IMG/VR virus record: IMGVR_UViG_3300023179_000127
Coordinates: 1 to 56,939 of that record
Reading direction: 5' to 3' (one strand)
DNA length: 56,939 nucleotides
Source: a virus
Shown here: in pieces, positions 1 through 56,939 of the stretch
Position numbering within the stretch: position 1 is the stretch's first letter
Layout: each line of letters begins with the position of its first letter
Notes under the pieces: generated by a model
Told to the model about the DNA's origin: nothing
Seen by the model: the letters and a program-made list of their open reading frames with translations, nothing else
Database searches by the model: none
Position numbers and translations under genes: made by a program

Positions 1-104
1 ACAAGTGTTAAAACATCAATGTTTCTAGCAGCTGCAAAACCAACAAGCGAGGGCCATTCTTCACTGTGTTCAATAATTACATCTTTGAGTTCTTGGTCTG
101 TCAT
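1..104 (-). CDS. Partial CDS, N-terminus of an unknown protein
   Basis: An ATG at 104-102 opens a frame that stays open to the window edge, giving 34 residues that start MTDQELKDVIIEHSEEW. The gene continues beyond the left end. The start is supported by a CATAAATA late-promoter-like motif 8 nt upstream, the arrangement seen before most genes in the window. The visible part is acidic then hydrophobic and probably helical. I do not recognise the family. Confidence 0.6.
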   Translation of the reverse strand, partial: MTDQELKDVIIEHSEEWPSLVGFAAARNIDVLTL

Positions 105-112
105 ATTGATAA

Positions 113-120
113 TATTTATG
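113..120 (-). promoter_or_regulatory. Late-promoter-like motif CATAAATA
   Basis: CATAAATA on the minus strand, followed by 8 nt and the ATG of the truncated leftmost gene. It matches the T4 late -10 element TATAAATA except at the first base. No Shine-Dalgarno sequence lies between motif and start. Confidence 0.55.
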
Positions 121-150
121 TTGAACTATTGTTTAAATCTACTGTTTTTT

Positions 151-1074
151 TTATATTTTTACATAGCTAGGAGCTGGAAACAGAATTTCTGGCCAATAGG
201 ATAGCAATGAATTTATGGTTTTTTTCTGTATTAATGTATTGTCAAGTGTAGCTACTTCTTTATCAAGAAGTTCCTCAACAACAGTAATTTCAAAAACGCT
301 GTCATTATCATTGTTTTGTTGTGCAGCTGTTTTTTCTTCTGATAGAACGGTTTTTGCTTCAGCTATTTTTTCTAAAATTCTACTTTTAACTGCATCGCGT
401 AGTTTACTGCATGCCGGCTCTTCATTAATCTTTTCAAAATCCGCCAAAAGCAGATCTTTAATATTAAACTGATTAAAGTATGCAAGATTTTCTAAGTATC
501 TGAAAACAAGCAAATCGCTTAGCCAGAAAGGCTTTTTAATGCCATCATTCATTTCTATTGGCCAGTATGAAAAGATTAAATTTAAACTCTGTACTTTCTT
601 CAATTCTGCAACCATGCTGTCTACTAATTGTTTTGCCTTGACGCTATCATTAAGTTGACGCTTAAGATAGCGATACACTACTTTTCCCCATTTCTCTGCA
701 ACATGAGAAACAACTTCCGGTGTGTCTTGATACAATTCGTCTATTGTGATTTCAAAAAAGCGTAGAATATACAACGACCCATCAATTATATTGTTTTCTA
801 TGCTGTAATTAAATTCAAATAAATTTTTCCCTTTGCCGAGTTTGTACATTTTTCTGAAATATTTTAAAAGTGACGGTTTAGTTTTAATGTAATCTATTCT
901 TGGAAATTTGTTGAGCTCAACAGGCTCCATTGTCACCGCGTCGATATAGTTGTTTTTTGTTTTTTGAATGAATCTAAAATAATCTTTGTCTGTATCGTTA
1001 TATACACCTCTGATAATAGCTCCAACCTTGAAAGGCTTTAATACTTCTTCAAATTGGGAAAATATCTGTACCAT
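151..1074 (-). CDS. Hypothetical protein, 307 aa
   Basis: A complete frame from ATG at 1074 to TAA at 151. The protein is rich in charged and aromatic residues and looks globular and cytoplasmic, with no signal peptide or membrane segment. Residues from about 225 to 280 are probably helical and end in a polar Gln/Asn stretch (AAQQNNDNDS). It lies downstream of the fibre operon 4916-1117 with a 42-nt gap, so it may be transcribed with it or from a weak AT-rich signal just upstream. I do not recognise the family; a virion or accessory role is possible but not shown. Confidence 0.7.
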   Translation of the reverse strand: MVQIFSQFEEVLKPFKVGAIIRGVYNDTDKDYFRFIQKTKNNYIDAVTMEPVELNKFPRIDYIKTKPSLLKYFRKMYKLGKGKNLFEFNYSIENNIIDGSLYILRFFEITIDELYQDTPEVVSHVAEKWGKVVYRYLKRQLNDSVKAKQLVDSMVAELKKVQSLNLIFSYWPIEMNDGIKKPFWLSDLLVFRYLENLAYFNQFNIKDLLLADFEKINEEPACSKLRDAVKSRILEKIAEAKTVLSEEKTAAQQNNDNDSVFEITVVEELLDKEVATLDNTLIQKKTINSLLSYWPEILFPAPSYVKI

Positions 1075-1116
1075 TATATTGATATATAAGTTTTAAAAAA
1101 GGAAAATCTAGACGTA

Positions 1117-1917
1117 TTATGTGTTAGCGGCTCTGACGTAATAATATTGAGGTATGTTTATGTTGTTTTGATTGTTTGCATCGCGGCAACCAAAGTTATT
1201 GACAACATAAAGGCTGTGTGTTGATGCTCCTGCTAATCCGCCGATAGTGTAATCGCCATTAGCATTAATAGATCTGTCTAACGCACCGTTTCTGTATATT
1301 GTGGCAGATGATGCTGCGGTGCCACCATAAGAACCCATGTCCACATTAATTTTAATGGAACCACCTTTGCAATCTAACCATCTAAAAGCCGGCTGACTCC
1401 AGTATCCACCTACGCAAGGGGGTGGAGGAGCAGTTAGTAATACAACATTTACAACAGGTCGAGGAGGCCCGGGTATGGTGAAATTAATTGTTCTAGTAGA
1501 ATTGTAGTTTCCGGTAACTTGCCCTTGTAAAAACCCGCCATCATAAAATTTTACTGTGACAGAGCCAGATGTAGATGTCGAGCAGTTTTGCCCGCCGGGG
1601 TTAAAATCATTACGAAATGAACGGGTATGTGAACTACCTCCAATTGGTGTAAAGTTTGTATGCCATGTCCAAGTGTAGTTATTGGGGTTACTTTTTATTC
1701 GATCAAAACGTCTTCCTTCTCCGCTAAACTGCATAGATACAGAGAAGGTTGAGCCATGTGGTGGTGATGCAGTTGTGGTTGACGCCTCGCCAACTGCACT
1801 AACTAAAAAATCTGACATTCTTATGTCAGCTGCTGGTCCTCCATTGCATGCTTCTAGTGAAGGTCTGTTAGCGCTTGTAGCAGTTTGAAGTTTTTGTAAG
1901 CTTAAATTTGATGGCAT
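1117..1917 (-). CDS. Tail-fibre-associated protein with C-terminal Ig-like module
   Basis: 266 residues. The N-terminus (NLSLQKLQTATSAN, then MSDFLVSAVGEAS) resembles the short attachment region at the start of many phage fibre-like proteins. The middle is beta-rich and ends in a Pro/Gly stretch at about 148-153. Residues of about 152-266 form a beta-sandwich-like module with LLTAPPPPC, a second Cys, a SYGG turn, VVNNFG and a closing NIPQY; the same plan occurs twice at the end of the 1510-residue protein at 22482-27014. The ATG at 1917 has a strong SD (AAGGAG) and follows the S74 fibre gene by 2 nt, so the two are co-translated. The likely role is a fibre tip or decoration protein on the virion. 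Confidence 0.65.
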   Translation of the reverse strand: MPSNLSLQKLQTATSANRPSLEACNGGPAADIRMSDFLVSAVGEASTTTASPPHGSTFSVSMQFSGEGRRFDRIKSNPNNYTWTWHTNFTPIGGSSHTRSFRNDFNPGGQNCSTSTSGSVTVKFYDGGFLQGQVTGNYNSTRTINFTIPGPPRPVVNVVLLTAPPPPCVGGYWSQPAFRWLDCKGGSIKINVDMGSYGGTAASSATIYRNGALDRSINANGDYTIGGLAGASTHSLYVVNNFGCRDANNQNNINIPQYYYVRAANT

Positions 1918-1919
1918 GA

Positions 1920-4283
1920 TTACTCCTTAATTTTTTCGCTAAGCTCTTTGATAGCTTCAACAAGTAATGGAATAACCTTTTCATATCTTACTGCTTTAAA
2001 TCCGTTGTCTCTTGTAGCAACAATTTCAGGGAAAATACTTTCAACTTCTTGTGCAACTAAGCCAATATCATTACCTTTGAAGGTTTTAAAGTTTTCATCC
2101 CATTCAAATTTAATTCCTCTTAGTTTCTTCACCTTATCTAAAGCGTTATCAATCCGTACAATGTTTTTCTTGAGTTTCACATCAGATGTTGAGTATGCAA
2201 TAACATCTTGTGATGCGCTGATAACACCGTTAGTCTGTAGTGAGCCATTAATAGTGGTATTACCGTTAATAGTGACTGGGTTATTCTGACCTGTAGGACC
2301 AAGTCTAGTTGTTGATGCAGTTGTGAATGCACCTTGAACATTTGCAGTGCTGTTAACATTGAGTGTATTGAGGGATGCTGTGTTGTTAACAACCAAGTTT
2401 AATAAGGTTGATGTTGCTGCTGTAGCATTCAATGTACTGTTGATTGTTGTAGCACCTAGTGTAGTTGTACCTGCTGAAATTGTACCTGCTTGTAATAACC
2501 CAGTGATGTTAGCAGTATTAGATATTGTTTGACCGTCAACTGTTAAATTAGTGTATATTCTGCCAGTTGATGCAAACAAACCGCCTGTGCTTGTAATGTT
2601 ACCTGTGACATTCAGCGGTTGCGATAAATTTGTAAGACCGCTAACTGTTAAATCACCGCCTATTTGCGCGGTACCGCTACCAATAGTCCTGAATGTACCT
2701 ACTACTGTAGTTAAATCTGATATATCAGCGCCTAAGACACTGCTCTCTCGAACATCTAGAGAGCTATAAATGGTGACAGGTGAATACATGGTTGTAGCAC
2801 CATTGATTCTAACTGTGGAATTGCATATCATGGAGCCATTGGCATTAATTGTATCTGCAGCTTGATCACCTAATGTGGCAGTACCGTAAACTGATAAATT
2901 ACCATCAACTCTCTCATTTCCGTTTATTCTAGAATCACCAGTTGCACGAAAACTGCCAGTTAATTCCAATCCCCGCTGATCATTTTGCAGAACCATCTTG
3001 TTCCCTGCAGCTTGAATATCAACAGTACCTGCATTGCCTGATCTAATTACAACTCTGCTGTTTAAAAGCGCGGGGTTAGGAGAAATAAAGAAGCTACCAG
3101 AAACACAGAAATTCGCTGTGTCAGTCCCTTGCAAGAAAATCTGTTCTGGGTTGGTATTGAATCCAAAATATGGCCCGTCTTTAATAGATACTACAGGGTT
3201 GTTACCTTGTGAGCTTTCAAACCGCGCCAATGTTTGATTAGCTGTAGGTGACCCTTGTCTAACCAACATTGCACACATGTTTTCATTAAAGTTTAATACA
3301 CTTAGTGCACTAGTGGTGGTGACTGTGGTATCAAGATATGTAGTAGTTCCCATTACAGACAAATTACCAGAAATGGTAACATCGTTATTAAATGTAGCAT
3401 CATTAGCTAAAACACTGTAAGCTGATAACGTACCATCAACAAATGTATTTCCATAGATGCGTGATAAACCGTACACTCTGAAACCAGGGTTAGCATATGT
3501 TAATTGAGTAGCTGTAGGATTAATTAAAACAAACCCACCTTGTGTGATAGTAAACTGTGGTTGTTCTAAGAAGCCAAGACGGCCAGCGCGTATGGTTAAA
3601 TCATCACGACCGCGAATATGAAGATTGCCGCTAATAGCATCAAAAGTTGTACCCAATGCTTGTGGATTATATGCATAGGTTTGTAATTGATAGCCATTTA
3701 CTGAGCTGTTTACAAATATGTTGTCTTGTACATTGAGTTTTGCACTTAAATTGTTGGTTATAGTTCGAGTGTTGATGTTACCAACATAAAAACTGCCATG
3801 GGATGCGCATAAAGAGAGATATCTTGAATCAAAATCTATAACATTGTATCGTTTTGTAATAGAGGTGGGTGCAAGTGTACCAGAATCGTTATAGGCAAGA
3901 GAAAATGGTGCTGCTAGTAATTTTGGTGAGACTCTGTATTCACCATTTTGGCTTTTCTCTAAACTGTTTTCGTAAACCTGAGGGTGTACAGAATAAACAC
4001 CAGTTCCTTTGGCGTAAGAAACCAATTCTTTCTTTGTAATATCATACATCAAGTCACCGTCTTTTAAAAACGGTACATAATCACTAGGTGTTGAAACACG
4101 CCCGAACATTTTGTTACCAACAACATGTCCACCTGGAGTAACGCCGTCTCCGACAAACAATCTTGCTTGATCAATTGTATAGCCTAATTCACCTTCTGAT
4201 AATACAATTTTTAAACGTTCTGACTCTTGGCCGCGGCGAACAATTAATTTTACAACTGTATCATTAGTAATTTCTATTGCCAT
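1920..4283 (-). CDS. Tail fibre with Mtd-like N-terminus and C-terminal S74 chaperone
   Basis: 787 residues. Residues 1-60 carry the VRRG...LSEGELGY...RLFVGDGVTPGG pattern of Mtd-type N-terminal domains, also found in the preceding gene. The long middle consists of beta-rich, Thr/Asn/Gly-rich fibre repeats (for example DGTLSAYSVLANDATF). The last 88 residues form an intramolecular chaperone autoprocessing domain of the S74 peptidase family: SDVKLKKNI, then FEWDE, GLVAQEVESIFPEIV and VIPLLVEAIKEL. In this family the Ser of the SD..LK motif (here Ser700) is the nucleophile and the chaperone releases itself after trimer folding, so the mature fibre should end near residue 699. The gene lies 3 nt after the 209-residue paralogue and has an AGGA ribosome site. 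Confidence 0.88.
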   Translation of the reverse strand: MAIEITNDTVVKLIVRRGQESERLKIVLSEGELGYTIDQARLFVGDGVTPGGHVVGNKMFGRVSTPSDYVPFLKDGDLMYDITKKELVSYAKGTGVYSVHPQVYENSLEKSQNGEYRVSPKLLAAPFSLAYNDSGTLAPTSITKRYNVIDFDSRYLSLCASHGSFYVGNINTRTITNNLSAKLNVQDNIFVNSSVNGYQLQTYAYNPQALGTTFDAISGNLHIRGRDDLTIRAGRLGFLEQPQFTITQGGFVLINPTATQLTYANPGFRVYGLSRIYGNTFVDGTLSAYSVLANDATFNNDVTISGNLSVMGTTTYLDTTVTTTSALSVLNFNENMCAMLVRQGSPTANQTLARFESSQGNNPVVSIKDGPYFGFNTNPEQIFLQGTDTANFCVSGSFFISPNPALLNSRVVIRSGNAGTVDIQAAGNKMVLQNDQRGLELTGSFRATGDSRINGNERVDGNLSVYGTATLGDQAADTINANGSMICNSTVRINGATTMYSPVTIYSSLDVRESSVLGADISDLTTVVGTFRTIGSGTAQIGGDLTVSGLTNLSQPLNVTGNITSTGGLFASTGRIYTNLTVDGQTISNTANITGLLQAGTISAGTTTLGATTINSTLNATAATSTLLNLVVNNTASLNTLNVNSTANVQGAFTTASTTRLGPTGQNNPVTINGNTTINGSLQTNGVISASQDVIAYSTSDVKLKKNIVRIDNALDKVKKLRGIKFEWDENFKTFKGNDIGLVAQEVESIFPEIVATRDNGFKAVRYEKVIPLLVEAIKELSEKIKE

Positions 4284-4286
4284 AAA

Positions 4287-4916
4287 TTATGTTCCTATTG
4301 TTAGTGCCCTGGTAACTGGGTTAATGTACAATCTACCGGGCCCAGGGTTAAAGTAGCTCAAGGTGGATGTATCAACGTTAGAAATATCAACAAATAATTG
4401 TCTGTTGTTATTGATCTTTATGCTTACCCCGTCATAGTTTACACGAACAGGAGAACTTTCTGTTGTTCTAGCAAGCCCGTTATTAAAGTCAAACAAGTTG
4501 TTTGAAATGTGCACCGCGCTCAATCCGTATTCTTTGACTCTTAGCAGTGAGCCAGCTGGGTATGTGATGGTTGTTTCATCAACTAATGTGGATATCTGAG
4601 CATAAGCATCTCTATTATCATAATCTGGGTACAAGCTTTCATTGTATCCAGTTAATACAAACAAGCGAGTGGATGTGCTGTCAAACATTAGATCGCCTAC
4701 TTGAATGGTAGGTAAATTAGACAGCTGATCAATTCTACCAGTGTAAAGCTTCATGCCTGCAGGATTACCGCCAGGTGTAGCGCCATCACCAACAAATAAT
4801 CTACGAGAAGATGGGTCAGTAACATAGCCAATCTCACCGTTTTCCAAGATAACTAGCTTTCTCTCGTAATCAGTACCGCGTCTAATTTTAATTTTTGCTA
4901 TTTGTACTGTTGCCAT
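4287..4916 (-). CDS. Short fibre protein with Mtd-like N-terminal domain
   Basis: 209 residues. Residues of about 8-55 (KIRRGTDYERKLVILENGEIGY, then RRLFVGDGATPGG) match the N-terminal domain known from the Bordetella phage major tropism determinant and many fibre proteins. The next 150 residues are beta-rich and end in FNPGPGRLYINPVTRALTIGT. There is no C-type-lectin variable domain, so this is not a full Mtd. It is the first gene of the operon continuing into the S74 fibre and the Ig-like protein, and it has its own late-promoter-like motif. It shares its N-terminal domain with the following gene, probably after duplication; it may be an attachment or shaft segment for the longer fibre. Confidence 0.7.
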   Translation of the reverse strand: MATVQIAKIKIRRGTDYERKLVILENGEIGYVTDPSSRRLFVGDGATPGGNPAGMKLYTGRIDQLSNLPTIQVGDLMFDSTSTRLFVLTGYNESLYPDYDNRDAYAQISTLVDETTITYPAGSLLRVKEYGLSAVHISNNLFDFNNGLARTTESSPVRVNYDGVSIKINNNRQLFVDISNVDTSTLSYFNPGPGRLYINPVTRALTIGT

Positions 4917-4922
4917 TTCAAT

Positions 4923-4929
4923 TATTTAT
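4923..4929 (-). promoter_or_regulatory. Late-promoter-like motif TTAATAAATA
   Basis: ATAAATA (extended TTAATAAATA) ends 6 nt before the ATG at 4916. It precedes the three-gene fibre operon 4916-1117, and no SD is present in the spacer. Confidence 0.65.
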
Positions 4930-4955
4930 TAAAACACGTTAAATTACAATGAGAT

Positions 4956-6419
4956 TTATGACGGTATAGTGGCAGGAACACCTTGAGGAACACTCTTCTT
5001 CACAAATCCCATGGTAGAACTTATGTAGTTTTCGGAAACTAGAGCGTTAAGAAGAATTTTTTGATATTCATATATGCGTTTAAGAACTCGGTTTACTACA
5101 AAATTAGTGACTAACTCATTTTCTCCAATAAAATTCTCTATATCTTGTTGAAAGATAAGCTGGTTTAATTCTTTTTCATTAAAATACCTAGTGCCCTTGA
5201 ACAGATAATTACCTTTGCTATCTTTTAATTGTAAAAACTTACCTTCTATTTGATCTCTGAATCTCATATGGTTAATAAGCAATTTGGCAATTGCTTTGTT
5301 AAATACCCAGTTTTGAACATATTCATCTTCACCTAAATGAATTTCTTCTTTAGTATACACGTCAAAATCTGGAACAGATAATACATCGAACAAATTAATG
5401 TTGTCATAAAACAAGCTAAATTTACCAGCATTATTATCAACATCTTTAGAAAACATTAATGTAAAATCATTAAATTTTTCTTTCGCAGGGTCTGGGTCGA
5501 CATCAATTTTAGCAACATCAAATGCTCTGATTTTTTCTTTTGTGTTAAATTGAAACAAATAGAACAGATACCACCCTACCGTATAAAAGGGATATCTTGT
5601 GAATTTTTTGTATATATTGTTTTCTGTGACCACATAACATAATGATGGGTCAGTGGGTGAAAAATAAATTCTATTAAAAAATTCATTTTGCGGCATATCG
5701 TATGTTAGTTCTTTGAGATCGTAAACGTATTTGTTGTTAAAATTGTCAATGTAAGATAATAATTTTTGATTGCTAGTGAGTACAGCAATTTCATTATCAA
5801 TAGTTGAATTAATAAAGATTGGATATGCTGATAAAAAGTCTTTGGTTAGCAAATAGGTAAATTTCCAGTTGAGGTTTTCATCAAACCTTTTAATGCAGTT
5901 GTTAGATGAATCTAAAACTAGCAATTCGTCGTTTTGAACACACATACTTCTAGGTGAGTTAAAGGACGTTTTATCCGCAAAGTTACCAATGTCACCTATT
6001 GTGTCAACATACATGAGTTTGTGTTTTAGTATGTTATTTTCTGTTGTAAATCCATCTATTTTATAAGAATGTAGTTGTGATGTACCAGCATCAAGAACAT
6101 AAAAATGATTTTTAATTAAACTAAAAGCAGTAATTTCTTTAAAGTATGTGCTCGAGCCTGTAAACACCTCGTTAGTGCTCAATACTAATGTTATAGAAGA
6201 TAGGTCTAGAGGTGATTCAAAAATGCATATATCATTTCCCTTGGAAGCAGCAAGATAAATTTTTTCTTGCGTTTCATTAGGTATTAATTTAATAACCCGT
6301 ATGTCATCTATGTTGTCAAAAAATGCGTTATATAGAGGTAAAAACTGACTAGTGCTAAGCTGACTTGGACCTGTTGTGCTCCACATGAAATTTTGTACAC
6401 CGGTGAAATCCATGCTCAT
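4956..6419 (-). CDS. NHL-type beta-propeller tail protein
   Basis: 487 residues. The first 300 contain repeated beta-blade signatures of the NHL/YVTN kind, clearest at FNSPRSMCVQNDELLVLDSSNNCIKRFD and at HFYVLDAGTSQLHSY. The last 130 residues are mixed helix and sheet (HLGEDEYVQNWVFNKAIAKLL, later ENELVTNFVVNRVLKRIYEYQ) and look like a packing domain. The start overlaps the end of the glycine-rich adhesin gene in an ATGA and has a GGGAGAG ribosome site. It is the third gene of the operon starting at 11571, so it is probably a virion protein assembled with the two large fibres before it. The exact position in the virion is not known. Confidence 0.65.
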   Translation of the reverse strand: MSMDFTGVQNFMWSTTGPSQLSTSQFLPLYNAFFDNIDDIRVIKLIPNETQEKIYLAASKGNDICIFESPLDLSSITLVLSTNEVFTGSSTYFKEITAFSLIKNHFYVLDAGTSQLHSYKIDGFTTENNILKHKLMYVDTIGDIGNFADKTSFNSPRSMCVQNDELLVLDSSNNCIKRFDENLNWKFTYLLTKDFLSAYPIFINSTIDNEIAVLTSNQKLLSYIDNFNNKYVYDLKELTYDMPQNEFFNRIYFSPTDPSLCYVVTENNIYKKFTRYPFYTVGWYLFYLFQFNTKEKIRAFDVAKIDVDPDPAKEKFNDFTLMFSKDVDNNAGKFSLFYDNINLFDVLSVPDFDVYTKEEIHLGEDEYVQNWVFNKAIAKLLINHMRFRDQIEGKFLQLKDSKGNYLFKGTRYFNEKELNQLIFQQDIENFIGENELVTNFVVNRVLKRIYEYQKILLNALVSENYISSTMGFVKKSVPQGVPATIPS

Positions 6420-8185
6420 GCTACTCTCCCTATTTTTGGATAATTAGATGCAAGTGGGTGCATGTTACCTGTGCCGCCGCCATGGAAGAATTGATTGTTG
6501 CCACCAATAAATGTGAAGTTATATCCATTTCTTACCATTGCGTATCCAGGTGTACCAGTACTGCCTCTATTTTCTTGCCCGTACCCCCAGTTACCAAGAC
6601 TACCGCCATCTCCTGCTCCGTAGCAGAATTCTCCGCATTTGGCACCTACAAGCCATGAACTGTTTTGTTGTTCTTGTAAAATACCGCAATTTTGTGCTTG
6701 ACATCCATTATTGAGCCAGTAGTTGTAGCATTCTGACCATGAATTAATACCGCGTTCAATCGTTCTATCAGAGCATGCTTGCAAGCTTTTCCATCCTGAA
6801 TTAGCAATACAGAAATTTATGCCTCTCGCATTAGCTACCCCGGCTCCAGCTCCACCCACCAAGCTAACACCGTTAATATTTTCAAATTTATCAAACCAAT
6901 AGTTAGTACTATCCATTTCACCACGACCACCGCCGCCAGCAATAATACCATCATTAATTATTTTTAAATCCCAATCTAAATGTATTGCATCGCCGGCTTT
7001 ATCAATAGACGTACCATTTAATTTGTAATGGTATTCCCAATCTTGCAAAACATTATCTGCTCTGGATGATCTGCATCTACCATATAGGAAGGCAGTAGCC
7101 AATCCATTCTCCACATTAGAGCTGTCTTGACCATAACCGGCTATTACACCTTGAGCAGGGAAATCTATGTTGCCAGCTTGACCGTTTTCTGTGCAATAGT
7201 TAGTTGCTCCATTGGTAGGTCTGCTATATACTGCAGTCGCAGCTTGAACCTTCTGAGTTCCTATGACTTGAGGGTTAATCAAAGTAATTTCACTACCAGA
7301 AGGCCAACCAATACCGGTTCTAAGAGCAGGCCCTTTGCCGCGCGTGGCGCCAATAACACCTTTGTTAACAAAAGTAGCGATAACAGGATTTGAAAAGGAA
7401 TCAGCTTTTCTATTTAGCTTCATCATCATGTATTCAAACAAGTTAACATCAAGAGTCAAAGCTCCATATGATCCAATTTCAATGTATACAAATTCTAAAG
7501 GTACAGATGTGGAAGGCGTGTTGGTATTTGTAACTGTTTGCGTTAAAGTGGGTGTTTGTGTAGGTGTAAGTGTCAATAATGGTGGTGTTTTAGTATTGGT
7601 AAGTGTGGGTGTCATTGTGAGCGTCGGTGTTCTCGTATTAGTGATTGTTTGAGTTGGTGTTCTTGAAGGGGGTTGTGTAGCAGTAGCGGTTTTTGTAGGT
7701 GTAGGTGTAGTAGTTAGATTAGGTGTAAGTGTAGGTGTACGTGTTACAGATATGGTAGGTGTCACTGTAGGAGTGGGTGTAACTGATCTTGTTAAAGAAA
7801 TAGTAGGAGTCAGTGTTTGTGAAGGTGTAACTGTGCGTGTAACTGTAATTGTGGGGGTTACTGTAGGTGTATTAGTAACAGTTATGGTCATTGTTGGTGT
7901 TATAGTAGGTGTTTGAGATATGGTTAATGTAGGTCTTGGGTATGCGCTTAACCCTGCCACACCTACACATGAAACCGGTATAACATTAGACGCAATTCTA
8001 GAATGTTCGTACAGATAAAGAAAATTGTCATACAGTTTATCTAGTCGTACATTAATAGAATCTGTAGTAATCATTTCATTTACAGGTATTTTTATGCTTT
8101 CAAAATCGTACGGTAGTTCTAGCTTCTTATTGACGTATCTGTCAAAGAATCTGCCAGCATTTTTTGCTATTTCGAAAATGTTCAT
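6416..8185 (-). CDS. Tail adhesin: threonine-rich linker plus glycine-rich tip
   Basis: 589 residues. Residues 1-80 form a mostly helical N-terminal domain. Residues 85-228 are a linker with Thr at nearly every second position. Residues 230-589 form a receptor-binding-like domain with repeated glycine clusters (IIAGGGGRGE, LVGGAGAGVANARG, CYGAGDGGSLGNWGYG, FFHGGGTG) and several Cys residues. The glycine clusters recall the polyglycine-sandwich folds of gp38-type adhesins of T-even phages, but I claim only resemblance. The start overlaps the previous stop in TAATG, so translation is coupled to the 1128-residue protein. It is likely displayed at the end of a baseplate fibre and could determine host recognition. 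Confidence 0.72.
   Translation of the reverse strand: MNIFEIAKNAGRFFDRYVNKKLELPYDFESIKIPVNEMITTDSINVRLDKLYDNFLYLYEHSRIASNVIPVSCVGVAGLSAYPRPTLTISQTPTITPTMTITVTNTPTVTPTITVTRTVTPSQTLTPTISLTRSVTPTPTVTPTISVTRTPTLTPNLTTTPTPTKTATATQPPSRTPTQTITNTRTPTLTMTPTLTNTKTPPLLTLTPTQTPTLTQTVTNTNTPSTSVPLEFVYIEIGSYGALTLDVNLFEYMMMKLNRKADSFSNPVIATFVNKGVIGATRGKGPALRTGIGWPSGSEITLINPQVIGTQKVQAATAVYSRPTNGATNYCTENGQAGNIDFPAQGVIAGYGQDSSNVENGLATAFLYGRCRSSRADNVLQDWEYHYKLNGTSIDKAGDAIHLDWDLKIINDGIIAGGGGRGEMDSTNYWFDKFENINGVSLVGGAGAGVANARGINFCIANSGWKSLQACSDRTIERGINSWSECYNYWLNNGCQAQNCGILQEQQNSSWLVGAKCGEFCYGAGDGGSLGNWGYGQENRGSTGTPGYAMVRNGYNFTFIGGNNQFFHGGGTGNMHPLASNYPKIGRVA
7502..7933 (-). repeat. Threonine-alternating (T-X)n linker
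   Basis: Encodes about 144 residues in which most odd positions are Thr and the alternate residues are Pro, Val, Ile, Leu, Gln, Asn or Arg. The coding strand is A/C-rich and the plus strand is G/T-rich (runs such as ggtgtaactgt). It links the helical N-domain to the glycine-rich tip. Confidence 0.9.
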
Positions 8186-11100
8186 TAGTTTTTCCAGGTA
8201 ATGTTATTTAACTTGACATGTGCGGGTATCAATTTGCTAGCTATTTCACGTATTTTACCTTCTAATTCTGCCTTAAACTGTGTATCTACTATTCTACTGT
8301 TGTTAATGTTTAGATTTATCACATTTGACTTGTGCCCGGGTAATTTAAATTTAAAGAATCTTTCAATTTCTTCTATGAAATTGCGTTTTCCACAAGGTAC
8401 ATAAAAATTAATATCCCGTACTTTCATGTTTGCTTTAGAGTGATTTATAATATCATAAGATAGTAATGCTTTATCATAAATGTACAGGTTTTTTATTTTT
8501 ACTCCCTCTGCTAAGCTTGTCTTTTTCTTCAAATATTTGAAAAGTGGCACTGAATATGCGGCACCAGATGTTCCAATTAAGAAGGGCTTATGCACAAATT
8601 CTCTCATGGTGTATTTTGCTGGCATAAACCTAGTAACATTAGTGTAAATACCGTCTATGTACAAATCCATTTGACCGATGTCACAATTAACACGTACAGC
8701 AAAATTGTGATACCCAGCATCTAACTGAGTTAGATCAAACCGCATTTCTGGAAGAATAATATCATTATAGTTGCTAGGTGTAGCTACAACAAGCTTGATG
8801 TTTAAACTGCTATCAGGATAGGCATCATGTATGTATTCTCTTAAATATTCGCTGTTGTTTATCTTTCCGAATGCGCTTGATGTGCTTTTGTAGTAAGTTG
8901 TTTTGAGTGTAGGTACTGCTTCTGCTGCGTCCAGCACGACATACTCTACATAGTTGCTGCTTAATGGGCTTAATCTGGAAAATACGATCCTGTCACTTAC
9001 ATCTGATTCAATAAATTCAGTTAAAAGATTTATTTTGTAGTTCTTAAAGCCGCTAGGCAACGTACTTGATAGCATTACATTGAATGTAGCAGGGTCTATC
9101 TTAACATAATTTTTGTCTTGATCTAGTACCCAAATAAACCCGTCGAAATCAATAGTAAAATCATTTATAACTGTTGCTGCATGTACCATTGAAACAATGT
9201 TTGTGCTTAAATTCCAATAAAATACACTATTATCTTTGAGATAATAAATCTGCTCACCGCGGCGTTCTGCTTTGTCTCCATCAGTAAAGAAAATTATATC
9301 ATTATCTTGTATTGTTGCAGCGTGAATTGTTTTTATTGTTGACAAATTTTTAGAGAATGATGTGCCAGGTACAAATCTTATTGAGTAAAAGTTTGAATTT
9401 AAGCTTTCATAAATTTCATCTGTAAGTAAATTGTATCCTTGTATGGTAAGATTGGTTCTTCCTTGTTTGCCATACATGCCACCATCGTTGGCTGATAACA
9501 TTAGTGCTAAATGACCGTAAATGTCAAAGTCCAATATGTCATTTATTCTTCCTTTCACTTGTCTGGACACTACCTCAACATTGTTAGGATTGTATTTTGA
9601 TATTTCACCGTCGCTGAACATGATATGGTAATCAGTAAAATCGTTTGTTCTAAAAATATACTTTATGTCTTTGTTGAACTGCAATTTTCTCAAAACAGTA
9701 AAGTCTGTGTTTGTTATATCTATGTTGCGATTTCCACCTAAAAACATTAATGCAGTGTTAGGGACATAATTGTATATGCTGAACCCGTACTTATCAAGAT
9801 TGCCTATGATTTGATTGCCGAATGGCTTTGACCAATCAGCACAGTACATGTCAAATATAATTGTAAACTCAGAACTTTCACCTATGCTTGATAAATTAGC
9901 TGAGTTTGTGTATCTGTTACCATCAAAAACAAACTCAGCATCTGGTTCAATAACATCAAACACTTCAATATCCCCTGTAGTTCTGAATGTGCTTACATTT
10001 CGTTGAACAAGATATTCGTTCAGTGCTTCTATTCTGTGTTTAACTCCTTCTGGCCCGACTCTATAATAAGCATAATAACAACCAGGTTCAAAAGTAAGAG
10101 CAGACGGTGTATCAAAAATATCATACTTGTCTGCATCTGGTATTTTGTTAATTTTATTTTGAAACTCTGGCACATAATACATGGCTTTAAAATCGTCTGC
10201 AGTAAGAGCATTAAAGAAATTTACTTTCTGTGGGTTATAGTATCTGTCAACCCACACTGGGCGAGAATTAACGTCACCATTACCAGATAACCAGCTACAT
10301 AAAAAGCTTCCTGTTTGTTCATCAATAGCATCACCGAAATAAGATGAATGTTTGTAATTAGCTAGTTTTTTAAATACTAAATCAGATTTTAAAGGGTGGT
10401 CGGCTGCAGTAGCACCAGCTTCAATTAACCCCGAATCTCTAATGTTGATTCTGTTGAACGGGTACATGTCTGTTGGCATATGAAAATATGTAATTTTGTC
10501 GTTCTTAAGTAAAATTTTGGTAGAGAAGGTTTCATAACCAAGCGATATATTGTCATTACCATAGTTTTGACGTGACCCGGTGAATAATTTTTTGTAGTCT
10601 CTAAAGTTGCACAAGTCTTCATCATAAAACGGTGCGTTTCTTGCTTGACCACCTTCAGATGTGAAAGTATTTTTTAAAGACAATATGTTTACTGGCATTT
10701 CATTGCCAGTGATAGCGTAAAATTCACTGTTAACGAGTAGGTTCGATTTTATATTAGGAAAACTTACATTTTCATCAATTTCTGTTGAATTTGTTTTAAA
10801 AGTTTTTTCATACGACACCCATGAATCTTGTATTTTTGAAACATTAGCTGGATCAGATCTTTTTATACATTTAAAAATAGATTTTAAATCAAAAGGAAGT
10901 GCAAACCCTGTGACCGGATCTGTTAATGTTAATTTTTCTTCTTCATTTATTATAACATATTTTGCTATATCGTTAATATTTTTATAGAAGACGATGTAAT
11001 CAGAATCTCGGTCATACAAATAGTAGAATATTTGAGGACTGTATCTACCTAAGTAATCTGATTTAGTATCTTTACAAAATATTAAATTTCCTATGTAATC

Positions 11101-11571
11101 TACTGTCAAATATCTTGTTACATTGAACATTTCATGAGAAATTTTGCAAAATTTGTCGTCTAGCAAAGTAATATCAAAATAATATCTGTTATCAATGTAT
11201 TGTTGTCTCCCGGATACCGCAACAGTAGCAGTTCTTTGATCAATTTCAGGTTCTTCTGTAACCCAAAACCTAGTGAAGTTATTAATTCCTAATAACGCGT
11301 TGGCTGCAAGGTATGTTGAGAAGCCTTCATCTTCCAACGGCTTCAAGTTTTCAATGTAAATGTTGCTATCTAATGTGTCATTGCGTGTTAAAAACAAGTT
11401 AGAGAAATTATTAATAGCATTATCATTTGATTTGTAGAAAATATCATTTAGAGGGAATGAAACATTGTGTTCAGTAAAGAATATAGACTCATTAAACTTT
11501 AAATTCTGATCATGCACATAAACAGAGGATAAAGGCCTAAACGTTACAGGCGTGAACTCCTTAACAACCAT
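8185..11571 (-). CDS. Large tail protein with LamG-like domains and beta-propeller segment
   Basis: 1128 residues. Around 555-640 and 940-1070 there are concanavalin/LamG-like strands (SEFTIIFDMYCADW; LDAGYHNFAVRVNCDIGQMDLYIDG; IKNLYIYDKALLS), the typical fold for sugar binding on phage fibres. Between them, FTIDFDGFIWVLDQDKNYVKID is an NHL-like blade. The last 60 residues (PCGKRNFIEEIERFFKFKLPGHKSNVINLNINNS) look like a compact attachment domain. It is the first gene of the operon leading to the glycine-rich adhesin and the propeller protein, with a late-promoter-like motif 5 nt from its ATG. A baseplate-anchored fibre or spike is the best reading; the N-terminal 500 residues have no recognisable family. 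Confidence 0.65.
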   Translation of the reverse strand: MVVKEFTPVTFRPLSSVYVHDQNLKFNESIFFTEHNVSFPLNDIFYKSNDNAINNFSNLFLTRNDTLDSNIYIENLKPLEDEGFSTYLAANALLGINNFTRFWVTEEPEIDQRTATVAVSGRQQYIDNRYYFDITLLDDKFCKISHEMFNVTRYLTVDYIGNLIFCKDTKSDYLGRYSPQIFYYLYDRDSDYIVFYKNINDIAKYVIINEEEKLTLTDPVTGFALPFDLKSIFKCIKRSDPANVSKIQDSWVSYEKTFKTNSTEIDENVSFPNIKSNLLVNSEFYAITGNEMPVNILSLKNTFTSEGGQARNAPFYDEDLCNFRDYKKLFTGSRQNYGNDNISLGYETFSTKILLKNDKITYFHMPTDMYPFNRINIRDSGLIEAGATAADHPLKSDLVFKKLANYKHSSYFGDAIDEQTGSFLCSWLSGNGDVNSRPVWVDRYYNPQKVNFFNALTADDFKAMYYVPEFQNKINKIPDADKYDIFDTPSALTFEPGCYYAYYRVGPEGVKHRIEALNEYLVQRNVSTFRTTGDIEVFDVIEPDAEFVFDGNRYTNSANLSSIGESSEFTIIFDMYCADWSKPFGNQIIGNLDKYGFSIYNYVPNTALMFLGGNRNIDITNTDFTVLRKLQFNKDIKYIFRTNDFTDYHIMFSDGEISKYNPNNVEVVSRQVKGRINDILDFDIYGHLALMLSANDGGMYGKQGRTNLTIQGYNLLTDEIYESLNSNFYSIRFVPGTSFSKNLSTIKTIHAATIQDNDIIFFTDGDKAERRGEQIYYLKDNSVFYWNLSTNIVSMVHAATVINDFTIDFDGFIWVLDQDKNYVKIDPATFNVMLSSTLPSGFKNYKINLLTEFIESDVSDRIVFSRLSPLSSNYVEYVVLDAAEAVPTLKTTYYKSTSSAFGKINNSEYLREYIHDAYPDSSLNIKLVVATPSNYNDIILPEMRFDLTQLDAGYHNFAVRVNCDIGQMDLYIDGIYTNVTRFMPAKYTMREFVHKPFLIGTSGAAYSVPLFKYLKKKTSLAEGVKIKNLYIYDKALLSYDIINHSKANMKVRDINFYVPCGKRNFIEEIERFFKFKLPGHKSNVINLNINNSRIVDTQFKAELEGKIREIASKLIPAHVKLNNITWKN

Positions 11572-11576
11572 AGAAT

Positions 11577-11583
11577 TATTTAT
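11577..11583 (-). promoter_or_regulatory. Late-promoter-like motif TTAATAAATA
   Basis: ATAAATA within TTAATAAATA, followed by the 5-nt spacer ATTCT and then ATG. It starts the operon 11571-4956. Confidence 0.65.
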
Positions 11584-11596
11584 TAACAGGTAACTA

Positions 11597-12826
11597 TTAT
11601 CTAATAGTTCCTAAGTAGGGCCCGTATATTAAGAATGATGTGAAAGCTCCTGCATATGCTTCTTTGAATGAACCGCTAAGTACTTGCCATTGAGTGATAT
11701 ATTGACCGGTAAAGGCTAAGCCATCGCCAGCGCCAAGCTGACCCTCTTCATTTCTACCTACAGAATACGCATGATTTTCATTATCTACAACAACTGTGTG
11801 TTCATACCCTGCAGCTATTGATTTAATAGGGACACCGCCCCATGGACCTATGTTAGTTATATTTATAAAGCTAAGTGACATTGCTTGGCTGTTATTACCT
11901 AGCTGACCGGCATTATTAAATCCTGTAGAATATATTTTACCATCTTTGTCAATAGCAATTGTAAATGTAGATTTGCATGCAACATCTCTCCATACTATGT
12001 TGTCTGTGTTTTGCACAAAATATTCAGTTAATGTAGATGTACCTAATCCTATGGCGCCGGATAAGTTTGTACCAGCAGTAAACATGTTGTAATTACCGCC
12101 GCCGACGGATGATAGTAATATAGTAAAGTTGTTACCACAAAACACTTTGTCAAATCTAGGCTGTTCAACAGGAGTTACATTACCAGCCAAGCGAACTCTG
12201 GCGGGTGTTATGGGTGTAAATGAATAAAAGTTTGAAAAAGCAATTTCATTGAACCCGCATTGTGCATCAATATTTAAACCTGTTGTAAGTGCAACGCCAT
12301 CAGAACTTAATGCGCATGTGTGTAGCAAACCGCATGCAACATCTTTGAAACTGCCATTAATTGGTGTGAATAGTGCACAGCTTAACACACTTACACCGAG
12401 TCCCAATTGACCTTGTTCATTGTAACCAGTAACATACAGAGTGTTGCCTGCAATAGCTGCAGAATGTACAATACCAGCAGCAACTTTAGTGAAATTGGTA
12501 GGTGTTGGTACTCTTACAGTGCCTGGACCATCAAACATTGTAGAGGATACTTCAGGTACTAAACAAAACGAACTCACAATAAAGGTATGAGTGTTGGTCA
12601 CATTGTTGTCTAGACCTAACAAGCAACCTGTAAACTTATTAGATGGTACTGGATGACCAGGATTAGGCTCTAGAAGCAAATCTTTTACTAAAGGAACAAC
12701 ATCATTTACACCGGCACCGTATAATTTACCAGTAGAATCAATTGCAAGTGTATGATAATAACCACCGCCAACAGAATCCCATGTGCCTGTATTGGCAATG
12801 AATGTGGTTTGGTATGTCTGATTCAT
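11597..12826 (-). CDS. RCC1-repeat beta-propeller tail protein
   Basis: 409 residues made almost wholly of RCC1-type blades: an H-(T/S)-x-(A/V) strand followed by a turn of the form GxNxxGQLG. Clear blades are GGGYYHTLAIDSTGKLYGAG, GIVHSAAIAG...GYNEQGQLGLG, GLLHTCALSSDG, TFTIAIDKDGKIYSTGFNNAGQLG and GYEHTVVVDNENHAYSVGRNEEGQLGAG; six to seven repeats would close one propeller. RCC1 repeats are best known from eukaryotic chromatin and guanine-exchange proteins but are also used as binding scaffolds. It is a single-gene unit with its own late-promoter-like motif, between two operons of threonine-linker proteins. A role as a host-binding or fibre-attached head is inferred from the neighbours. Confidence 0.82.
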   Translation of the reverse strand: MNQTYQTTFIANTGTWDSVGGGYYHTLAIDSTGKLYGAGVNDVVPLVKDLLLEPNPGHPVPSNKFTGCLLGLDNNVTNTHTFIVSSFCLVPEVSSTMFDGPGTVRVPTPTNFTKVAAGIVHSAAIAGNTLYVTGYNEQGQLGLGVSVLSCALFTPINGSFKDVACGLLHTCALSSDGVALTTGLNIDAQCGFNEIAFSNFYSFTPITPARVRLAGNVTPVEQPRFDKVFCGNNFTILLSSVGGGNYNMFTAGTNLSGAIGLGTSTLTEYFVQNTDNIVWRDVACKSTFTIAIDKDGKIYSTGFNNAGQLGNNSQAMSLSFINITNIGPWGGVPIKSIAAGYEHTVVVDNENHAYSVGRNEEGQLGAGDGLAFTGQYITQWQVLSGSFKEAYAGAFTSFLIYGPYLGTIR

Positions 12827-12831
12827 ATTAG

Positions 12832-12838
12832 TATTTAT
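12832..12838 (-). promoter_or_regulatory. Late-promoter-like motif AATAAATA
   Basis: ATAAATA preceded by AAATA and followed by the 5-nt spacer CTAAT and the ATG at 12826. Confidence 0.62.
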
Positions 12839-12862
12839 TTATTTGGTTAATTTTCATAGTGA

Positions 12863-15166
12863 TTAGTAATTTTTAGCCTCATCAAAAGCATTCAATGCAG
12901 CAATGGTTGTTGTTGGAGAAGGTGTAAGAGTACGTGTATTAGTTGGTGTAGAGGTGTTAGTATTTGTAACTGAAACTGTGGGTGTTTGTGTAGGTGTATC
13001 AGATGGCGTAGCAGTCACTGATTCTGTTGGTGTCTGAGTAGGTGTATCAGTCACTGTAGGTGTAGGTGTCAGAGTAGGTGTGTTAGTAGGTGTCAGAGTC
13101 TGTGTATATGTTTGTGTTGGTGTAGCTGTTTTAGTTAAAGTAGCGGTGTTAGTTAATGTAGCAGTCTGTGTAACAGTGTTGGTCATTGTAGGTGTACTGG
13201 TCACTGTGGGTGTTGGTGTTACTTCTGTTGCAGTGTTGGTTGGTGTTGGGGTATGAGCCCATGGTACCCCTGCAGGAATAGTTACTGTTCTGGTTAAAGT
13301 AGGTGTGTTAGTAGGAGTTCTTGTGGGTGTTACTGTTAAATTAGGTGTCAAGGTGGGTGTTAATGTGGGGAATGGAGTTTCAGATGCTGTATAAGTTTGT
13401 GTTAATGTTGGTGTTGTGGTGTCAGTCACTGTTGGTGTAGGTGTTAGCAATGTTCCTGTGTTGGTTTGTGAAGGTGTATAAGGAGGTACCCCTGTTGAAA
13501 CAGTTACGGTAGGTGAAACGGTGGGTGTCAGGTCTGGTGTAGTTGTAGGTGTCTCTGTTAATGTGTTGGTAGGTGTTGCAGTCACTGTTGTAGACACTGT
13601 CTGAGTAGGTGTTGGTGTCATAGTGATGTTTGTTTCTGTAATTGTCATGGTGTTGGTAACTTGTGGAATGTCTAATCCAAGTTGACCGTGCATGTTGATA
13701 CCAGCGCGGAACATGGCCTCGGTTACTGGTGTCGGCGTTGGTGTCGGTGTAGCAGTTGTAGTACGAGTAATTGTTGGTGTGTTTGTGGATGTTATTGTCT
13801 GTGTAGGAGACAATGTCATGGTGTTCGTTAGTGTAAATGTTGGTGTTTGTGTTACAGTGTTTGTTAACGTTTGAGTTGCAGTTATTGTAGGTGTAGGTGT
13901 TGGTGTTCTGTAGTTCTTGGACTCGTCTTCGCCAACCAATATAGCGGGTGTAGGTGTAACTGTGTTTGTTACTGTCAAGGTTACAGTCTGTGTTACAGTC
14001 TGTGTATTGGTTGGTGTATTTGTAGGAACTTGTGTAGGTGTAACAGACGGTGTCTGTGTTGCTGTCTGCGATACAGTAGGTGTATTGGTTGCAGTTGTTG
14101 TCGGCGTCTGTGTAGGTGTATCGGTAAGTGTAACAGTTGGGGTCTGCGTCTGAGTATTTGTGTTGGTATTTGTAATAGTAGGTGTGCATGTTGGCGTCTC
14201 GGTTTGTGTAGACGTGGGTGTGACTGTCTGTGTAACTGTTCTTGTAGGTGTTTGTGTGAAGGTTGTTGTAGGTGTCTGTGTAGGAATAGCAGTAGGTGTA
14301 AGTGTGTTTGTAGGAGTAACAGTTCTTGTGAGTGTGTTTGTTGGTGTAACTGTGCGTGTCATTGTTAATGTAGGTGTTACTGTAGGTGTTAGAGTGAATG
14401 ACGGCGTCAATGTCAAGGTCAGTGTTATTGTCGGTGTCAATGTCATGGATGGAGAAATTGTAGGAGTAGGTGTCGGTGTAACAATTTCATCTGATATTGC
14501 AACGTTAGACAAATATTTCTTACCTTTTAGTTCCATGACCATCAAATCATTTTCATACAGCTTGTTGTTGACTTTGCTAAACGGTAATTGACGCGCTTCT
14601 AACAAATGTATGTCGCCTAATTCATAAACTGAGTCTTGCAACACGCACAAGATATAATTGAACGTGGTTTGTGTCATGTTACCGTTAATAACACTAATAG
14701 ATGGATAATATGTTGTTAGATAGTTACTAGATTGTTTGTATACATGTGGTACGTTTACTAGATTAGGAAATAATGATTGTTTGGGGTTCTTTTCATCAAT
14801 ATTTTCAATAATATCTTTGCTTATGTCAGTAATTTGACCGTCACCAAAATTATATATAATTTTTAATACTGCAAAAGTAGACGCTTCTAACGCAGACGGC
14901 ATGAATACAACAGTGGTATCACCTTTGCACAGGGGTAATGGCTGCCACGTTACTGTATCTTTGATGGGATAACCATATGGGAAAAATAACCCGGCATTGG
15001 CACGTGATGTATACTTTGAGGGAGCAGCTTCAAATATATCACCTGAAGCAGATACCGGAAATTCAATTTCTGTATCATAAACTGGGTCTAAAAACAAATA
15101 ACCGTTTAAAAACTCACCTCCAACATACGGGACACTGGATGATAAGAGAACTGACAGAGTGTTCAT
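12863..15166 (-). CDS. Threonine-linker tail protein with PKD-like N-domain
   Basis: 767 residues. Residues of about 85-175 have PKD-like features (IIYNFGDGQ, then [22 protein letters not shown]). From residue 230 to about 752 the protein is an almost unbroken threonine-alternating linker. Two short islands interrupt it: [15 protein letters not shown] (DNA 13908-13952) and a single RCC1-like blade, [21 protein letters not shown] (DNA 13657-13726). The protein ends FDEAKNY, echoing the internal DESKNY and suggesting an internal duplication of a former C-terminus. The start overlaps the preceding stop (TAATG) and has a strong GGAGG site, so it is coupled to the 853-residue paralogue. The likely role is a long flexible surface fibre. 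Confidence 0.7.
12911..14479 (-). repeat. Long threonine-alternating linker, about 520 residues
   Basis: The longest (T-X)n tract of the window. Recurrent units are TPT, TVTPT, TNTPT, TQTPT and TLTPT. All six frames are nearly stop-free here, so the opposite-strand Gly/Val-rich frames are shadows. Islands at 13657-13726 (RCC1-like blade) and 13908-13952 (DESKNY) break the tract. Confidence 0.92.
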
Positions 15167-17727
15167 TATGGCCCTCCTTCAGACGGTGTTGGGGTTGGTG
15201 TGGGAGCCGGTGTCATGACTTCAAATAATAGATCATTTTGATTTTGATTGTTTTCTACCCATCCAGCTATTGGTATATTATTTACATCTGTTGAAGGGTT
15301 GTTAGCTATTACTTGACTGGAGTCCAAATTAAATAGCACCCATGTGCTGCCTATGCTATTGTCAGTAGCCACACTAGGATCCATGAATACCATTAGGTTG
15401 TATTGCCAAACATAGCCGCTACCGCTAGAATTCTTAATGTACGTACCATTTAATTGATAATTTGGATTAGAAGCCTGTACATTGTATACTAAGAAATTGT
15501 CATTTGAAGTGCTAATACTGTAATTAGGTGTTGTAGTAATTGTTGGGGTTGGGGTTGCAGTAGGCTCATTTGTTGTTGTTTGAGTTAATGTCACTGTGAC
15601 AGTAGGTGTGTTTGTGGGTGTTTCAGATGGTGTGAATGAAGGTGTATAAGTCAATGTACTTGTTTGTGTGACTGTTGGTGTATTTGTAGGTGTCTTTGTT
15701 AGTGTCGGTGTTAATGTAGGTGTCTCAGTTAATGTGGGTGTAGCAGTAGGGGATAGACCTGGTGTTGTTGTTGACGTGACAGTGCATGTGTTGGTAGGTG
15801 TAGGTGTTACATTGGGACTGTATATAACATCAACTAATGGTTTTGCTTTGCCTTGCAGTGAATTCCATTCTAAATTGCTTATTACGGCAGAAGCATTGTA
15901 ATAAGTGTCTGTGTTGAGCGTTGCATCAAATAATACCCATGCATCTAATGACGGTGAAGACGGTGTGCTGATTGTACGGAACTGGATAGTGTTGCCATTT
16001 GGTCCAATAAAGTTTTCAGTAGCGCTAGATCTTGTATACAATCCAACAGATGATGCATCTTCTGCTTCAACAACATTAATAGCAGAAATGTAGTTTGAAG
16101 TGAACGGTGTGTATGTGGGTGTTACTTCAAGATCCCAAACAGGGGTAGCTGTCGTGGTGGTAGTGGGTGTAGCAGTGGGTGTAGGTGTTGATGTTTCAGA
16201 AACAGTAGGTGTTAAAGTTTGAGTTGCTGTTGATGTAGGTGTTACTGACTCTGTTGGTGTTAATGTAGGAGTTTCAGTCAACGTGGGTGTAGGTGTTGAT
16301 GTGATTGTTTCAGTAGGTGTAATTGAAGGTGATACAGTTAGTGTGGGTGTTTCAGTCAATGTCGGGGTAGCTGTTACAGTCTCAGTAGGTGTATATGTAG
16401 GTGTAGCTGTTACAGTCTCTGAAACTGTAACTGTTGGTGTCGGTGTTGCAGTATAGAGAGGAATATCTACACCGACTTCACCAAATCTGTTTTGACCGGC
16501 GCGGAACATAACTTCTTGTGGTTCTGTCGGTGTAGGTGTGGATGTAACTGTATTGGTCGGTGTGGGTGTTTGTGTAACGGTCTCTGATACTGTAATTGTT
16601 GGTGTTTGTGACGGCGTTACAGTCAATGTTTGGGTCAATTCCGGTGTACCTGTTGGTGTAGGTGTAACTGACTCTGTTGGTGTCATGGTAATCGATTGTG
16701 TTGGTGTTACAGAAGTTGTAGGCGTTACTGATTGCGTCTGAGTAACAGATTGTGTAGGTGTAGATGTAACTGTACCAGTTATTGTTGGCGTTACAGTTGG
16801 TGTAGCTGTAGGAAATGCAGTACGGGTTGGTGTAACTGTTGGGGTAACTGTTCTTGTAGGTGTAGGTGTTAACGGCCGCGTGTTGGTCTGTGTTACAGTT
16901 TGTGTTACTGTTTTTGTAGGCGTTGGGGTTGTTGTGGGTGTAAAAGATTGAGTTAGTTTGGGTGTTAAAGTTACAGTCTTTGTGGGTGTAGGTGTAACTG
17001 TAGGTAGAGGCAGAGTTTGTGTTAAACCGGGTGTCAATGTGACTGTAACAGTAGGTGTTACAGTTAATGTATTGGTGACAGTTGGTGTGGGTGTGAGATA
17101 TGGGTTCGTCTCTGTTGGTGTTAATGTGGGTGTAGGTGTCGGCGTAAATTCAGCTTTTGCATCTGTGTAGAATGCATTTGAATTTAAGCTTTTTATTTTA
17201 AGCATTGTATCTGTGGATTCAAACAATGGTTTTGCAAATGAAAGGACAGGGTAAACGCTTGGCGGAAATGCTATTTTTTCGCGTAAGTCAGTTTTGAACA
17301 GTGTAACAAATTTGTCTTTAATTTTGTGTTCTACTTCTAGCGTTCTGCCTTGATTTGTTAGTCTCACTCTGAATGTTCTGTATTCTGGTACAATTCGCAA
17401 TTTAGTTTCAATATCTTCAGAAGAAGCTGGTCTATATAGTGTGAATGGCTCTTTAAAAGAAGATAATGCGAGGTTATCACTAACAAACAACAATTCATTT
17501 TCAAAAAATTGTGATATTGTAGGTGTAGGTATAATAGTTCTGGTTAATGTTTGTGTGGGTCTGGGTGTTCTGGTGGCTGTAGGGGTGTTTGTTATTCTAA
17601 ATGTTGTAGTTAATGAGATTGTTGGTGTGACTGTGGGTGTCCATGTGGTTGTTGGTGTTCTAGTAGCTACAGGTGTTAAAGTTAGAGTAGGGGTACTGGT
17701 TAACGTGGGTGTTGGTGTCGGAGTCAT
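15166..17727 (-). CDS. Threonine-linker tail protein with three inserted beta modules
   Basis: 853 residues. The protein starts directly in a threonine-alternating tract (residues 1-73), followed by a beta-rich module (about 75-195), a long linker (about 195-528) broken by an RCC1-like blade ([22 protein letters not shown] 16458-16517), a second module (about 531-637), another linker and a third module (about 732-838), ending [11 protein letters not shown]. Modules two and three share W-V-L-F strands followed by T-P-T linkers, and the third contains NGTY and GWVENN, as does a module in the 19513-22443 protein. The ATG at 17727 is the first possible start because a stop lies three codons upstream in frame. 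It forms an operon with the following gene and is likely a host-binding surface fibre. Confidence 0.7.
15530..15813 (-). repeat. Threonine-alternating linker between modules two and three
   Basis: A (T-X)n tract of about 94 residues in the 853-residue protein, rich in TPT and TNTPT units, separating two related beta modules. Confidence 0.85.
16143..17147 (-). repeat. Threonine-alternating linker of about 330 residues
   Basis: A (T-X)n tract in the 853-residue protein, with the single RCC1-like blade at 16458-16517 embedded in it. Glu-containing units (TET, SETVT) are commoner here than in the other tracts. Confidence 0.88.
17510..17727 (-). repeat. N-terminal threonine-alternating tract
   Basis: The first 72 residues of the 853-residue protein, starting immediately after the initiator Met ([19 protein letters not shown]). 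It is unusual for such a linker to stand at the extreme N-terminus with no anchor domain before it. Confidence 0.85.
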
Positions 17728-17756
17728 TGTACCTTATTCTCCAGCATGCAGTTCAT
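17724..17756 (-). other. Possible 10-codon upstream ORF
   Basis: ATG at 17756 opens [10 protein letters not shown] and stops in a TGA that overlaps the ATG of the 853-residue protein (ATGA). GGAG and AAGG lie inside it and could serve as ribosome sites for the main gene. It may be a coupling leader or chance. Confidence 0.3.
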
Positions 17757-17769
17757 AGAATTACTCTAT

Positions 17770-17776
17770 TATTTAA
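17770..17776 (-). promoter_or_regulatory. Late-promoter-like motif TTAAATA with a real leader
   Basis: TTAAATA within TTATTAAATA, 42 nt before the ATG at 17727. Unlike most such motifs here it leaves room for a leader that includes SD-like GGAG and AAGG. Confidence 0.45.
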
Positions 17777-17805
17777 TAAGCGAATCTAGCTTTAAAGGTC
17801 TTAAC

Positions 17806-19494
17806 TTATTTTATAACTGACCAAAAAGGTGCCCATTCACCAGGTAAAACAACAGGGCCTAACTTAAATGCACGGTTAAACCCAATTACAGCCATGGTTC
17901 CGTCCGAATTTAATGCTAATAACGTGTATTCGTTACCAAAGCCGTTGCTAGCAACATCTACTATCTTATTGCCGCTCATAGTGTTAAAGGGTGGGTTCAC
18001 TTCAATCCAACCTTTGTGATCACCTACGCCTTGTGTGCCAGGCATGTAGCCTGCAGCAAATAAACGACCATTATCTAGTAATAGCAAAGTTGTAGTAAAT
18101 TTGTTTGTACCGCCGCAAACTACAGTTTTAATAGTACTATCATATTCTCTAGCATCAAAAACTTTAGTAAATAGCTTAGTAGTGCCATCTGTTAAACTAT
18201 TGCCTAATTGCCCATAACCATTGTATCCGCAAGCGTATAGTTCATAACTGTCACTGGTTTTATAGAAAGTACTAGGAAACTCACCACCACCGGTATAAAC
18301 TGCGCCGACATTTACTGCTATTTGAGTGGCGCGTGTCAATTCTAAAGTGCTGTTGTTGCCTAATTGACTGTATGTATTAGCTCCCCACCCGTAAAGTATA
18401 CCGGCAGCATTAAGAGCAAAACAAGTTGACCCTACATTTGCTCCTTCTATTGCAATCTGAACAATGTTTGTTAAAGTTGTTTTGCTAATATCATTTTGAA
18501 CAGAATGCCAAATAGGATTTACAGACGCTTTGCCCCCGTCACCCATTTCTCCGTTAGAACCAGAGCCTATCGCTTTAACTTGACCGTTATTTAATAAAGC
18601 TAGTACTGTTGATCCTTTGGATATGACATAGTTTACGTTGGAAAGGTTGCATGAAATAACAGAACGCTTGGGTGTTGTGTCACCAGTGCCTAGCCAGCCG
18701 TAACTATTATGACCAAACCCATATAAGTCGTTGGTATTACTAGTGATAAACATTGTAGCAGAATTGCCACGAGTATGAAACGGTAGCATAATATTTTTAG
18801 GTACAAAGCCTAGCTCAGTTTGGCTTAAACTGTTTGCAATATCAAAATAAAGATAATTGTTTGTGCTGCCTTTACCATCACCAAAAGACCAATTACCGCC
18901 TAAAAATATTCTGCGCTCAGTGGTAATACCTGCCCAATATTGATAACCGTTGTAAACATAATCCCAATTATAATCGCGGTATGTGTAGGTGTTTCCAGCA
19001 GGGTTAACAGGATAAAAGGCGCTGTAACCTGTACGAACCTGTGATAAACCTACACTGTTAGTATTTCCAGAAAAGATTATGTGTTTTTGATTGCGGGAAA
19101 CAAGCAAATTGTAATCATATGCTCCTGCATTGCGTGGCAGCCCATTATATGAAAATCCTGTTGTATTATCAAGCGCTCCTAAGGAAGTAATTTTAATGTT
19201 ACCTGTACTAAAATCTAATGAGATACCATCTCCTGCAGAAAGCGATAATACACCATTATTTGATAGTACTACTCTGTTACCATCACGGAAAACATTAATT
19301 CCAGGGTTGCTTGATTCAATAGAAGTTACAGGGTCATTGCCTTCAGAAGATACTTGCACTTCATCCCATTTAGTCAAAAGATCATTTACAGTGATTTTGT
19401 ATGTGCCTGTATCATCTTGAATAATAAGATAATCAGTAGGTAAAGGGCTACCTATTAGCTTTGGCAAATCATTAATTTTGATTACATTCGACAT
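17806..19494 (-). CDS. Second RCC1-repeat tail protein
   Basis: 562 residues. Residues 1-120 form a fibre-type N-terminal domain (INDLPKLIGSPLPTDYLIIQDDTGTYKITVNDLL, then NGVLSLSAGDGISLDFSTGNIKI). From about 240 onward, RCC1-like blades appear: LYGFGHNSYGWLGTGD, QVKAIGSGSNGEMGDG, GILYGWGANTYSQLGNNS, ELYACGYNGYGQLGNS and RLFAAGYMPGTQGVGD, with a final TMAVIGFNRAFKLGP. The middle (about 125-240) has aromatic-rich strands including NYLYFDIANSLSQ. Compared with the RCC1 protein at 11597-12826 it has gained an attachment domain, so the two are not simple copies. It is a single-gene unit with a late-promoter-like motif, probably a propeller-headed fibre. Confidence 0.8.
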   Translation of the reverse strand: MSNVIKINDLPKLIGSPLPTDYLIIQDDTGTYKITVNDLLTKWDEVQVSSEGNDPVTSIESSNPGINVFRDGNRVVLSNNGVLSLSAGDGISLDFSTGNIKITSLGALDNTTGFSYNGLPRNAGAYDYNLLVSRNQKHIIFSGNTNSVGLSQVRTGYSAFYPVNPAGNTYTYRDYNWDYVYNGYQYWAGITTERRIFLGGNWSFGDGKGSTNNYLYFDIANSLSQTELGFVPKNIMLPFHTRGNSATMFITSNTNDLYGFGHNSYGWLGTGDTTPKRSVISCNLSNVNYVISKGSTVLALLNNGQVKAIGSGSNGEMGDGGKASVNPIWHSVQNDISKTTLTNIVQIAIEGANVGSTCFALNAAGILYGWGANTYSQLGNNSTLELTRATQIAVNVGAVYTGGGEFPSTFYKTSDSYELYACGYNGYGQLGNSLTDGTTKLFTKVFDAREYDSTIKTVVCGGTNKFTTTLLLLDNGRLFAAGYMPGTQGVGDHKGWIEVNPPFNTMSGNKIVDVASNGFGNEYTLLALNSDGTMAVIGFNRAFKLGPVVLPGEWAPFWSVIK

Positions 19495-19501
19495 ACAATA
19501 A

Positions 19502-19508
19502 TATTTAT
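19502..19508 (-). promoter_or_regulatory. Late-promoter-like motif TTAATAAATA
   Basis: ATAAATA within TTAATAAATA, 7 nt before the ATG at 19494. Confidence 0.63.
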
Positions 19509-19512
19509 TAAA

Positions 19513-22443
19513 TTACAGCTCTAAATGAACATCTCCAAGCATATCTTCATGACCTGAAGGTCCTTCATTGTTGTCTGTAGTGGGATCTTTTAATCCCGGG
19601 ATAAAGATGTTTCTAACTGGATTAAACCTTGCAGGTGTTGATGCGGCTTTGCGGCTTCCATCGTTTTCTACAACTTGAACAGTATAGAATGTATCTTGTA
19701 CATTAGGTATTTGAATCTTTCTCACTGATGTGTTGTCGCCTTGAGAAGATGTCCAGTTTATACCGTCAGCTGTATAGAGCAATGTGACTTGAGTACAATC
19801 TAGTGATGTGCATTTGATGTTCCATGTCCACATAGTACCGTCCATGGAGCTAGTCATGCGAACCATGGTGGGTCTTCTGCCATATAATGCTGTATGTGTC
19901 ATGGTCATAGTTGGTGTGGGTGTAGGCGTTAATCCGGATGTTTGAGTAAAGGTAGGTGTCATGGATGGGGTAGGTGTGACTGTTCTTGTTGGTGTAACAG
20001 TCGGGGTACCGGTCATAGTTGTAGTCGGGGTGTTGGTTGGTGTATCGGTAACTGTTGCTGTGACCGATTGAGTTGGTGGCGGTGTTGGTGTGTTTGTAGG
20101 TGTAGAAGTAATTGTTTGAGTCATACCTGGAGTCAATGTCACTGTAGGTGTCACAGTTAATGTTGCTGTTTGGGTAATGGTTAATGTGGGTGTAGCAGTT
20201 GGCGAAACAGACGCTGTCACAGAAATTGTAGGTGTTTGTGTGGGTGTTAATGTAGATGTACGAGACACAGTATTTGTTACTGTGGCGGTTGTAGTGGGTG
20301 TTGGTGTTGTCTTTCCTGACGCAGTATTGGTCATGGTAATAGTAGGTGTAAATGTTGGTTGTGGTGTGCGTGTAGAAGACATTGTCGGTGTAGGTGTTGG
20401 TGTAACAGATGTGATTGTGGGTGTGGGTGTGACTGGTGTACCTGTAGGTGTTGGTGTACCAGAAGGTATAGGTTCAGGTATATAGTACCTGTTTGTAGGT
20501 CCTCTTACAGCTATGGTATTAGGACGAGGCATTCCATATCCCAGCAATCCATAAGCAGATGTAGAAAACATTCCTGTTAAATCAAATCCTATGCCAATTA
20601 CACCATGCGGTATACCTGTGAATAATGCTCTGCTAAGCATTCCATCATCATCTCTGTACACATCTAACTTGCTATATCCTAGAGAAGGGCCCGGGCCACC
20701 ACCTGTTAACGGGCTCAAGAATGAATCAACTAATGATAAACAGAAGCCTTCACCGCCAGTGAGATGTTCACCGTAACATGAGTATTCAAACGTTATGACA
20801 ATGTCCTTCTTGGTATCTAATTGTTGATCCAAATAAATGGCGCCGGAATACGCAGTAAGCATGTATTCCATTGTCATAAATTGTGTGTGAGTAATAGTTG
20901 GTGTAAAGGAAGGGGTTACTGTGATGGTAGGTGAATTAGTAGGCGTGGCATTAGGGGTTGTTGTTGGTGTTCTTGTAACTGTAGGTGTGAGTGTATATGT
21001 GACAGATTGAGTTGGTGTCTGTGATGGAGGACACACACCTAATGCAACTAAAGGAGCAGGGCTTGATCCATTTACTGGAACCCAGCCAGTTGTAGGTATA
21101 TAGAAAGGTACTTTAGATGGGTTAGTATATTTTACATTGCCTTTATAAAACTGCCAATCAGGGTTATACCAATCACCGAAATATAAGATGGGCGTAAAAG
21201 TACCGACCCTGCTAAAATATGTGTTGTTAGGTAGTAATTCATATGTACCATTGACTTCACCGCTACCTGCAAACGATACACAAACGTTTGTTGCAGGTAT
21301 GTTGTATGTGGTGCTTGTCACTGTTGGTGACGGTGTGGGCGTCATTGTCAGTGTGGGTGTGGGCGTGGGTGTAATTAAATCATGAAAATTAATTAATTCA
21401 GTTTGAACGTCTGTTGTACCTAGAGCACAATCAAAAGTTTTTATAGCTGCTATGAGACCGTTATATCCTTCTGAATTAGTTGGATCATTTTTGTTTAAAG
21501 CAGAACCTACTGCAAAAGGATCAGTTGATGTGGCACTTAAATCTCCGAAGTAAGATGTAAACGGTATAGATAAGCCGCTTAAAGGAATTATTTTACCTGT
21601 GTCCTGTAAACCTTGGCTGTATGGTATTAGATATTGTAAATTACCGTTAACATATAACCTTACATTTTTTGTAGAAGCATTTAAAGATAATAATATATGC
21701 TTAAAGGAATCATCTGTAAGTACTTCTTCTTGTGTTTGATGGTAGATTGTATTGTTGTTAGAGAGTGAGCCTATGCCAATTACTACTTTTCTACCTTCTT
21801 GCTTTATAAAATAACCAGGTGCAAAGTTCCATCCACCTTTACCTACTATTCTGCGTGAGAAATTAGCAACGCTGCCAGATGCTACAACAGAAACTGTAAA
21901 GCTATCTGTGTCATGGTTATGCTTGCTATCATAAAAAGGAAAATATGTAGATAGTGCAGGAAAATTGTTAGAATCAGTAAATGTAAAAATTCTGTTTCCA
22001 TCTATACCGACATTATGAACAACGAGACTATTGTTGCCTTCTATAGACAAGTCGCGCACATAATCCCCGCTTTGACCGTCGCCTGAATAACAGTCTAACG
22101 ATCTGCTATCAATTGTCATGTCTAAGCAAATGTTAATGGTAGGGGTCGGTGATGGTGATTGCGAAGGCGTCTGAGTGGGTGTTATTGTATATGTTTTGGT
22201 CGGTGTGGGTGTTCTTGTGTATGGATTAGTTTCAGTTGGTGTTAAAGTAGGGGTCGGTGAAATACTTGTTGTTGGTGTTGCTGTTACTGTTCTGGTAGGA
22301 AATGGTGTTTGTGTAGCAGGCGGTGTAGCTGTTACTGTGCAGGTAGGTGTAGGTGTAGGGGTATTATAATACAACACGATATTTTGATTGATATCGGTTA
22401 ATAACCCTTGATTATTATCTGTTAATATTCTGTTGTCAGACAT
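19513..22443 (-). CDS. Multi-lectin threonine-linker fibre protein
   Basis: 976 residues. A short N-terminal anchor (MSDNRILTDNNQGLLTDIN) is followed by a (T-X)n linker (about 27-100), a LamG-like domain (about 103-357: FTVSVVASGS, KHILLSLNASTKNVRLYVNGN, LIAAIKTFDCAL), an NGTY...GW module (about 378-474), a linker, an L-type-lectin-like domain (about 521-658: IVITFEYSCYGE, GGEGFCLSLVD, GGGPGPSLGYS, GVIGIGFDLTG), a long linker (about 659-853) and a C-terminal fibronectin-like domain (TLLYTADGINW...TFYTVQVVENDGS). LamG and L-type lectins bind glycans, so this is a strong candidate for a multivalent receptor-binding fibre. It is transcribed as a single-gene unit. Confidence 0.75.
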   Translation of the reverse strand: MSDNRILTDNNQGLLTDINQNIVLYYNTPTPTPTCTVTATPPATQTPFPTRTVTATPTTSISPTPTLTPTETNPYTRTPTPTKTYTITPTQTPSQSPSPTPTINICLDMTIDSRSLDCYSGDGQSGDYVRDLSIEGNNSLVVHNVGIDGNRIFTFTDSNNFPALSTYFPFYDSKHNHDTDSFTVSVVASGSVANFSRRIVGKGGWNFAPGYFIKQEGRKVVIGIGSLSNNNTIYHQTQEEVLTDDSFKHILLSLNASTKNVRLYVNGNLQYLIPYSQGLQDTGKIIPLSGLSIPFTSYFGDLSATSTDPFAVGSALNKNDPTNSEGYNGLIAAIKTFDCALGTTDVQTELINFHDLITPTPTPTLTMTPTPSPTVTSTTYNIPATNVCVSFAGSGEVNGTYELLPNNTYFSRVGTFTPILYFGDWYNPDWQFYKGNVKYTNPSKVPFYIPTTGWVPVNGSSPAPLVALGVCPPSQTPTQSVTYTLTPTVTRTPTTTPNATPTNSPTITVTPSFTPTITHTQFMTMEYMLTAYSGAIYLDQQLDTKKDIVITFEYSCYGEHLTGGEGFCLSLVDSFLSPLTGGGPGPSLGYSKLDVYRDDDGMLSRALFTGIPHGVIGIGFDLTGMFSTSAYGLLGYGMPRPNTIAVRGPTNRYYIPEPIPSGTPTPTGTPVTPTPTITSVTPTPTPTMSSTRTPQPTFTPTITMTNTASGKTTPTPTTTATVTNTVSRTSTLTPTQTPTISVTASVSPTATPTLTITQTATLTVTPTVTLTPGMTQTITSTPTNTPTPPPTQSVTATVTDTPTNTPTTTMTGTPTVTPTRTVTPTPSMTPTFTQTSGLTPTPTPTMTMTHTALYGRRPTMVRMTSSMDGTMWTWNIKCTSLDCTQVTLLYTADGINWTSSQGDNTSVRKIQIPNVQDTFYTVQVVENDGSRKAASTPARFNPVRNIFIPGLKDPTTDNNEGPSGHEDMLGDVHLEL
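19885..20467 (-). repeat. Threonine-alternating linker of about 195 residues
   Basis: A (T-X)n tract joining the L-type-lectin-like domain to the C-terminal fibronectin-like domain of the 976-residue protein. Confidence 0.88.
22140..22365 (-). repeat. N-terminal threonine-alternating linker
   Basis: A (T-X)n tract of about 75 residues between the short anchor and the LamG-like domain of the 976-residue protein. It contains TETNPYTRTPTPT, close to [12 protein letters not shown] in the 853-residue protein. Confidence 0.85.
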
Positions 22444-22452
22444 ATATTTTAT

Positions 22453-22459
22453 TATTTAC
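22453..22459 (-). promoter_or_regulatory. Weak late-promoter-like motif GTAAATA
   Basis: GTAAATA 9 nt before the ATG at 22443; it departs from the usual consensus in base and spacing. Confidence 0.4.
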
Positions 22460-22481
22460 GTTGTTGCTTCCATTTGTAAAG

Positions 22482-25400
22482 TTAAGGTTGAACTGTAATA
22501 TTCAGACTGTCGTCTGATACTATTGGATCTCCATCATCCGTTAAAAGGTTAAATAACTCTGCTATGTTCCAAATATATTCAGGTATTCTGACATTTAAAG
22601 GGGCGCTTTCAGTGCCAAAATTGTTTACAAATTTTAATGAGTAAACAACATTGCTATCAAACCCTAGATATCTAGTAATATCAAGGTAGTCAAAGAAGCC
22701 GGTAGTGCCAAAATTGTTTGAATACCTGTACGAACTACTCATTGTCGTGTATGGCTGGCCGTTAATATACAGTGTTCCTTGTGTGGCTTTCTGTAAGTTG
22801 AAGCCACCATAAGTAATAACCAATCTCATGGATCCTTTGCTGCAAAGATTGGTGAACGGATTTAATTCACATGGTAATACTGGTCCGCTAACAGTTTGTA
22901 GCTGTACAGTAGGTGGCTCTGTAATGAGCGCGTCAGCAGGGTAAGTGGGTATTGCAACAGTAATTACATTGCTTCTTAATGCAAAATTATTGGCTGCTTC
23001 AACACGAATAGCTGTGTTACCATCAAATTCACGCAAATAGAAATTGGCATAACCGTTAACAACGCCAGCACTAGAATGTATTCCGCCGTTAATTATGAGT
23101 GTAACGGTAGATGCAGTTACCAAGTCGTAAGAGCCTGCTGCTACTCGCACATGGAATCCACCGTTGGTACAATTTTGTGTAATAGGGTTTCTTACGCAAG
23201 GTTTGGGTGGGCCGGAGACTGTTACTAGTTCTACAAATGGATTTACAACTATAATTTCTGTAGGTGTGAGTGTAGGTGTCATGGTCAATGTTGGTGTTAA
23301 TGTAGGTGTAGTTGTTGGGCCTGGTGTACGGGTGGGAGATGCTGTTACTGATGCAGTTGGCGTTCTTGTAGGCGTAGTGGTCTTTGTTGGTGTAATTGTC
23401 GGCGTGATTGTCGGTGTTCTGGTTGCTTCTACAGTGTAGGTTAATGTCAATGTAGGTGTTACTGAAACTGTTGTAGTTGGGGTTGCAGTAACTGTAATAG
23501 TTGGTGTATTTGTTGGTGTCACTGTTCTTGTAGGTGTAACTGTCGGCGTTCTTGTTAATGTCGGGGTGGGGGATGGATCTAACCCAGCAGTCGATGAAAC
23601 TGTTAATGTTGGTGTTACAGTGGGTGTTCTTGTTAATGTCGGAGTGGGTGTAGGTGTAGCTGGCTGTGTTGTTGTCGGTGTAGGTGTCATAGTTACAGTT
23701 TGTGTTGGTGTAACTGATTGTGTGACTGATACTGTAACAGTGTTTGTCGGGGTTTGAGTAATAGTAGGTGTTTGTGTAAATGTAGGTGTAGGTGTGAGTT
23801 CTGGGAACGGATCGGCTGCATCTAAATTAAACGTAAATACACCATCTTCTGTAATGGAGCCAGCAACACCTCTGAACGAATCAAAATCGCTTACAACATC
23901 ATCACTTGTTTTACTGGTATAATCACGAAGAAGCGGGCCTACACTTGGGTCACAGAAGTTTTCAGAATAAACATCTATTCTTGGCTTAAAGAAATTATTC
24001 TCTACAATTTCTAACTTATCTGCAATATACTTAAAAGAAGTTCTATATACATAAAACAAATTAGAAATATCTTTACCTAAGAACGAAATTACATAGTAAT
24101 TTGTATCATCATTGTAATTTACTAGAGGTTTTTCTGTGTTAATTATGTTTATTTTTACGTCTCTATCTACTTCTACAATGGAATAAGTGAATACATCTTC
24201 TAGAGATAACTGTCTGTTGAATGGATACAGTTTTATAACATCACCAGAATTAATATCAACTTTGTAAATTTCAGGGTAAATAATTTTTTGAGTCGTGCAG
24301 CTTAATTGATAAAACAAATTTGTCTTTACAAAAAACAGTTCTTTAGATTTTTCATTAAACCAAGGCAGAGATACATCTTCAAAATCTCGATGATCACCTT
24401 TATAAATTACTGTGTCTGCGCGTGCATTGCCAAATATAATGTTTGATTCAAAATCGAAATATAATTTTTCAAATATTACATAGTTTTCAGTTTCTATGTA
24501 AAGCAAATCGTAAAACATGTCAAAACTTACAACATGATCATTAACCTCATTTAGAACATCTTGATTGTATTTTATGAATACACCACTTAATGCAGCAGAA
24601 AGCGGTTGAAGTATGGATGAATTGTTGTTACGAAAATATATAGTACCTTTTACCTTGTTGCGTGCATCATACAAGGATTCAACGTCCTCTGTATTATCTG
24701 TAGTTGTATCATATTTTGTTAATCTATTGTCTGTGACGATATTGAAGAAGTTGCTTCTTATGAAGTACGGTTCAGGGTATCTGTAGATGTCAGAGCACGG
24801 ATCAGCACTTGCAACTAACATGTAGAAACCATCTAGATTCCAAACACCAGTGCCTGAAGGTACAAAAGTAAAATCTGGTCTATACAGATAGCTGGGACGA
24901 TAATTAGGTGGCTCCGCTCTGCGACTTGCACCGCTGTCGATCAAAACATTATAGTACAATGATCTGTCTGCAGGAGAAAATTCAGGTGTATCAGTGTTGG
25001 GGTCATAATATTTCGTAGAAAGAGAAGGTATAAAGTTTAGACAATCGTAAATTGAGCAATCAAATGTATCGTACACATAATTCGAGCTTTGGCAGAAGTT
25101 GTCAGGTAGCATTCTGTAAGATAGAACAAAGTCAACTTTTACGGCTGTTAATGAGAATGAGGGCGGCTCTGTGTCATACAAAGATAAATCAGGGGTCCAA
25201 TATTCGCGTAATCCGTAAGAATATGGTGCGGTTCTAGTAAATACACCTGAATATTTTTTAATTGGATCATAAGTAGTGTAGTCAAAATTAAAACCAGATA
25301 ATACATCATAGTATTGATGACCGTTGAGTATCAAGCATTGCTTAGCATCAGTGCGAAATATGCCTGTGTCTACTAGCCTTTGAGCTCTTGTTAAATCTTT

Positions 25401-27014
25401 GTTTTTGTATAATTTTTTGTATAACCCATAGTCATTACCAAAGACGTCACTCTTGTATTGAACTAAAGTCTGATTTATAGAAAGCAGAGTGCGCTGTCTA
25501 TTTTCCAGGTCATAATAACCTGCTTGTCGTAATGGAAATATATCATCGTTTGACCATATATTTTTCTTTTCACCTTTGAAAAAGTCGGTGGGGTCTGTGT
25601 ATCTAGATAAACCTTGAGGGTTGTATTCAAGAGTTTGTTCGCGAGATTGATAGCCTCTGAACAGTTGCAATTTGCTGTCAGATATAATATCGCCAAACCT
25701 GTATGAGTTTGATGCATCTACTTTAGTTTCGCTAATATCTTCAACAAAGTCTAGCGGTGTGTCAAATAGCGAGCCAGTTTCTGCTGAAATATTTCCTTGC
25801 TTGAATGGATCAGGAAAAACATACAATGAGTTGGGTGTTAATTTTGCAAGATCAATGGATGGATAAAACTTAAAGTTTGTAAATGTAAGGTACCCTAGTT
25901 TGTCTGGTTTGAAGAACAATCCTATTTCTGTAGGTTTTAATAAAAACTCTGAGCTGGGCGATGCAACTACAGTTGGAAAGCGCTTGTTAGCAAAATTAGC
26001 ATAGTCATTAGCAGCTTTAAATAATATGCCGGATGTAATGCTTGTAATAGTATTTCCTGTAGATAAGAAATAATAATCTGTACCTAAAAACTTTTGGGTT
26101 AGCAATCTTTTGTTTAGTAAATTTAAGTTATCTACTGATCCGTTGTTAATAGTGTCAATAAAGTCTCTATCTTGCAGGTAAAATAATTGATTTGCACTTA
26201 CTTTAGGATTAATGGTAAACAAATTTCCAAGCTCGGAAACATAGAAAGGGTAGCTTGTAATAGCATTTGTAATAGCAGTGTTGATGCTGCCTTCTAAATT
26301 TGTAAACAAATATGGGTCTACATCTACTAAGTTTGCGCCATAAAAATCTTTGCGCATTCCTTTGGACACATCATAAGCGGAAAACGGTTTAGTAGGATCA
26401 ACATCATAATAATCATTGTATCTATCGTATAATTCTTCTACTTTGAATGTTAATAAATCTCGAATGCCTGAAAGCGACATTCCCAATGAACGTAATTTAA
26501 CAAACCCTTCTTCTGTTGAAAGGTATCTCAACACTTCATTGTAAAGAATTGTTTCTACACCCAATGAAGAGCCTTGCAAATTGTGTTGAACTACAGAACC
26601 TTTTACATGATCTCGTAATGTTGAGTAATACAAACACACTTCTTTTATTTTGCGAGCATAAAAAGGTAGTACTGCAGCTAGATCTTTGTCATTAGAATAA
26701 TCGATGTTATCTAAGAATCGTTTTTCTTCTGGTGTAGTAAAATTAATCGCAATTTGTTCAATTAGATCTGTGTATAGAGTTCTTACATAATTTGCTCTAA
26801 CATTGTCTTTACTTGCATTAGCTTGAAACCAATTATTAACATATAATTGATAATTTTTTAGATATGCAGATGTATCGGTATAAAGCGCGCCATTGTATGT
26901 TAGCCAATCTATGAAAGGCAGGGGTTTATTTATATCAACAGCATAGATATTGTCAGGCGCATTAATGATAGAATTATCAACAGCATCCTTGGTGTAGCCT
27001 GTAAACTGTTGCAT
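22482..27014 (-). CDS. Giant baseplate/fibre protein with C-terminal Ig-like pair
   Basis: 1510 residues. Residues 1-1070 form a large mixed domain with no family I can name; helical near the start (IEQIAINFTTPEEKRFLDNI), then rich in Tyr, Phe, Asn and Asp. Residues of about 1071-1255 are a (T-X)n linker. Residues of about 1256-1490 hold two tandem Ig-like modules, each opening with a TVSGP..PC..NP.T..C pattern and ending in V.IP.Y. The same module closes the 266-residue protein at 1117-1917. It follows the baseplate wedge operon, with a late-promoter-like motif 5 nt before its ATG, suggesting the N-terminal domain docks on the baseplate and the C-terminus reaches outward. Its position partly resembles that of T4 gp8-gp10, but no homology is claimed. 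Confidence 0.65.
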   Translation of the reverse strand: MQQFTGYTKDAVDNSIINAPDNIYAVDINKPLPFIDWLTYNGALYTDTSAYLKNYQLYVNNWFQANASKDNVRANYVRTLYTDLIEQIAINFTTPEEKRFLDNIDYSNDKDLAAVLPFYARKIKEVCLYYSTLRDHVKGSVVQHNLQGSSLGVETILYNEVLRYLSTEEGFVKLRSLGMSLSGIRDLLTFKVEELYDRYNDYYDVDPTKPFSAYDVSKGMRKDFYGANLVDVDPYLFTNLEGSINTAITNAITSYPFYVSELGNLFTINPKVSANQLFYLQDRDFIDTINNGSVDNLNLLNKRLLTQKFLGTDYYFLSTGNTITSITSGILFKAANDYANFANKRFPTVVASPSSEFLLKPTEIGLFFKPDKLGYLTFTNFKFYPSIDLAKLTPNSLYVFPDPFKQGNISAETGSLFDTPLDFVEDISETKVDASNSYRFGDIISDSKLQLFRGYQSREQTLEYNPQGLSRYTDPTDFFKGEKKNIWSNDDIFPLRQAGYYDLENRQRTLLSINQTLVQYKSDVFGNDYGLYKKLYKNKDLTRAQRLVDTGIFRTDAKQCLILNGHQYYDVLSGFNFDYTTYDPIKKYSGVFTRTAPYSYGLREYWTPDLSLYDTEPPSFSLTAVKVDFVLSYRMLPDNFCQSSNYVYDTFDCSIYDCLNFIPSLSTKYYDPNTDTPEFSPADRSLYYNVLIDSGASRRAEPPNYRPSYLYRPDFTFVPSGTGVWNLDGFYMLVASADPCSDIYRYPEPYFIRSNFFNIVTDNRLTKYDTTTDNTEDVESLYDARNKVKGTIYFRNNNSSILQPLSAALSGVFIKYNQDVLNEVNDHVVSFDMFYDLLYIETENYVIFEKLYFDFESNIIFGNARADTVIYKGDHRDFEDVSLPWFNEKSKELFFVKTNLFYQLSCTTQKIIYPEIYKVDINSGDVIKLYPFNRQLSLEDVFTYSIVEVDRDVKINIINTEKPLVNYNDDTNYYVISFLGKDISNLFYVYRTSFKYIADKLEIVENNFFKPRIDVYSENFCDPSVGPLLRDYTSKTSDDVVSDFDSFRGVAGSITEDGVFTFNLDAADPFPELTPTPTFTQTPTITQTPTNTVTVSVTQSVTPTQTVTMTPTPTTTQPATPTPTPTLTRTPTVTPTLTVSSTAGLDPSPTPTLTRTPTVTPTRTVTPTNTPTITVTATPTTTVSVTPTLTLTYTVEATRTPTITPTITPTKTTTPTRTPTASVTASPTRTPGPTTTPTLTPTLTMTPTLTPTEIIVVNPFVELVTVSGPPKPCVRNPITQNCTNGGFHVRVAAGSYDLVTASTVTLIINGGIHSSAGVVNGYANFYLREFDGNTAIRVEAANNFALRSNVITVAIPTYPADALITEPPTVQLQTVSGPVLPCELNPFTNLCSKGSMRLVITYGGFNLQKATQGTLYINGQPYTTMSSSYRYSNNFGTTGFFDYLDITRYLGFDSNVVYSLKFVNNFGTESAPLNVRIPEYIWNIAELFNLLTDDGDPIVSDDSLNITVQP
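23250..23800 (-). repeat. Threonine-alternating linker before Ig-like modules
   Basis: A (T-X)n tract of about 183 residues in the 1510-residue protein. TPTLTRTPTVTPT occurs twice, separated by a short Ser/Ala/Gly/Asp insert. Confidence 0.9.
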
Positions 27015-27019
27015 TGAAA

Positions 27020-27026
27020 TATTTAA
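27020..27026 (-). promoter_or_regulatory. Late-promoter-like motif ATTAAATA
   Basis: TTAAATA followed by the 5-nt spacer TTTCA and the ATG at 27014. Confidence 0.6.
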
Positions 27027-30000
27027 TTATTGTATGGTATGTTACTACCGCTCAAAAATAGGCGCAATCCTTTTGTTAATTCATAAGCAATAAGACTTTG
27101 CATAATGCCACTGTCTTTAGACCATGCATCAAATGAACTGTTGTAAAAATTGAGTGTGTTTCTAGGATTTGCCCAATCTATTACATTTCCATATACTTCA
27201 TTAGGCGAGTACTGCTTGTATCTGTAGAATTTATAAAAGTTTCTTATTTTTGCGCCTGAAATATCAGGAGATGTGACTAATCCCCATCCCCAGTCATCAT
27301 TCCATCCAGACAACGCTACAATCTGCCCGTAGGGGAATGTAGATATTGCTGGTACATTTACAAGCTTAAATTTGTCAGTGAATAACTCTCTGGCTATAAT
27401 AGGTTCTCCTGTTTTTACTGTTCCTGACAGCACATTGATCTCTGTACCTAGGTTCTTACCATAAGGTGAAAGGCTTGTATATGTTTGTTTTATATCAAAA
27501 TCTTCATTAAATTGGTTCTTCTCGCCCCATAATCTCTTGTGATTTATGGAGCATAAATCTACTACTCTTCTAAGTTCTGGTGGTAGAGGTAAGCTGTATG
27601 CTTCTGTGTTAATAGAAAATTCATCACAATAAGATTGTAATTGTGCAATCCCGACACGGTCTATATCAGCATGAGCATCTGTAAAATTGGCTATTTTTGC
27701 ATATGATGCTCTTCCTAATGTATTAGGTGTAGAGCTTAACGTGCCAAGAGTTGAGCCTATGAAAGTATCAAACAACACTTTTTTATCTAATAAAATGTTT
27801 TGATATACTAGCTGTCTGTAGAAATCTAATGAATCAAAATCTTCGTTTTTGGCAATGATGCTGTATTGACCGGACAGAGGTAAAATATTAAACAAATTAG
27901 ATTTACCAGAAACAACTCGTGTCAAGGTAGATTTAGTCATGTATTTGTTCACCCATCTTTGTCCTATAAAATCACCTAACCCGACGTATGAATTTTCTTG
28001 CCATGCTGATGTTACATGAGTTGGAGTGCCAGATACCGCATACAGATCACTAATGTTATAAAATGAAACATTAGGGGGTGGAGGGTAAGTTGCATCAATT
28101 AAATAAATTTTCGCATCAGATGAATTTACTACCCATATATAATCTCCAGTATCACCTGCAATGGCACCTATGCTCTGTTGATAGCTTGTTTGATTTGTAC
28201 CAGACCCACCAGGGTAGTAGGTGACTTCATTTGTGAGTCTGTCTACACGCACCACTGTTTCGCGGTCATGAAATGTCCATAGATTTTGAAACCCATCTAC
28301 AGCTAAATTGCCTATGCCTCTGAATCCGCTTATAGGATATCCATTGAGCAGGTTTAAATCACTATCAAATTTGTACAGGTAATCATTTTTGCTAGATAAG
28401 TCTGGGTGTTCTGTTGTGTATAAATTAATAGCTGACACCCAAATAAATGACTCTCGATCAACTAATATTTCAACTGGTTGATGCATCCAAGGCAAGTAAT
28501 AAGAGCTCAGTTGTTTGCCATCAGTGTTATATTTAATAATAGCATTAACAACTGGGTGGCTGTATGCAACATACAGATTATCAAGTCGGTCTGTATCTAA
28601 CCCTGCGGGCATTAGCAAATTGTCTCCAGCAAAACCACTCAAAATAGGAACATTGTACATGTCACTACTAGATGCAAGAGGTACATTAGTCACATCAGGT
28701 AAAGCTATGGTTTTTACATAACCGCTACGCGCATCTAATTTTATGCAAGATACACTATCAAACAGCGCTACCCACAAATCATTTTTGCTGTTCAGTGCCA
28801 TGCTTCCTGGGGCAGCACTTCCAAGCTCTTCTGATCGGTAGTCAACATTTCTAATTACGTCGCGTTGCAAAAATTCATTATAAAATGCTGTAGGCATTGC
28901 AGATAATGAAAAAGAAGAAAGATGAGATCCTTGCACACTTATTTTAACTAATTGATCTTTTGAACCATCTGCAAACCATGTTTGGTAATCTTGCGCGCCG
29001 TCTTCACCCTTTGGAACAACTTGTATAGAATAAATGTCGCTTAAATTGCCCAAGTTAAATGCTTTTTGTTGAGCAGAATAAGATACATTGAGAGTGCCTC
29101 CTGTGAAATCAAAATAAAATTGTCTAAAAAATCTTATGACTTGTGTGTTGTTTGGAGCAGCTATCCACCCTAGCAAGCAGTCAGATGGAAAGTTTTTAGG
29201 GTCTTTAACTAAAATGGATGCAGTTAGTCTACAATTTAATGAAGTTTCTTTAGGTACCAAGTATCCTTTGTAAAAGCTTCCTAATGATCTAGGAATGTCA
29301 GGGTCAAAATCATCATAAAATACTACATTTTTTATTGGCTCGTAAATGTTTTCAGCTACTTCTTTTACCACACCCACATCTAACAATGTGTATTTTTGTT
29401 CAGAAGAAAGAACACTTAATGTAGTGTAAACTGTATCAAAACTTTCAGGTAACTCTTCTACAATTCTATTAGCATCTTTTCTTATGTGAATAGGTGGGTA
29501 ATTTTTTGTTGTGAAATTTAAAATATCTTTTAAGCGCACTGTGAACGGAATAGCAGTATTTTGAAAGCTTATTTCAGGTATGTAGAATGAGCTTAATCTC
29601 AAATCGCCCTCACCGTCAATACCGTTGGTTGATATAGATAATGAAGAAGCAGGACTGTGTCTTACTTTTACTATAGGAAATGCTGCAGGGCTAGTATTAG
29701 AATAACTGTAAGGCGCTTCATTAGCGTTTATGTATTGGTTGTTGTAAATTGTGAATTTATCTATAACTTTATTTGAATCTAATGTAGCAAATACTATTAC
29801 CGGCAAAGATCTAGCTGTAAATGCTTTGGGTTTGTCATCTGTGTAATAAAATACAGCAGTAGCAGAACTACCAATAACAAAGCTGTTCTCTGTTTCAGGG
29901 GTGCACATTAATACATCACCTGCAGAAATATAACCGTACAGTAAATCGTCTTTTGCAGATAATCTGTCAACAATTATATACTGCTCGGTGTTGGTATCTA

Positions 30001-30598
30001 AAAATTTTCTTCTTTCATAAAATCTGCTCAGTGATTTTAAATGTGCCCATTTATCATTGTAGTATTCTTCAACGTTAGCATAATCGGCGGCTGCACCAGA
30101 TGCATAAAGATTGACTGTGTATCCATATGCACTTAAATAATGAGTCTGTTGCCAGCTTCTGTACATTACAAGAACAATGGGGTCACTTAAACTACTTGCA
30201 GGAATATCGTATACAAATTTTTGTGTTGATACAAAACCTATGCCGTCAGGTACATAGTTTTTGATATTGATAGTAGGTATATACAGGCTTCTGTATGGGT
30301 TGTTTTTATTATCAAAAACGGTAAATCCTACTTTATACTCACCTGGCCACCTGTACCAGTGTGTGGGTGATATTTCAGTGGATGTCTCACCATCACCAAA
30401 ATCCCACAACACAGTTTTGTTAGATATAACCATGCCAGATAGAGCAGGTATGTTGCCAAGATCAGGGATGAATGTTAGTGGTGTTTGTGGAAAAGAGTAG
30501 CTTGATGTGGCGTAATTACCAGTAAAGTTCTTGACACTAAAATATACATAAGCGAAGTTAGGCTTTGTCGCGTATTTTGCCTCAGCTAATACTGCCAT
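27023..30598 (-). CDS. Large baseplate protein with PKD and NHL-like domains (gp7 position)
   Basis: 1191 residues. A PKD domain lies at about 40-115 (VLWDFGDGETSTEISPTHWYRWPGEYKVGFTVFD). From about 600 to 860 there are NHL-like blades (DLWVALFDSVSCIKLDARSG, DNLYVAYSHPVVNAIIKYNTDG, FIWVSAINLYT, FQNLWTFHDRETVVRVD, DYIWVVNSSDAKIYLID). The last 250 residues form a separate domain with WGWGLVTSPD. It follows the gp6-like gene by 1 nt with a GGAG ribosome site, the place where T4 has the wedge protein gp7 (also over 1000 residues). A wedge or wedge-attached role is likely from position and size; homology to gp7 cannot be shown by eye. Confidence 0.62.
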   Translation of the reverse strand: MAVLAEAKYATKPNFAYVYFSVKNFTGNYATSSYSFPQTPLTFIPDLGNIPALSGMVISNKTVLWDFGDGETSTEISPTHWYRWPGEYKVGFTVFDNKNNPYRSLYIPTINIKNYVPDGIGFVSTQKFVYDIPASSLSDPIVLVMYRSWQQTHYLSAYGYTVNLYASGAAADYANVEEYYNDKWAHLKSLSRFYERRKFLDTNTEQYIIVDRLSAKDDLLYGYISAGDVLMCTPETENSFVIGSSATAVFYYTDDKPKAFTARSLPVIVFATLDSNKVIDKFTIYNNQYINANEAPYSYSNTSPAAFPIVKVRHSPASSLSISTNGIDGEGDLRLSSFYIPEISFQNTAIPFTVRLKDILNFTTKNYPPIHIRKDANRIVEELPESFDTVYTTLSVLSSEQKYTLLDVGVVKEVAENIYEPIKNVVFYDDFDPDIPRSLGSFYKGYLVPKETSLNCRLTASILVKDPKNFPSDCLLGWIAAPNNTQVIRFFRQFYFDFTGGTLNVSYSAQQKAFNLGNLSDIYSIQVVPKGEDGAQDYQTWFADGSKDQLVKISVQGSHLSSFSLSAMPTAFYNEFLQRDVIRNVDYRSEELGSAAPGSMALNSKNDLWVALFDSVSCIKLDARSGYVKTIALPDVTNVPLASSSDMYNVPILSGFAGDNLLMPAGLDTDRLDNLYVAYSHPVVNAIIKYNTDGKQLSSYYLPWMHQPVEILVDRESFIWVSAINLYTTEHPDLSSKNDYLYKFDSDLNLLNGYPISGFRGIGNLAVDGFQNLWTFHDRETVVRVDRLTNEVTYYPGGSGTNQTSYQQSIGAIAGDTGDYIWVVNSSDAKIYLIDATYPPPPNVSFYNISDLYAVSGTPTHVTSAWQENSYVGLGDFIGQRWVNKYMTKSTLTRVVSGKSNLFNILPLSGQYSIIAKNEDFDSLDFYRQLVYQNILLDKKVLFDTFIGSTLGTLSSTPNTLGRASYAKIANFTDAHADIDRVGIAQLQSYCDEFSINTEAYSLPLPPELRRVVDLCSINHKRLWGEKNQFNEDFDIKQTYTSLSPYGKNLGTEINVLSGTVKTGEPIIARELFTDKFKLVNVPAISTFPYGQIVALSGWNDDWGWGLVTSPDISGAKIRNFYKFYRYKQYSPNEVYGNVIDWANPRNTLNFYNSSFDAWSKDSGIMQSLIAYELTKGLRLFLSGSNIPYNN

Positions 30599-30599
30599 A

Positions 30600-32459
30600 T
30601 TAATACTCCGAAGGTACTACTTGCTGTAATGAAGGTGTTACTACTGATATTTTGTTTACAAACTCAAGAACATTGTGAATGTAAGGAAATTTAAAATAAG
30701 GCAGTTGTGTGTTCTGTGATACAATTGTAATGTCTGCTTCAGGATATATTGGATTGTATACAAGAAGGCTTATGCCAGGTGTTGATATGATTGTATCACC
30801 TATTTTTCTCTTGGTATTAATGTCTTTTACCCCTTCAATAGATAAGATAGCGTTTGTCAGATCAGTTATCTTGATAACTGAACCTAAATTGTCTCGGGTT
30901 GTAGAAAAATAGTTTTTCAAAATATTATATACAGAATTTTGAATTGATTGTGCATTTCTTTTTGCAAAGACATCTCTTGTAATTTCAAGATAACTTGTTT
31001 CAGCAATTGCTGAGTTAAGAGACTCACCTGGGCTTCTAATACCGAAATCTACTGCTACATACACTGGGTCATTAATTACAACTTCTGCAGTGGCAAGCTT
31101 TATGGGCTGTACATCGTTAATAATAAGTTGTTTTAATGCGCTGTTTAAATAATTGGTGCGTGTCACATAGCTTGTAAGTTTTTCTAATCTAGGCACTGCA
31201 TAAACGTAAATGTTGTTGAAATTGCATGAATCAGCAAACTTTACTTGATTGTACAGTACTCTTGATTCAAGAGTGGGGTTATTAACCCCCAAATCGAAAT
31301 AATACTTCATATGGCCTGTTAAGTAGTCCCAGTTGTTGACAACTTTTACTGATGCAAGAAGATTGTTATAATTTTTGTTAATATAATTTTCAAAGTCATT
31401 AACTGTTATGAGACGATACTGGCTTCGGAATGTATTTGATGCATTTGCTTTAATGTTTTGAACGCTTTCACGAGTGATAAATGGAGTTGAAGGATCTGAG
31501 TTTGAGAATGTAAGAGCAGGTATTAATTCAGCGGGTAATAAATTTAAGTCTGTAGCAACTGTGTCAGTTAATATGCTTTCAGCGCGCGGGGTTCTGTAGT
31601 AAAACAGTGTGTTGTTGTTTAAAACACCAGGGCCTACTTCACCTGCTGATCCATCAGTTCTTAAATAGTAGACAGCAACGCTATCACCAGCACTTAATTT
31701 TTTACCATTTATTCCATTGCCAAATTTTATTTCATACCTTTCATCTTCATTCATGCGTATTTCATATTTTTTAGAATTGCTTCTCTCGAGGTACAAGGAT
31801 TCTGTTGGTGTCCATTTCTCCCATACTGGGTTAACCACTGTGTTGTCTTTAACATATACGTCAATATTAAAATGATCTATTACTATGTTTTTGCCATTGT
31901 TATCAACAATAGTGAGTGTCAATGCTTCAAACGGATTGCCAATTGCAGTATATGTCGGGTATTCGTTAACAGAGCCTTGAAATAACACGTTTTCATCTTG
32001 TAATGATGCTAAAGTTTCAAAATCATTTGTAAGTTTAGAAAATGTTGTATCTTTTGTGAAAGTATAATTAATACCGTTAAGTGTGAAATAAGAATATCTA
32101 GGTATAGTATAAATGCCGGCAGGAAGAATATTATTAGATGTTGCTTTGAATGGCAAGATTGCAGATTGATATCCTACTGGTTTGTAGTTTATGAGTTTAA
32201 CAATCTTGTTTATGTTTTCATACAATTGCGCAGTTGTAAAGGTGCTTTCAGAGCTAGTTTGATTCAAATAAAACAACAACACATGGTATGCATAAGCGAT
32301 TATATCAATAAATGCTGAGATGTTACTGCCTTCAAAATTTTGATCAGTAAAAACTTTTGTATCATTAAGTCTTTTGACAATAAGACTTTTTAAGCTAAGC
32401 GCATCAAATGCAGCGTAAGCATCAGCAGCCAAACTATAATCGTTAAATTTTTGTGCCAT
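30600..32459 (-). CDS. 6: Baseplate wedge protein, gp6-like
   Basis: 619 residues, near T4 gp6 (660). The N-terminus (LKSLIVKRLNDTKVFTDQNFEGSNISAFIDIIAYAYHVLLFYLNQ) and the C-terminal half (ESVQNIKANASNTFRSQYRLITVNDFENYI; later VYNILKNYFSTTRDNLGSVIKITDLTNAILSIEGVKDI) fit the baseplate J/gp6 family. In T4, gp6 forms the ring that links wedges and drives the dome-to-star change. The gene follows the gp25-like gene with stop and start 2 nt apart (TAATTATG) and no clear SD, implying translational coupling. The gp25-gp6 order is typical of contractile tails. Confidence 0.85.
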   Translation of the reverse strand: MAQKFNDYSLAADAYAAFDALSLKSLIVKRLNDTKVFTDQNFEGSNISAFIDIIAYAYHVLLFYLNQTSSESTFTTAQLYENINKIVKLINYKPVGYQSAILPFKATSNNILPAGIYTIPRYSYFTLNGINYTFTKDTTFSKLTNDFETLASLQDENVLFQGSVNEYPTYTAIGNPFEALTLTIVDNNGKNIVIDHFNIDVYVKDNTVVNPVWEKWTPTESLYLERSNSKKYEIRMNEDERYEIKFGNGINGKKLSAGDSVAVYYLRTDGSAGEVGPGVLNNNTLFYYRTPRAESILTDTVATDLNLLPAELIPALTFSNSDPSTPFITRESVQNIKANASNTFRSQYRLITVNDFENYINKNYNNLLASVKVVNNWDYLTGHMKYYFDLGVNNPTLESRVLYNQVKFADSCNFNNIYVYAVPRLEKLTSYVTRTNYLNSALKQLIINDVQPIKLATAEVVINDPVYVAVDFGIRSPGESLNSAIAETSYLEITRDVFAKRNAQSIQNSVYNILKNYFSTTRDNLGSVIKITDLTNAILSIEGVKDINTKRKIGDTIISTPGISLLVYNPIYPEADITIVSQNTQLPYFKFPYIHNVLEFVNKISVVTPSLQQVVPSEY

Positions 32460-32461
32460 AA

Positions 32462-32950
32462 TTATTCAGTTGAAACATAGTAAAATCCAGAATTACTTAA
32501 TGTGCCTGTGAGTTTAATCACAGCTCCTTTCAATTTAGGCAGCTTCAAAAACATGTTAATGGTGTATTGATGATTGTCTTCATCCATGATTACCTGTATT
32601 CGTTCTACTTCGACTCTAGGTTCCCATGCTGTTATGGCTTTATATATCTCAGTACCGACTAAATTTGCGTTCACTGCATTCATGGGTGTGAACAAATATT
32701 GCATTATATTACAACCGAAATACGGGTTGAGGATTTTTTGGCCAGGAACTGTTGTTAATATGTTATAAATAGAATTGCGTATTGCAGCGTAATCTTTGTC
32801 AATCTTTAAATCTTTAATGGTTTTCTTTTTAAATAAACCTTCGCCTTTTGCATAATCTAGAGATAAATCAACGGCAAGATCGGAATATGTATATTCTGGT
32901 TCTAATGTAGATTGTTCTTTGCGAAGAGTTGTAAGATTAACATTTGCCAC
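32462..32950 (-). CDS. 25: Baseplate wedge protein, gp25-like
   Basis: 162 residues. Contains the gp25/GPW core: IRNSIYNILTTVPGQKILNPYFGCNIMQYLF (about 58-87), followed by ITAWEPRVEVERIQV and a terminal beta-hairpin. In contractile tails gp25 joins wedge to sheath and starts sheath assembly. The start is GTG at 32950-32948; no in-frame ATG lies near. A perfect TATAAATA stands 5 nt before this GTG, with no SD between, so initiation may be leaderless. It heads the operon gp25-gp6-27023. Confidence 0.88.
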   Translation of the reverse strand: MANVNLTTLRKEQSTLEPEYTYSDLAVDLSLDYAKGEGLFKKKTIKDLKIDKDYAAIRNSIYNILTTVPGQKILNPYFGCNIMQYLFTPMNAVNANLVGTEIYKAITAWEPRVEVERIQVIMDEDNHQYTINMFLKLPKLKGAVIKLTGTLSNSGFYYVSTE

Positions 32951-32955
32951 AAAAA

Positions 32956-32963
32956 TATTTATA
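32956..32963 (-). promoter_or_regulatory. Perfect late-promoter motif TATAAATA
   Basis: Exact T4 late -10 element, 5 nt (TTTTT) before the GTG start of the gp25-like gene. Confidence 0.75.
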
Positions 32964-32992
32964 GAAATACCTATATTATGAAACGGAGACCA

Positions 32993-32999
32993 TTAAATA
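32993..32999 (+). promoter_or_regulatory. Late-promoter-like motif ATTAAATA
   Basis: TTAAATA followed by the 6-nt spacer ATTTTA and the ATG at 33006. It is divergent from the gp25 promoter about 30 nt away. Confidence 0.55.
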
Positions 33000-33005
33000 A
33001 TTTTA

Positions 33006-33611
33006 ATGAATAGTAGGTTTTTGTCTTTATATGAATCTGCCATGGGGCGTTACCAGCATGGTGGTTTTTTAGTAGCGGATTTAGTAGAATTCACAGAAGG
33101 AGCATTAAAAGATCGTTTTTTTGAGGGTCAGCCTGAAAATATTAAAGAAATGGTAAAATCTTTTATTGAATGTGGTTTAAATCTGCGTGTAAAGTCTATC
33201 AAGTCGACTTTTCCTGCTGTAGGTGGTGCAGGTAACCCGGATTACAATGGTTTTAGTTTTGCAGTAGAAGTAACAAAAGAGCTTGCTCCGGGTCTTTACA
33301 GCCCTGATGTCATTGTAGTACCTGCTAATCTCTTGAAGATAAGAGACACTGGTGCAAATTTGGCTCCTGTTCCTGCTTCTTTAGTACGTGACGATAAATC
33401 ACACATTAAGCCTAAGGAAGTTGAAAATGGTGAGCAGGGTACCCAATATTTAAAGCCTGAAGATCAGACCAAGCTTTCAGATCATGGCAAAGGCAAGCAT
33501 GTTAAAGGCGATAGAGAATTGCTTAATAAAAATGTAAAGATTCCTGCTAAGACAGTTGAGGGTCAGAAAGATCCTGCAAAATATACTGCTAAATATTTAC
33601 CTTCTAGGTAA
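33006..33611 (+). CDS. Hypothetical protein, 201 aa
   Basis: A plus-strand gene inserted between minus-strand baseplate and replication genes. The N-terminus (FLSLYESAMGRYQHGGFLVADLVEF) and the segment MVKSFIECGLNLRVKSIKSTFP look like a folded domain; the last 80 residues are Lys/Pro/Glu-rich and probably disordered (HIKPKEVENGEQGTQYLKPEDQ; HGKGKHVKGDRELL). No family is recognised. Its late-promoter-like motif suggests late expression and perhaps a virion or assembly role. Its stop overlaps the end of the convergent clamp-loader gene by 8 nt. Confidence 0.75.
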   Translation: MNSRFLSLYESAMGRYQHGGFLVADLVEFTEGALKDRFFEGQPENIKEMVKSFIECGLNLRVKSIKSTFPAVGGAGNPDYNGFSFAVEVTKELAPGLYSPDVIVVPANLLKIRDTGANLAPVPASLVRDDKSHIKPKEVENGEQGTQYLKPEDQTKLSDHGKGKHVKGDRELLNKNVKIPAKTVEGQKDPAKYTAKYLPSR

Positions 33612-34536
33612 TATTTTTGTAAGCTAGCGAAATAAAGCAACTGTAACAATTTATTTCTTGATCTACTACAAATGCACTTCTGTACAGGTATTCAGAGATA
33701 ATTAGCAAATAAATTCTCTTGAGCTCATTGTCTGATATATTTTTATCTGCATAATTGAACATGTTGCGCAATAGAGAGATATAATCTGCGTTAAAATGCG
33801 ATTCATTTTCAATTAAAGCTTTGCGTATTTGTGATAAATTTTTATCTTTTATAGCAGCAAAAATGAGTTGTATTGTATCGTTGCAATTATTTTCTGGTAG
33901 CATTAGCTTGCCGGTGGCAGAATGTTTCTGTAATTCGTTAATACATTTTCTCAGGTCTGGATAATTAGATTTGACAAATTCAATTAGTTTAGTTTTTTGT
34001 GAATCGTTTATTTCAATCTTTTCTGTCTTGAGAATTTCGGCACATCTCTTGATAACACCTTCAATTGGTGGTGTCAGGTCTAGAGACTGGCAACGACTTT
34101 GCAATGCTGAGATAACCCGGTATTTGTAGTTTGCAGTTAAAATAAACCTTGTTATTTTAGCAAATTCTTCCATAGTATTACGAAGCGCGCGCTGAGCGTC
34201 TAATGACAGCCCGTCAGTTTCGTCAAGAATTATTACTTTAATAGCGCCATCAATGCTTTGTGTCTGTGCAAAGTTTGTTACTTTGGTTCTAATAGTATCA
34301 ATACCATTTTCATCGCTAGCGTTAATGTAAAGGTACTGGCATTTTAAAATGTCATTTACAATAATTTTTGCTAATGTGGTTTTACCTAAACCGGGTGTCC
34401 CAAGGAACAATAAATTCGGTATTTCTTTTTTATCTTTAAAAGACTCAATGATGCTTTTGTTAGATTCAAGTATAACAAAAGATTTTAGATCTTTGGGTCG
34501 GTATTTTTCTACCCACAAATTATTAAAGTTAAGCAT
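33604..34536 (-). CDS. 44: Sliding-clamp loader large subunit, gp44-like
   Basis: 310 residues, close to T4 gp44 (319). AAA+ clamp-loader motifs: LWVEKYRPKDL at the start, Walker A GTPGLGKT (46-53), Walker B VIILDET (101-107), sensor-1 LTAN (133-136) and the SRC arginine-finger motif (147-149). It loads the DNA polymerase clamp on primed DNA, together with a small subunit (gp62) not present in the window. The ATG overlaps the dUTPase stop (TAATG), so the two are translationally coupled and probably expressed early or mid-infection. Confidence 0.93.
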   Translation of the reverse strand: MLNFNNLWVEKYRPKDLKSFVILESNKSIIESFKDKKEIPNLLFLGTPGLGKTTLAKIIVNDILKCQYLYINASDENGIDTIRTKVTNFAQTQSIDGAIKVIILDETDGLSLDAQRALRNTMEEFAKITRFILTANYKYRVISALQSRCQSLDLTPPIEGVIKRCAEILKTEKIEINDSQKTKLIEFVKSNYPDLRKCINELQKHSATGKLMLPENNCNDTIQLIFAAIKDKNLSQIRKALIENESHFNADYISLLRNMFNYADKNISDNELKRIYLLIISEYLYRSAFVVDQEINCYSCFISLAYKNIT

Positions 34537-35000
34537 TATTTACCGGAAGAACCAAAGCCCTTCTCGCCTCGAGATGACTGTGTAGTAACACCCCATGCAA
34601 CATCCATATGTATGTTGAGATACACTACAAACTGTGCAATTCTATCACCAGCTTTAATATTATAATCAGTATCAGTCAAATTATAGAGCTTAACCCCGGC
34701 ATCGCCCCTGTAACCGCAGTCTATGATACCGGGATGCGCTAGAATTCCGTGCTTGAAGCCTAATCCGCTTCTAGATTCAACTTTAACCCAGTACCCTTCT
34801 GGTATATCAGCAAACTTTAAGCCTACCGGTACAACATTGCTTGAGCGTGCAGGTATGACAGCATCAGCAACAGAATAAATATCATAACCAGTATCAGACT
34901 CATGGTTTTTAGTAGGTAATTTGGCTAAATCATGCGTTTTTTCAAATTTAAGCACAGGCATGAACTGAATATTAGGATCTACATCATTTACACGTTGCAT
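34536..35000 (-). CDS. dut: dUTP diphosphatase (dUTPase)
   Basis: 154 residues from ATG at 35000. All five motifs of trimeric dUTPases are present: SDTGYDIYS (35-43), ESRSGLGF (75-82), GIIDCGYRGDAGVKLYN (91-107), GDRIAQFVV (118-126) and RGEKGFGSSG (144-153). It hydrolyses dUTP to dUMP, keeping uracil out of DNA and feeding dTMP synthesis. The frame is open upstream to a TTG at 35033, but the ATG is preferred because a TATAATA motif lies 5 nt before it, the spacing seen before other genes. It is coupled to the clamp-loader gene. Confidence 0.94.
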   Translation of the reverse strand: MQRVNDVDPNIQFMPVLKFEKTHDLAKLPTKNHESDTGYDIYSVADAVIPARSSNVVPVGLKFADIPEGYWVKVESRSGLGFKHGILAHPGIIDCGYRGDAGVKLYNLTDTDYNIKAGDRIAQFVVYLNIHMDVAWGVTTQSSRGEKGFGSSGK

Positions 35001-35005
35001 AACGT

Positions 35006-35012
35006 TATTATA
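35006..35012 (-). promoter_or_regulatory. -10-like motif TATAATA before dUTPase
   Basis: TATAATA on the minus strand, 5 nt (ACGTT) before the dUTPase ATG. It is closer to a host sigma-70 -10 box than the TAAATA motifs, fitting an earlier-expressed gene pair. Confidence 0.45.
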
Positions 35013-35040
35013 GTATATGTTTATAAAAATCAATATGTAA

Positions 35041-35047
35041 ATAAATA
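35041..35047 (+). promoter_or_regulatory. Late-promoter-like motif AATAAATA
   Basis: ATAAATA followed by the 5-nt spacer TATGT and the ATG at 35053. Confidence 0.6.
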
Positions 35048-35052
35048 TATGT

Positions 35053-35538
35053 ATGAGCGAAGAGCTTAATGAAATGGTAGGAGATCTACTGAATCAATTA
35101 GAAGATGCAAATAAAAAGGCTGTTGTTGCTAAGAAAGAAACTGATCCTCTTACAAAAGAAACTATGGAAAAGTTTGTAATTGAAAAGGCTGGCCGATTAG
35201 TAGAAGAAAGTTTAGAAGTTGTTAATAACATGAAAGATTTTGTGAGTTCAGCACCAGAATCTAGAGACATTTCATCGTTATCTGAATTAATTAATGCTAC
35301 TGCTTCAGCAATTGAAACACTTAATAAAATTATTGTTACTGAAAAGCGAAATGAAACTATTATTAAAGCTAAAACTATGGATATTGAATCAAGAAAAAAT
35401 TTAGCAGAAACTGCTCACAACACTAAATTGCTCGCTACAAGAGAAGAAGTGTTCAAAGCATTAATGGCTCAAGCTGTAGAAAACATGAATGCTATTGAAA
35501 CAAAAACGCAAGTTATAGAAGATAAAAAACAAGATTAA
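35053..35538 (+). CDS. All-helical protein, small-terminase (gp16) candidate
   Basis: 161 residues, almost entirely helical, with no Cys, Trp or Pro-rich segment. Residues of about 38-115 (FVIEKAGRLVEESLEVVNNMKDFV, then LSELINATASAIETLNKIIVTEKR) resemble the central coiled-coil region of T4-type small terminases, where two helices pack around a loop with a conserved acidic/prolyl segment; size also matches gp16 (164). The resemblance is by pattern only. The gene is 16 kb from the large terminase, unlike T4 where 16 and 17 adjoin. Other helical scaffold or chaperone roles are possible. It has a late-promoter-like motif, and its stop overlaps that of the convergent 611-residue gene. Confidence 0.6.
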   Translation: MSEELNEMVGDLLNQLEDANKKAVVAKKETDPLTKETMEKFVIEKAGRLVEESLEVVNNMKDFVSSAPESRDISSLSELINATASAIETLNKIIVTEKRNETIIKAKTMDIESRKNLAETAHNTKLLATREEVFKALMAQAVENMNAIETKTQVIEDKKQD

Positions 35539-37370
35539 TCTTTATTATTAAATCCTTCTTGTAGTTTTTGTAATCCGCCTTGTGATGTACCTCCACCGGA
35601 TCCACCAAACAGGGAGCTTATAGACGACATTATCTTGCCAATAAACCCTAATCCAGGTATCATGGATGCAAATTGACCTATTAAGTTTAAGAACCCGGTG
35701 ATTGACACTTTGGGTATGAAGTTGGATTGTTTATAACCAAAATTACCTGGTGTAAAGGATTGTAATGAAGAGAAGTTACCTAATGGCATTGCAGGTAATT
35801 GGAATCCTGCAAATTGCTGCCCAATGCTTAGCAGCTGATTTGCAGAGCCTAATGATTGCAAGCTGCTGAAAGAAAGAGGAGAAGCTGAAGGTATAGTGAA
35901 CGGCAGACTGTACCCTGCCATGTTAAAGTTGTTTAAGTTTAAATTGCCTAAACCGCCAAAGCTGCCTAAACTGCCCAATCCGCCTGTAAGCAATCCTGTG
36001 TTTGGTAAAAGGTTTTGAAGTTGACTTGTTATGCGCGGTGTCAAGTTGTCTTTTAATATTTCTGCGCGATTTACAAAAGCTTGATATATAAATTCTGGCA
36101 TTGCAACTCCAAATTGGTTAACATTAACTACATTTGTATTGTTTAAACCGGGGTTAGTTAGATTGGAAAGACTTGCATCACGGGTTTTGTAAGATACAGT
36201 GGCTACTATAGCAGTACGTGTTGATCTGTCGCTAACAGATTTTTGAATTTTCTTTTGATTTAAATCAATGTATTGTTTTCTGTTTTCAACATTCTTTGTT
36301 ATATGCAGGGTTTTTATTTTTTGAAGATTGGCACCAGTACGTGCAGACCCGATCATTCTAGGGTTATATGCGGATGTGTCGTTAATGTTGCTAAAATAAA
36401 TGGCAAATTCATAGGTTTTGCCTAATAGTGTTTTTAATCTGTCTACTAATTCAGATAAATAGCCTTTAAAATTTGTATGGAAGTTAATATCAGTAACTAA
36501 ATTTAGACCATGTGGTTTTGTGGAATCAATAAGTATGTTGTACAAATCTGATGTCTTCTGAATGCGTATTAAATTAGTTCTCATGAGTGATGTGTTTTTG
36601 CGGCTCATATCGGTCATGAGGCTTCGTGTGTTTTCGCTTATTTTGCTATTGAGAGTAGGGGGAATTAAAATTGGAGGGCCATATAAACTGCAATTCATAT
36701 CAGCAACTGGTACAATCGAGTCATCAATTTTGTATGATTGATTTAAAAGTGTGCCAATGCTGTCGCTAAAATCGCCTAGAAACCCTAAATCACTGCCTTT
36801 TTTACTTTTGACCTGCTCTTGAACTTCATCAATGGCTGTTTTAAACTTTTTATACCAAAAATAAATGAAATCGTCATCAAGATTTTTCATTTTTTCAATT
36901 TCTAAATTGTTAAAAAACTCTGTTTGCTTGGTGACCACATCATTAGAAACTTGAGTTTTAAAATATTCAATGGCTATATCAAGTTCGTTCTCATAATCAC
37001 CAACTAAATCAAGAAAATTAGTAAACTTTTTAACAAATTCTGTTGAATTTGCTAAATTTATAAAAAGTAAATCAGGCAATGTTGTTTTTGTTATCTTTGT
37101 ACCAGTATTTTTGTTAGTACTTGTTAATTTTTTGTTTTCCAATACAGCTATGCTTGTTTGCTCGCTATTTACATCAGGATATGAAGCGCTTATTTCTTTT
37201 TCAACATCATATGTAAATGTTTTCATGTATGATGCTTGTGTTTCTGCGCTTGCAGGTTTAGTTGGCACAGCAGTTGACGGGCCGTTAGGGTTAGGTGGCT
37301 CAGGTAAAGCCATGATTGCTGGGTCTTTAAATAAATCTCTTGCAATTACTGTAGATGTTTGTTCGGCCAT
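35535..37370 (-). CDS. Probable baseplate structural protein, 611 aa
   Basis: 611 residues, third gene of the operon gp53-like, gp27-like, this one. The N-terminal half is mixed and partly helical (LDLVGDYENELDIAIEYFKTQV; DDDFIYFWYKKFKTAIDEVQ). Residues of about 430-600 are a low-complexity Gly/Leu/Asn/Phe/Ser region (GGLGSLGSFGGLGNLNLNN) with a hydrophobic patch (ITGFLNLIGQFASMIPGLGFIGKIM) near the C-terminus. A GGGA ribosome site precedes the ATG. I do not recognise the family; operon position implies a hub or spike-associated part. No lysozyme domain like that of T4 gp5 was seen. Confidence 0.6.
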   Translation of the reverse strand: MAEQTSTVIARDLFKDPAIMALPEPPNPNGPSTAVPTKPASAETQASYMKTFTYDVEKEISASYPDVNSEQTSIAVLENKKLTSTNKNTGTKITKTTLPDLLFINLANSTEFVKKFTNFLDLVGDYENELDIAIEYFKTQVSNDVVTKQTEFFNNLEIEKMKNLDDDFIYFWYKKFKTAIDEVQEQVKSKKGSDLGFLGDFSDSIGTLLNQSYKIDDSIVPVADMNCSLYGPPILIPPTLNSKISENTRSLMTDMSRKNTSLMRTNLIRIQKTSDLYNILIDSTKPHGLNLVTDINFHTNFKGYLSELVDRLKTLLGKTYEFAIYFSNINDTSAYNPRMIGSARTGANLQKIKTLHITKNVENRKQYIDLNQKKIQKSVSDRSTRTAIVATVSYKTRDASLSNLTNPGLNNTNVVNVNQFGVAMPEFIYQAFVNRAEILKDNLTPRITSQLQNLLPNTGLLTGGLGSLGSFGGLGNLNLNNFNMAGYSLPFTIPSASPLSFSSLQSLGSANQLLSIGQQFAGFQLPAMPLGNFSSLQSFTPGNFGYKQSNFIPKVSITGFLNLIGQFASMIPGLGFIGKIMSSISSLFGGSGGGTSQGGLQKLQEGFNNKD

Positions 37371-37371
37371 G

Positions 37372-39174
37372 TTATATTCCCTTTATTTGTTTTTGATAGA
37401 TATCAAAATAATTATATGTTTTCACTGCTTTAATTTCATTATTGTATTCGCCACCTTCAAAAACATGTTTAACTTCTGTTATATAGTATGTTCCAAGCAT
37501 TCTTTGATCAAATTCACTAATATCTAAAGTAGTATTTCTGTTAATACCTAAAAATCTGTTAGCTTGTCTGTGTGTACTACCTGGTACTTTGAAGCTAATA
37601 GCTTGATTTAGAAATACAGCTGACTTTAAAAACCTGTTTCTACCGTAACTCAATCGTTGAGCTTTAGATTGAATAGGGGTATCTTCATCATCAGATTTAG
37701 TAGAATATTCATTTCTTAAATTTTTAGATAAAAACTTGTACGTACCAGCTGCAAAATTTGTTGAATATTGACTGTTTAATGTTTTAACATAATTTGAATA
37801 ATAAACATTGTTAGATTGTTCATATGTATTGTCAATTACATCCATGGAAAATTCATGATTGTTGAAATTGTAACTATGCACTATGCTAGAATTCACAAGC
37901 TGCTGGGTAAATTCACCAGGCATCATGTCTATGGTAAAGTTATTGATTGTACCTGCTGTATATAGGTACACTGTATTTTTGAATGGTGCGTATCTTACAA
38001 ATTGTGTTGAAGATGAAATAATTTTATCTGAAAAGAAATCGGTGTAGCCTCCTAGCAAATATGTTTCTAAAAAATAAGGACCAGGTAACCCGGCGTTTGC
38101 TTCTCTGTCTGGTACTAGCGGATCCGGTTCTTGTAACAAAGCCTTCTTAAAAATAGACGTCATGCTTTCAAGAGAGAAAACTCTAGATGATCTGTCTAAT
38201 TCTAACAAAGCAAAATCATAATTGTTGTTAGAATCAGACACATGTCTGTCTAGCAGGTAGTTTAAAGTGTCTATACCTTTGTAGTTAGCTGGAGAAGAGA
38301 AGAATATTCTTGATGCACCTTTATCAAAATCTTCTGATTTATCTGTTACTGTTGCGGGGTAGCCATCTTCTTTATTAAAAAAACTTGTTAAAAACGTTTT
38401 TATAGCTTCTTGTGTTTGTAAGCTGCGTTGAGCATTGCTTACATTAACTGTGTTACTGTTGTTGCAGAAGTTTGATGTAGAATAATAGCTATTTTTTTCT
38501 AACAAAATCTGTTCATACAAGTCTCTAAAATAAAGTTTTTTATATTTTGTACCGGGGGTGTCTAGTAGTACCTCTTCTGTGTTGTAAATACTGCCGTGTA
38601 TGCATATTCTAAAATATTTGTTTATGTTTTCGTCTTTACTATCAACTGGCGCGCTTGATTCATTGATAGAAAAGTTAGGAAAAATGTTTATATAAATTAA
38701 ATCACGAGCATCTCCTTTAAAAAGAAAGCCTTTTTTGGCCGGTGTATTCGGTGCACGTTGTTCATTTATGGCGTCAATCTGTCGTTCTATAATATCAAAA
38801 GAATTATCTAGTACTATATACCCATTATGAAATGGTGAGGAAGCGTTGTCAACTAATACAAGTTGCTTTAAGCTGGCTGGTCTTATGTAAAAAGCTCTGT
38901 CATGAGTGTTGACTATAACAATAGCCATGGAGTATGGTGTACCTTCAACATTAGTAAAATTAACAACTTCAGGCTTGTTGTTTATATTTTTACTGCCTGG
39001 GATAGCTAATTCTGGTGTGTTGTCTGTTACTGGCTGCCCCGGAAATTTTCTAGCAAAACCAGGCGTACCTCTTAATTCAGGTATAATCCATTCAAGCCCA
39101 TCATCTACAGGGTCTGGCCAGCCGCCGACCCCTACTACATTGTTTTCATCAGGTGTTGGAAATTGTGTAGCCAT
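37372..39174 (-). CDS. Baseplate hub protein, gp27-like
   Basis: 600 residues. The C-terminal region has the pattern of gp27/gpD-type hub proteins: AISFKVPGSTHRQANRFLGI, then RMLGTYYITEVKHVFEGGEYNNEIKAVKTYNYFD. In these families the hub trimer sits at the tube end and holds the spike. The N-terminal 60 residues are Pro/Gly-rich and may be extended. It follows the gp53-like gene with stop and start 2 nt apart and no SD, as in the gp25-gp6 pair, and precedes the 611-residue protein. Length exceeds T4 gp27 (391), so about 200 extra residues are present. Confidence 0.62.
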   Translation of the reverse strand: MATQFPTPDENNVVGVGGWPDPVDDGLEWIIPELRGTPGFARKFPGQPVTDNTPELAIPGSKNINNKPEVVNFTNVEGTPYSMAIVIVNTHDRAFYIRPASLKQLVLVDNASSPFHNGYIVLDNSFDIIERQIDAINEQRAPNTPAKKGFLFKGDARDLIYINIFPNFSINESSAPVDSKDENINKYFRICIHGSIYNTEEVLLDTPGTKYKKLYFRDLYEQILLEKNSYYSTSNFCNNSNTVNVSNAQRSLQTQEAIKTFLTSFFNKEDGYPATVTDKSEDFDKGASRIFFSSPANYKGIDTLNYLLDRHVSDSNNNYDFALLELDRSSRVFSLESMTSIFKKALLQEPDPLVPDREANAGLPGPYFLETYLLGGYTDFFSDKIISSSTQFVRYAPFKNTVYLYTAGTINNFTIDMMPGEFTQQLVNSSIVHSYNFNNHEFSMDVIDNTYEQSNNVYYSNYVKTLNSQYSTNFAAGTYKFLSKNLRNEYSTKSDDEDTPIQSKAQRLSYGRNRFLKSAVFLNQAISFKVPGSTHRQANRFLGINRNTTLDISEFDQRMLGTYYITEVKHVFEGGEYNNEIKAVKTYNYFDIYQKQIKGI

Positions 39175-39176
39175 AA

Positions 39177-39545
39177 TTAAGCAAGGAGTCGTTTAATATC
39201 AGATATAATGTTTTTAATGTATTGGGGCTTTACAATTTTAATGTAAGTACCTTGTGCAGGGATAATAACGGGGTTTCTTATTTTATTAACTAAACATATT
39301 AACCACCACAATTCAATTGTTTGATAAGCATTGAAGCTCACTGTAGTCCATGGAGATCTCTTTTTAACTTGCATTAGATACACTTTTTCATCATCAACTT
39401 CATAATTATTCAAAGAAATAGCTTTTGAAATGTTATAAAAATATTGATTATCGTCTGTTTTGTACACTTTGAATATGTTTTCATATCTAGATGGTACTAA
39501 CTGCGGTAAATCTGTAATATCGTTTTGATATGAACCTTGTTCCAT
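39177..39545 (-). CDS. 53: Baseplate wedge protein, gp53-like
   Basis: 122 residues. SPWTTVSFNAYQTIELWWLICLVNKIRNPVIIPAQGTYIKI (about 64-104) has the LysM-like pattern of phage baseplate wedge proteins such as gp53: W...S...Y.T..LWW.I...N.I.NP...P..G..I.I. gp53 caps the wedge and helps join wedges around the hub. The protein is shorter than T4 gp53 (196) and lies next to hub genes, which fits. A perfect TATAAATA lies 6 nt before the ATG. Confidence 0.72.
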   Translation of the reverse strand: MEQGSYQNDITDLPQLVPSRYENIFKVYKTDDNQYFYNISKAISLNNYEVDDEKVYLMQVKKRSPWTTVSFNAYQTIELWWLICLVNKIRNPVIIPAQGTYIKIVKPQYIKNIISDIKRLLA

Positions 39546-39551
39546 ATATAG

Positions 39552-39559
39552 TATTTATA
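39552..39559 (-). promoter_or_regulatory. Perfect late-promoter motif TATAAATA
   Basis: TATAAATACTATAT runs straight into ATG at 39545. The context TATAAATACTAT also matches the extended T4 late consensus. Confidence 0.78.
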
Positions 39560-39579
39560 ACAGTAATGTAAGGCTGTTA

Positions 39580-40881
39580 TTAAATTTGACTGCCAATTCC
39601 TCTTTGAATTCCGGAGTTTAAGAATTGATCAATTAAGTTTGTGGCGCCAGAAGATGCAGTATTGCCAACAACTTCTATAGTACCAGGAGCATTCATTATA
39701 TTTAATTGATCCTTAAATTGATCTAAAAGCGAGCTTCCATTGTCTGCTACACCATTCTTATCCATTACCTGTATGGGTCCAGAAGGATTAAGCATATGAA
39801 ACATGAAGTTTTTAGATTCGGCAATAAGTCCTTTGAGTGATATTTTAATCATGTATGCATCTGGTATTATAGCATCATATGTGTATGAATTTACTAATGT
39901 GTTGGTTCTACTGTTTGCACCAGGTGGTAGAGGTATTTTCATTTGCCGGCGCGCGCCTTGAAAGTCTATTTGCAAATTTTGAATATAAGCAAATGGCATG
40001 TATTTTACACCTGGTATGTACACCTCGTACACTTTAGGTTGTTCAATAACACTGGCATTTTTTCTAGCGGGGCGATTATTGTACAATAATAAAAATATTA
40101 ATTGCCAATTTTTAATTACATCGTCGTACGTAGCAGAGCCTGTGTTAATTAGCGGAAAGGTAAATGTGAATTCTTCGCCGTCTGTGGGGTAATTAAAAAA
40201 TTTAGAACGTTCAACATAAGTTACACCTTTTATATCTTGACCAACAGCTATGGAGTCAGCTACGTTCGCGGCTATTTCTTTTAATCCACCTAAAGCTCCT
40301 AAGAAACCACCGGGTCCACCATCACCGGAGAATGCATTCTGTGCAGCTGCAGCAAAGTTTTCAAAATAGGGCAATCTGAATTGCCAACCTGTATCTTTTG
40401 TTAAGTACAAGTTTTTGTAAGGCTGTAACCATGAATTTCGTGTATCATTAAAAGTGGGGTTTTCATCTCTAATATTATCATAAAATTGCTGTGCTTGTGC
40501 ACCTAATTTTTTACCGGTTTCTGTTGAATCGACAATTTTTTTACCTTCACTCAAGATTTGTTTTACTGCTTGATTGAAAGAATCTACAGTGTCACTACCT
40601 ACTAGCTGAGTAGCTATATTAGTAAAACCGTCAATTGCTGCGCCACCGCTGTACAGCAATTGTGCTATTAATGCATTAGTTTTTAATTCTTTTTCGACTA
40701 GTCGTAATTCAGGTACTTCTTCTCTTGCGCGGTTGCCTTTGGGTGAATATGTCCAGTAGAATTGTTCTACAACGTTTACAACACCGCCTTGTGAACCACC
40801 TGGAGCAACTAAAGCAGGGGGAGCATTGTTGTCGCCGCCTTGTTTTTGTGAAAACTGAAAAACATGATCTACACTAGTCAT
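39580..40881 (-). CDS. Baseplate tail-tube-cap-like protein (gp48/gp54-like candidate)
   Basis: 433 residues. The central region (YVERSKFFNYPTDGEEFTFTFPLINTG, KNWQLIFLLLYNNRPARKN, KVYEVYIPGVKYMPFAYIQNLQIDFQGARRQM) has the beta-rich plan of tube-cap proteins that sit between hub and tube in T4-like baseplates. Gly/Pro-rich ends are probably flexible. It is next to the tape-measure gene, as expected for a protein that starts tube assembly. It has its own late-promoter-like motif TATAAGTA. Whether it corresponds to gp48 or gp54 cannot be decided by eye. Confidence 0.55.
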   Translation of the reverse strand: MTSVDHVFQFSQKQGGDNNAPPALVAPGGSQGGVVNVVEQFYWTYSPKGNRAREEVPELRLVEKELKTNALIAQLLYSGGAAIDGFTNIATQLVGSDTVDSFNQAVKQILSEGKKIVDSTETGKKLGAQAQQFYDNIRDENPTFNDTRNSWLQPYKNLYLTKDTGWQFRLPYFENFAAAAQNAFSGDGGPGGFLGALGGLKEIAANVADSIAVGQDIKGVTYVERSKFFNYPTDGEEFTFTFPLINTGSATYDDVIKNWQLIFLLLYNNRPARKNASVIEQPKVYEVYIPGVKYMPFAYIQNLQIDFQGARRQMKIPLPPGANSRTNTLVNSYTYDAIIPDAYMIKISLKGLIAESKNFMFHMLNPSGPIQVMDKNGVADNGSSLLDQFKDQLNIMNAPGTIEVVGNTASSGATNLIDQFLNSGIQRGIGSQI

Positions 40882-40888
40882 ATAACAT

Positions 40889-40896
40889 TACTTATA
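40889..40896 (-). promoter_or_regulatory. Late-promoter-like motif TATAAGTA
   Basis: One mismatch to TATAAATA, 7 nt before the ATG at 40881, squeezed into a 15-nt intergenic gap. Confidence 0.55.
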
Positions 40897-43803
40897 TCAC
40901 ACTGGAGCGTATGGTGAGTTGAGCATACCAGCTCTAAAGTTGTTTGTGGAGCTACTGCTGTTTAAAACAACGTTTCTTGATGAATTATTTACATTAATGA
41001 GTTGTGGTGCGCTCTTTTCTGTATTAGCAGCTGTAGCGAACCCTCTGTCATTTATTTGATTACCTTTCTGAATATTCATATCAATATTACGTAGTAGCTT
41101 TTTATTTTCTTCTTGTGCTCGGGTGTTTTCATTAATAGATTTTATTAACTCCTCATTTTCCGGCTCACTATATGTTGTTTTAAAGCTTCTCAATGCGTTC
41201 TCGTCAATAGTAACTGGTGGCATATCAATTTTAGATGGTTGAGGTGCTGGTTGTACTTGTGTTCTGTCTTCAATATATCGTATATTATCGTCTTGTACTG
41301 GGGGCAATGGTTCAACTGTACCTGGTATTGACTGGTTTTTCTTTTTAAGCTCTTCCATGCTCACAGAAAACTCTGGTTCTGCAGGGGGTACTGTAGGTTC
41401 TGATGGTGTATAAGGCTTAGTTACTGCATCCATTTTAGTTTCTGGTTCTACTACAGTTGTAGATACAGAAACCGGCTTACCTGTCTTTTTATCAACAAGT
41501 GTACCGTTAGAATTTACTTCATACTTTTCCTTAAATTCACTATGCATATTACTAGGCACATTATTTAAAATGTTATCCATGGCCTTTTCTTGAGGTGTTT
41601 TTTGTAATGTTGGTTGTACAACTGCTTCTGTTTTAGTCTGATCTTCTAATTGTCTTGCAGCTCGTTCTCTAGCTGCATCCTGCTCGTTGCGTATTCTATT
41701 TCTTTCTTTAAGCTCAGCATATTCTGCATCAGCTGCAGCTTCTGCGGCTTCTTTTGCAGCTCTATTAGCTTTTTCCTCTGAAGCTTCTTTTTGTAATTCA
41801 TCAATTCTTTGCTGTGCATCTGCAGCAGCATCATAAGATGTTGTATCTCCATCTTTACCTTTACCTTTACCTTTACCTTTGCCTTTGCCACCACCACCGC
41901 CGTTTCCGCTGTTTATGCAATCACATAAAGCATAGAGCTGATTGGTTAAGTAGTCTCTTGTCTGAGATCCAAAATCAACTATTATAACTTCATCTCTATT
42001 AACGCTAACTCCTTTATTTTCTGCTTCAGGCCCTTCTTTCATAGGTTCCAGCTTGCCTTGCTCTTCAGGTTTCTTACCGGTAAACTTCTCTTTTAAATAA
42101 TCCCATGCATATTTACCCCATTGAATTCCTTTTATAAGTGGGTTTATTGATGCAAGTGCATTTAATATTAGATCTATTATAGTTGACAGGACGCTTTTAC
42201 CTGCAGCAGCAATTTTAGCAATAGTAGATTCTTTTATTTCATTCCATTTCTCTTCTATTTTCTTTTTAAGATCTTCTTTCTTTTCATCAATAAATTGATT
42301 AATTTTATCTCCAACTGGATTAACTATTAAATCCATCCATTTAGTTAAATTTTGCATTGCAAATGATGAAATTTTATTCAAAACTTGACCTACTATTTGC
42401 TCTAACAATGATTCTTTTCCGTCTTTTTTAGCTAAAAAGAAATCACTCAATTTAGCTCCAATTTTATCCCAAATTTCTCCAAAGTTAATTTTATCAAGGC
42501 CTAATTTTTTAAAAGCTTGATCTACATTTCCTGTAGTTAAATCTTCCAATGCATTAACAACGTTCATGAATATGTCTATTGCGGTGGCTAAGCTAGGAGC
42601 ATATTTCATTAATGCAGCTTTGCCGTCAGCATATCGCTTTGGATCGCCGCTCATCATGTCTCCAATTGCTTGTACAATATTAAAAGCGCCAGATAACATG
42701 GTATTAATTTTTTCATACATAGCCATAATTTTATCTTTAAACTCTTGTATCATGCCTTTAATATCAAATTTTTTTCCTTTAAAAAAGTCTTTTAATCCTA
42801 AACCATCTAAAACAGAATCTATTGCGTTATTAATTACATTGTCAAGATTAAAATTTTCAAATCCTTTCAAGAAATCGGCTAACCCTTTTAATGCGGGGAA
42901 CCTTACTGCCAAATCGTCTAAGAATTTTACAACTCTTGCAATAGTTAGATCGCTAGAAAAAAGTTCTTTAATTTTTTCAAACAAAAACCCTAGTGTAGAG
43001 TCTTTGCTGAACAATTTACCAAAAATTGCATCTTTTATATTTGCTATAAATTCTCTAATTTTATTACCTATGTTACTAAAAAAACCGCTTGTTGAAGTTG
43101 TAGGCTTGTTGTCTTTATCGTTTTTATCTACTCCAAAAATTTTCTCTTTAGATGTACCTAGCAGTTCAGCTATAAATTCAGCGCCTGGTATTGCAAAAGC
43201 TAATCTTTTAAACCCTTCAGAATATTTACCCTCACCAATTAACTTAAACCCGTCGTACATATCAATGAGTCTGCCCACTAGCGGTAGAGATCTTATCCAT
43301 TCTTTAAGTTTTAAATCTGTTTTATTAAATTTACTAAGAAATCCTGTGATAGATGTGTAGATATTTCCTTTCTTAAAATCGTTGAGTAGCTTTTGTACAA
43401 ATGGGAATTTACCAGCACCAAAACCAGCTGCAGCAACGAGTCCTAATATTATGCCTATAGGACCTAGTATTTTACTGAAGAAACCTTCGCTATTTTTAGG
43501 CTGTTTTCGAACTTCTTTGAGCAATGCATCCATCCTATCAGATTGATCTAGTTTTTTGAGTTCTTTTATTGATTTTTTAGATAAATTAACTTCTCCACCT
43601 TCTCTTGCGCGTTTATCTCTTTTTACCTCGCGTTCATCTTGTCTGCGAGCAAATTGATTAATTGGTACAAAGTTTTTAGATATTATTTTTTCAAGCCTAC
43701 GTAAGTTTTTTGCCTGCGCTTCCTGTGCTTTAGCTAAATCAGCTATGTTCTTTTCTAATGCTGCTAACATTTGCTCAGGTGTTAGCCCTTCTGTATTAGC
43801 CAT
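40897..43803 (-). CDS. Tail tape-measure protein (gp29 role)
   Basis: 968 residues, mostly helical. A charged N-terminal coiled coil (about 1-95) precedes a hydrophobic segment at about 110-130 (ILGPIGIILGLVAAAGFGAG), repeated amphipathic helices with FF.LF and DF-type pairs, a Gly-rich hinge (GGGGGKGKGKGKGKGKDGD near 640), a second Ala/Glu/Arg coiled coil and a Pro-rich tail ending VVLNSSSSTNNFRAGMLNSPYAPV. This layout fits a tape measure that sets tail length and leaves through the tube at infection. The position between gp26-like genes and the tube-cap candidate supports it. At 968 residues against 590 for T4 gp29, a longer tail is predicted. Confidence 0.72.
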   Translation of the reverse strand: MANTEGLTPEQMLAALEKNIADLAKAQEAQAKNLRRLEKIISKNFVPINQFARRQDEREVKRDKRAREGGEVNLSKKSIKELKKLDQSDRMDALLKEVRKQPKNSEGFFSKILGPIGIILGLVAAAGFGAGKFPFVQKLLNDFKKGNIYTSITGFLSKFNKTDLKLKEWIRSLPLVGRLIDMYDGFKLIGEGKYSEGFKRLAFAIPGAEFIAELLGTSKEKIFGVDKNDKDNKPTTSTSGFFSNIGNKIREFIANIKDAIFGKLFSKDSTLGFLFEKIKELFSSDLTIARVVKFLDDLAVRFPALKGLADFLKGFENFNLDNVINNAIDSVLDGLGLKDFFKGKKFDIKGMIQEFKDKIMAMYEKINTMLSGAFNIVQAIGDMMSGDPKRYADGKAALMKYAPSLATAIDIFMNVVNALEDLTTGNVDQAFKKLGLDKINFGEIWDKIGAKLSDFFLAKKDGKESLLEQIVGQVLNKISSFAMQNLTKWMDLIVNPVGDKINQFIDEKKEDLKKKIEEKWNEIKESTIAKIAAAGKSVLSTIIDLILNALASINPLIKGIQWGKYAWDYLKEKFTGKKPEEQGKLEPMKEGPEAENKGVSVNRDEVIIVDFGSQTRDYLTNQLYALCDCINSGNGGGGGKGKGKGKGKGKDGDTTSYDAAADAQQRIDELQKEASEEKANRAAKEAAEAAADAEYAELKERNRIRNEQDAARERAARQLEDQTKTEAVVQPTLQKTPQEKAMDNILNNVPSNMHSEFKEKYEVNSNGTLVDKKTGKPVSVSTTVVEPETKMDAVTKPYTPSEPTVPPAEPEFSVSMEELKKKNQSIPGTVEPLPPVQDDNIRYIEDRTQVQPAPQPSKIDMPPVTIDENALRSFKTTYSEPENEELIKSINENTRAQEENKKLLRNIDMNIQKGNQINDRGFATAANTEKSAPQLINVNNSSRNVVLNSSSSTNNFRAGMLNSPYAPV
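41853..41889 (-). repeat. Hexanucleotide microsatellite (ctttac/ctttgc)n
   Basis: About six tandem 6-bp units on the plus strand, encoding (GK)n in the tape-measure protein. Slippage by whole units would keep frame and change hinge length by Gly-Lys pairs. Confidence 0.85.
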
Positions 43804-43808
43804 ACAGA

Positions 43809-43815
43809 TATTTAA
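43809..43815 (-). promoter_or_regulatory. Late-promoter-like motif ATTAAATA
   Basis: TTAAATA followed by the 5-nt spacer TCTGT and the ATG at 43803 of the tape-measure gene. Confidence 0.6.
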
Positions 43816-43825
43816 TGTTAATTAA

Positions 43826-44581
43826 TTAGATTGTGAAGAAACTACCGTCAACTTCTATGGTCTCATCGCCAGTAACTGTAAATTTAGACTCTACGTCTCT
43901 GTAGCTTTTAATATATTCAAGTAATTTAGTTACTAATTGAGCTGGAAGCTGTTCAGCAAGCTTAATGCACTCTTCTGCAGTAATTTGAGTGAAATCTACT
44001 GTTGTATTGGTGTCTTTGAGTGTTAGAGTTTTAATAAACTTGGCTAGTTCGTATACAAACAGCTCACTTAACACGGTTTTAAGATCACTTTCACTAGATA
44101 CAGATATTTTCTTTATTGAATATTCACTGATTTTTTTATCATTACCGATTCTGGGCAGTGAAGCTACAACAGAAAAATTCTCATGCTCTATAACCTTATC
44201 ATTAAGATCAGGTAATAAAATGTTTTTATAGTTCTCAATAACAACATTTAAATCAACATTTACATTGTTACTAGAAACATATCTATTTTCTAAGCATTTA
44301 GCGCGCAATGCAACGGTCATAGCAATTCTATCAAAAACAAATAATGAATCAATGTCGACGGTAGCATCAAGATTATTTGCTTTTAAGATATCGTTCATGC
44401 CTACAATAAAAGAAAGTTTTGTAAGTGACTCTTCCATAGATGTCTTGAGCAAGTTTTTTTGCTGTACTAAAGTTATATTTTTAAATTTTATTTCTTTTCT
44501 TAATGACGGTACAAAGACGTCTATTCCGGATTTCTTATTGTACGCTTCCAGTTGCTGTAGTGCTACATTAACATTGCTCAT
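43826..44581 (-). CDS. Baseplate hub protein, gp26-like (copy 2)
   Basis: 251 residues. The N-terminal pattern (DVFVPSLRKEIKFKNITLVQQKNLLKTSMEESL) is that of the T4 gp26/gp51 family: a parameter-like beta-hairpin then LT..QQK.LL. Helical segments follow (FVYELAKFIKTL, CIKLAEQLPAQLVTKLLEYIKSYRDVES). It lies 8 nt after a similar, equally sized gene and directly before the tape-measure gene. In T4, gp26 and gp51 help build the hub; genes in this position in other phages encode tape-measure chaperones, so a chaperone role is also possible. It has no SD; an A/T-rich TATAATAATAA precedes the ATG. Confidence 0.6.
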   Translation of the reverse strand: MSNVNVALQQLEAYNKKSGIDVFVPSLRKEIKFKNITLVQQKNLLKTSMEESLTKLSFIVGMNDILKANNLDATVDIDSLFVFDRIAMTVALRAKCLENRYVSSNNVNVDLNVVIENYKNILLPDLNDKVIEHENFSVVASLPRIGNDKKISEYSIKKISVSSESDLKTVLSELFVYELAKFIKTLTLKDTNTTVDFTQITAEECIKLAEQLPAQLVTKLLEYIKSYRDVESKFTVTGDETIEVDGSFFTI

Positions 44582-44589
44582 TTATATTA

Positions 44590-45417
44590 TTATATAGGGC
44601 CAGGCCCTGGTTTAGGCAACTGTTTTTCCGATTTGCGTCTCTCTTCCATCTCTTGTTTGTAAAGATTTATGTAGATGCTTAATTCGGCATATGTAGAATT
44701 GCTCAGTGTTAGACTATCAAATTTAAGTTTTGAACATATTATATATTCTAATTCATAAATGGACATTAAATCTCTTTTAAATGCCAATTTCAAAAAGTCT
44801 AATATAGTATTATACTTAAATGATAGAGGTAATTCGATTGCTTTTCCGGTAAAAGGAGATCTTACTGAGAAAAATTTGTTGTTAGTTCTGTCTATGTTTT
44901 CTATATATTCACTTATGTCTCTACTTAGTTTTATAGGAAGTTCGTTTATAATTTCTGGTGTTATTTTAACCGCTGCATGCTGTATTTTAAGACTTGAAAT
45001 GAAATCTGCGTCATAAAAATTTAACGATTTTGGTAGGTTCAGCTCGAGCTCAATGTCATCTAATATTATTTTTTTTGGATAAACAGTAATTGTTTCGAAA
45101 TTTTTAATGATGCTAAAAATATCTAGAGTTACATTAAAAGTTTTTTTTGTGTCGGGGCAGGTAAAAATTAAATCTAAGGCCGGTTGAATACAAACAGCCC
45201 TTACAGTTAGAAGCATTTTAAGCTTATCTAATACAGTAACAGAATCGCAGCTATCATCGCAAATGTCGTTTAATACATTGTTAAATACATTCGATACAGT
45301 TGTTTTATCGTCAGTAATTAAAGATTTAGCTAAATTTTTGTAATCTTTAAATTTTAATTCTTTAAGTAATACAGTAGTATTATTGCTTATTTTACAAGGG
45401 TATGTAAAATTATTCAC
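44590..45417 (-). CDS. Baseplate hub protein, gp26-like (copy 1)
   Basis: 275 residues starting at GTG (45417-45415); the next in-frame Met is near residue 68, inside the conserved region, so GTG is preferred. The start FTYPCKISNNTTVLLKELKFKDYKNLAKSLI parallels the following gene and the gp26/gp51 family. CPDTKKTFNVTLDIFSIIKNF and SPFTGKAIELPLSFKYN are shared-style hairpins. The tail KQLPKPGPGPI is flexible. A 13-nt inverted repeat (AGGGCC A GGCCCT on the plus strand, 44596-44608) covers its last codons. Probably transcribed with copy 2. Confidence 0.58.
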   Translation of the reverse strand: MNNFTYPCKISNNTTVLLKELKFKDYKNLAKSLITDDKTTVSNVFNNVLNDICDDSCDSVTVLDKLKMLLTVRAVCIQPALDLIFTCPDTKKTFNVTLDIFSIIKNFETITVYPKKIILDDIELELNLPKSLNFYDADFISSLKIQHAAVKITPEIINELPIKLSRDISEYIENIDRTNNKFFSVRSPFTGKAIELPLSFKYNTILDFLKLAFKRDLMSIYELEYIICSKLKFDSLTLSNSTYAELSIYINLYKQEMEERRKSEKQLPKPGPGPI

Positions 45418-45425
45418 ATATATAA

Positions 45426-46340
45426 TTAGAGTATACCTATAGGATTTATACTGCCTATGCCATTCTGTAGAGTAGTAATGCGTGGTACTTGACCATTTGC
45501 AATACGGTTAACAATGTCGGATACAGGAAGATACAAGCTATTTTCAACAGTATAATTTGAGTATGTCCATCTGGTTTGATAAGTAACAAGCTTTTCATTA
45601 TCATATTCATATGTTTGCTCAGAAATATTGTACGGTACGCAATTGTAAAATGAAAATACTTTTCTAGGTATCATGGAAATGTTTTGAAATGATCGTGTGT
45701 ATGAAAGCAAAGTCATATTCACTTTCATGTTTTTTAAGTCAGGTACTCTTGCTGTAGGTGTGTCGTTAGGCCGTGCTACCATGCCAAAATGCGAGCCTAG
45801 TATGACCCATGGTCTTAAAACGTTGTCAACAAAAGATGTGTTTGTTTCTTTAAATGTAATAACTAAGGAAGGGGGTTCTGTGTTTCTTGCATTGGCAATA
45901 ATACCAGGTATAAAGCCTCTGTTGTTATTCACAGACACAGATCCTGGTTCAAAACTTTCAGTGGGTATAGTTACATCATGAGCAAACAAACAACCAATGA
46001 TTTTTTGCAATGGAAAGCTTTTTAAAATTGAGACAGCAGTGTTAATGTTGTAACCTTTTCTAGAGCCGTCAGTACGTTCTAATGCTTGCAAGATAGATGA
46101 ATTTAATGCTGCGGGATACCTGTCGATAACAACTATCCATTGAGTTGACATTGGAATCGTTGTAAACCAAGATTCCATTTGAAACAGAAAGTAATCTCTT
46201 ACGCTAATTAATGGTACTGCAGGTAAGTTAAACCCGAACAAGTCTGTGATTTGCGGGGCAAATAAAGGGTTAGTACCCCTTCCAATGTTTTGAAAATTCT
46301 CTGCTAAGCCTGTAAAAGCAGAGTTAAACGGGTTGTTCAC
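45426..46340 (-). CDS. Baseplate/tail-tube initiator protein (gp54/gp48-like)
   Basis: 304 residues with a GTG start at 46340. The sequence SLVITFKETNTSFVDNVLRPWVILGSHFGMVAR, then KVFSFYNCVPYNISEQTYEYDNEKLVTYQTRWTYSNYTVEN, has the tube-protein-like beta plan found in the baseplate proteins that nucleate the tail tube of T4-like phages. It follows the tube gene, and the late-promoter motif TTAATAAATA lies 5 nt before the GTG. Assignment to gp54 rather than gp48 is a guess. Confidence 0.6.
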   Translation of the reverse strand: MNNPFNSAFTGLAENFQNIGRGTNPLFAPQITDLFGFNLPAVPLISVRDYFLFQMESWFTTIPMSTQWIVVIDRYPAALNSSILQALERTDGSRKGYNINTAVSILKSFPLQKIIGCLFAHDVTIPTESFEPGSVSVNNNRGFIPGIIANARNTEPPSLVITFKETNTSFVDNVLRPWVILGSHFGMVARPNDTPTARVPDLKNMKVNMTLLSYTRSFQNISMIPRKVFSFYNCVPYNISEQTYEYDNEKLVTYQTRWTYSNYTVENSLYLPVSDIVNRIANGQVPRITTLQNGIGSINPIGIL

Positions 46341-46345
46341 CTAAT

Positions 46346-46352
46346 TATTTAT
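46346..46352 (-). promoter_or_regulatory. Late-promoter-like motif TTAATAAATA
   Basis: ATAAATA within TTAATAAATA, 5 nt (ATTAG) before a GTG start at 46340. Confidence 0.65.
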
Positions 46353-46355
46353 TAA

Positions 46356-46904
46356 TTAGGTCAATTTTCTAAAATAATGATAAGCAAATGTGACAGGGAA
46401 TTCTACTGTTTCACCGGTTCCACCAGCAATATTGTAATTGATGGCACCGACGCTACGAATAGAAACACCTACTAGCTGATATTGAGCAATCTTAGCCAGC
46501 TGATTGTCAAGCTGTACTAAATCCATGATGGCTGTCTGTTTGGGAGAGAAATAGTTACCAGTGCTTGTGCTGTCATCGAAAATATCACGAGACCATTGTT
46601 CAAACTTCTGTCTGAGCTGAGAAGCAGCATCACAATAAAAATTCAATGTGTAAGCTTCACTGCCTGGATATGTTGCATTACCAGGAAGATTGAAGTTTAA
46701 GCCCATGTAAGGAACAGCAACATTTGTAATTGCTCTTTCAGGCAATGAAGCGGATTTGCAATACACTAAATCATCTTGATTGAAGGATACATTGCTTGCT
46801 CCACCGGTGTTGATTGAGAGAACACGGAAATTATAATCGCGTGCGAACTCTCTACTTGCTGCTACTCTGTAAAAGTCTGTGATTAATTGTGATACATCAG
46901 CCAT
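46356..46904 (-). CDS. 19: Tail tube protein, gp19-like
   Basis: 182 residues, close to T4 gp19 (163). Features of the family: an N-terminal helix (QLITDFYRVAASREFARDYNFRVLSI), a loop with SASLPERAITNVAVPYMGLNFNLPG, the YTLNFYCD strand, then FEQWSRDIFDD and a terminal TFAYHYFRKL strand. It stacks as hexamers to form the inner tube. It follows the sheath gene, as in T4 (18 then 19). Confidence 0.88.
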   Translation of the reverse strand: MADVSQLITDFYRVAASREFARDYNFRVLSINTGGASNVSFNQDDLVYCKSASLPERAITNVAVPYMGLNFNLPGNATYPGSEAYTLNFYCDAASQLRQKFEQWSRDIFDDSTSTGNYFSPKQTAIMDLVQLDNQLAKIAQYQLVGVSIRSVGAINYNIAGGTGETVEFPVTFAYHYFRKLT

Positions 46905-46910
46905 ATTAAT

Positions 46911-46917
46911 TATTTAT
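46911..46917 (-). promoter_or_regulatory. Late-promoter-like motif GATAAATA
   Basis: ATAAATA 6 nt (ATTAAT) before the ATG of the tube gene. Part of AAAGGATAAATA, so an AGGA sits in the motif but too far upstream for a standard SD. Confidence 0.62.
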
Positions 46918-46920
46918 CCT

Positions 46921-49218
46921 TTAGGATACAATCTCCTGGAAGTTTGTACCTGTTCTTGTAGCGTAGAAGTTGCAGAGGATAAACTCTGTTGTCTTCACTG
47001 GCTTCAAGTAGATATCGACAACCATTGCATTGTCATCGATAACATCAGGGGTGTTGTTACGTTCATCACAAATGATCAGGTAATCGTAAAGACCTTGAGT
47101 GTTCTTTGCTTGTTCAAAGATGGGCTGCAAGGTGTTTACAACCTGTGTTCTTGTGAAGAGTGTGTTCGGTTCAAACAAGAAGTACTTGATTGTGTCGCGT
47201 ACAGAAATTTCAAGCGCTAAGAACAATCTGCGTACATTGATACGATCAAATGCGCTAGGCTTCTTCTGCATGGTCTTTTGACCGAATATAACAAATCCTT
47301 CAGCAGGGAAATATGCAACAGGATTAATTGGTATTTTGTACAACAAGTCACGCTGCTTTTGCTGCGGGTAGAAAGCGATGTCTGTTACACCGATGACTTG
47401 ACCGCGTTTGAAACCAGCAGGAGCAAACCATGGCTGGTAATTGCTGTCTGTTGTTGCCATGATAGCTGCAGCATAACCAGAGAAAGGTATCCAGATTTGC
47501 TGATTCAAGACAGGGTCTACTGTACGTGCGCATGTAGCGTAAGCGCAAGCATAGCTATTATCTAATGGACCGTATGTGTTTTTTAGCGGCCAGTAGATGT
47601 TGTTGGAGAATGTCTTTGTTGAATCATCTAATGTTCTGATGTTATTGCCAGTGATAAAGATGTTGATCAACGGATCAGAGATGAACAAATGATCTTTTCT
47701 CTGTGCAACTGCAAAATTGATGAATTCGTTTTGTACAGCTAGCCAGTTAGCACCAACTAGTGGCATGGATTCTAATCTGCTAGCACTTAGTTTGTTAACT
47801 TCAGTGTCATATGATACTGTGTCATCAAAATAACCAGATGTAGCTGGGTTGAACGAATTTGCATAGATGGATCCTAAGCCAGCTTCAACGGTGATGTTCA
47901 AAGGCACTACATCATGATTTTGTAGTTTTTCAAACATCTTAGTAAGCTTAGCAGGGATGTTGCCAATCTTCTTTGTGGAAAGATCAGCAGACTGGAAGTC
48001 GCCGAGTGGGAACAATGAATCAGTGCTGCCATAATAATCAATTACAGACTGTAGAGCTGCTTGAGGCGCGCCAACTCTTGCTTCAAATTCTGCATCAGTT
48101 TCAGAAGCATTGAGCTTCTTGATGTTAGGCTGGCTCAAGAAACGAACATACTTTGTAGGTACACCGTTAGCATCTAGATATGTGCTTCTGTTTTTGTGTG
48201 AAATGTATGGGTTGACTAACACAATACAGTTTGTGGAATTGTCATCAACACTTTCTAAGAAGAAGCTGTTGTCTGTTCCACCGTTAGGATTGTGCATGCG
48301 ACGATGTGAATCAGTTGAGCCAACAATTGATTCAGTCATTTCAAAATCAAGTGCAATTACGTCAGGCGAGAACACAGACTGTCTTAGTTTGAATACACCG
48401 ATAATAGCTGTGTCGTTCAATTTGTTGAGCGCAACGTCAAATCTCGGAGCATTTTCTAGAACTTCAGACAAGCTGTCTGTCAATCCAGTGCTTTCTGCAG
48501 AAAGTGCAAAATTTAATCTAGCAGCAGGAACTTGAATGTAATCGTCTTTTACTGCAACATTGTCGTTGTTTAGCGAGAACACTCTGTTGATGTCGTCGTA
48601 CGGTGTTGCAGGGTTGAGATTGATGTTGTCAATAACACCAATGTATATGCCTTCAAAGCGTGTATTAATTGTGGATTGCGACTTGTTTAAAACAACCATA
48701 CCGGCAGCGCTCAACGATGGTACATTGGGGAAGAAGCGAGCACCGCTTGTATTGTTTACAAATGTAAATCCGGAGCCTGCAAGAATCGATAGATATTCTT
48801 GTTCAGTTAATTTTATGTGTGTGGGTTTGCCGAACAAGTAAGCACCAGTAGATTCAAAACCTAGGTATGTGCTTGTACCGCCATCAAAATATGATATGAC
48901 AGGAAATGCTAATGCGCTGTATTCCGAGCTTGTGCCAATTCCATTGCCATCACCATATGGTAGGCGGTATACCATCACATCAGCAGGTGATTGAAAAACT
49001 GCTTTTACAGAGTGATAAAAATATCTCTCTGCGGCGTTAGTAGGTAGTCCAAATATTTGTTCAAATTCGGAAAGCGAAGAAACTTTAACTGGTTCGCTTA
49101 CAGGGCCTCTTGATGTAAAGCCAGGTATTAGTACAGTTGTTACATTTATTTTGTTAGGATTAAGAGATAAATCTATCTCTCTAATTTCAACTCCGGGACT
49201 TTCTATTGTACGCGCCAT
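46921..49218 (-). CDS. 18: Tail sheath protein, gp18-like
   Basis: 765 residues, longer than T4 gp18 (659). The N-terminus (ESPGVEIREIDLSLNP, then TTVLIPGFTSRGPVSEPVKVSSLSEFEQIFG) and the C-terminal subtilisin-like-fold sheath domain (WIPFSGYAAAIMATTD, WFAPAGFKRGQVIGV, FVIFGQKTM, INVRRLFLALEISVRDTIKYFLFEPN) are typical of contractile sheaths. Subunits wrap the tube and contract to drive it through the host envelope. Codon use and base composition look somewhat less A/T-rich than in neighbours, fitting high expression. Confidence 0.94.
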   Translation of the reverse strand: MARTIESPGVEIREIDLSLNPNKINVTTVLIPGFTSRGPVSEPVKVSSLSEFEQIFGLPTNAAERYFYHSVKAVFQSPADVMVYRLPYGDGNGIGTSSEYSALAFPVISYFDGGTSTYLGFESTGAYLFGKPTHIKLTEQEYLSILAGSGFTFVNNTSGARFFPNVPSLSAAGMVVLNKSQSTINTRFEGIYIGVIDNINLNPATPYDDINRVFSLNNDNVAVKDDYIQVPAARLNFALSAESTGLTDSLSEVLENAPRFDVALNKLNDTAIIGVFKLRQSVFSPDVIALDFEMTESIVGSTDSHRRMHNPNGGTDNSFFLESVDDNSTNCIVLVNPYISHKNRSTYLDANGVPTKYVRFLSQPNIKKLNASETDAEFEARVGAPQAALQSVIDYYGSTDSLFPLGDFQSADLSTKKIGNIPAKLTKMFEKLQNHDVVPLNITVEAGLGSIYANSFNPATSGYFDDTVSYDTEVNKLSASRLESMPLVGANWLAVQNEFINFAVAQRKDHLFISDPLINIFITGNNIRTLDDSTKTFSNNIYWPLKNTYGPLDNSYACAYATCARTVDPVLNQQIWIPFSGYAAAIMATTDSNYQPWFAPAGFKRGQVIGVTDIAFYPQQKQRDLLYKIPINPVAYFPAEGFVIFGQKTMQKKPSAFDRINVRRLFLALEISVRDTIKYFLFEPNTLFTRTQVVNTLQPIFEQAKNTQGLYDYLIICDERNNTPDVIDDNAMVVDIYLKPVKTTEFILCNFYATRTGTNFQEIVS

Positions 49219-49223
49219 ACAAA

Positions 49224-49230
49224 TATTTAT
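49224..49230 (-). promoter_or_regulatory. Late-promoter-like motif CATAAATA
   Basis: ATAAATA 5 nt (TTTGT) before the ATG of the sheath gene. Confidence 0.66.
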
Positions 49231-49260
49231 GGCCTCTTGGCTACATCTTTTGTAATTTTT

Positions 49261-49863
49261 TTACAAACTATCTGTATTTTCTACTAAATTGGCAATTAAT
49301 TGTGAATAGCTAAATGTAAATGTAGTTTCTATTTCTGTTGATGATCTGTTACTAAGATTAATACCGCCAAGACTTACAGGAAATGCATCTTTATAGAGAA
49401 ATTCAATTATTTTTTTCTCATATTCATCCAAAATAAATAGTGAAATATTTGCGCGGTATTCAATTTTTGAGATAGTGTATGCATTAGTTTTACTAGTGTT
49501 AGTCTGAGTACCGTCGCGTTGATCGTTGAGTAAGTTTAGCCAAGTATATATGACCCAATAATTATTAAACCGGTTATCAATTGTAAAATTAACTGTGATG
49601 GGCTCCCATGGTGGCCGGGCTTTAGTAGATATAGACAAAGGTTGGCCACTGTATGCCAAATCCAGTGCAGGTATGTTAATATCTGGCACTACTGCACCAT
49701 AAACAGAAAATTGTAATGCATTAGGAATAATGCCTGTGTTTGATCGTGTAAATTTTGCAGCTACTTTTTTAAGTGCATCAGGAAAATTTAGCACCATGAT
49801 GAACTTGTCACTACGGGCTTTGTTAAACGGGCTTTGAATAAATTCTGAACTGCTAGTTGCCAT
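49261..49863 (-). CDS. Tube-fold protein, paralogous style to gp19
   Basis: 200 residues. VVPDINIPALDLAYSGQPLSISTKARPPWEPITVNFTIDNRFNNYWVIYTWLNLLND followed by FLYKDAFPVSLGGINLSNRSSTEIETTFTFSYSQL follows the plan of tail-tube fold proteins. It lies between terminase and sheath, where T4 has no gene, so it may be a second tube-type, tube-terminator or baseplate component. The ATG is 3 nt after the terminase stop; a weak TTAAATTA precedes it. Confidence 0.6.
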   Translation of the reverse strand: MATSSSEFIQSPFNKARSDKFIMVLNFPDALKKVAAKFTRSNTGIIPNALQFSVYGAVVPDINIPALDLAYSGQPLSISTKARPPWEPITVNFTIDNRFNNYWVIYTWLNLLNDQRDGTQTNTSKTNAYTISKIEYRANISLFILDEYEKKIIEFLYKDAFPVSLGGINLSNRSSTEIETTFTFSYSQLIANLVENTDSL

Positions 49864-49866
49864 ACA

Positions 49867-51573
49867 TTAATTTAATCTTCTCCATCCTTGTTGGAACAAA
49901 TCATCAACATCTGTAGGGTCATTATTGTCTCCTCTTATAACAATTGGTAATGGCATCATGGTTGTCTCTTTGTCTTTCTCGTTGCTGTAAATTGAAGTGG
50001 GGTTAATAAAATTTTTCAAACCGTAATCTAGCGCTTTAAGTTTCATGGGTCTTTTGTTTTCATCTAATTCTAAAATTTCAAAATAAGTATTAACCAATTC
50101 ACTTTCGAGTATTATTAATGCCCATACCAAACTCATGATTCTGTCGTCCCAGCTATCTACCCCGGGTTTTGCAGCCCATGTACCATTAGGGTATCTTACA
50201 AAACCGCGTAGCTCATTTAATGTCTGTATATCATGTATTTTTACAGAGCGTAATTCATTGACCCAGTAGCGCATGTTGACTACCCCTTTGTACTTTGTAT
50301 TGGTATGCGCAAGTATTCCAATTTTTTTAAATGTTTTATCAGCGCCAATTTTTGGCCCGTAAGTGACAACATTTTCGTAGCCAAGTGTAAATTTAAGTTG
50401 GTCAACTACTTGCGCTCCGCAATTATTTCTTTCAATTAATGCGGGCGGTGATCCCCAATGCAAGAGTATTTCATGTAATTTGGTTGTAAAGTTGTACGGG
50501 CTAATATGTCTATCATGGTAAATTGCGACTTGCTTTATGTTTCTCAAATCAGACAAATCAAGCACTTGTACACAGCTAGCTGCTTCTCCTATGCCTTCTG
50601 AAACGTCAACCCCCACAACATAAATACCATCTTTGTTGGGTTCTTCCCAAAGCAAGTATTTTCCTTCATCAAAAATAAATGGCGGGTCATAGCATTCTGA
50701 TTTTAATTCTAAAAATAATTTTTCATTAATAGCACTTTCACCAGTTTGAATAAACACATTGCCAAACTCTTGATCAAATGCATCAATGCTGCCCAAGGTG
50801 CGGATTGTTTTCTCTTTCCACTCCTCATCACGTCCTGGTACTTCCCACCAATCAACTCGCTCAGCATGCCACCCGTTTTTATTTTCCATGGCTCCAGTAT
50901 ACAATTCATGAAATAAATTTCCTGTACCGTTGGGGGTGCTTGCGACAAATATTTTTGATTTTTTAGAACTAGATATAATTGGATAGACTGATTTCCAAAA
51001 TTGTTCCACAAGATGATTATCAATAAACGCTAACTCATCTAATATAACAACATTTACAGATTCACCTCGACCTGCATCACTACTAGTAGTAGAGATACCA
51101 ATGGATGACCCATTACCTAATGTCATGGATGTCTTGCCATATTCTACGGCACCAGGTTTTAAATAATTCGGCAATTGTTCATATGCTAGGCGTACTCGTT
51201 TAAAAATGTTAATAGCAGTCTGTTCTTTATTTGCCACAATGAGTAATCTTTGATCTTCAAAAAAGCATGCTATCCATAATGCATAGATGGTCATTAAGGT
51301 TGTTTTGCCTATTTGTCGACTAGCAAGAAGACAAACAAATCTGTTGTCACGCAACCCTCTTAAAACGCGTTTCTGGTAATTGTGCAAAGCAATCTTTTCT
51401 TTACCTCTATCCAGATTAACAATATAGAAGAAATTTTCTGCAAAATAAATGATATTTTTTCTGCATTTAGCTATGTCTGCTACCCATTCTGGATGACTAG
51501 CATAATCAAATGCTGCATCTGGAGAAGGCAGGTTCTTATTACCCAAGTAATATTTTTCATTTTTTTCAGGCAT
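49867..51573 (-). CDS. 17: Terminase large subunit, gp17-like
   Basis: 568 residues, near T4 gp17 (610). ATPase motor: Walker A SRQIGKT (85-91), Walker B VVILDE (175-180), coupling motif VASTPNGTGN (210-219). RNase H-like nuclease: VVGVDVSEG (Asp323), ALIERNN (Glu381) and DSWDDRIMS (Asp476/477). It cuts concatemeric DNA and pumps it into the prohead through the portal (not in this window). It is divergent from the scaffold-like gene at 51593, sharing a 16-nt A/T-rich intergenic segment. Confidence 0.96.
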   Translation of the reverse strand: MPEKNEKYYLGNKNLPSPDAAFDYASHPEWVADIAKCRKNIIYFAENFFYIVNLDRGKEKIALHNYQKRVLRGLRDNRFVCLLASRQIGKTTLMTIYALWIACFFEDQRLLIVANKEQTAINIFKRVRLAYEQLPNYLKPGAVEYGKTSMTLGNGSSIGISTTSSDAGRGESVNVVILDELAFIDNHLVEQFWKSVYPIISSSKKSKIFVASTPNGTGNLFHELYTGAMENKNGWHAERVDWWEVPGRDEEWKEKTIRTLGSIDAFDQEFGNVFIQTGESAINEKLFLELKSECYDPPFIFDEGKYLLWEEPNKDGIYVVGVDVSEGIGEAASCVQVLDLSDLRNIKQVAIYHDRHISPYNFTTKLHEILLHWGSPPALIERNNCGAQVVDQLKFTLGYENVVTYGPKIGADKTFKKIGILAHTNTKYKGVVNMRYWVNELRSVKIHDIQTLNELRGFVRYPNGTWAAKPGVDSWDDRIMSLVWALIILESELVNTYFEILELDENKRPMKLKALDYGLKNFINPTSIYSNEKDKETTMMPLPIVIRGDNNDPTDVDDLFQQGWRRLN

Positions 51574-51577
51574 ACTA

Positions 51578-51586
51578 TATTAAATA
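51578..51586. promoter_or_regulatory. Overlapping divergent late-promoter-like motifs
   Basis: TATTAAATA reads as TTAAATA on the plus strand, 6 nt before the second of two tandem ATGs (51593), and as TATTTAATA on the minus strand, 4 nt before the terminase ATG. One short segment may serve both directions. Confidence 0.5.
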
Positions 51587-51592
51587 CTTATG

Positions 51593-52474
51593 ATGAATAG
51601 AAAAAGATCACTTGAGAACATAAGTATGGTTTATGAGAAGAACATCTCGTTTAGCACGTTCGAGCAAGAAACTGGTAAAACAGTTGGCGAAAAAGACAGC
51701 AAGAAAAACCCTTTCGTTTTTAAAAACACAGGGCCGGAAAGCGCTGAAGGGTTTAAGAAAGAGCTCATTAAGCCTTCTGAAAAAGCTAAAGAAAAAGTAA
51801 AAGACAATTTTTACAAGCCAGAAAAATTTTCACAAAACCTTGAAAAAACAGAAGTAAAAGGTATAAATAATTTTATGAACAAATCCATCTTTGACAAACT
51901 TTATGAAGATGTCATGGGTTCTCAGCATGGCGATGTTGAAGCATCCGACGCTGAAGCGCTCGGACTTCCTTCTCCTGAAACATCGGGCGACGAGTCCGAG
52001 AAATCCACAAAAGAGCTAGTAGCTGACGCTATTGCCGCTCTTCAAAAGCTACATGATTCGCTACCTGATGAAGGTGGTGATGAAGCAGCTGGCGAAGAAG
52101 GTGCTGGTGAAGAAAAGCCTGCTGGTTCTGAAGACGCTGAAAAGAAAGCTGACGAAGATGAAGAAGAAGGCGAGAAGGAAGAAGAAAAAGATGAAGCTCA
52201 CAAAGAAGCCACTGAGCTCAAGGAACTTCCAGATAGCGCTGGCCAGTCTTTAACAAAGAAAGACAACAAGGTCGGTGATGCTACAAAGAGCCTTGCTAGC
52301 AAAGGTACTGCCGATGCTAAGACAACTGATAAAGTTGGTAATGATGGTGACAAAGGTCATGCATTAGTTGGTGCCGGTGTCAAAGGCGGCGCTCCAACAA
52401 GCCCCAAGGGCAAAGCCAACGTAGTTGCTAGCAACACATCCAAAGTTGGTGCTTACCTCGCTGGCCTCAAATAA
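51593..52474 (+). CDS. Acidic Lys/Glu-rich protein, prohead scaffold/core-like
   Basis: 293 residues if started at the second ATG, chosen because it gives the usual 6-nt spacing to TTAAATA; the first ATG at 51590 adds one Met. The N-terminal 90 residues are basic and mixed (KKNPFVFKNTG, KELIKPSEKAKEKVKDNFY). A short segment MNKSIFDKLYEDVMG looks like a folded or assembly helix. Residues of about 130-215 are extremely acidic (EEEGEKEEEKDEA) and Ala/Gly-rich; the C-terminus is Lys/Gly/Ala/Ser-rich. High charge and low complexity recall T4-type core scaffold or internal proteins, but no family is certain. Codons are richer in G and C than in neighbouring genes. A strong terminator follows. Confidence 0.7.
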   Translation: MNRKRSLENISMVYEKNISFSTFEQETGKTVGEKDSKKNPFVFKNTGPESAEGFKKELIKPSEKAKEKVKDNFYKPEKFSQNLEKTEVKGINNFMNKSIFDKLYEDVMGSQHGDVEASDAEALGLPSPETSGDESEKSTKELVADAIAALQKLHDSLPDEGGDEAAGEEGAGEEKPAGSEDAEKKADEDEEEGEKEEEKDEAHKEATELKELPDSAGQSLTKKDNKVGDATKSLASKGTADAKTTDKVGNDGDKGHALVGAGVKGGAPTSPKGKANVVASNTSKVGAYLAGLK

Positions 52475-52495
52475 TTTGTTGGTTGGTGTAAAAGT

Positions 52496-52525
52496 AAAAA
52501 AGGGCCCTAACGGGCCCTTTTTTTT
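52496..52525 (+). terminator. Rho-independent terminator
   Basis: AAAAAAGGGCCC-TAAC-GGGCCCTTTTTT: a GC-rich 6-7 bp stem (extended by A-T pairs), 4-nt loop and a run of eight Ts. It ends the scaffold-like gene; the flanking A-run means it could also act in the other direction. Confidence 0.93.
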
Positions 52526-52527
52526 GC

Positions 52528-52534
52528 TTAAATA
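52528..52534 (+). promoter_or_regulatory. Late-promoter-like motif CTTAAATA directly after the terminator
   Basis: TTAAATACTATTG runs straight into ATG at 52541 (6-nt spacer). It begins 3 nt after the terminator T-run, making a clean boundary between transcription units. Confidence 0.66.
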
Positions 52535-52540
52535 CTATTG

Positions 52541-52897
52541 ATGACTTTCAAGGATTATTACAGTCAAAAGACTGATGCAGCTGCTAAATTAACACCTGGT
52601 GTACAGAGTCGGCACATGCACCCTACTTTGAGAGACGTGCCTACTAATGCTAAATACCCTGGGAGAGTTGTTCCGCATTATCTACGTGCAGATAACAATA
52701 GAATACAAAAAATAGAAAACGCTAAGAGAGCTGTTAAAGGTGCATTCATACCGTTGAATTCACGTGAGCTAAGACGCATAAAACGCCTTTACAATGTAGA
52801 TTATAATATTCACGAGCCTAAAGCGTTGAAGGGTATACCGTCAGTAACATTAGAATATGACCCTGTAGCTAAACGCGCAGGGTTAAGAAAGAATTAA
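52541..52897 (+). CDS. Small basic hypothetical protein
   Basis: 118 residues from ATG at 52541; a TTG three bases earlier is in frame but less likely. It is basic, with Arg/Lys-rich helices (NRIQKIENAKRAVKGAFIPL, SRELRRIKRLYNVDY) and a Pro-containing N-terminus. It starts a two-gene late unit with the neck protein, so a head-completion or DNA-contacting structural role is plausible. No family recognised. Confidence 0.72.
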   Translation: MTFKDYYSQKTDAAAKLTPGVQSRHMHPTLRDVPTNAKYPGRVVPHYLRADNNRIQKIENAKRAVKGAFIPLNSRELRRIKRLYNVDYNIHEPKALKGIPSVTLEYDPVAKRAGLRKN

Positions 52898-52898
52898 C

Positions 52899-53627
52899 AT
52901 GGCCATTAATGCAAAAGATTCATACACCGGTGGTGAAATTAGCATATATCCTAATACTACACAAAATGATTGCTTCCGGTTCACAGACAAAGCTAATAAT
53001 GAAAATGAACGTCTAGTTTATTCTAATTATTGGAAAGAACAGTTAAGTTTGTATGGTCAAAAAGCATTGTATTTCACTAACAGCACACATTTAACTTCTG
53101 TGGATCCTTTGTATGGTGAAGACCCTACAAAAGGCTACAATACTGCAAAAGTCATTACCATAGGCATTAATTTAAATGAAAATGCTTTGCTATTGAGCAA
53201 ATATGGCTTGTTAGCAGAAGATGAAGTTTCTGGTTTTATTCATATACAAACATTTTATGATGTATTTGGTGCTAGTGCTGAGCCAAAATCTGATGATGTA
53301 TTTCAGCTGCATGAATATGGAAGTGACAGACCGGGTGGTCGTAACGGAAGAATGTACATAATAACTGAACGACTTGATCAAGACATTGCTCAAATAAATC
53401 CTCTGGCAGGGCATTATGTGTGGTTGATAAAAGCTAAGCGTTATGAACATTCTTTTGAACCTGGCTTGTCAGGCGAAGCTTTAAATAAGCAAGTCTTTGA
53501 AGACACGAAACCTGTAAGTGTAGATGGAGCGGATAAAGGGTATGATTATGATATTACAGAAGCTGGTAAGAAAGTTTTTGATTATACTAAGAACGATTAC
53601 TCAGACATTTACGGTGGTTACCAATAA
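52899..53627 (+). CDS. Neck / head-completion protein, gp14-like
   Basis: 242 residues (T4 gp14 is 256). QLSLYGQKALYFTN...DPLYGED...YNTAKVITIGI...LLSKYGLLAEDEVSGFIHIQTFYDVFG follows the gp14 pattern: l.iYG..v.Yy, E(D)P...f..A..i......ls.fG....D...f.i....F. The later GHYVWLIKAKRYEHSFEPG also matches the pattern of a receptor-like closing strand in these proteins. gp14 seals the head-tail joint after packaging. It begins 1 nt after the preceding stop. It lies on the plus strand near terminase, unlike T4 gene order. Confidence 0.6.
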   Translation: MAINAKDSYTGGEISIYPNTTQNDCFRFTDKANNENERLVYSNYWKEQLSLYGQKALYFTNSTHLTSVDPLYGEDPTKGYNTAKVITIGINLNENALLLSKYGLLAEDEVSGFIHIQTFYDVFGASAEPKSDDVFQLHEYGSDRPGGRNGRMYIITERLDQDIAQINPLAGHYVWLIKAKRYEHSFEPGLSGEALNKQVFEDTKPVSVDGADKGYDYDITEAGKKVFDYTKNDYSDIYGGYQ

Positions 53628-53906
53628 TTACAAATTGTTACTGAGTTGTTCGTATTTTGCTTCGTAATTAGGTACTACTTCACCTTTGTGTAATGAAATT
53701 ACTTTGTCTGCTTCTCTGCAATTTTTAAAAGTAATTTTTACTGGAGAGTTTTTGCTTGTATCAAAGAAATATTCAACACCTTTGCCATCAGCAAGAGGTT
53801 TTATCTTTTTAAGAAGATACATGACACCTTGTTCAAAAAAGCTATCTAATAAAGATAGCTTTTTGCCAGGTCTTAAAGCAAAGCTGGTTCCGGGGAGGTA
53901 GTGCAT
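53628..53906 (-). CDS. Hypothetical protein, 92 aa
   Basis: A complete frame starting MHYLPGTSFALRPGKKLSLLDSFFEQG; basic, mixed helix and strand. It overlaps the end of the previous minus-strand gene by 34 nt and its stop abuts the stop of the convergent neck gene. Function unknown. Confidence 0.65.
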   Translation of the reverse strand: MHYLPGTSFALRPGKKLSLLDSFFEQGVMYLLKKIKPLADGKGVEYFFDTSKNSPVKITFKNCREADKVISLHKGEVVPNYEAKYEQLSNNL

Positions 53907-54190
53907 ACTTTATTATCTATAATAACATTTATTTCAGCGTCATTGTTTTCCGACATTAAAATTTCATCCTGCATCGATTCAAATCTCTCTTCTACATATT
54001 TGTGTAATGCAAGAGGTTTGATCCAGTCATTGTTGTTTAAATCTTGTTTCATCTGCACAGCTTTGTTACTAATTAGTTCAATAGCTTCTATCAGGCACAA
54101 CCATCGTGCATATTCTGGAAGCGGTAGATTAATATCACCGTTCTTTTCAGTTTTAATTATGAAAGACTTTTTTGAGGTTTTGAATTGCAT
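53873..54190 (-). CDS. Hypothetical protein, 105 aa
   Basis: ATG at 54190 is preferred to the TTG six bases upstream. The N-terminus has the strands FKTSKKSFIIKTEKNGDINLPL, then two helices (ARWLCLIEAIELISNKAVQMKQDL; LHKYVEERFESMQDEILM). It overlaps both neighbours by about 35 nt, typical of compact phage operons. Function unknown. Confidence 0.62.
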   Translation of the reverse strand: MQFKTSKKSFIIKTEKNGDINLPLPEYARWLCLIEAIELISNKAVQMKQDLNNNDWIKPLALHKYVEERFESMQDEILMSENNDAEINVIIDNKVCTTSPEPALL

Positions 54191-54593
54191 ATCCAAGGAG
54201 TATAATTGAAAGTTTTAAAGCGTCAAGACAATTCTTTTGTGTGCCGCAAGTAATGTTGTTCAGAAAAGCTGTAATACAATTGTCAATTCCTTTTGCGAAA
54301 ACTTGCAAATCAGATGCATATTTAACTTTGTTTTCTTCTGTGTTGCTGCTGTTGCGTATTTCTCTGTTATAATTTTCCACTACCAAGCTTATCAAGCCGC
54401 GGAAAAATGCCGCATCACTTGCAGTGCCATCTTTGTAGTACGCAATGCATGAATCGAACAATTGGCGTGTAGATGTGTCTAAATCTCTTCTAATGCTGTC
54501 AATTACTAAATTTATATCTAATTTGTTCATGTTAGGCTGTGACACAAATGGATCAGCTGGCTTAGTACTGTCTATGTATTTTTCTAAGCTCAT
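54153..54593 (-). CDS. Hypothetical helical protein, 146 aa
   Basis: Mostly helical (LVIDSIRRDLDTSTRQLFDSCIAYYKDG; ASDLQVFAKGIDNCITAFLNNI; CLDALKLSIILLGYAIQNLKKVF). The ATG overlaps the previous stop (ATGA), so it is coupled to the membrane zinc-ribbon gene. Function unknown. Confidence 0.68.
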   Translation of the reverse strand: MSLEKYIDSTKPADPFVSQPNMNKLDINLVIDSIRRDLDTSTRQLFDSCIAYYKDGTASDAAFFRGLISLVVENYNREIRNSSNTEENKVKYASDLQVFAKGIDNCITAFLNNITCGTQKNCLDALKLSIILLGYAIQNLKKVFHN

Positions 54594-54991
54594 ATTTTTA
54601 TGTTTTTCTCAATTTCTGTGTTCACGATAGGTTCTGTTACAAGCACAGTATCACATGATACAAGCACATTTAAAGTTTTTTTACATTCAGTGCATTTGTA
54701 ATAATTGTCGTTGGTCATTTTAATAGGTACAAACTCTTTGTATTTTTTGTAGCATGGGCATTCTACTTCCATGCCTTGTGGGGTAACAGCTGCAAGCAAT
54801 TTGGCTTCTGCTTCTTTGTTCTTCAATGCAGTGTACACTTTGATAAAGTATGCATATGCGTTGAACCCTGCATATTGTAATACAATAGCAAATAAGAATG
54901 TAGGTATGAACGGTAATCCAACAGCGTGTCCAAAATATCCTATAACAGCTGCAGCCCCAATGAGCTTGGCTAATTGTAGTAGTAAAAGCAT
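54590..54991 (-). CDS. Small membrane protein with zinc-ribbon-like Cys pairs
   Basis: 133 residues. Two hydrophobic segments (about 3-20 and 28-50) are probable membrane spans, followed by a soluble domain with CPC at 78-80 and CTEC at 100-103, a possible zinc ribbon. It has a TTAAATA motif 6 nt before the ATG and heads the operon down to 53628. It could be an inner-membrane protein acting on the host; no family recognised. Confidence 0.68.
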   Translation of the reverse strand: MLLLLQLAKLIGAAAVIGYFGHAVGLPFIPTFLFAIVLQYAGFNAYAYFIKVYTALKNKEAEAKLLAAVTPQGMEVECPCYKKYKEFVPIKMTNDNYYKCTECKKTLNVLVSCDTVLVTEPIVNTEIEKNIKI

Positions 54992-54997
54992 TACTTG

Positions 54998-55004
54998 TAT
55001 TTAA
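54998..55004 (-). promoter_or_regulatory. Late-promoter-like motif TTTAAATA
   Basis: TTAAATA followed by the 6-nt spacer CAAGTA and the ATG at 54991. Confidence 0.58.
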
Positions 55005-55031
55005 ATGGAAATCTATTTTATATCAAGCTTA

Positions 55032-55403
55032 TTATAACGTTTCTAATGTTTTGAACATGTTTTCTAGATCTGAATCCATTTTAGTTAGTTGTTTCAACAC
55101 CAAATTAATCTTATCTTTGGCGTTGGCGTTGTTCTCTAATACTGGGTTAGCTAAACTGTTTTTAAACAAATTTTGTAAATTTTTAACAGAAACAAGCAGG
55201 TTTGTTAATTGCGGAATAGTATTTTCTAATGGAAAAGGCGCAGGTTTGTCTACTTTAGTTGTGTTTGGATGTTGTTCTTTATTAGGATGGCCGAATAAAT
55301 CCTTGAGCGACACTTGTTGAGCTGCAGTTTCTTTAGAAGCAATGCCAGAAACCCATTTGTTGTAATACATCATTGCATCTTCAAAACATAGCTTTTTTTT
55401 CAT
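55032..55403 (-). CDS. Hypothetical helical protein, 123 aa
   Basis: Starts MKKKLCFEDAMMYYNKWVSGIASKE. The last 60 residues are helical and heptad-like (LTNLLVSVKNLQNLFKNSL; KDKINLVLKQLTKMDSDLENMFKTLETL). Divergent from the 55435 gene, each with its own late-promoter-like motif. Function unknown. Confidence 0.7.
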   Translation of the reverse strand: MKKKLCFEDAMMYYNKWVSGIASKETAAQQVSLKDLFGHPNKEQHPNTTKVDKPAPFPLENTIPQLTNLLVSVKNLQNLFKNSLANPVLENNANAKDKINLVLKQLTKMDSDLENMFKTLETL

Positions 55404-55409
55404 TAAAAA

Positions 55410-55416
55410 TATTTAA
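55410..55416 (-). promoter_or_regulatory. Late-promoter-like motif ATTAAATA
   Basis: TTAAATA followed by the 6-nt spacer TTTTTA and the ATG at 55403. Confidence 0.58.
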
Positions 55417-55422
55417 TGTTTA

Positions 55423-55429
55423 ATAAATA
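55423..55429 (+). promoter_or_regulatory. Late-promoter-like motif TTAATAAATA
   Basis: ATAAATA followed by the 5-nt spacer TTATT and the ATG at 55435; divergent from the motif at 55410, leaving a 31-nt intergenic gap. Confidence 0.63.
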
Positions 55430-55434
55430 TTATT

Positions 55435-55845
55435 ATGGCACTATTTAAGAATAAGTTTAATTTTGTATTAGAAGCTAAGGATGATGTTGAAGATGCACCG
55501 ACAGGACCGGCCACAGACAAAGAAGCAATGGCAGGTGCATTAGATACTGCAACACCACAAGACTTTGATGTTTCTGCTCCTGGTAGACAGCCAGTAGAAG
55601 ATGTGCACACCGGTGAGCAAGTCAGCTTGCTGCAGCAATGGATTGGTCAAATTGATCAGTTCATTGAATATCTCAACGGCACAAGCCCTGATTCAATTCA
55701 AACTAAGCTTCATGCAGCGCCTTGTGATACTATTTTTGAAGATATTGCTAGAAGTGAGAAAAAGAAAATTTCTCGTCTGGCAGCAGAATTAAGCTCACTT
55801 AGTGAATCACTAAAAGGTTATCTAATTTCAGCGAACGACAGATAA
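55435..55845 (+). CDS. Hypothetical protein, 136 aa, possible head component
   Basis: The N-terminus (FKNKFNFVLEAKDDVEDAPTGP) leads into an acidic, disordered stretch to about residue 58; the rest is helical (VSLLQQWIGQIDQFIEYLNG; KKKISRLAAELSSLSESLKGYL). Late-type promoter and composition would fit a minor capsid or core protein, but no family is recognised. Its last 18 nt overlap the end of the convergent primase gene. Confidence 0.7.
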   Translation: MALFKNKFNFVLEAKDDVEDAPTGPATDKEAMAGALDTATPQDFDVSAPGRQPVEDVHTGEQVSLLQQWIGQIDQFIEYLNGTSPDSIQTKLHAAPCDTIFEDIARSEKKKISRLAAELSSLSESLKGYLISANDR

Positions 55846-56856
55846 TTTTAATTTACCGAGCATTCCGGTAAATGAATTGTTTAACACAATTTGTTTATCA
55901 AATTCATCTAAATTATTTGCTATGCAATAATCGTTGACGTCTTTGTATTTTTTACCCATGTCTTCTGGCCATATAAAAACAGTCTCGCTGGCATCTAAAA
56001 GCTTTTTAGTTTTATTTTTACTTGCGCTATCAAGCCATTGGCTGTCTAATACCCATATTTTTTTAAACAACATAAATTGAGAAAGCTGTTGTTCTTGTAA
56101 TTTTGAAAATGTCTTGGTGCTATTTTCTTGAATACCGGCAACAGCTGTTCCATTTTTCATGAAAAATGCATCAATAGGGCCTTCAAAAATAAAGATATGT
56201 TCCTCTTTATCGCTGATTTTATCGAGATTGTAAAGTGATTTATCGCCACCGATCTTGCTCAAATATTTCGGATACTTACTATTCTTTGAATCATATATGG
56301 TGCGTGATTGATAAAATACCACTGATCCTTTTGTATCAGTGAACGGGATTATGATTCTATTTTTATGTGTTCGGTCACTCAAGGTAACATACAAAGCGTC
56401 AGGTCTGTTTACAGCAGTGCTCAAGCGTCGATGCTCAATAACCGCTTGCGCGTCACTTACTGTCTTATTATCATTATAAAAAGCAATTTGATCTTTGTCA
56501 AACAAATTTATAACATCTTTTGGTAAATCTGGTGCCTTGAATTCTGGTTTATCAAAATTTTTGTCTTTAGTCTTGTAATTTACATTGTCATATTCTTTGA
56601 CTTCTTTAAGAACATCTGTAAAAGAAAGATGAGCGACTTCTTGGATCCATTTTAGCGGTTTGGAATACCATCCGCAATTATGACAGCAAATAGCATCTTT
56701 ATCTACAATGTAGATGCATCTTCTCTTCTTGCCCCAGGATTTACCTTCTCTGCAAATAGGGCAACACGCTTCATATGTATTAGAGTACTTTTTAAATCGT
56801 GGGTACCCTGCGTATTGATAGAATTTTTGTATAGTATATGATTGAGGTATTACCAC
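55828..56856 (-). CDS. 61: DNA primase, gp61-like
   Basis: 342 residues, equal to T4 gp61 (342). An N-terminal zinc-binding domain with CPIC (32-35) and CHNC (58-61), then a TOPRIM domain: IFIFEGPIDAFF (Glu225, Asp229), WVLDSQW (Asp271) and KDVND (Asp306, Asp309). It makes RNA primers for lagging-strand synthesis with the gp41 helicase. Start is GTG at 56856-56854; the nearby ATG is out of frame. It overlaps the convergent gene by 18 nt. Confidence 0.9.
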   Translation of the reverse strand: MVIPQSYTIQKFYQYAGYPRFKKYSNTYEACCPICREGKSWGKKRRCIYIVDKDAICCHNCGWYSKPLKWIQEVAHLSFTDVLKEVKEYDNVNYKTKDKNFDKPEFKAPDLPKDVINLFDKDQIAFYNDNKTVSDAQAVIEHRRLSTAVNRPDALYVTLSDRTHKNRIIIPFTDTKGSVVFYQSRTIYDSKNSKYPKYLSKIGGDKSLYNLDKISDKEEHIFIFEGPIDAFFMKNGTAVAGIQENSTKTFSKLQEQQLSQFMLFKKIWVLDSQWLDSASKNKTKKLLDASETVFIWPEDMGKKYKDVNDYCIANNLDEFDKQIVLNNSFTGMLGKLKLSVVR

Positions 56857-56867
56857 ATTATGAGTAT

Positions 56868-56892
56868 ACTTGTTTAGAGAATAAAAACAAGT
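56868..56892 (-). other. Intergenic hairpin upstream of primase
   Basis: ACTTGTTT and AAACAAGT form an 8-bp stem with a 9-nt loop, lying between the stop of the upstream gene and the primase GTG. The T-run is on the plus side, so on the minus strand it is not a standard terminator; RNA processing or translational control is possible. Confidence 0.35.
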
Positions 56893-56939
56893 TTATTTTT
56901 TTTCTGGTAAGTCTTTAACTGAAACAACGCCTTTATGTA
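56893..56939 (-). CDS. Partial CDS, C-terminus of an unknown protein
   Basis: The last 15 codons of a minus-strand gene, ending HKGVVSVKDLPEKK and TAA. It continues beyond the right edge. In T4 the helicase gene 41 precedes 61, so a helicase is possible, but the fragment is too short to tell. Confidence 0.5.
   Translation of the reverse strand, partial: HKGVVSVKDLPEKK

Follow-up and report, generated by a model that had tools for sequence, protein, structure and literature searches.

Why do genes for DNA replication stand among the baseplate genes of a T4-like virus, and what is the small late-type gene beside them? These questions arise at positions 33006-35538 of the window. The window covers the entire virus record (56,939 bases) and represents part of a myovirus, carrying genes for sheath, tubes, baseplate, neck and the large terminase (TerL). 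The block reads 33006 (+), clamp loader (-), dUTPase (-) and 35053 (+), and all four open reading frames are present. A first-pass annotation had proposed that the dUTPase and the clamp loader form a coupled pair with a TATAATA-type promoter inside the baseplate cluster, and that the 35053 gene is a candidate for the small terminase (gp16, TerS).

A replication pair in a fixed cassette

The clamp loader gene (33604..34536, minus strand) encodes an ATPase of the T4 gp44 type (PHROG 168, 1e-79), an AAA+ protein (PF00004, 5.3e-14) with a gp44 lid domain (Gp44_lid, PF21328, 2.8e-12) whose sequence carries the Walker A motif GTPGLGKTT and an SRC motif. The dUTPase (34536..35000, minus strand, ATG start set from relatives; PHROG 135, 9.1e-44) matches PF00692 (1.6e-24) over profile positions 3-129 of 129, i.e. 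the trimeric dUTPase domain extends over its full length. The dUTPase stop and the clamp-loader start have one base in common (TAATG at 34536), and this overlap bears out the coupling. Both proteins resemble their counterparts, T4 gp44 and phage dUTPases, in family matches and in the presence of the catalytic motifs. Their setting is different. In T4 gp44 sits in the replication cluster, in the order 45-44-62, whereas in the window the clamp loader is paired with a dUTPase in the baseplate region.

That the pair lies inside the baseplate cluster was also confirmed, with late-type plus-strand genes on both sides and baseplate genes beyond. Upstream in coordinate order are a gp6-like baseplate wedge protein (30600..32459, minus strand; PHROG 219, 3.3e-42) and the gp25 baseplate wedge protein, with a GTG start (32462..32950, minus strand; PF04965, 4.8e-16), whose top profile match is T4 gp25, with phiM9 gp25 second. 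The next gene, 33006..33611 (plus strand), encodes a conserved late-type protein without assigned function and is convergent with the clamp loader gene, which it overlaps by 8 bases. Its protein matches nothing in PHROG and nothing in Pfam over the cut-off, a profile comparison against 257 families gave nothing convincing, and a single-sequence scan found no relatives, though the family is plain from synteny. On the other side of the pair, the 35053 gene (35053..35538, plus strand) is convergent with, and overlaps by 4 bases, a neighbour conserved in synteny and without family match (35535..37370, minus strand); a gp53-like baseplate gene follows at 39177..39545 (PHROG 7145, 2.8e-5).

We compared this order in 59 close records, comprising the window, two genomes (162 and 158 kb) and 56 loci; contigs from two scans were counted once, and near-identical contigs were all kept. 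The eight genes gp6 (-), gp25 (-), 33006 (+), clamp loader (-), dUTPase (-), 35053 (+), 35535 (-) and 37372 (-) are all found in 49 of the 59. The remaining 10 show the same unbroken order with genes absent at one end, so that order and strands are kept in 59/59 as far as the contigs reach. A second, more distant group, in which gp6 is about 40% identical, keeps gp25 (-), 33006 (+), clamp loader (-), dUTPase (-) and 35053 (+) in 19/19 loci (L152 was left out as truncated or repeated). Even in a third, remote set the clamp loader (-), dUTPase (-) and 35053 (+) stand in order in 28 of 33 loci, four of the exceptions being cut by contig ends (L160, L169, L170, L172) and one rearranged (L177); here L163, L191 and loci counted before were left out as truncated or repeated. 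Within this uncultured T4-like clade, a large group of water phages, the block 33006-35538 forms a fixed cassette.

Several lineages (L166, L171, L177, L190 and L192) have an interrupted or rearranged cassette. About 7 kb separates the dUTPase from the 35053 gene in L166, with the order kept; L190 and L192 carry inserts between 33006 and the dUTPase, and that of L190, which separates 33006 from the clamp loader, is fibre-like; and no 33006 match was found in L171 and L180-L182. The clamp loader itself is interrupted in some distant relatives. In L137:6083-7462 and L138:6083-7462 (-) an intein-like insert lies directly after the Walker B motif, with Pfam Intein_splicing values of 2.2e-8 and 1.7e-8, slightly under the curated cut-off. 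In L149:4731-7532 and L190:4599-6913 (-) the insert is divided between two genes, and a free-standing nuclease-like ORF separates its halves, a layout that we take to be the arrangement called fractured genes with split inteins; the nuclease reading draws on Pfam hits that are weak in L190 and absent in L149.

A tblastn search of 50,697 named phage records returned no relative of the 35053 protein, and neither the 35053 nor the 33006 family is represented in RM378, whose TerL is 32% identical to that of the window. Among bacterial genome contigs, 65 stretches fitted a pattern and none was confirmed as a relative of the 35053 protein, so they give no clue to the host. A literature search yielded nothing plainly about this cassette, and the available portions of PMC6630229 (Atu_ph04) and PMC4360716 (Far-T4) do not mention it; those of the latter report for Far-T4 phages a conserved gene order in which structural genes and replication genes form separate modules (PMC4360716).

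Promoter motifs at the start codons

The timing of these genes can be approached from their promoter motifs. A late-promoter motif, TATAAATA, lies before gp25 (32956..32963, minus strand), its ATAAATA beginning 12 nt upstream of the start codon, and a second ATAAATA (35041..35047, plus strand) lies 12 nt upstream of the 35053 ATG. Of 59 distinct upstream regions, 55 carry the late motif 11-15 nt before the 35053 start; in the other four it precedes an ATG that lies upstream of the start chosen by the script. The pair is preceded by TATAATA, a -10-type element (35006..35012, minus strand). A dUTPase start at TTG 35033 was considered and rejected, since relatives begin at ATG 35000, and TATAATA stands exactly 12 nt upstream of that ATG. 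A -10-like hexamer lies 11-14 nt ahead of the dUTPase start in 31 of 47 distinct upstream regions (in 27 at exactly 12 nt), compared with 57/940 in shuffles. A generic sigma-70 scan of 32400-35700 gave 14 sites, no improvement on the 13.2 expected from shuffles, and the case for the TATAATA-type promoter of the pair is therefore made by the conserved position of the motif, which supports it.

The spacing is not peculiar to this locus. Of 21 copies of ATAAATA in the window, 12 precede a start on their own strand by no more than 60 nt, where 0.5 would be expected, and their distances are all between 12 and 16 nt; in two large relatives the figures are 36/75 and 39/94 (2.6 and 3.1 expected). NTAAATA occurs at 11-14 nt in 49/190, 45/174 and 17/42 genes of the three gene sets (the two large relatives and the window; shuffle means 2.7, 1.9 and 0.5), and TATAAT-like hexamers occur at the same distance in 24, 14 and 5 genes of these sets (6.8, 5.6 and 1.5 in shuffles). 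The motif is common to the late promoters of T4 (TATAAATA) and the cyanophages (NATAAATA) and, as in the window, stands at late-type genes. The distances differ, however, peaking at 12-14 nt before the start codon in the window and the two large relatives and lying at 19-42 nt in a 49-kb T4 late region. T4 also shows a peak of Shine-Dalgarno-like words at 9-11 nt, which is not seen in the two large relatives and is mild in the window. In these comparisons the genes of T4 and S-ShM2 were taken as annotated and chosen by hand, and all others came from a simple ORF caller.

The early-type -10 hexamer is placed at -12 to -7. One source, in its available part, places the T4 late motif at -13 to -6 (PMC1524935), and the accessible text of another gives NATAAATA as the late motif used by cyanophages (PMC2984593). 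With late-type and early-type (TATAAT) motifs beginning some 12 nt ahead of start codons throughout the genome, transcription is predicted to start on the ATG, and many messages of the window and of the two large relatives are thus probably leaderless. At this locus, the late motif at gp25 and 35053 and TATAATA at the dUTPase support an early dUTPase-clamp loader pair with late neighbours, a timing read from the promoter motifs, and predict leaderless messages. If host-type and gp55-type promoters are both fixed at the start codon, the same dozen bases would set gene timing and translation start. No clear counterpart of the phiM9 sigma factor was found, and a literature search, with most subscription journals outside its scope, turned up no plain report of leaderless T4-like late messages.

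Identity of the 35053 protein

The 161-residue 35053 product, a probable small terminase, is recognized only at the level of family profiles. PHROG and Pfam scans matched no gp16 model and gave weak matches only, to families without a fitting function; PDB sequence searches did not recover the gp16 structure. The profile search against gp16 suggested in the first-pass annotation, done here with hhalign, failed with a narrow family and succeeded with a broad one. Narrow 35053 families compared with 13 gp16 proteins gave probabilities of 1.5% and 0.8%, the second already in the later gp16 register. In the first own-genome rankings against gp16 the narrower family came 3rd to 6th of 395, mostly in a wrong register, and a global-alignment ranking (ranks 4, 12 and 15 of 152) was uninformative. 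The narrow comparison is insensitive because the close relatives are too alike. Successive scans then enlarged the family to 41 members, 31-88% identical to the window protein and picked for diversity among those found. Its profile matched that of 17 gp16 proteins with a score of 32.2 (P 1.7e-4, probability 49%) over 95 co-linear columns, and that of 13 gp16 proteins with a score of 31.4.

The alignment lines up the hairpin helices, the turn between them (SAPESRD vs. SDSPR-type) and the C-terminal motif (LLATREEVFK vs. FVGS-type). The gp16 motif (FVGS..EL) falls on a conserved motif near R130-E131, to which it has partial similarity only; within the 35053 family R130 is invariant and E131 nearly so. 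Controls scored 14.6 (gp16 reversed) and 13.1 (35053 family reversed), and 100 column shuffles did not exceed 15.2. The virus's own group supplied 395 families, 3 of which are 35053 itself, and the best of the others reached 24.0 over 18 columns. We also ranked 261 families built from stretches of T4, S-ShM2, Mel-JY01, phiM9, phiM12, SH-Ab 15599 and RHph_I1_18. Ranks 1-4 were the gp16 proteins of T4, SH-Ab 15599 (ORF039, gp16 by PHROG 735, 2.3e-19), S-ShM2 and phiM9, with modest scores of 19.1-22.6 in this smaller form, and these four templates have common members and hence are not independent. Of the six gp16 genes, that of RHph_I1_18 ranked 29th and that of phiM12 was not identified in the ranking. 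A like test on other window genes (257 families, templates of at least 900 columns being left out) led from gp25 to gp25, from 44590 to gp28 and gp26, from 43826 to gp26 and from 45426 to the tail tube; these matches speak for the reliability of the ranking.

The predicted structure points the same way. The AlphaFold model (mean pLDDT 77; 85-92 in blocks of ten over residues 41-120) has helices at 2-29, 35-65 (with one break at 59) and 70-154 and a turn at 66-69, and so predicts a central helical hairpin as in the gp16 oligomerization domain. A fold search of BFVD placed a T4-type small terminase at rank 2, not significantly, and two further small terminases at ranks 28 and 29; Foldseek against the PDB listed no terminase among the best 50 matches, and VIA-align gave nothing usable. 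The 35053 protein has in common with T4-type gp16 (T4, Straboviridae; Kyanoviridae) its size, the modelled central hairpin and a late promoter, and its C-terminal motif, similar in part, stands in co-linear register with that of gp16. It differs in that there is no direct sequence match, the gene is not beside gp17, and the helix is continuous after the hairpin in the model. Nor is an N-terminal helix-turn-helix visible there, the N-terminus being the single helix 2-29; in the accessible text of PMC9958956 that of T4 gp16 is described as potential.

Long helices could nevertheless make an unrelated late protein, such as a baseplate or tail assembly factor or an internal virion protein, mimic gp16. 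The gene does stand among baseplate genes, direct family searches of its protein fail, and coiled-coil proteins can match helix patterns by chance. But the reversed and shuffled controls and the other families score far below gp16, the alignment is co-linear across both hairpin and C-terminal motif, and gp16 comes first among the 261 families, so that we consider such mimicry unlikely. A replication accessory protein of the clamp loader, e.g. a diverged gp62, is suggested by the nearby gp44-type gene and by the failure to find gp62 (PF16790) or the gp45 N-terminal domain (PF02916) in 8/8 large relatives; with 35053 on the opposite strand behind a late-type promoter, and its profile matching gp16, this seems very improbable.

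UvsY, the recombination mediator, had to be excluded because its gene lies beside gene 25 in T4 (order uvsY-25), and it is alike in size and helix content. However, PF11056 was found elsewhere in 8/8 large relatives, in 6 of them over the curated cut-off, and in the genomes of 162 and 158 kb the gene that carries it adjoins a UvsW-like gene; PF11056 matches neither the 35053 protein nor the short records L106 and L110. UvsY being encoded at another place in the relatives tested, we rejected this identity, to which we give next to no credence. A gp16 encoded elsewhere was also sought in the 8 large relatives. PHROG 445 and PHROG 735 had no match there (the records are possibly incomplete), and a search with a gp16 alignment gave a hit in 0/8; as the 35053 gene itself was also missed, this is a weak test for another gp16.

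No strong match of the 35053 protein to another family, which the first-pass annotation had named as its refutation, turned up. The co-linear gp16 match above controls, the four best places among 261 families and the location of UvsY elsewhere make TerS the most likely identity and support the proposed candidacy; we hold the 35053 protein to be, very probably, a strongly diverged gp16.

A probable small terminase encoded apart from the large one

The large terminase gene (gp17, 49867..51573, minus strand; PHROG 5989, 2.7e-51; PHROG 2, 1.9e-48) had been placed 16 kb away. It is indeed far from 35053, at 14.3 kb edge to edge, and 16.5 kb applies only from start to start. In T4 gp16 overlaps gp17. 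The highest identity of the window TerL among the phage-record matches listed, 38%, is to Sinorhizobium phage phiM9, of the Pootjesviridae. In that family gp16 stands directly before gp25-gp6 in P10VF and RL38J1 and three small genes before them in phiM9, where PHROG 31126 confirms it, and gp17 is several kilobases from gp16 in phiM9 and P10VF. For Atu_ph04, of the phiM9 group, the two terminase proteins are apart by gene number (gp53 and gp80) in the portion of PMC6630229 available. The displacement of gp16 itself therefore has precedent, gp16 being away from gp17 and near gp25-gp6 in phiM9, P10VF and RL38J1, as the candidate is in the window. The arrangements are not identical. In Pootjesviridae gp16 and gp25 share a strand, with gp16 after a uvsW-like helicase gene, whereas the window candidate is on the opposite strand, with 33006, the clamp loader and the dUTPase in between. 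The window would keep the gp16/gp25-gp6 neighbourhood known from Pootjesviridae, with the early pair and the 33006 gene set between.

We propose the following working of the cassette. From a host-type TATAATA promoter placed at its start codon, the dUTPase would be expressed early on a leaderless message and would keep uracil out of new DNA, and TAATG would couple its translation to that of the gp44-type clamp loader, the ATPase loading the sliding clamp. The 35053 protein, as a diverged gp16, would be made late from its ATAAATA promoter; its central two-helix hairpin may form an oligomer, presumably a ring, and its C-terminal tail may engage and regulate gp17. With gp17 encoded 14 kb away, the two terminase subunits would be expressed from separate units. 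We think it likely that the clade follows an early/late programme of the T4 type with hardly any 5' leaders, and with a separated terminase subunit made from a leaderless unit.

A small-terminase identity would put a name to a gene family to which the libraries searched assign no function and which belongs to a widespread group of uncultured T4-like phages, and would mean that gp16-gp17 linkage is not needed; the locus would also offer a rigid, long-kept early-in-late cassette. The leaderless reading, if true, would make this an unusual case, a large lytic phage with leaders missing from early and late messages alike, and would inform on translation start in the hosts of the clade.

Some other genes of the window deserve mention. 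The proteins of four plus-strand genes (33006-33611, 51590-52474, 52538-52897 and 55435-55845) begin with a similar short aromatic pattern (RFLSLYESA, FKDYYSQ, KFNFVLEA), perhaps a targeting or processing signal. The fibre region holds two RCC1-repeat-like proteins (11597-12826 and 17806-19494) and several large proteins with a PHROG 15511 module in common. Tail-tube-like genes (46356-46904 and 49261-49863) lie on either side of the sheath gene, and 45426-46340, which also matches a tube family in the profile comparison, is on that account perhaps the counterpart of gp54 or gp48.
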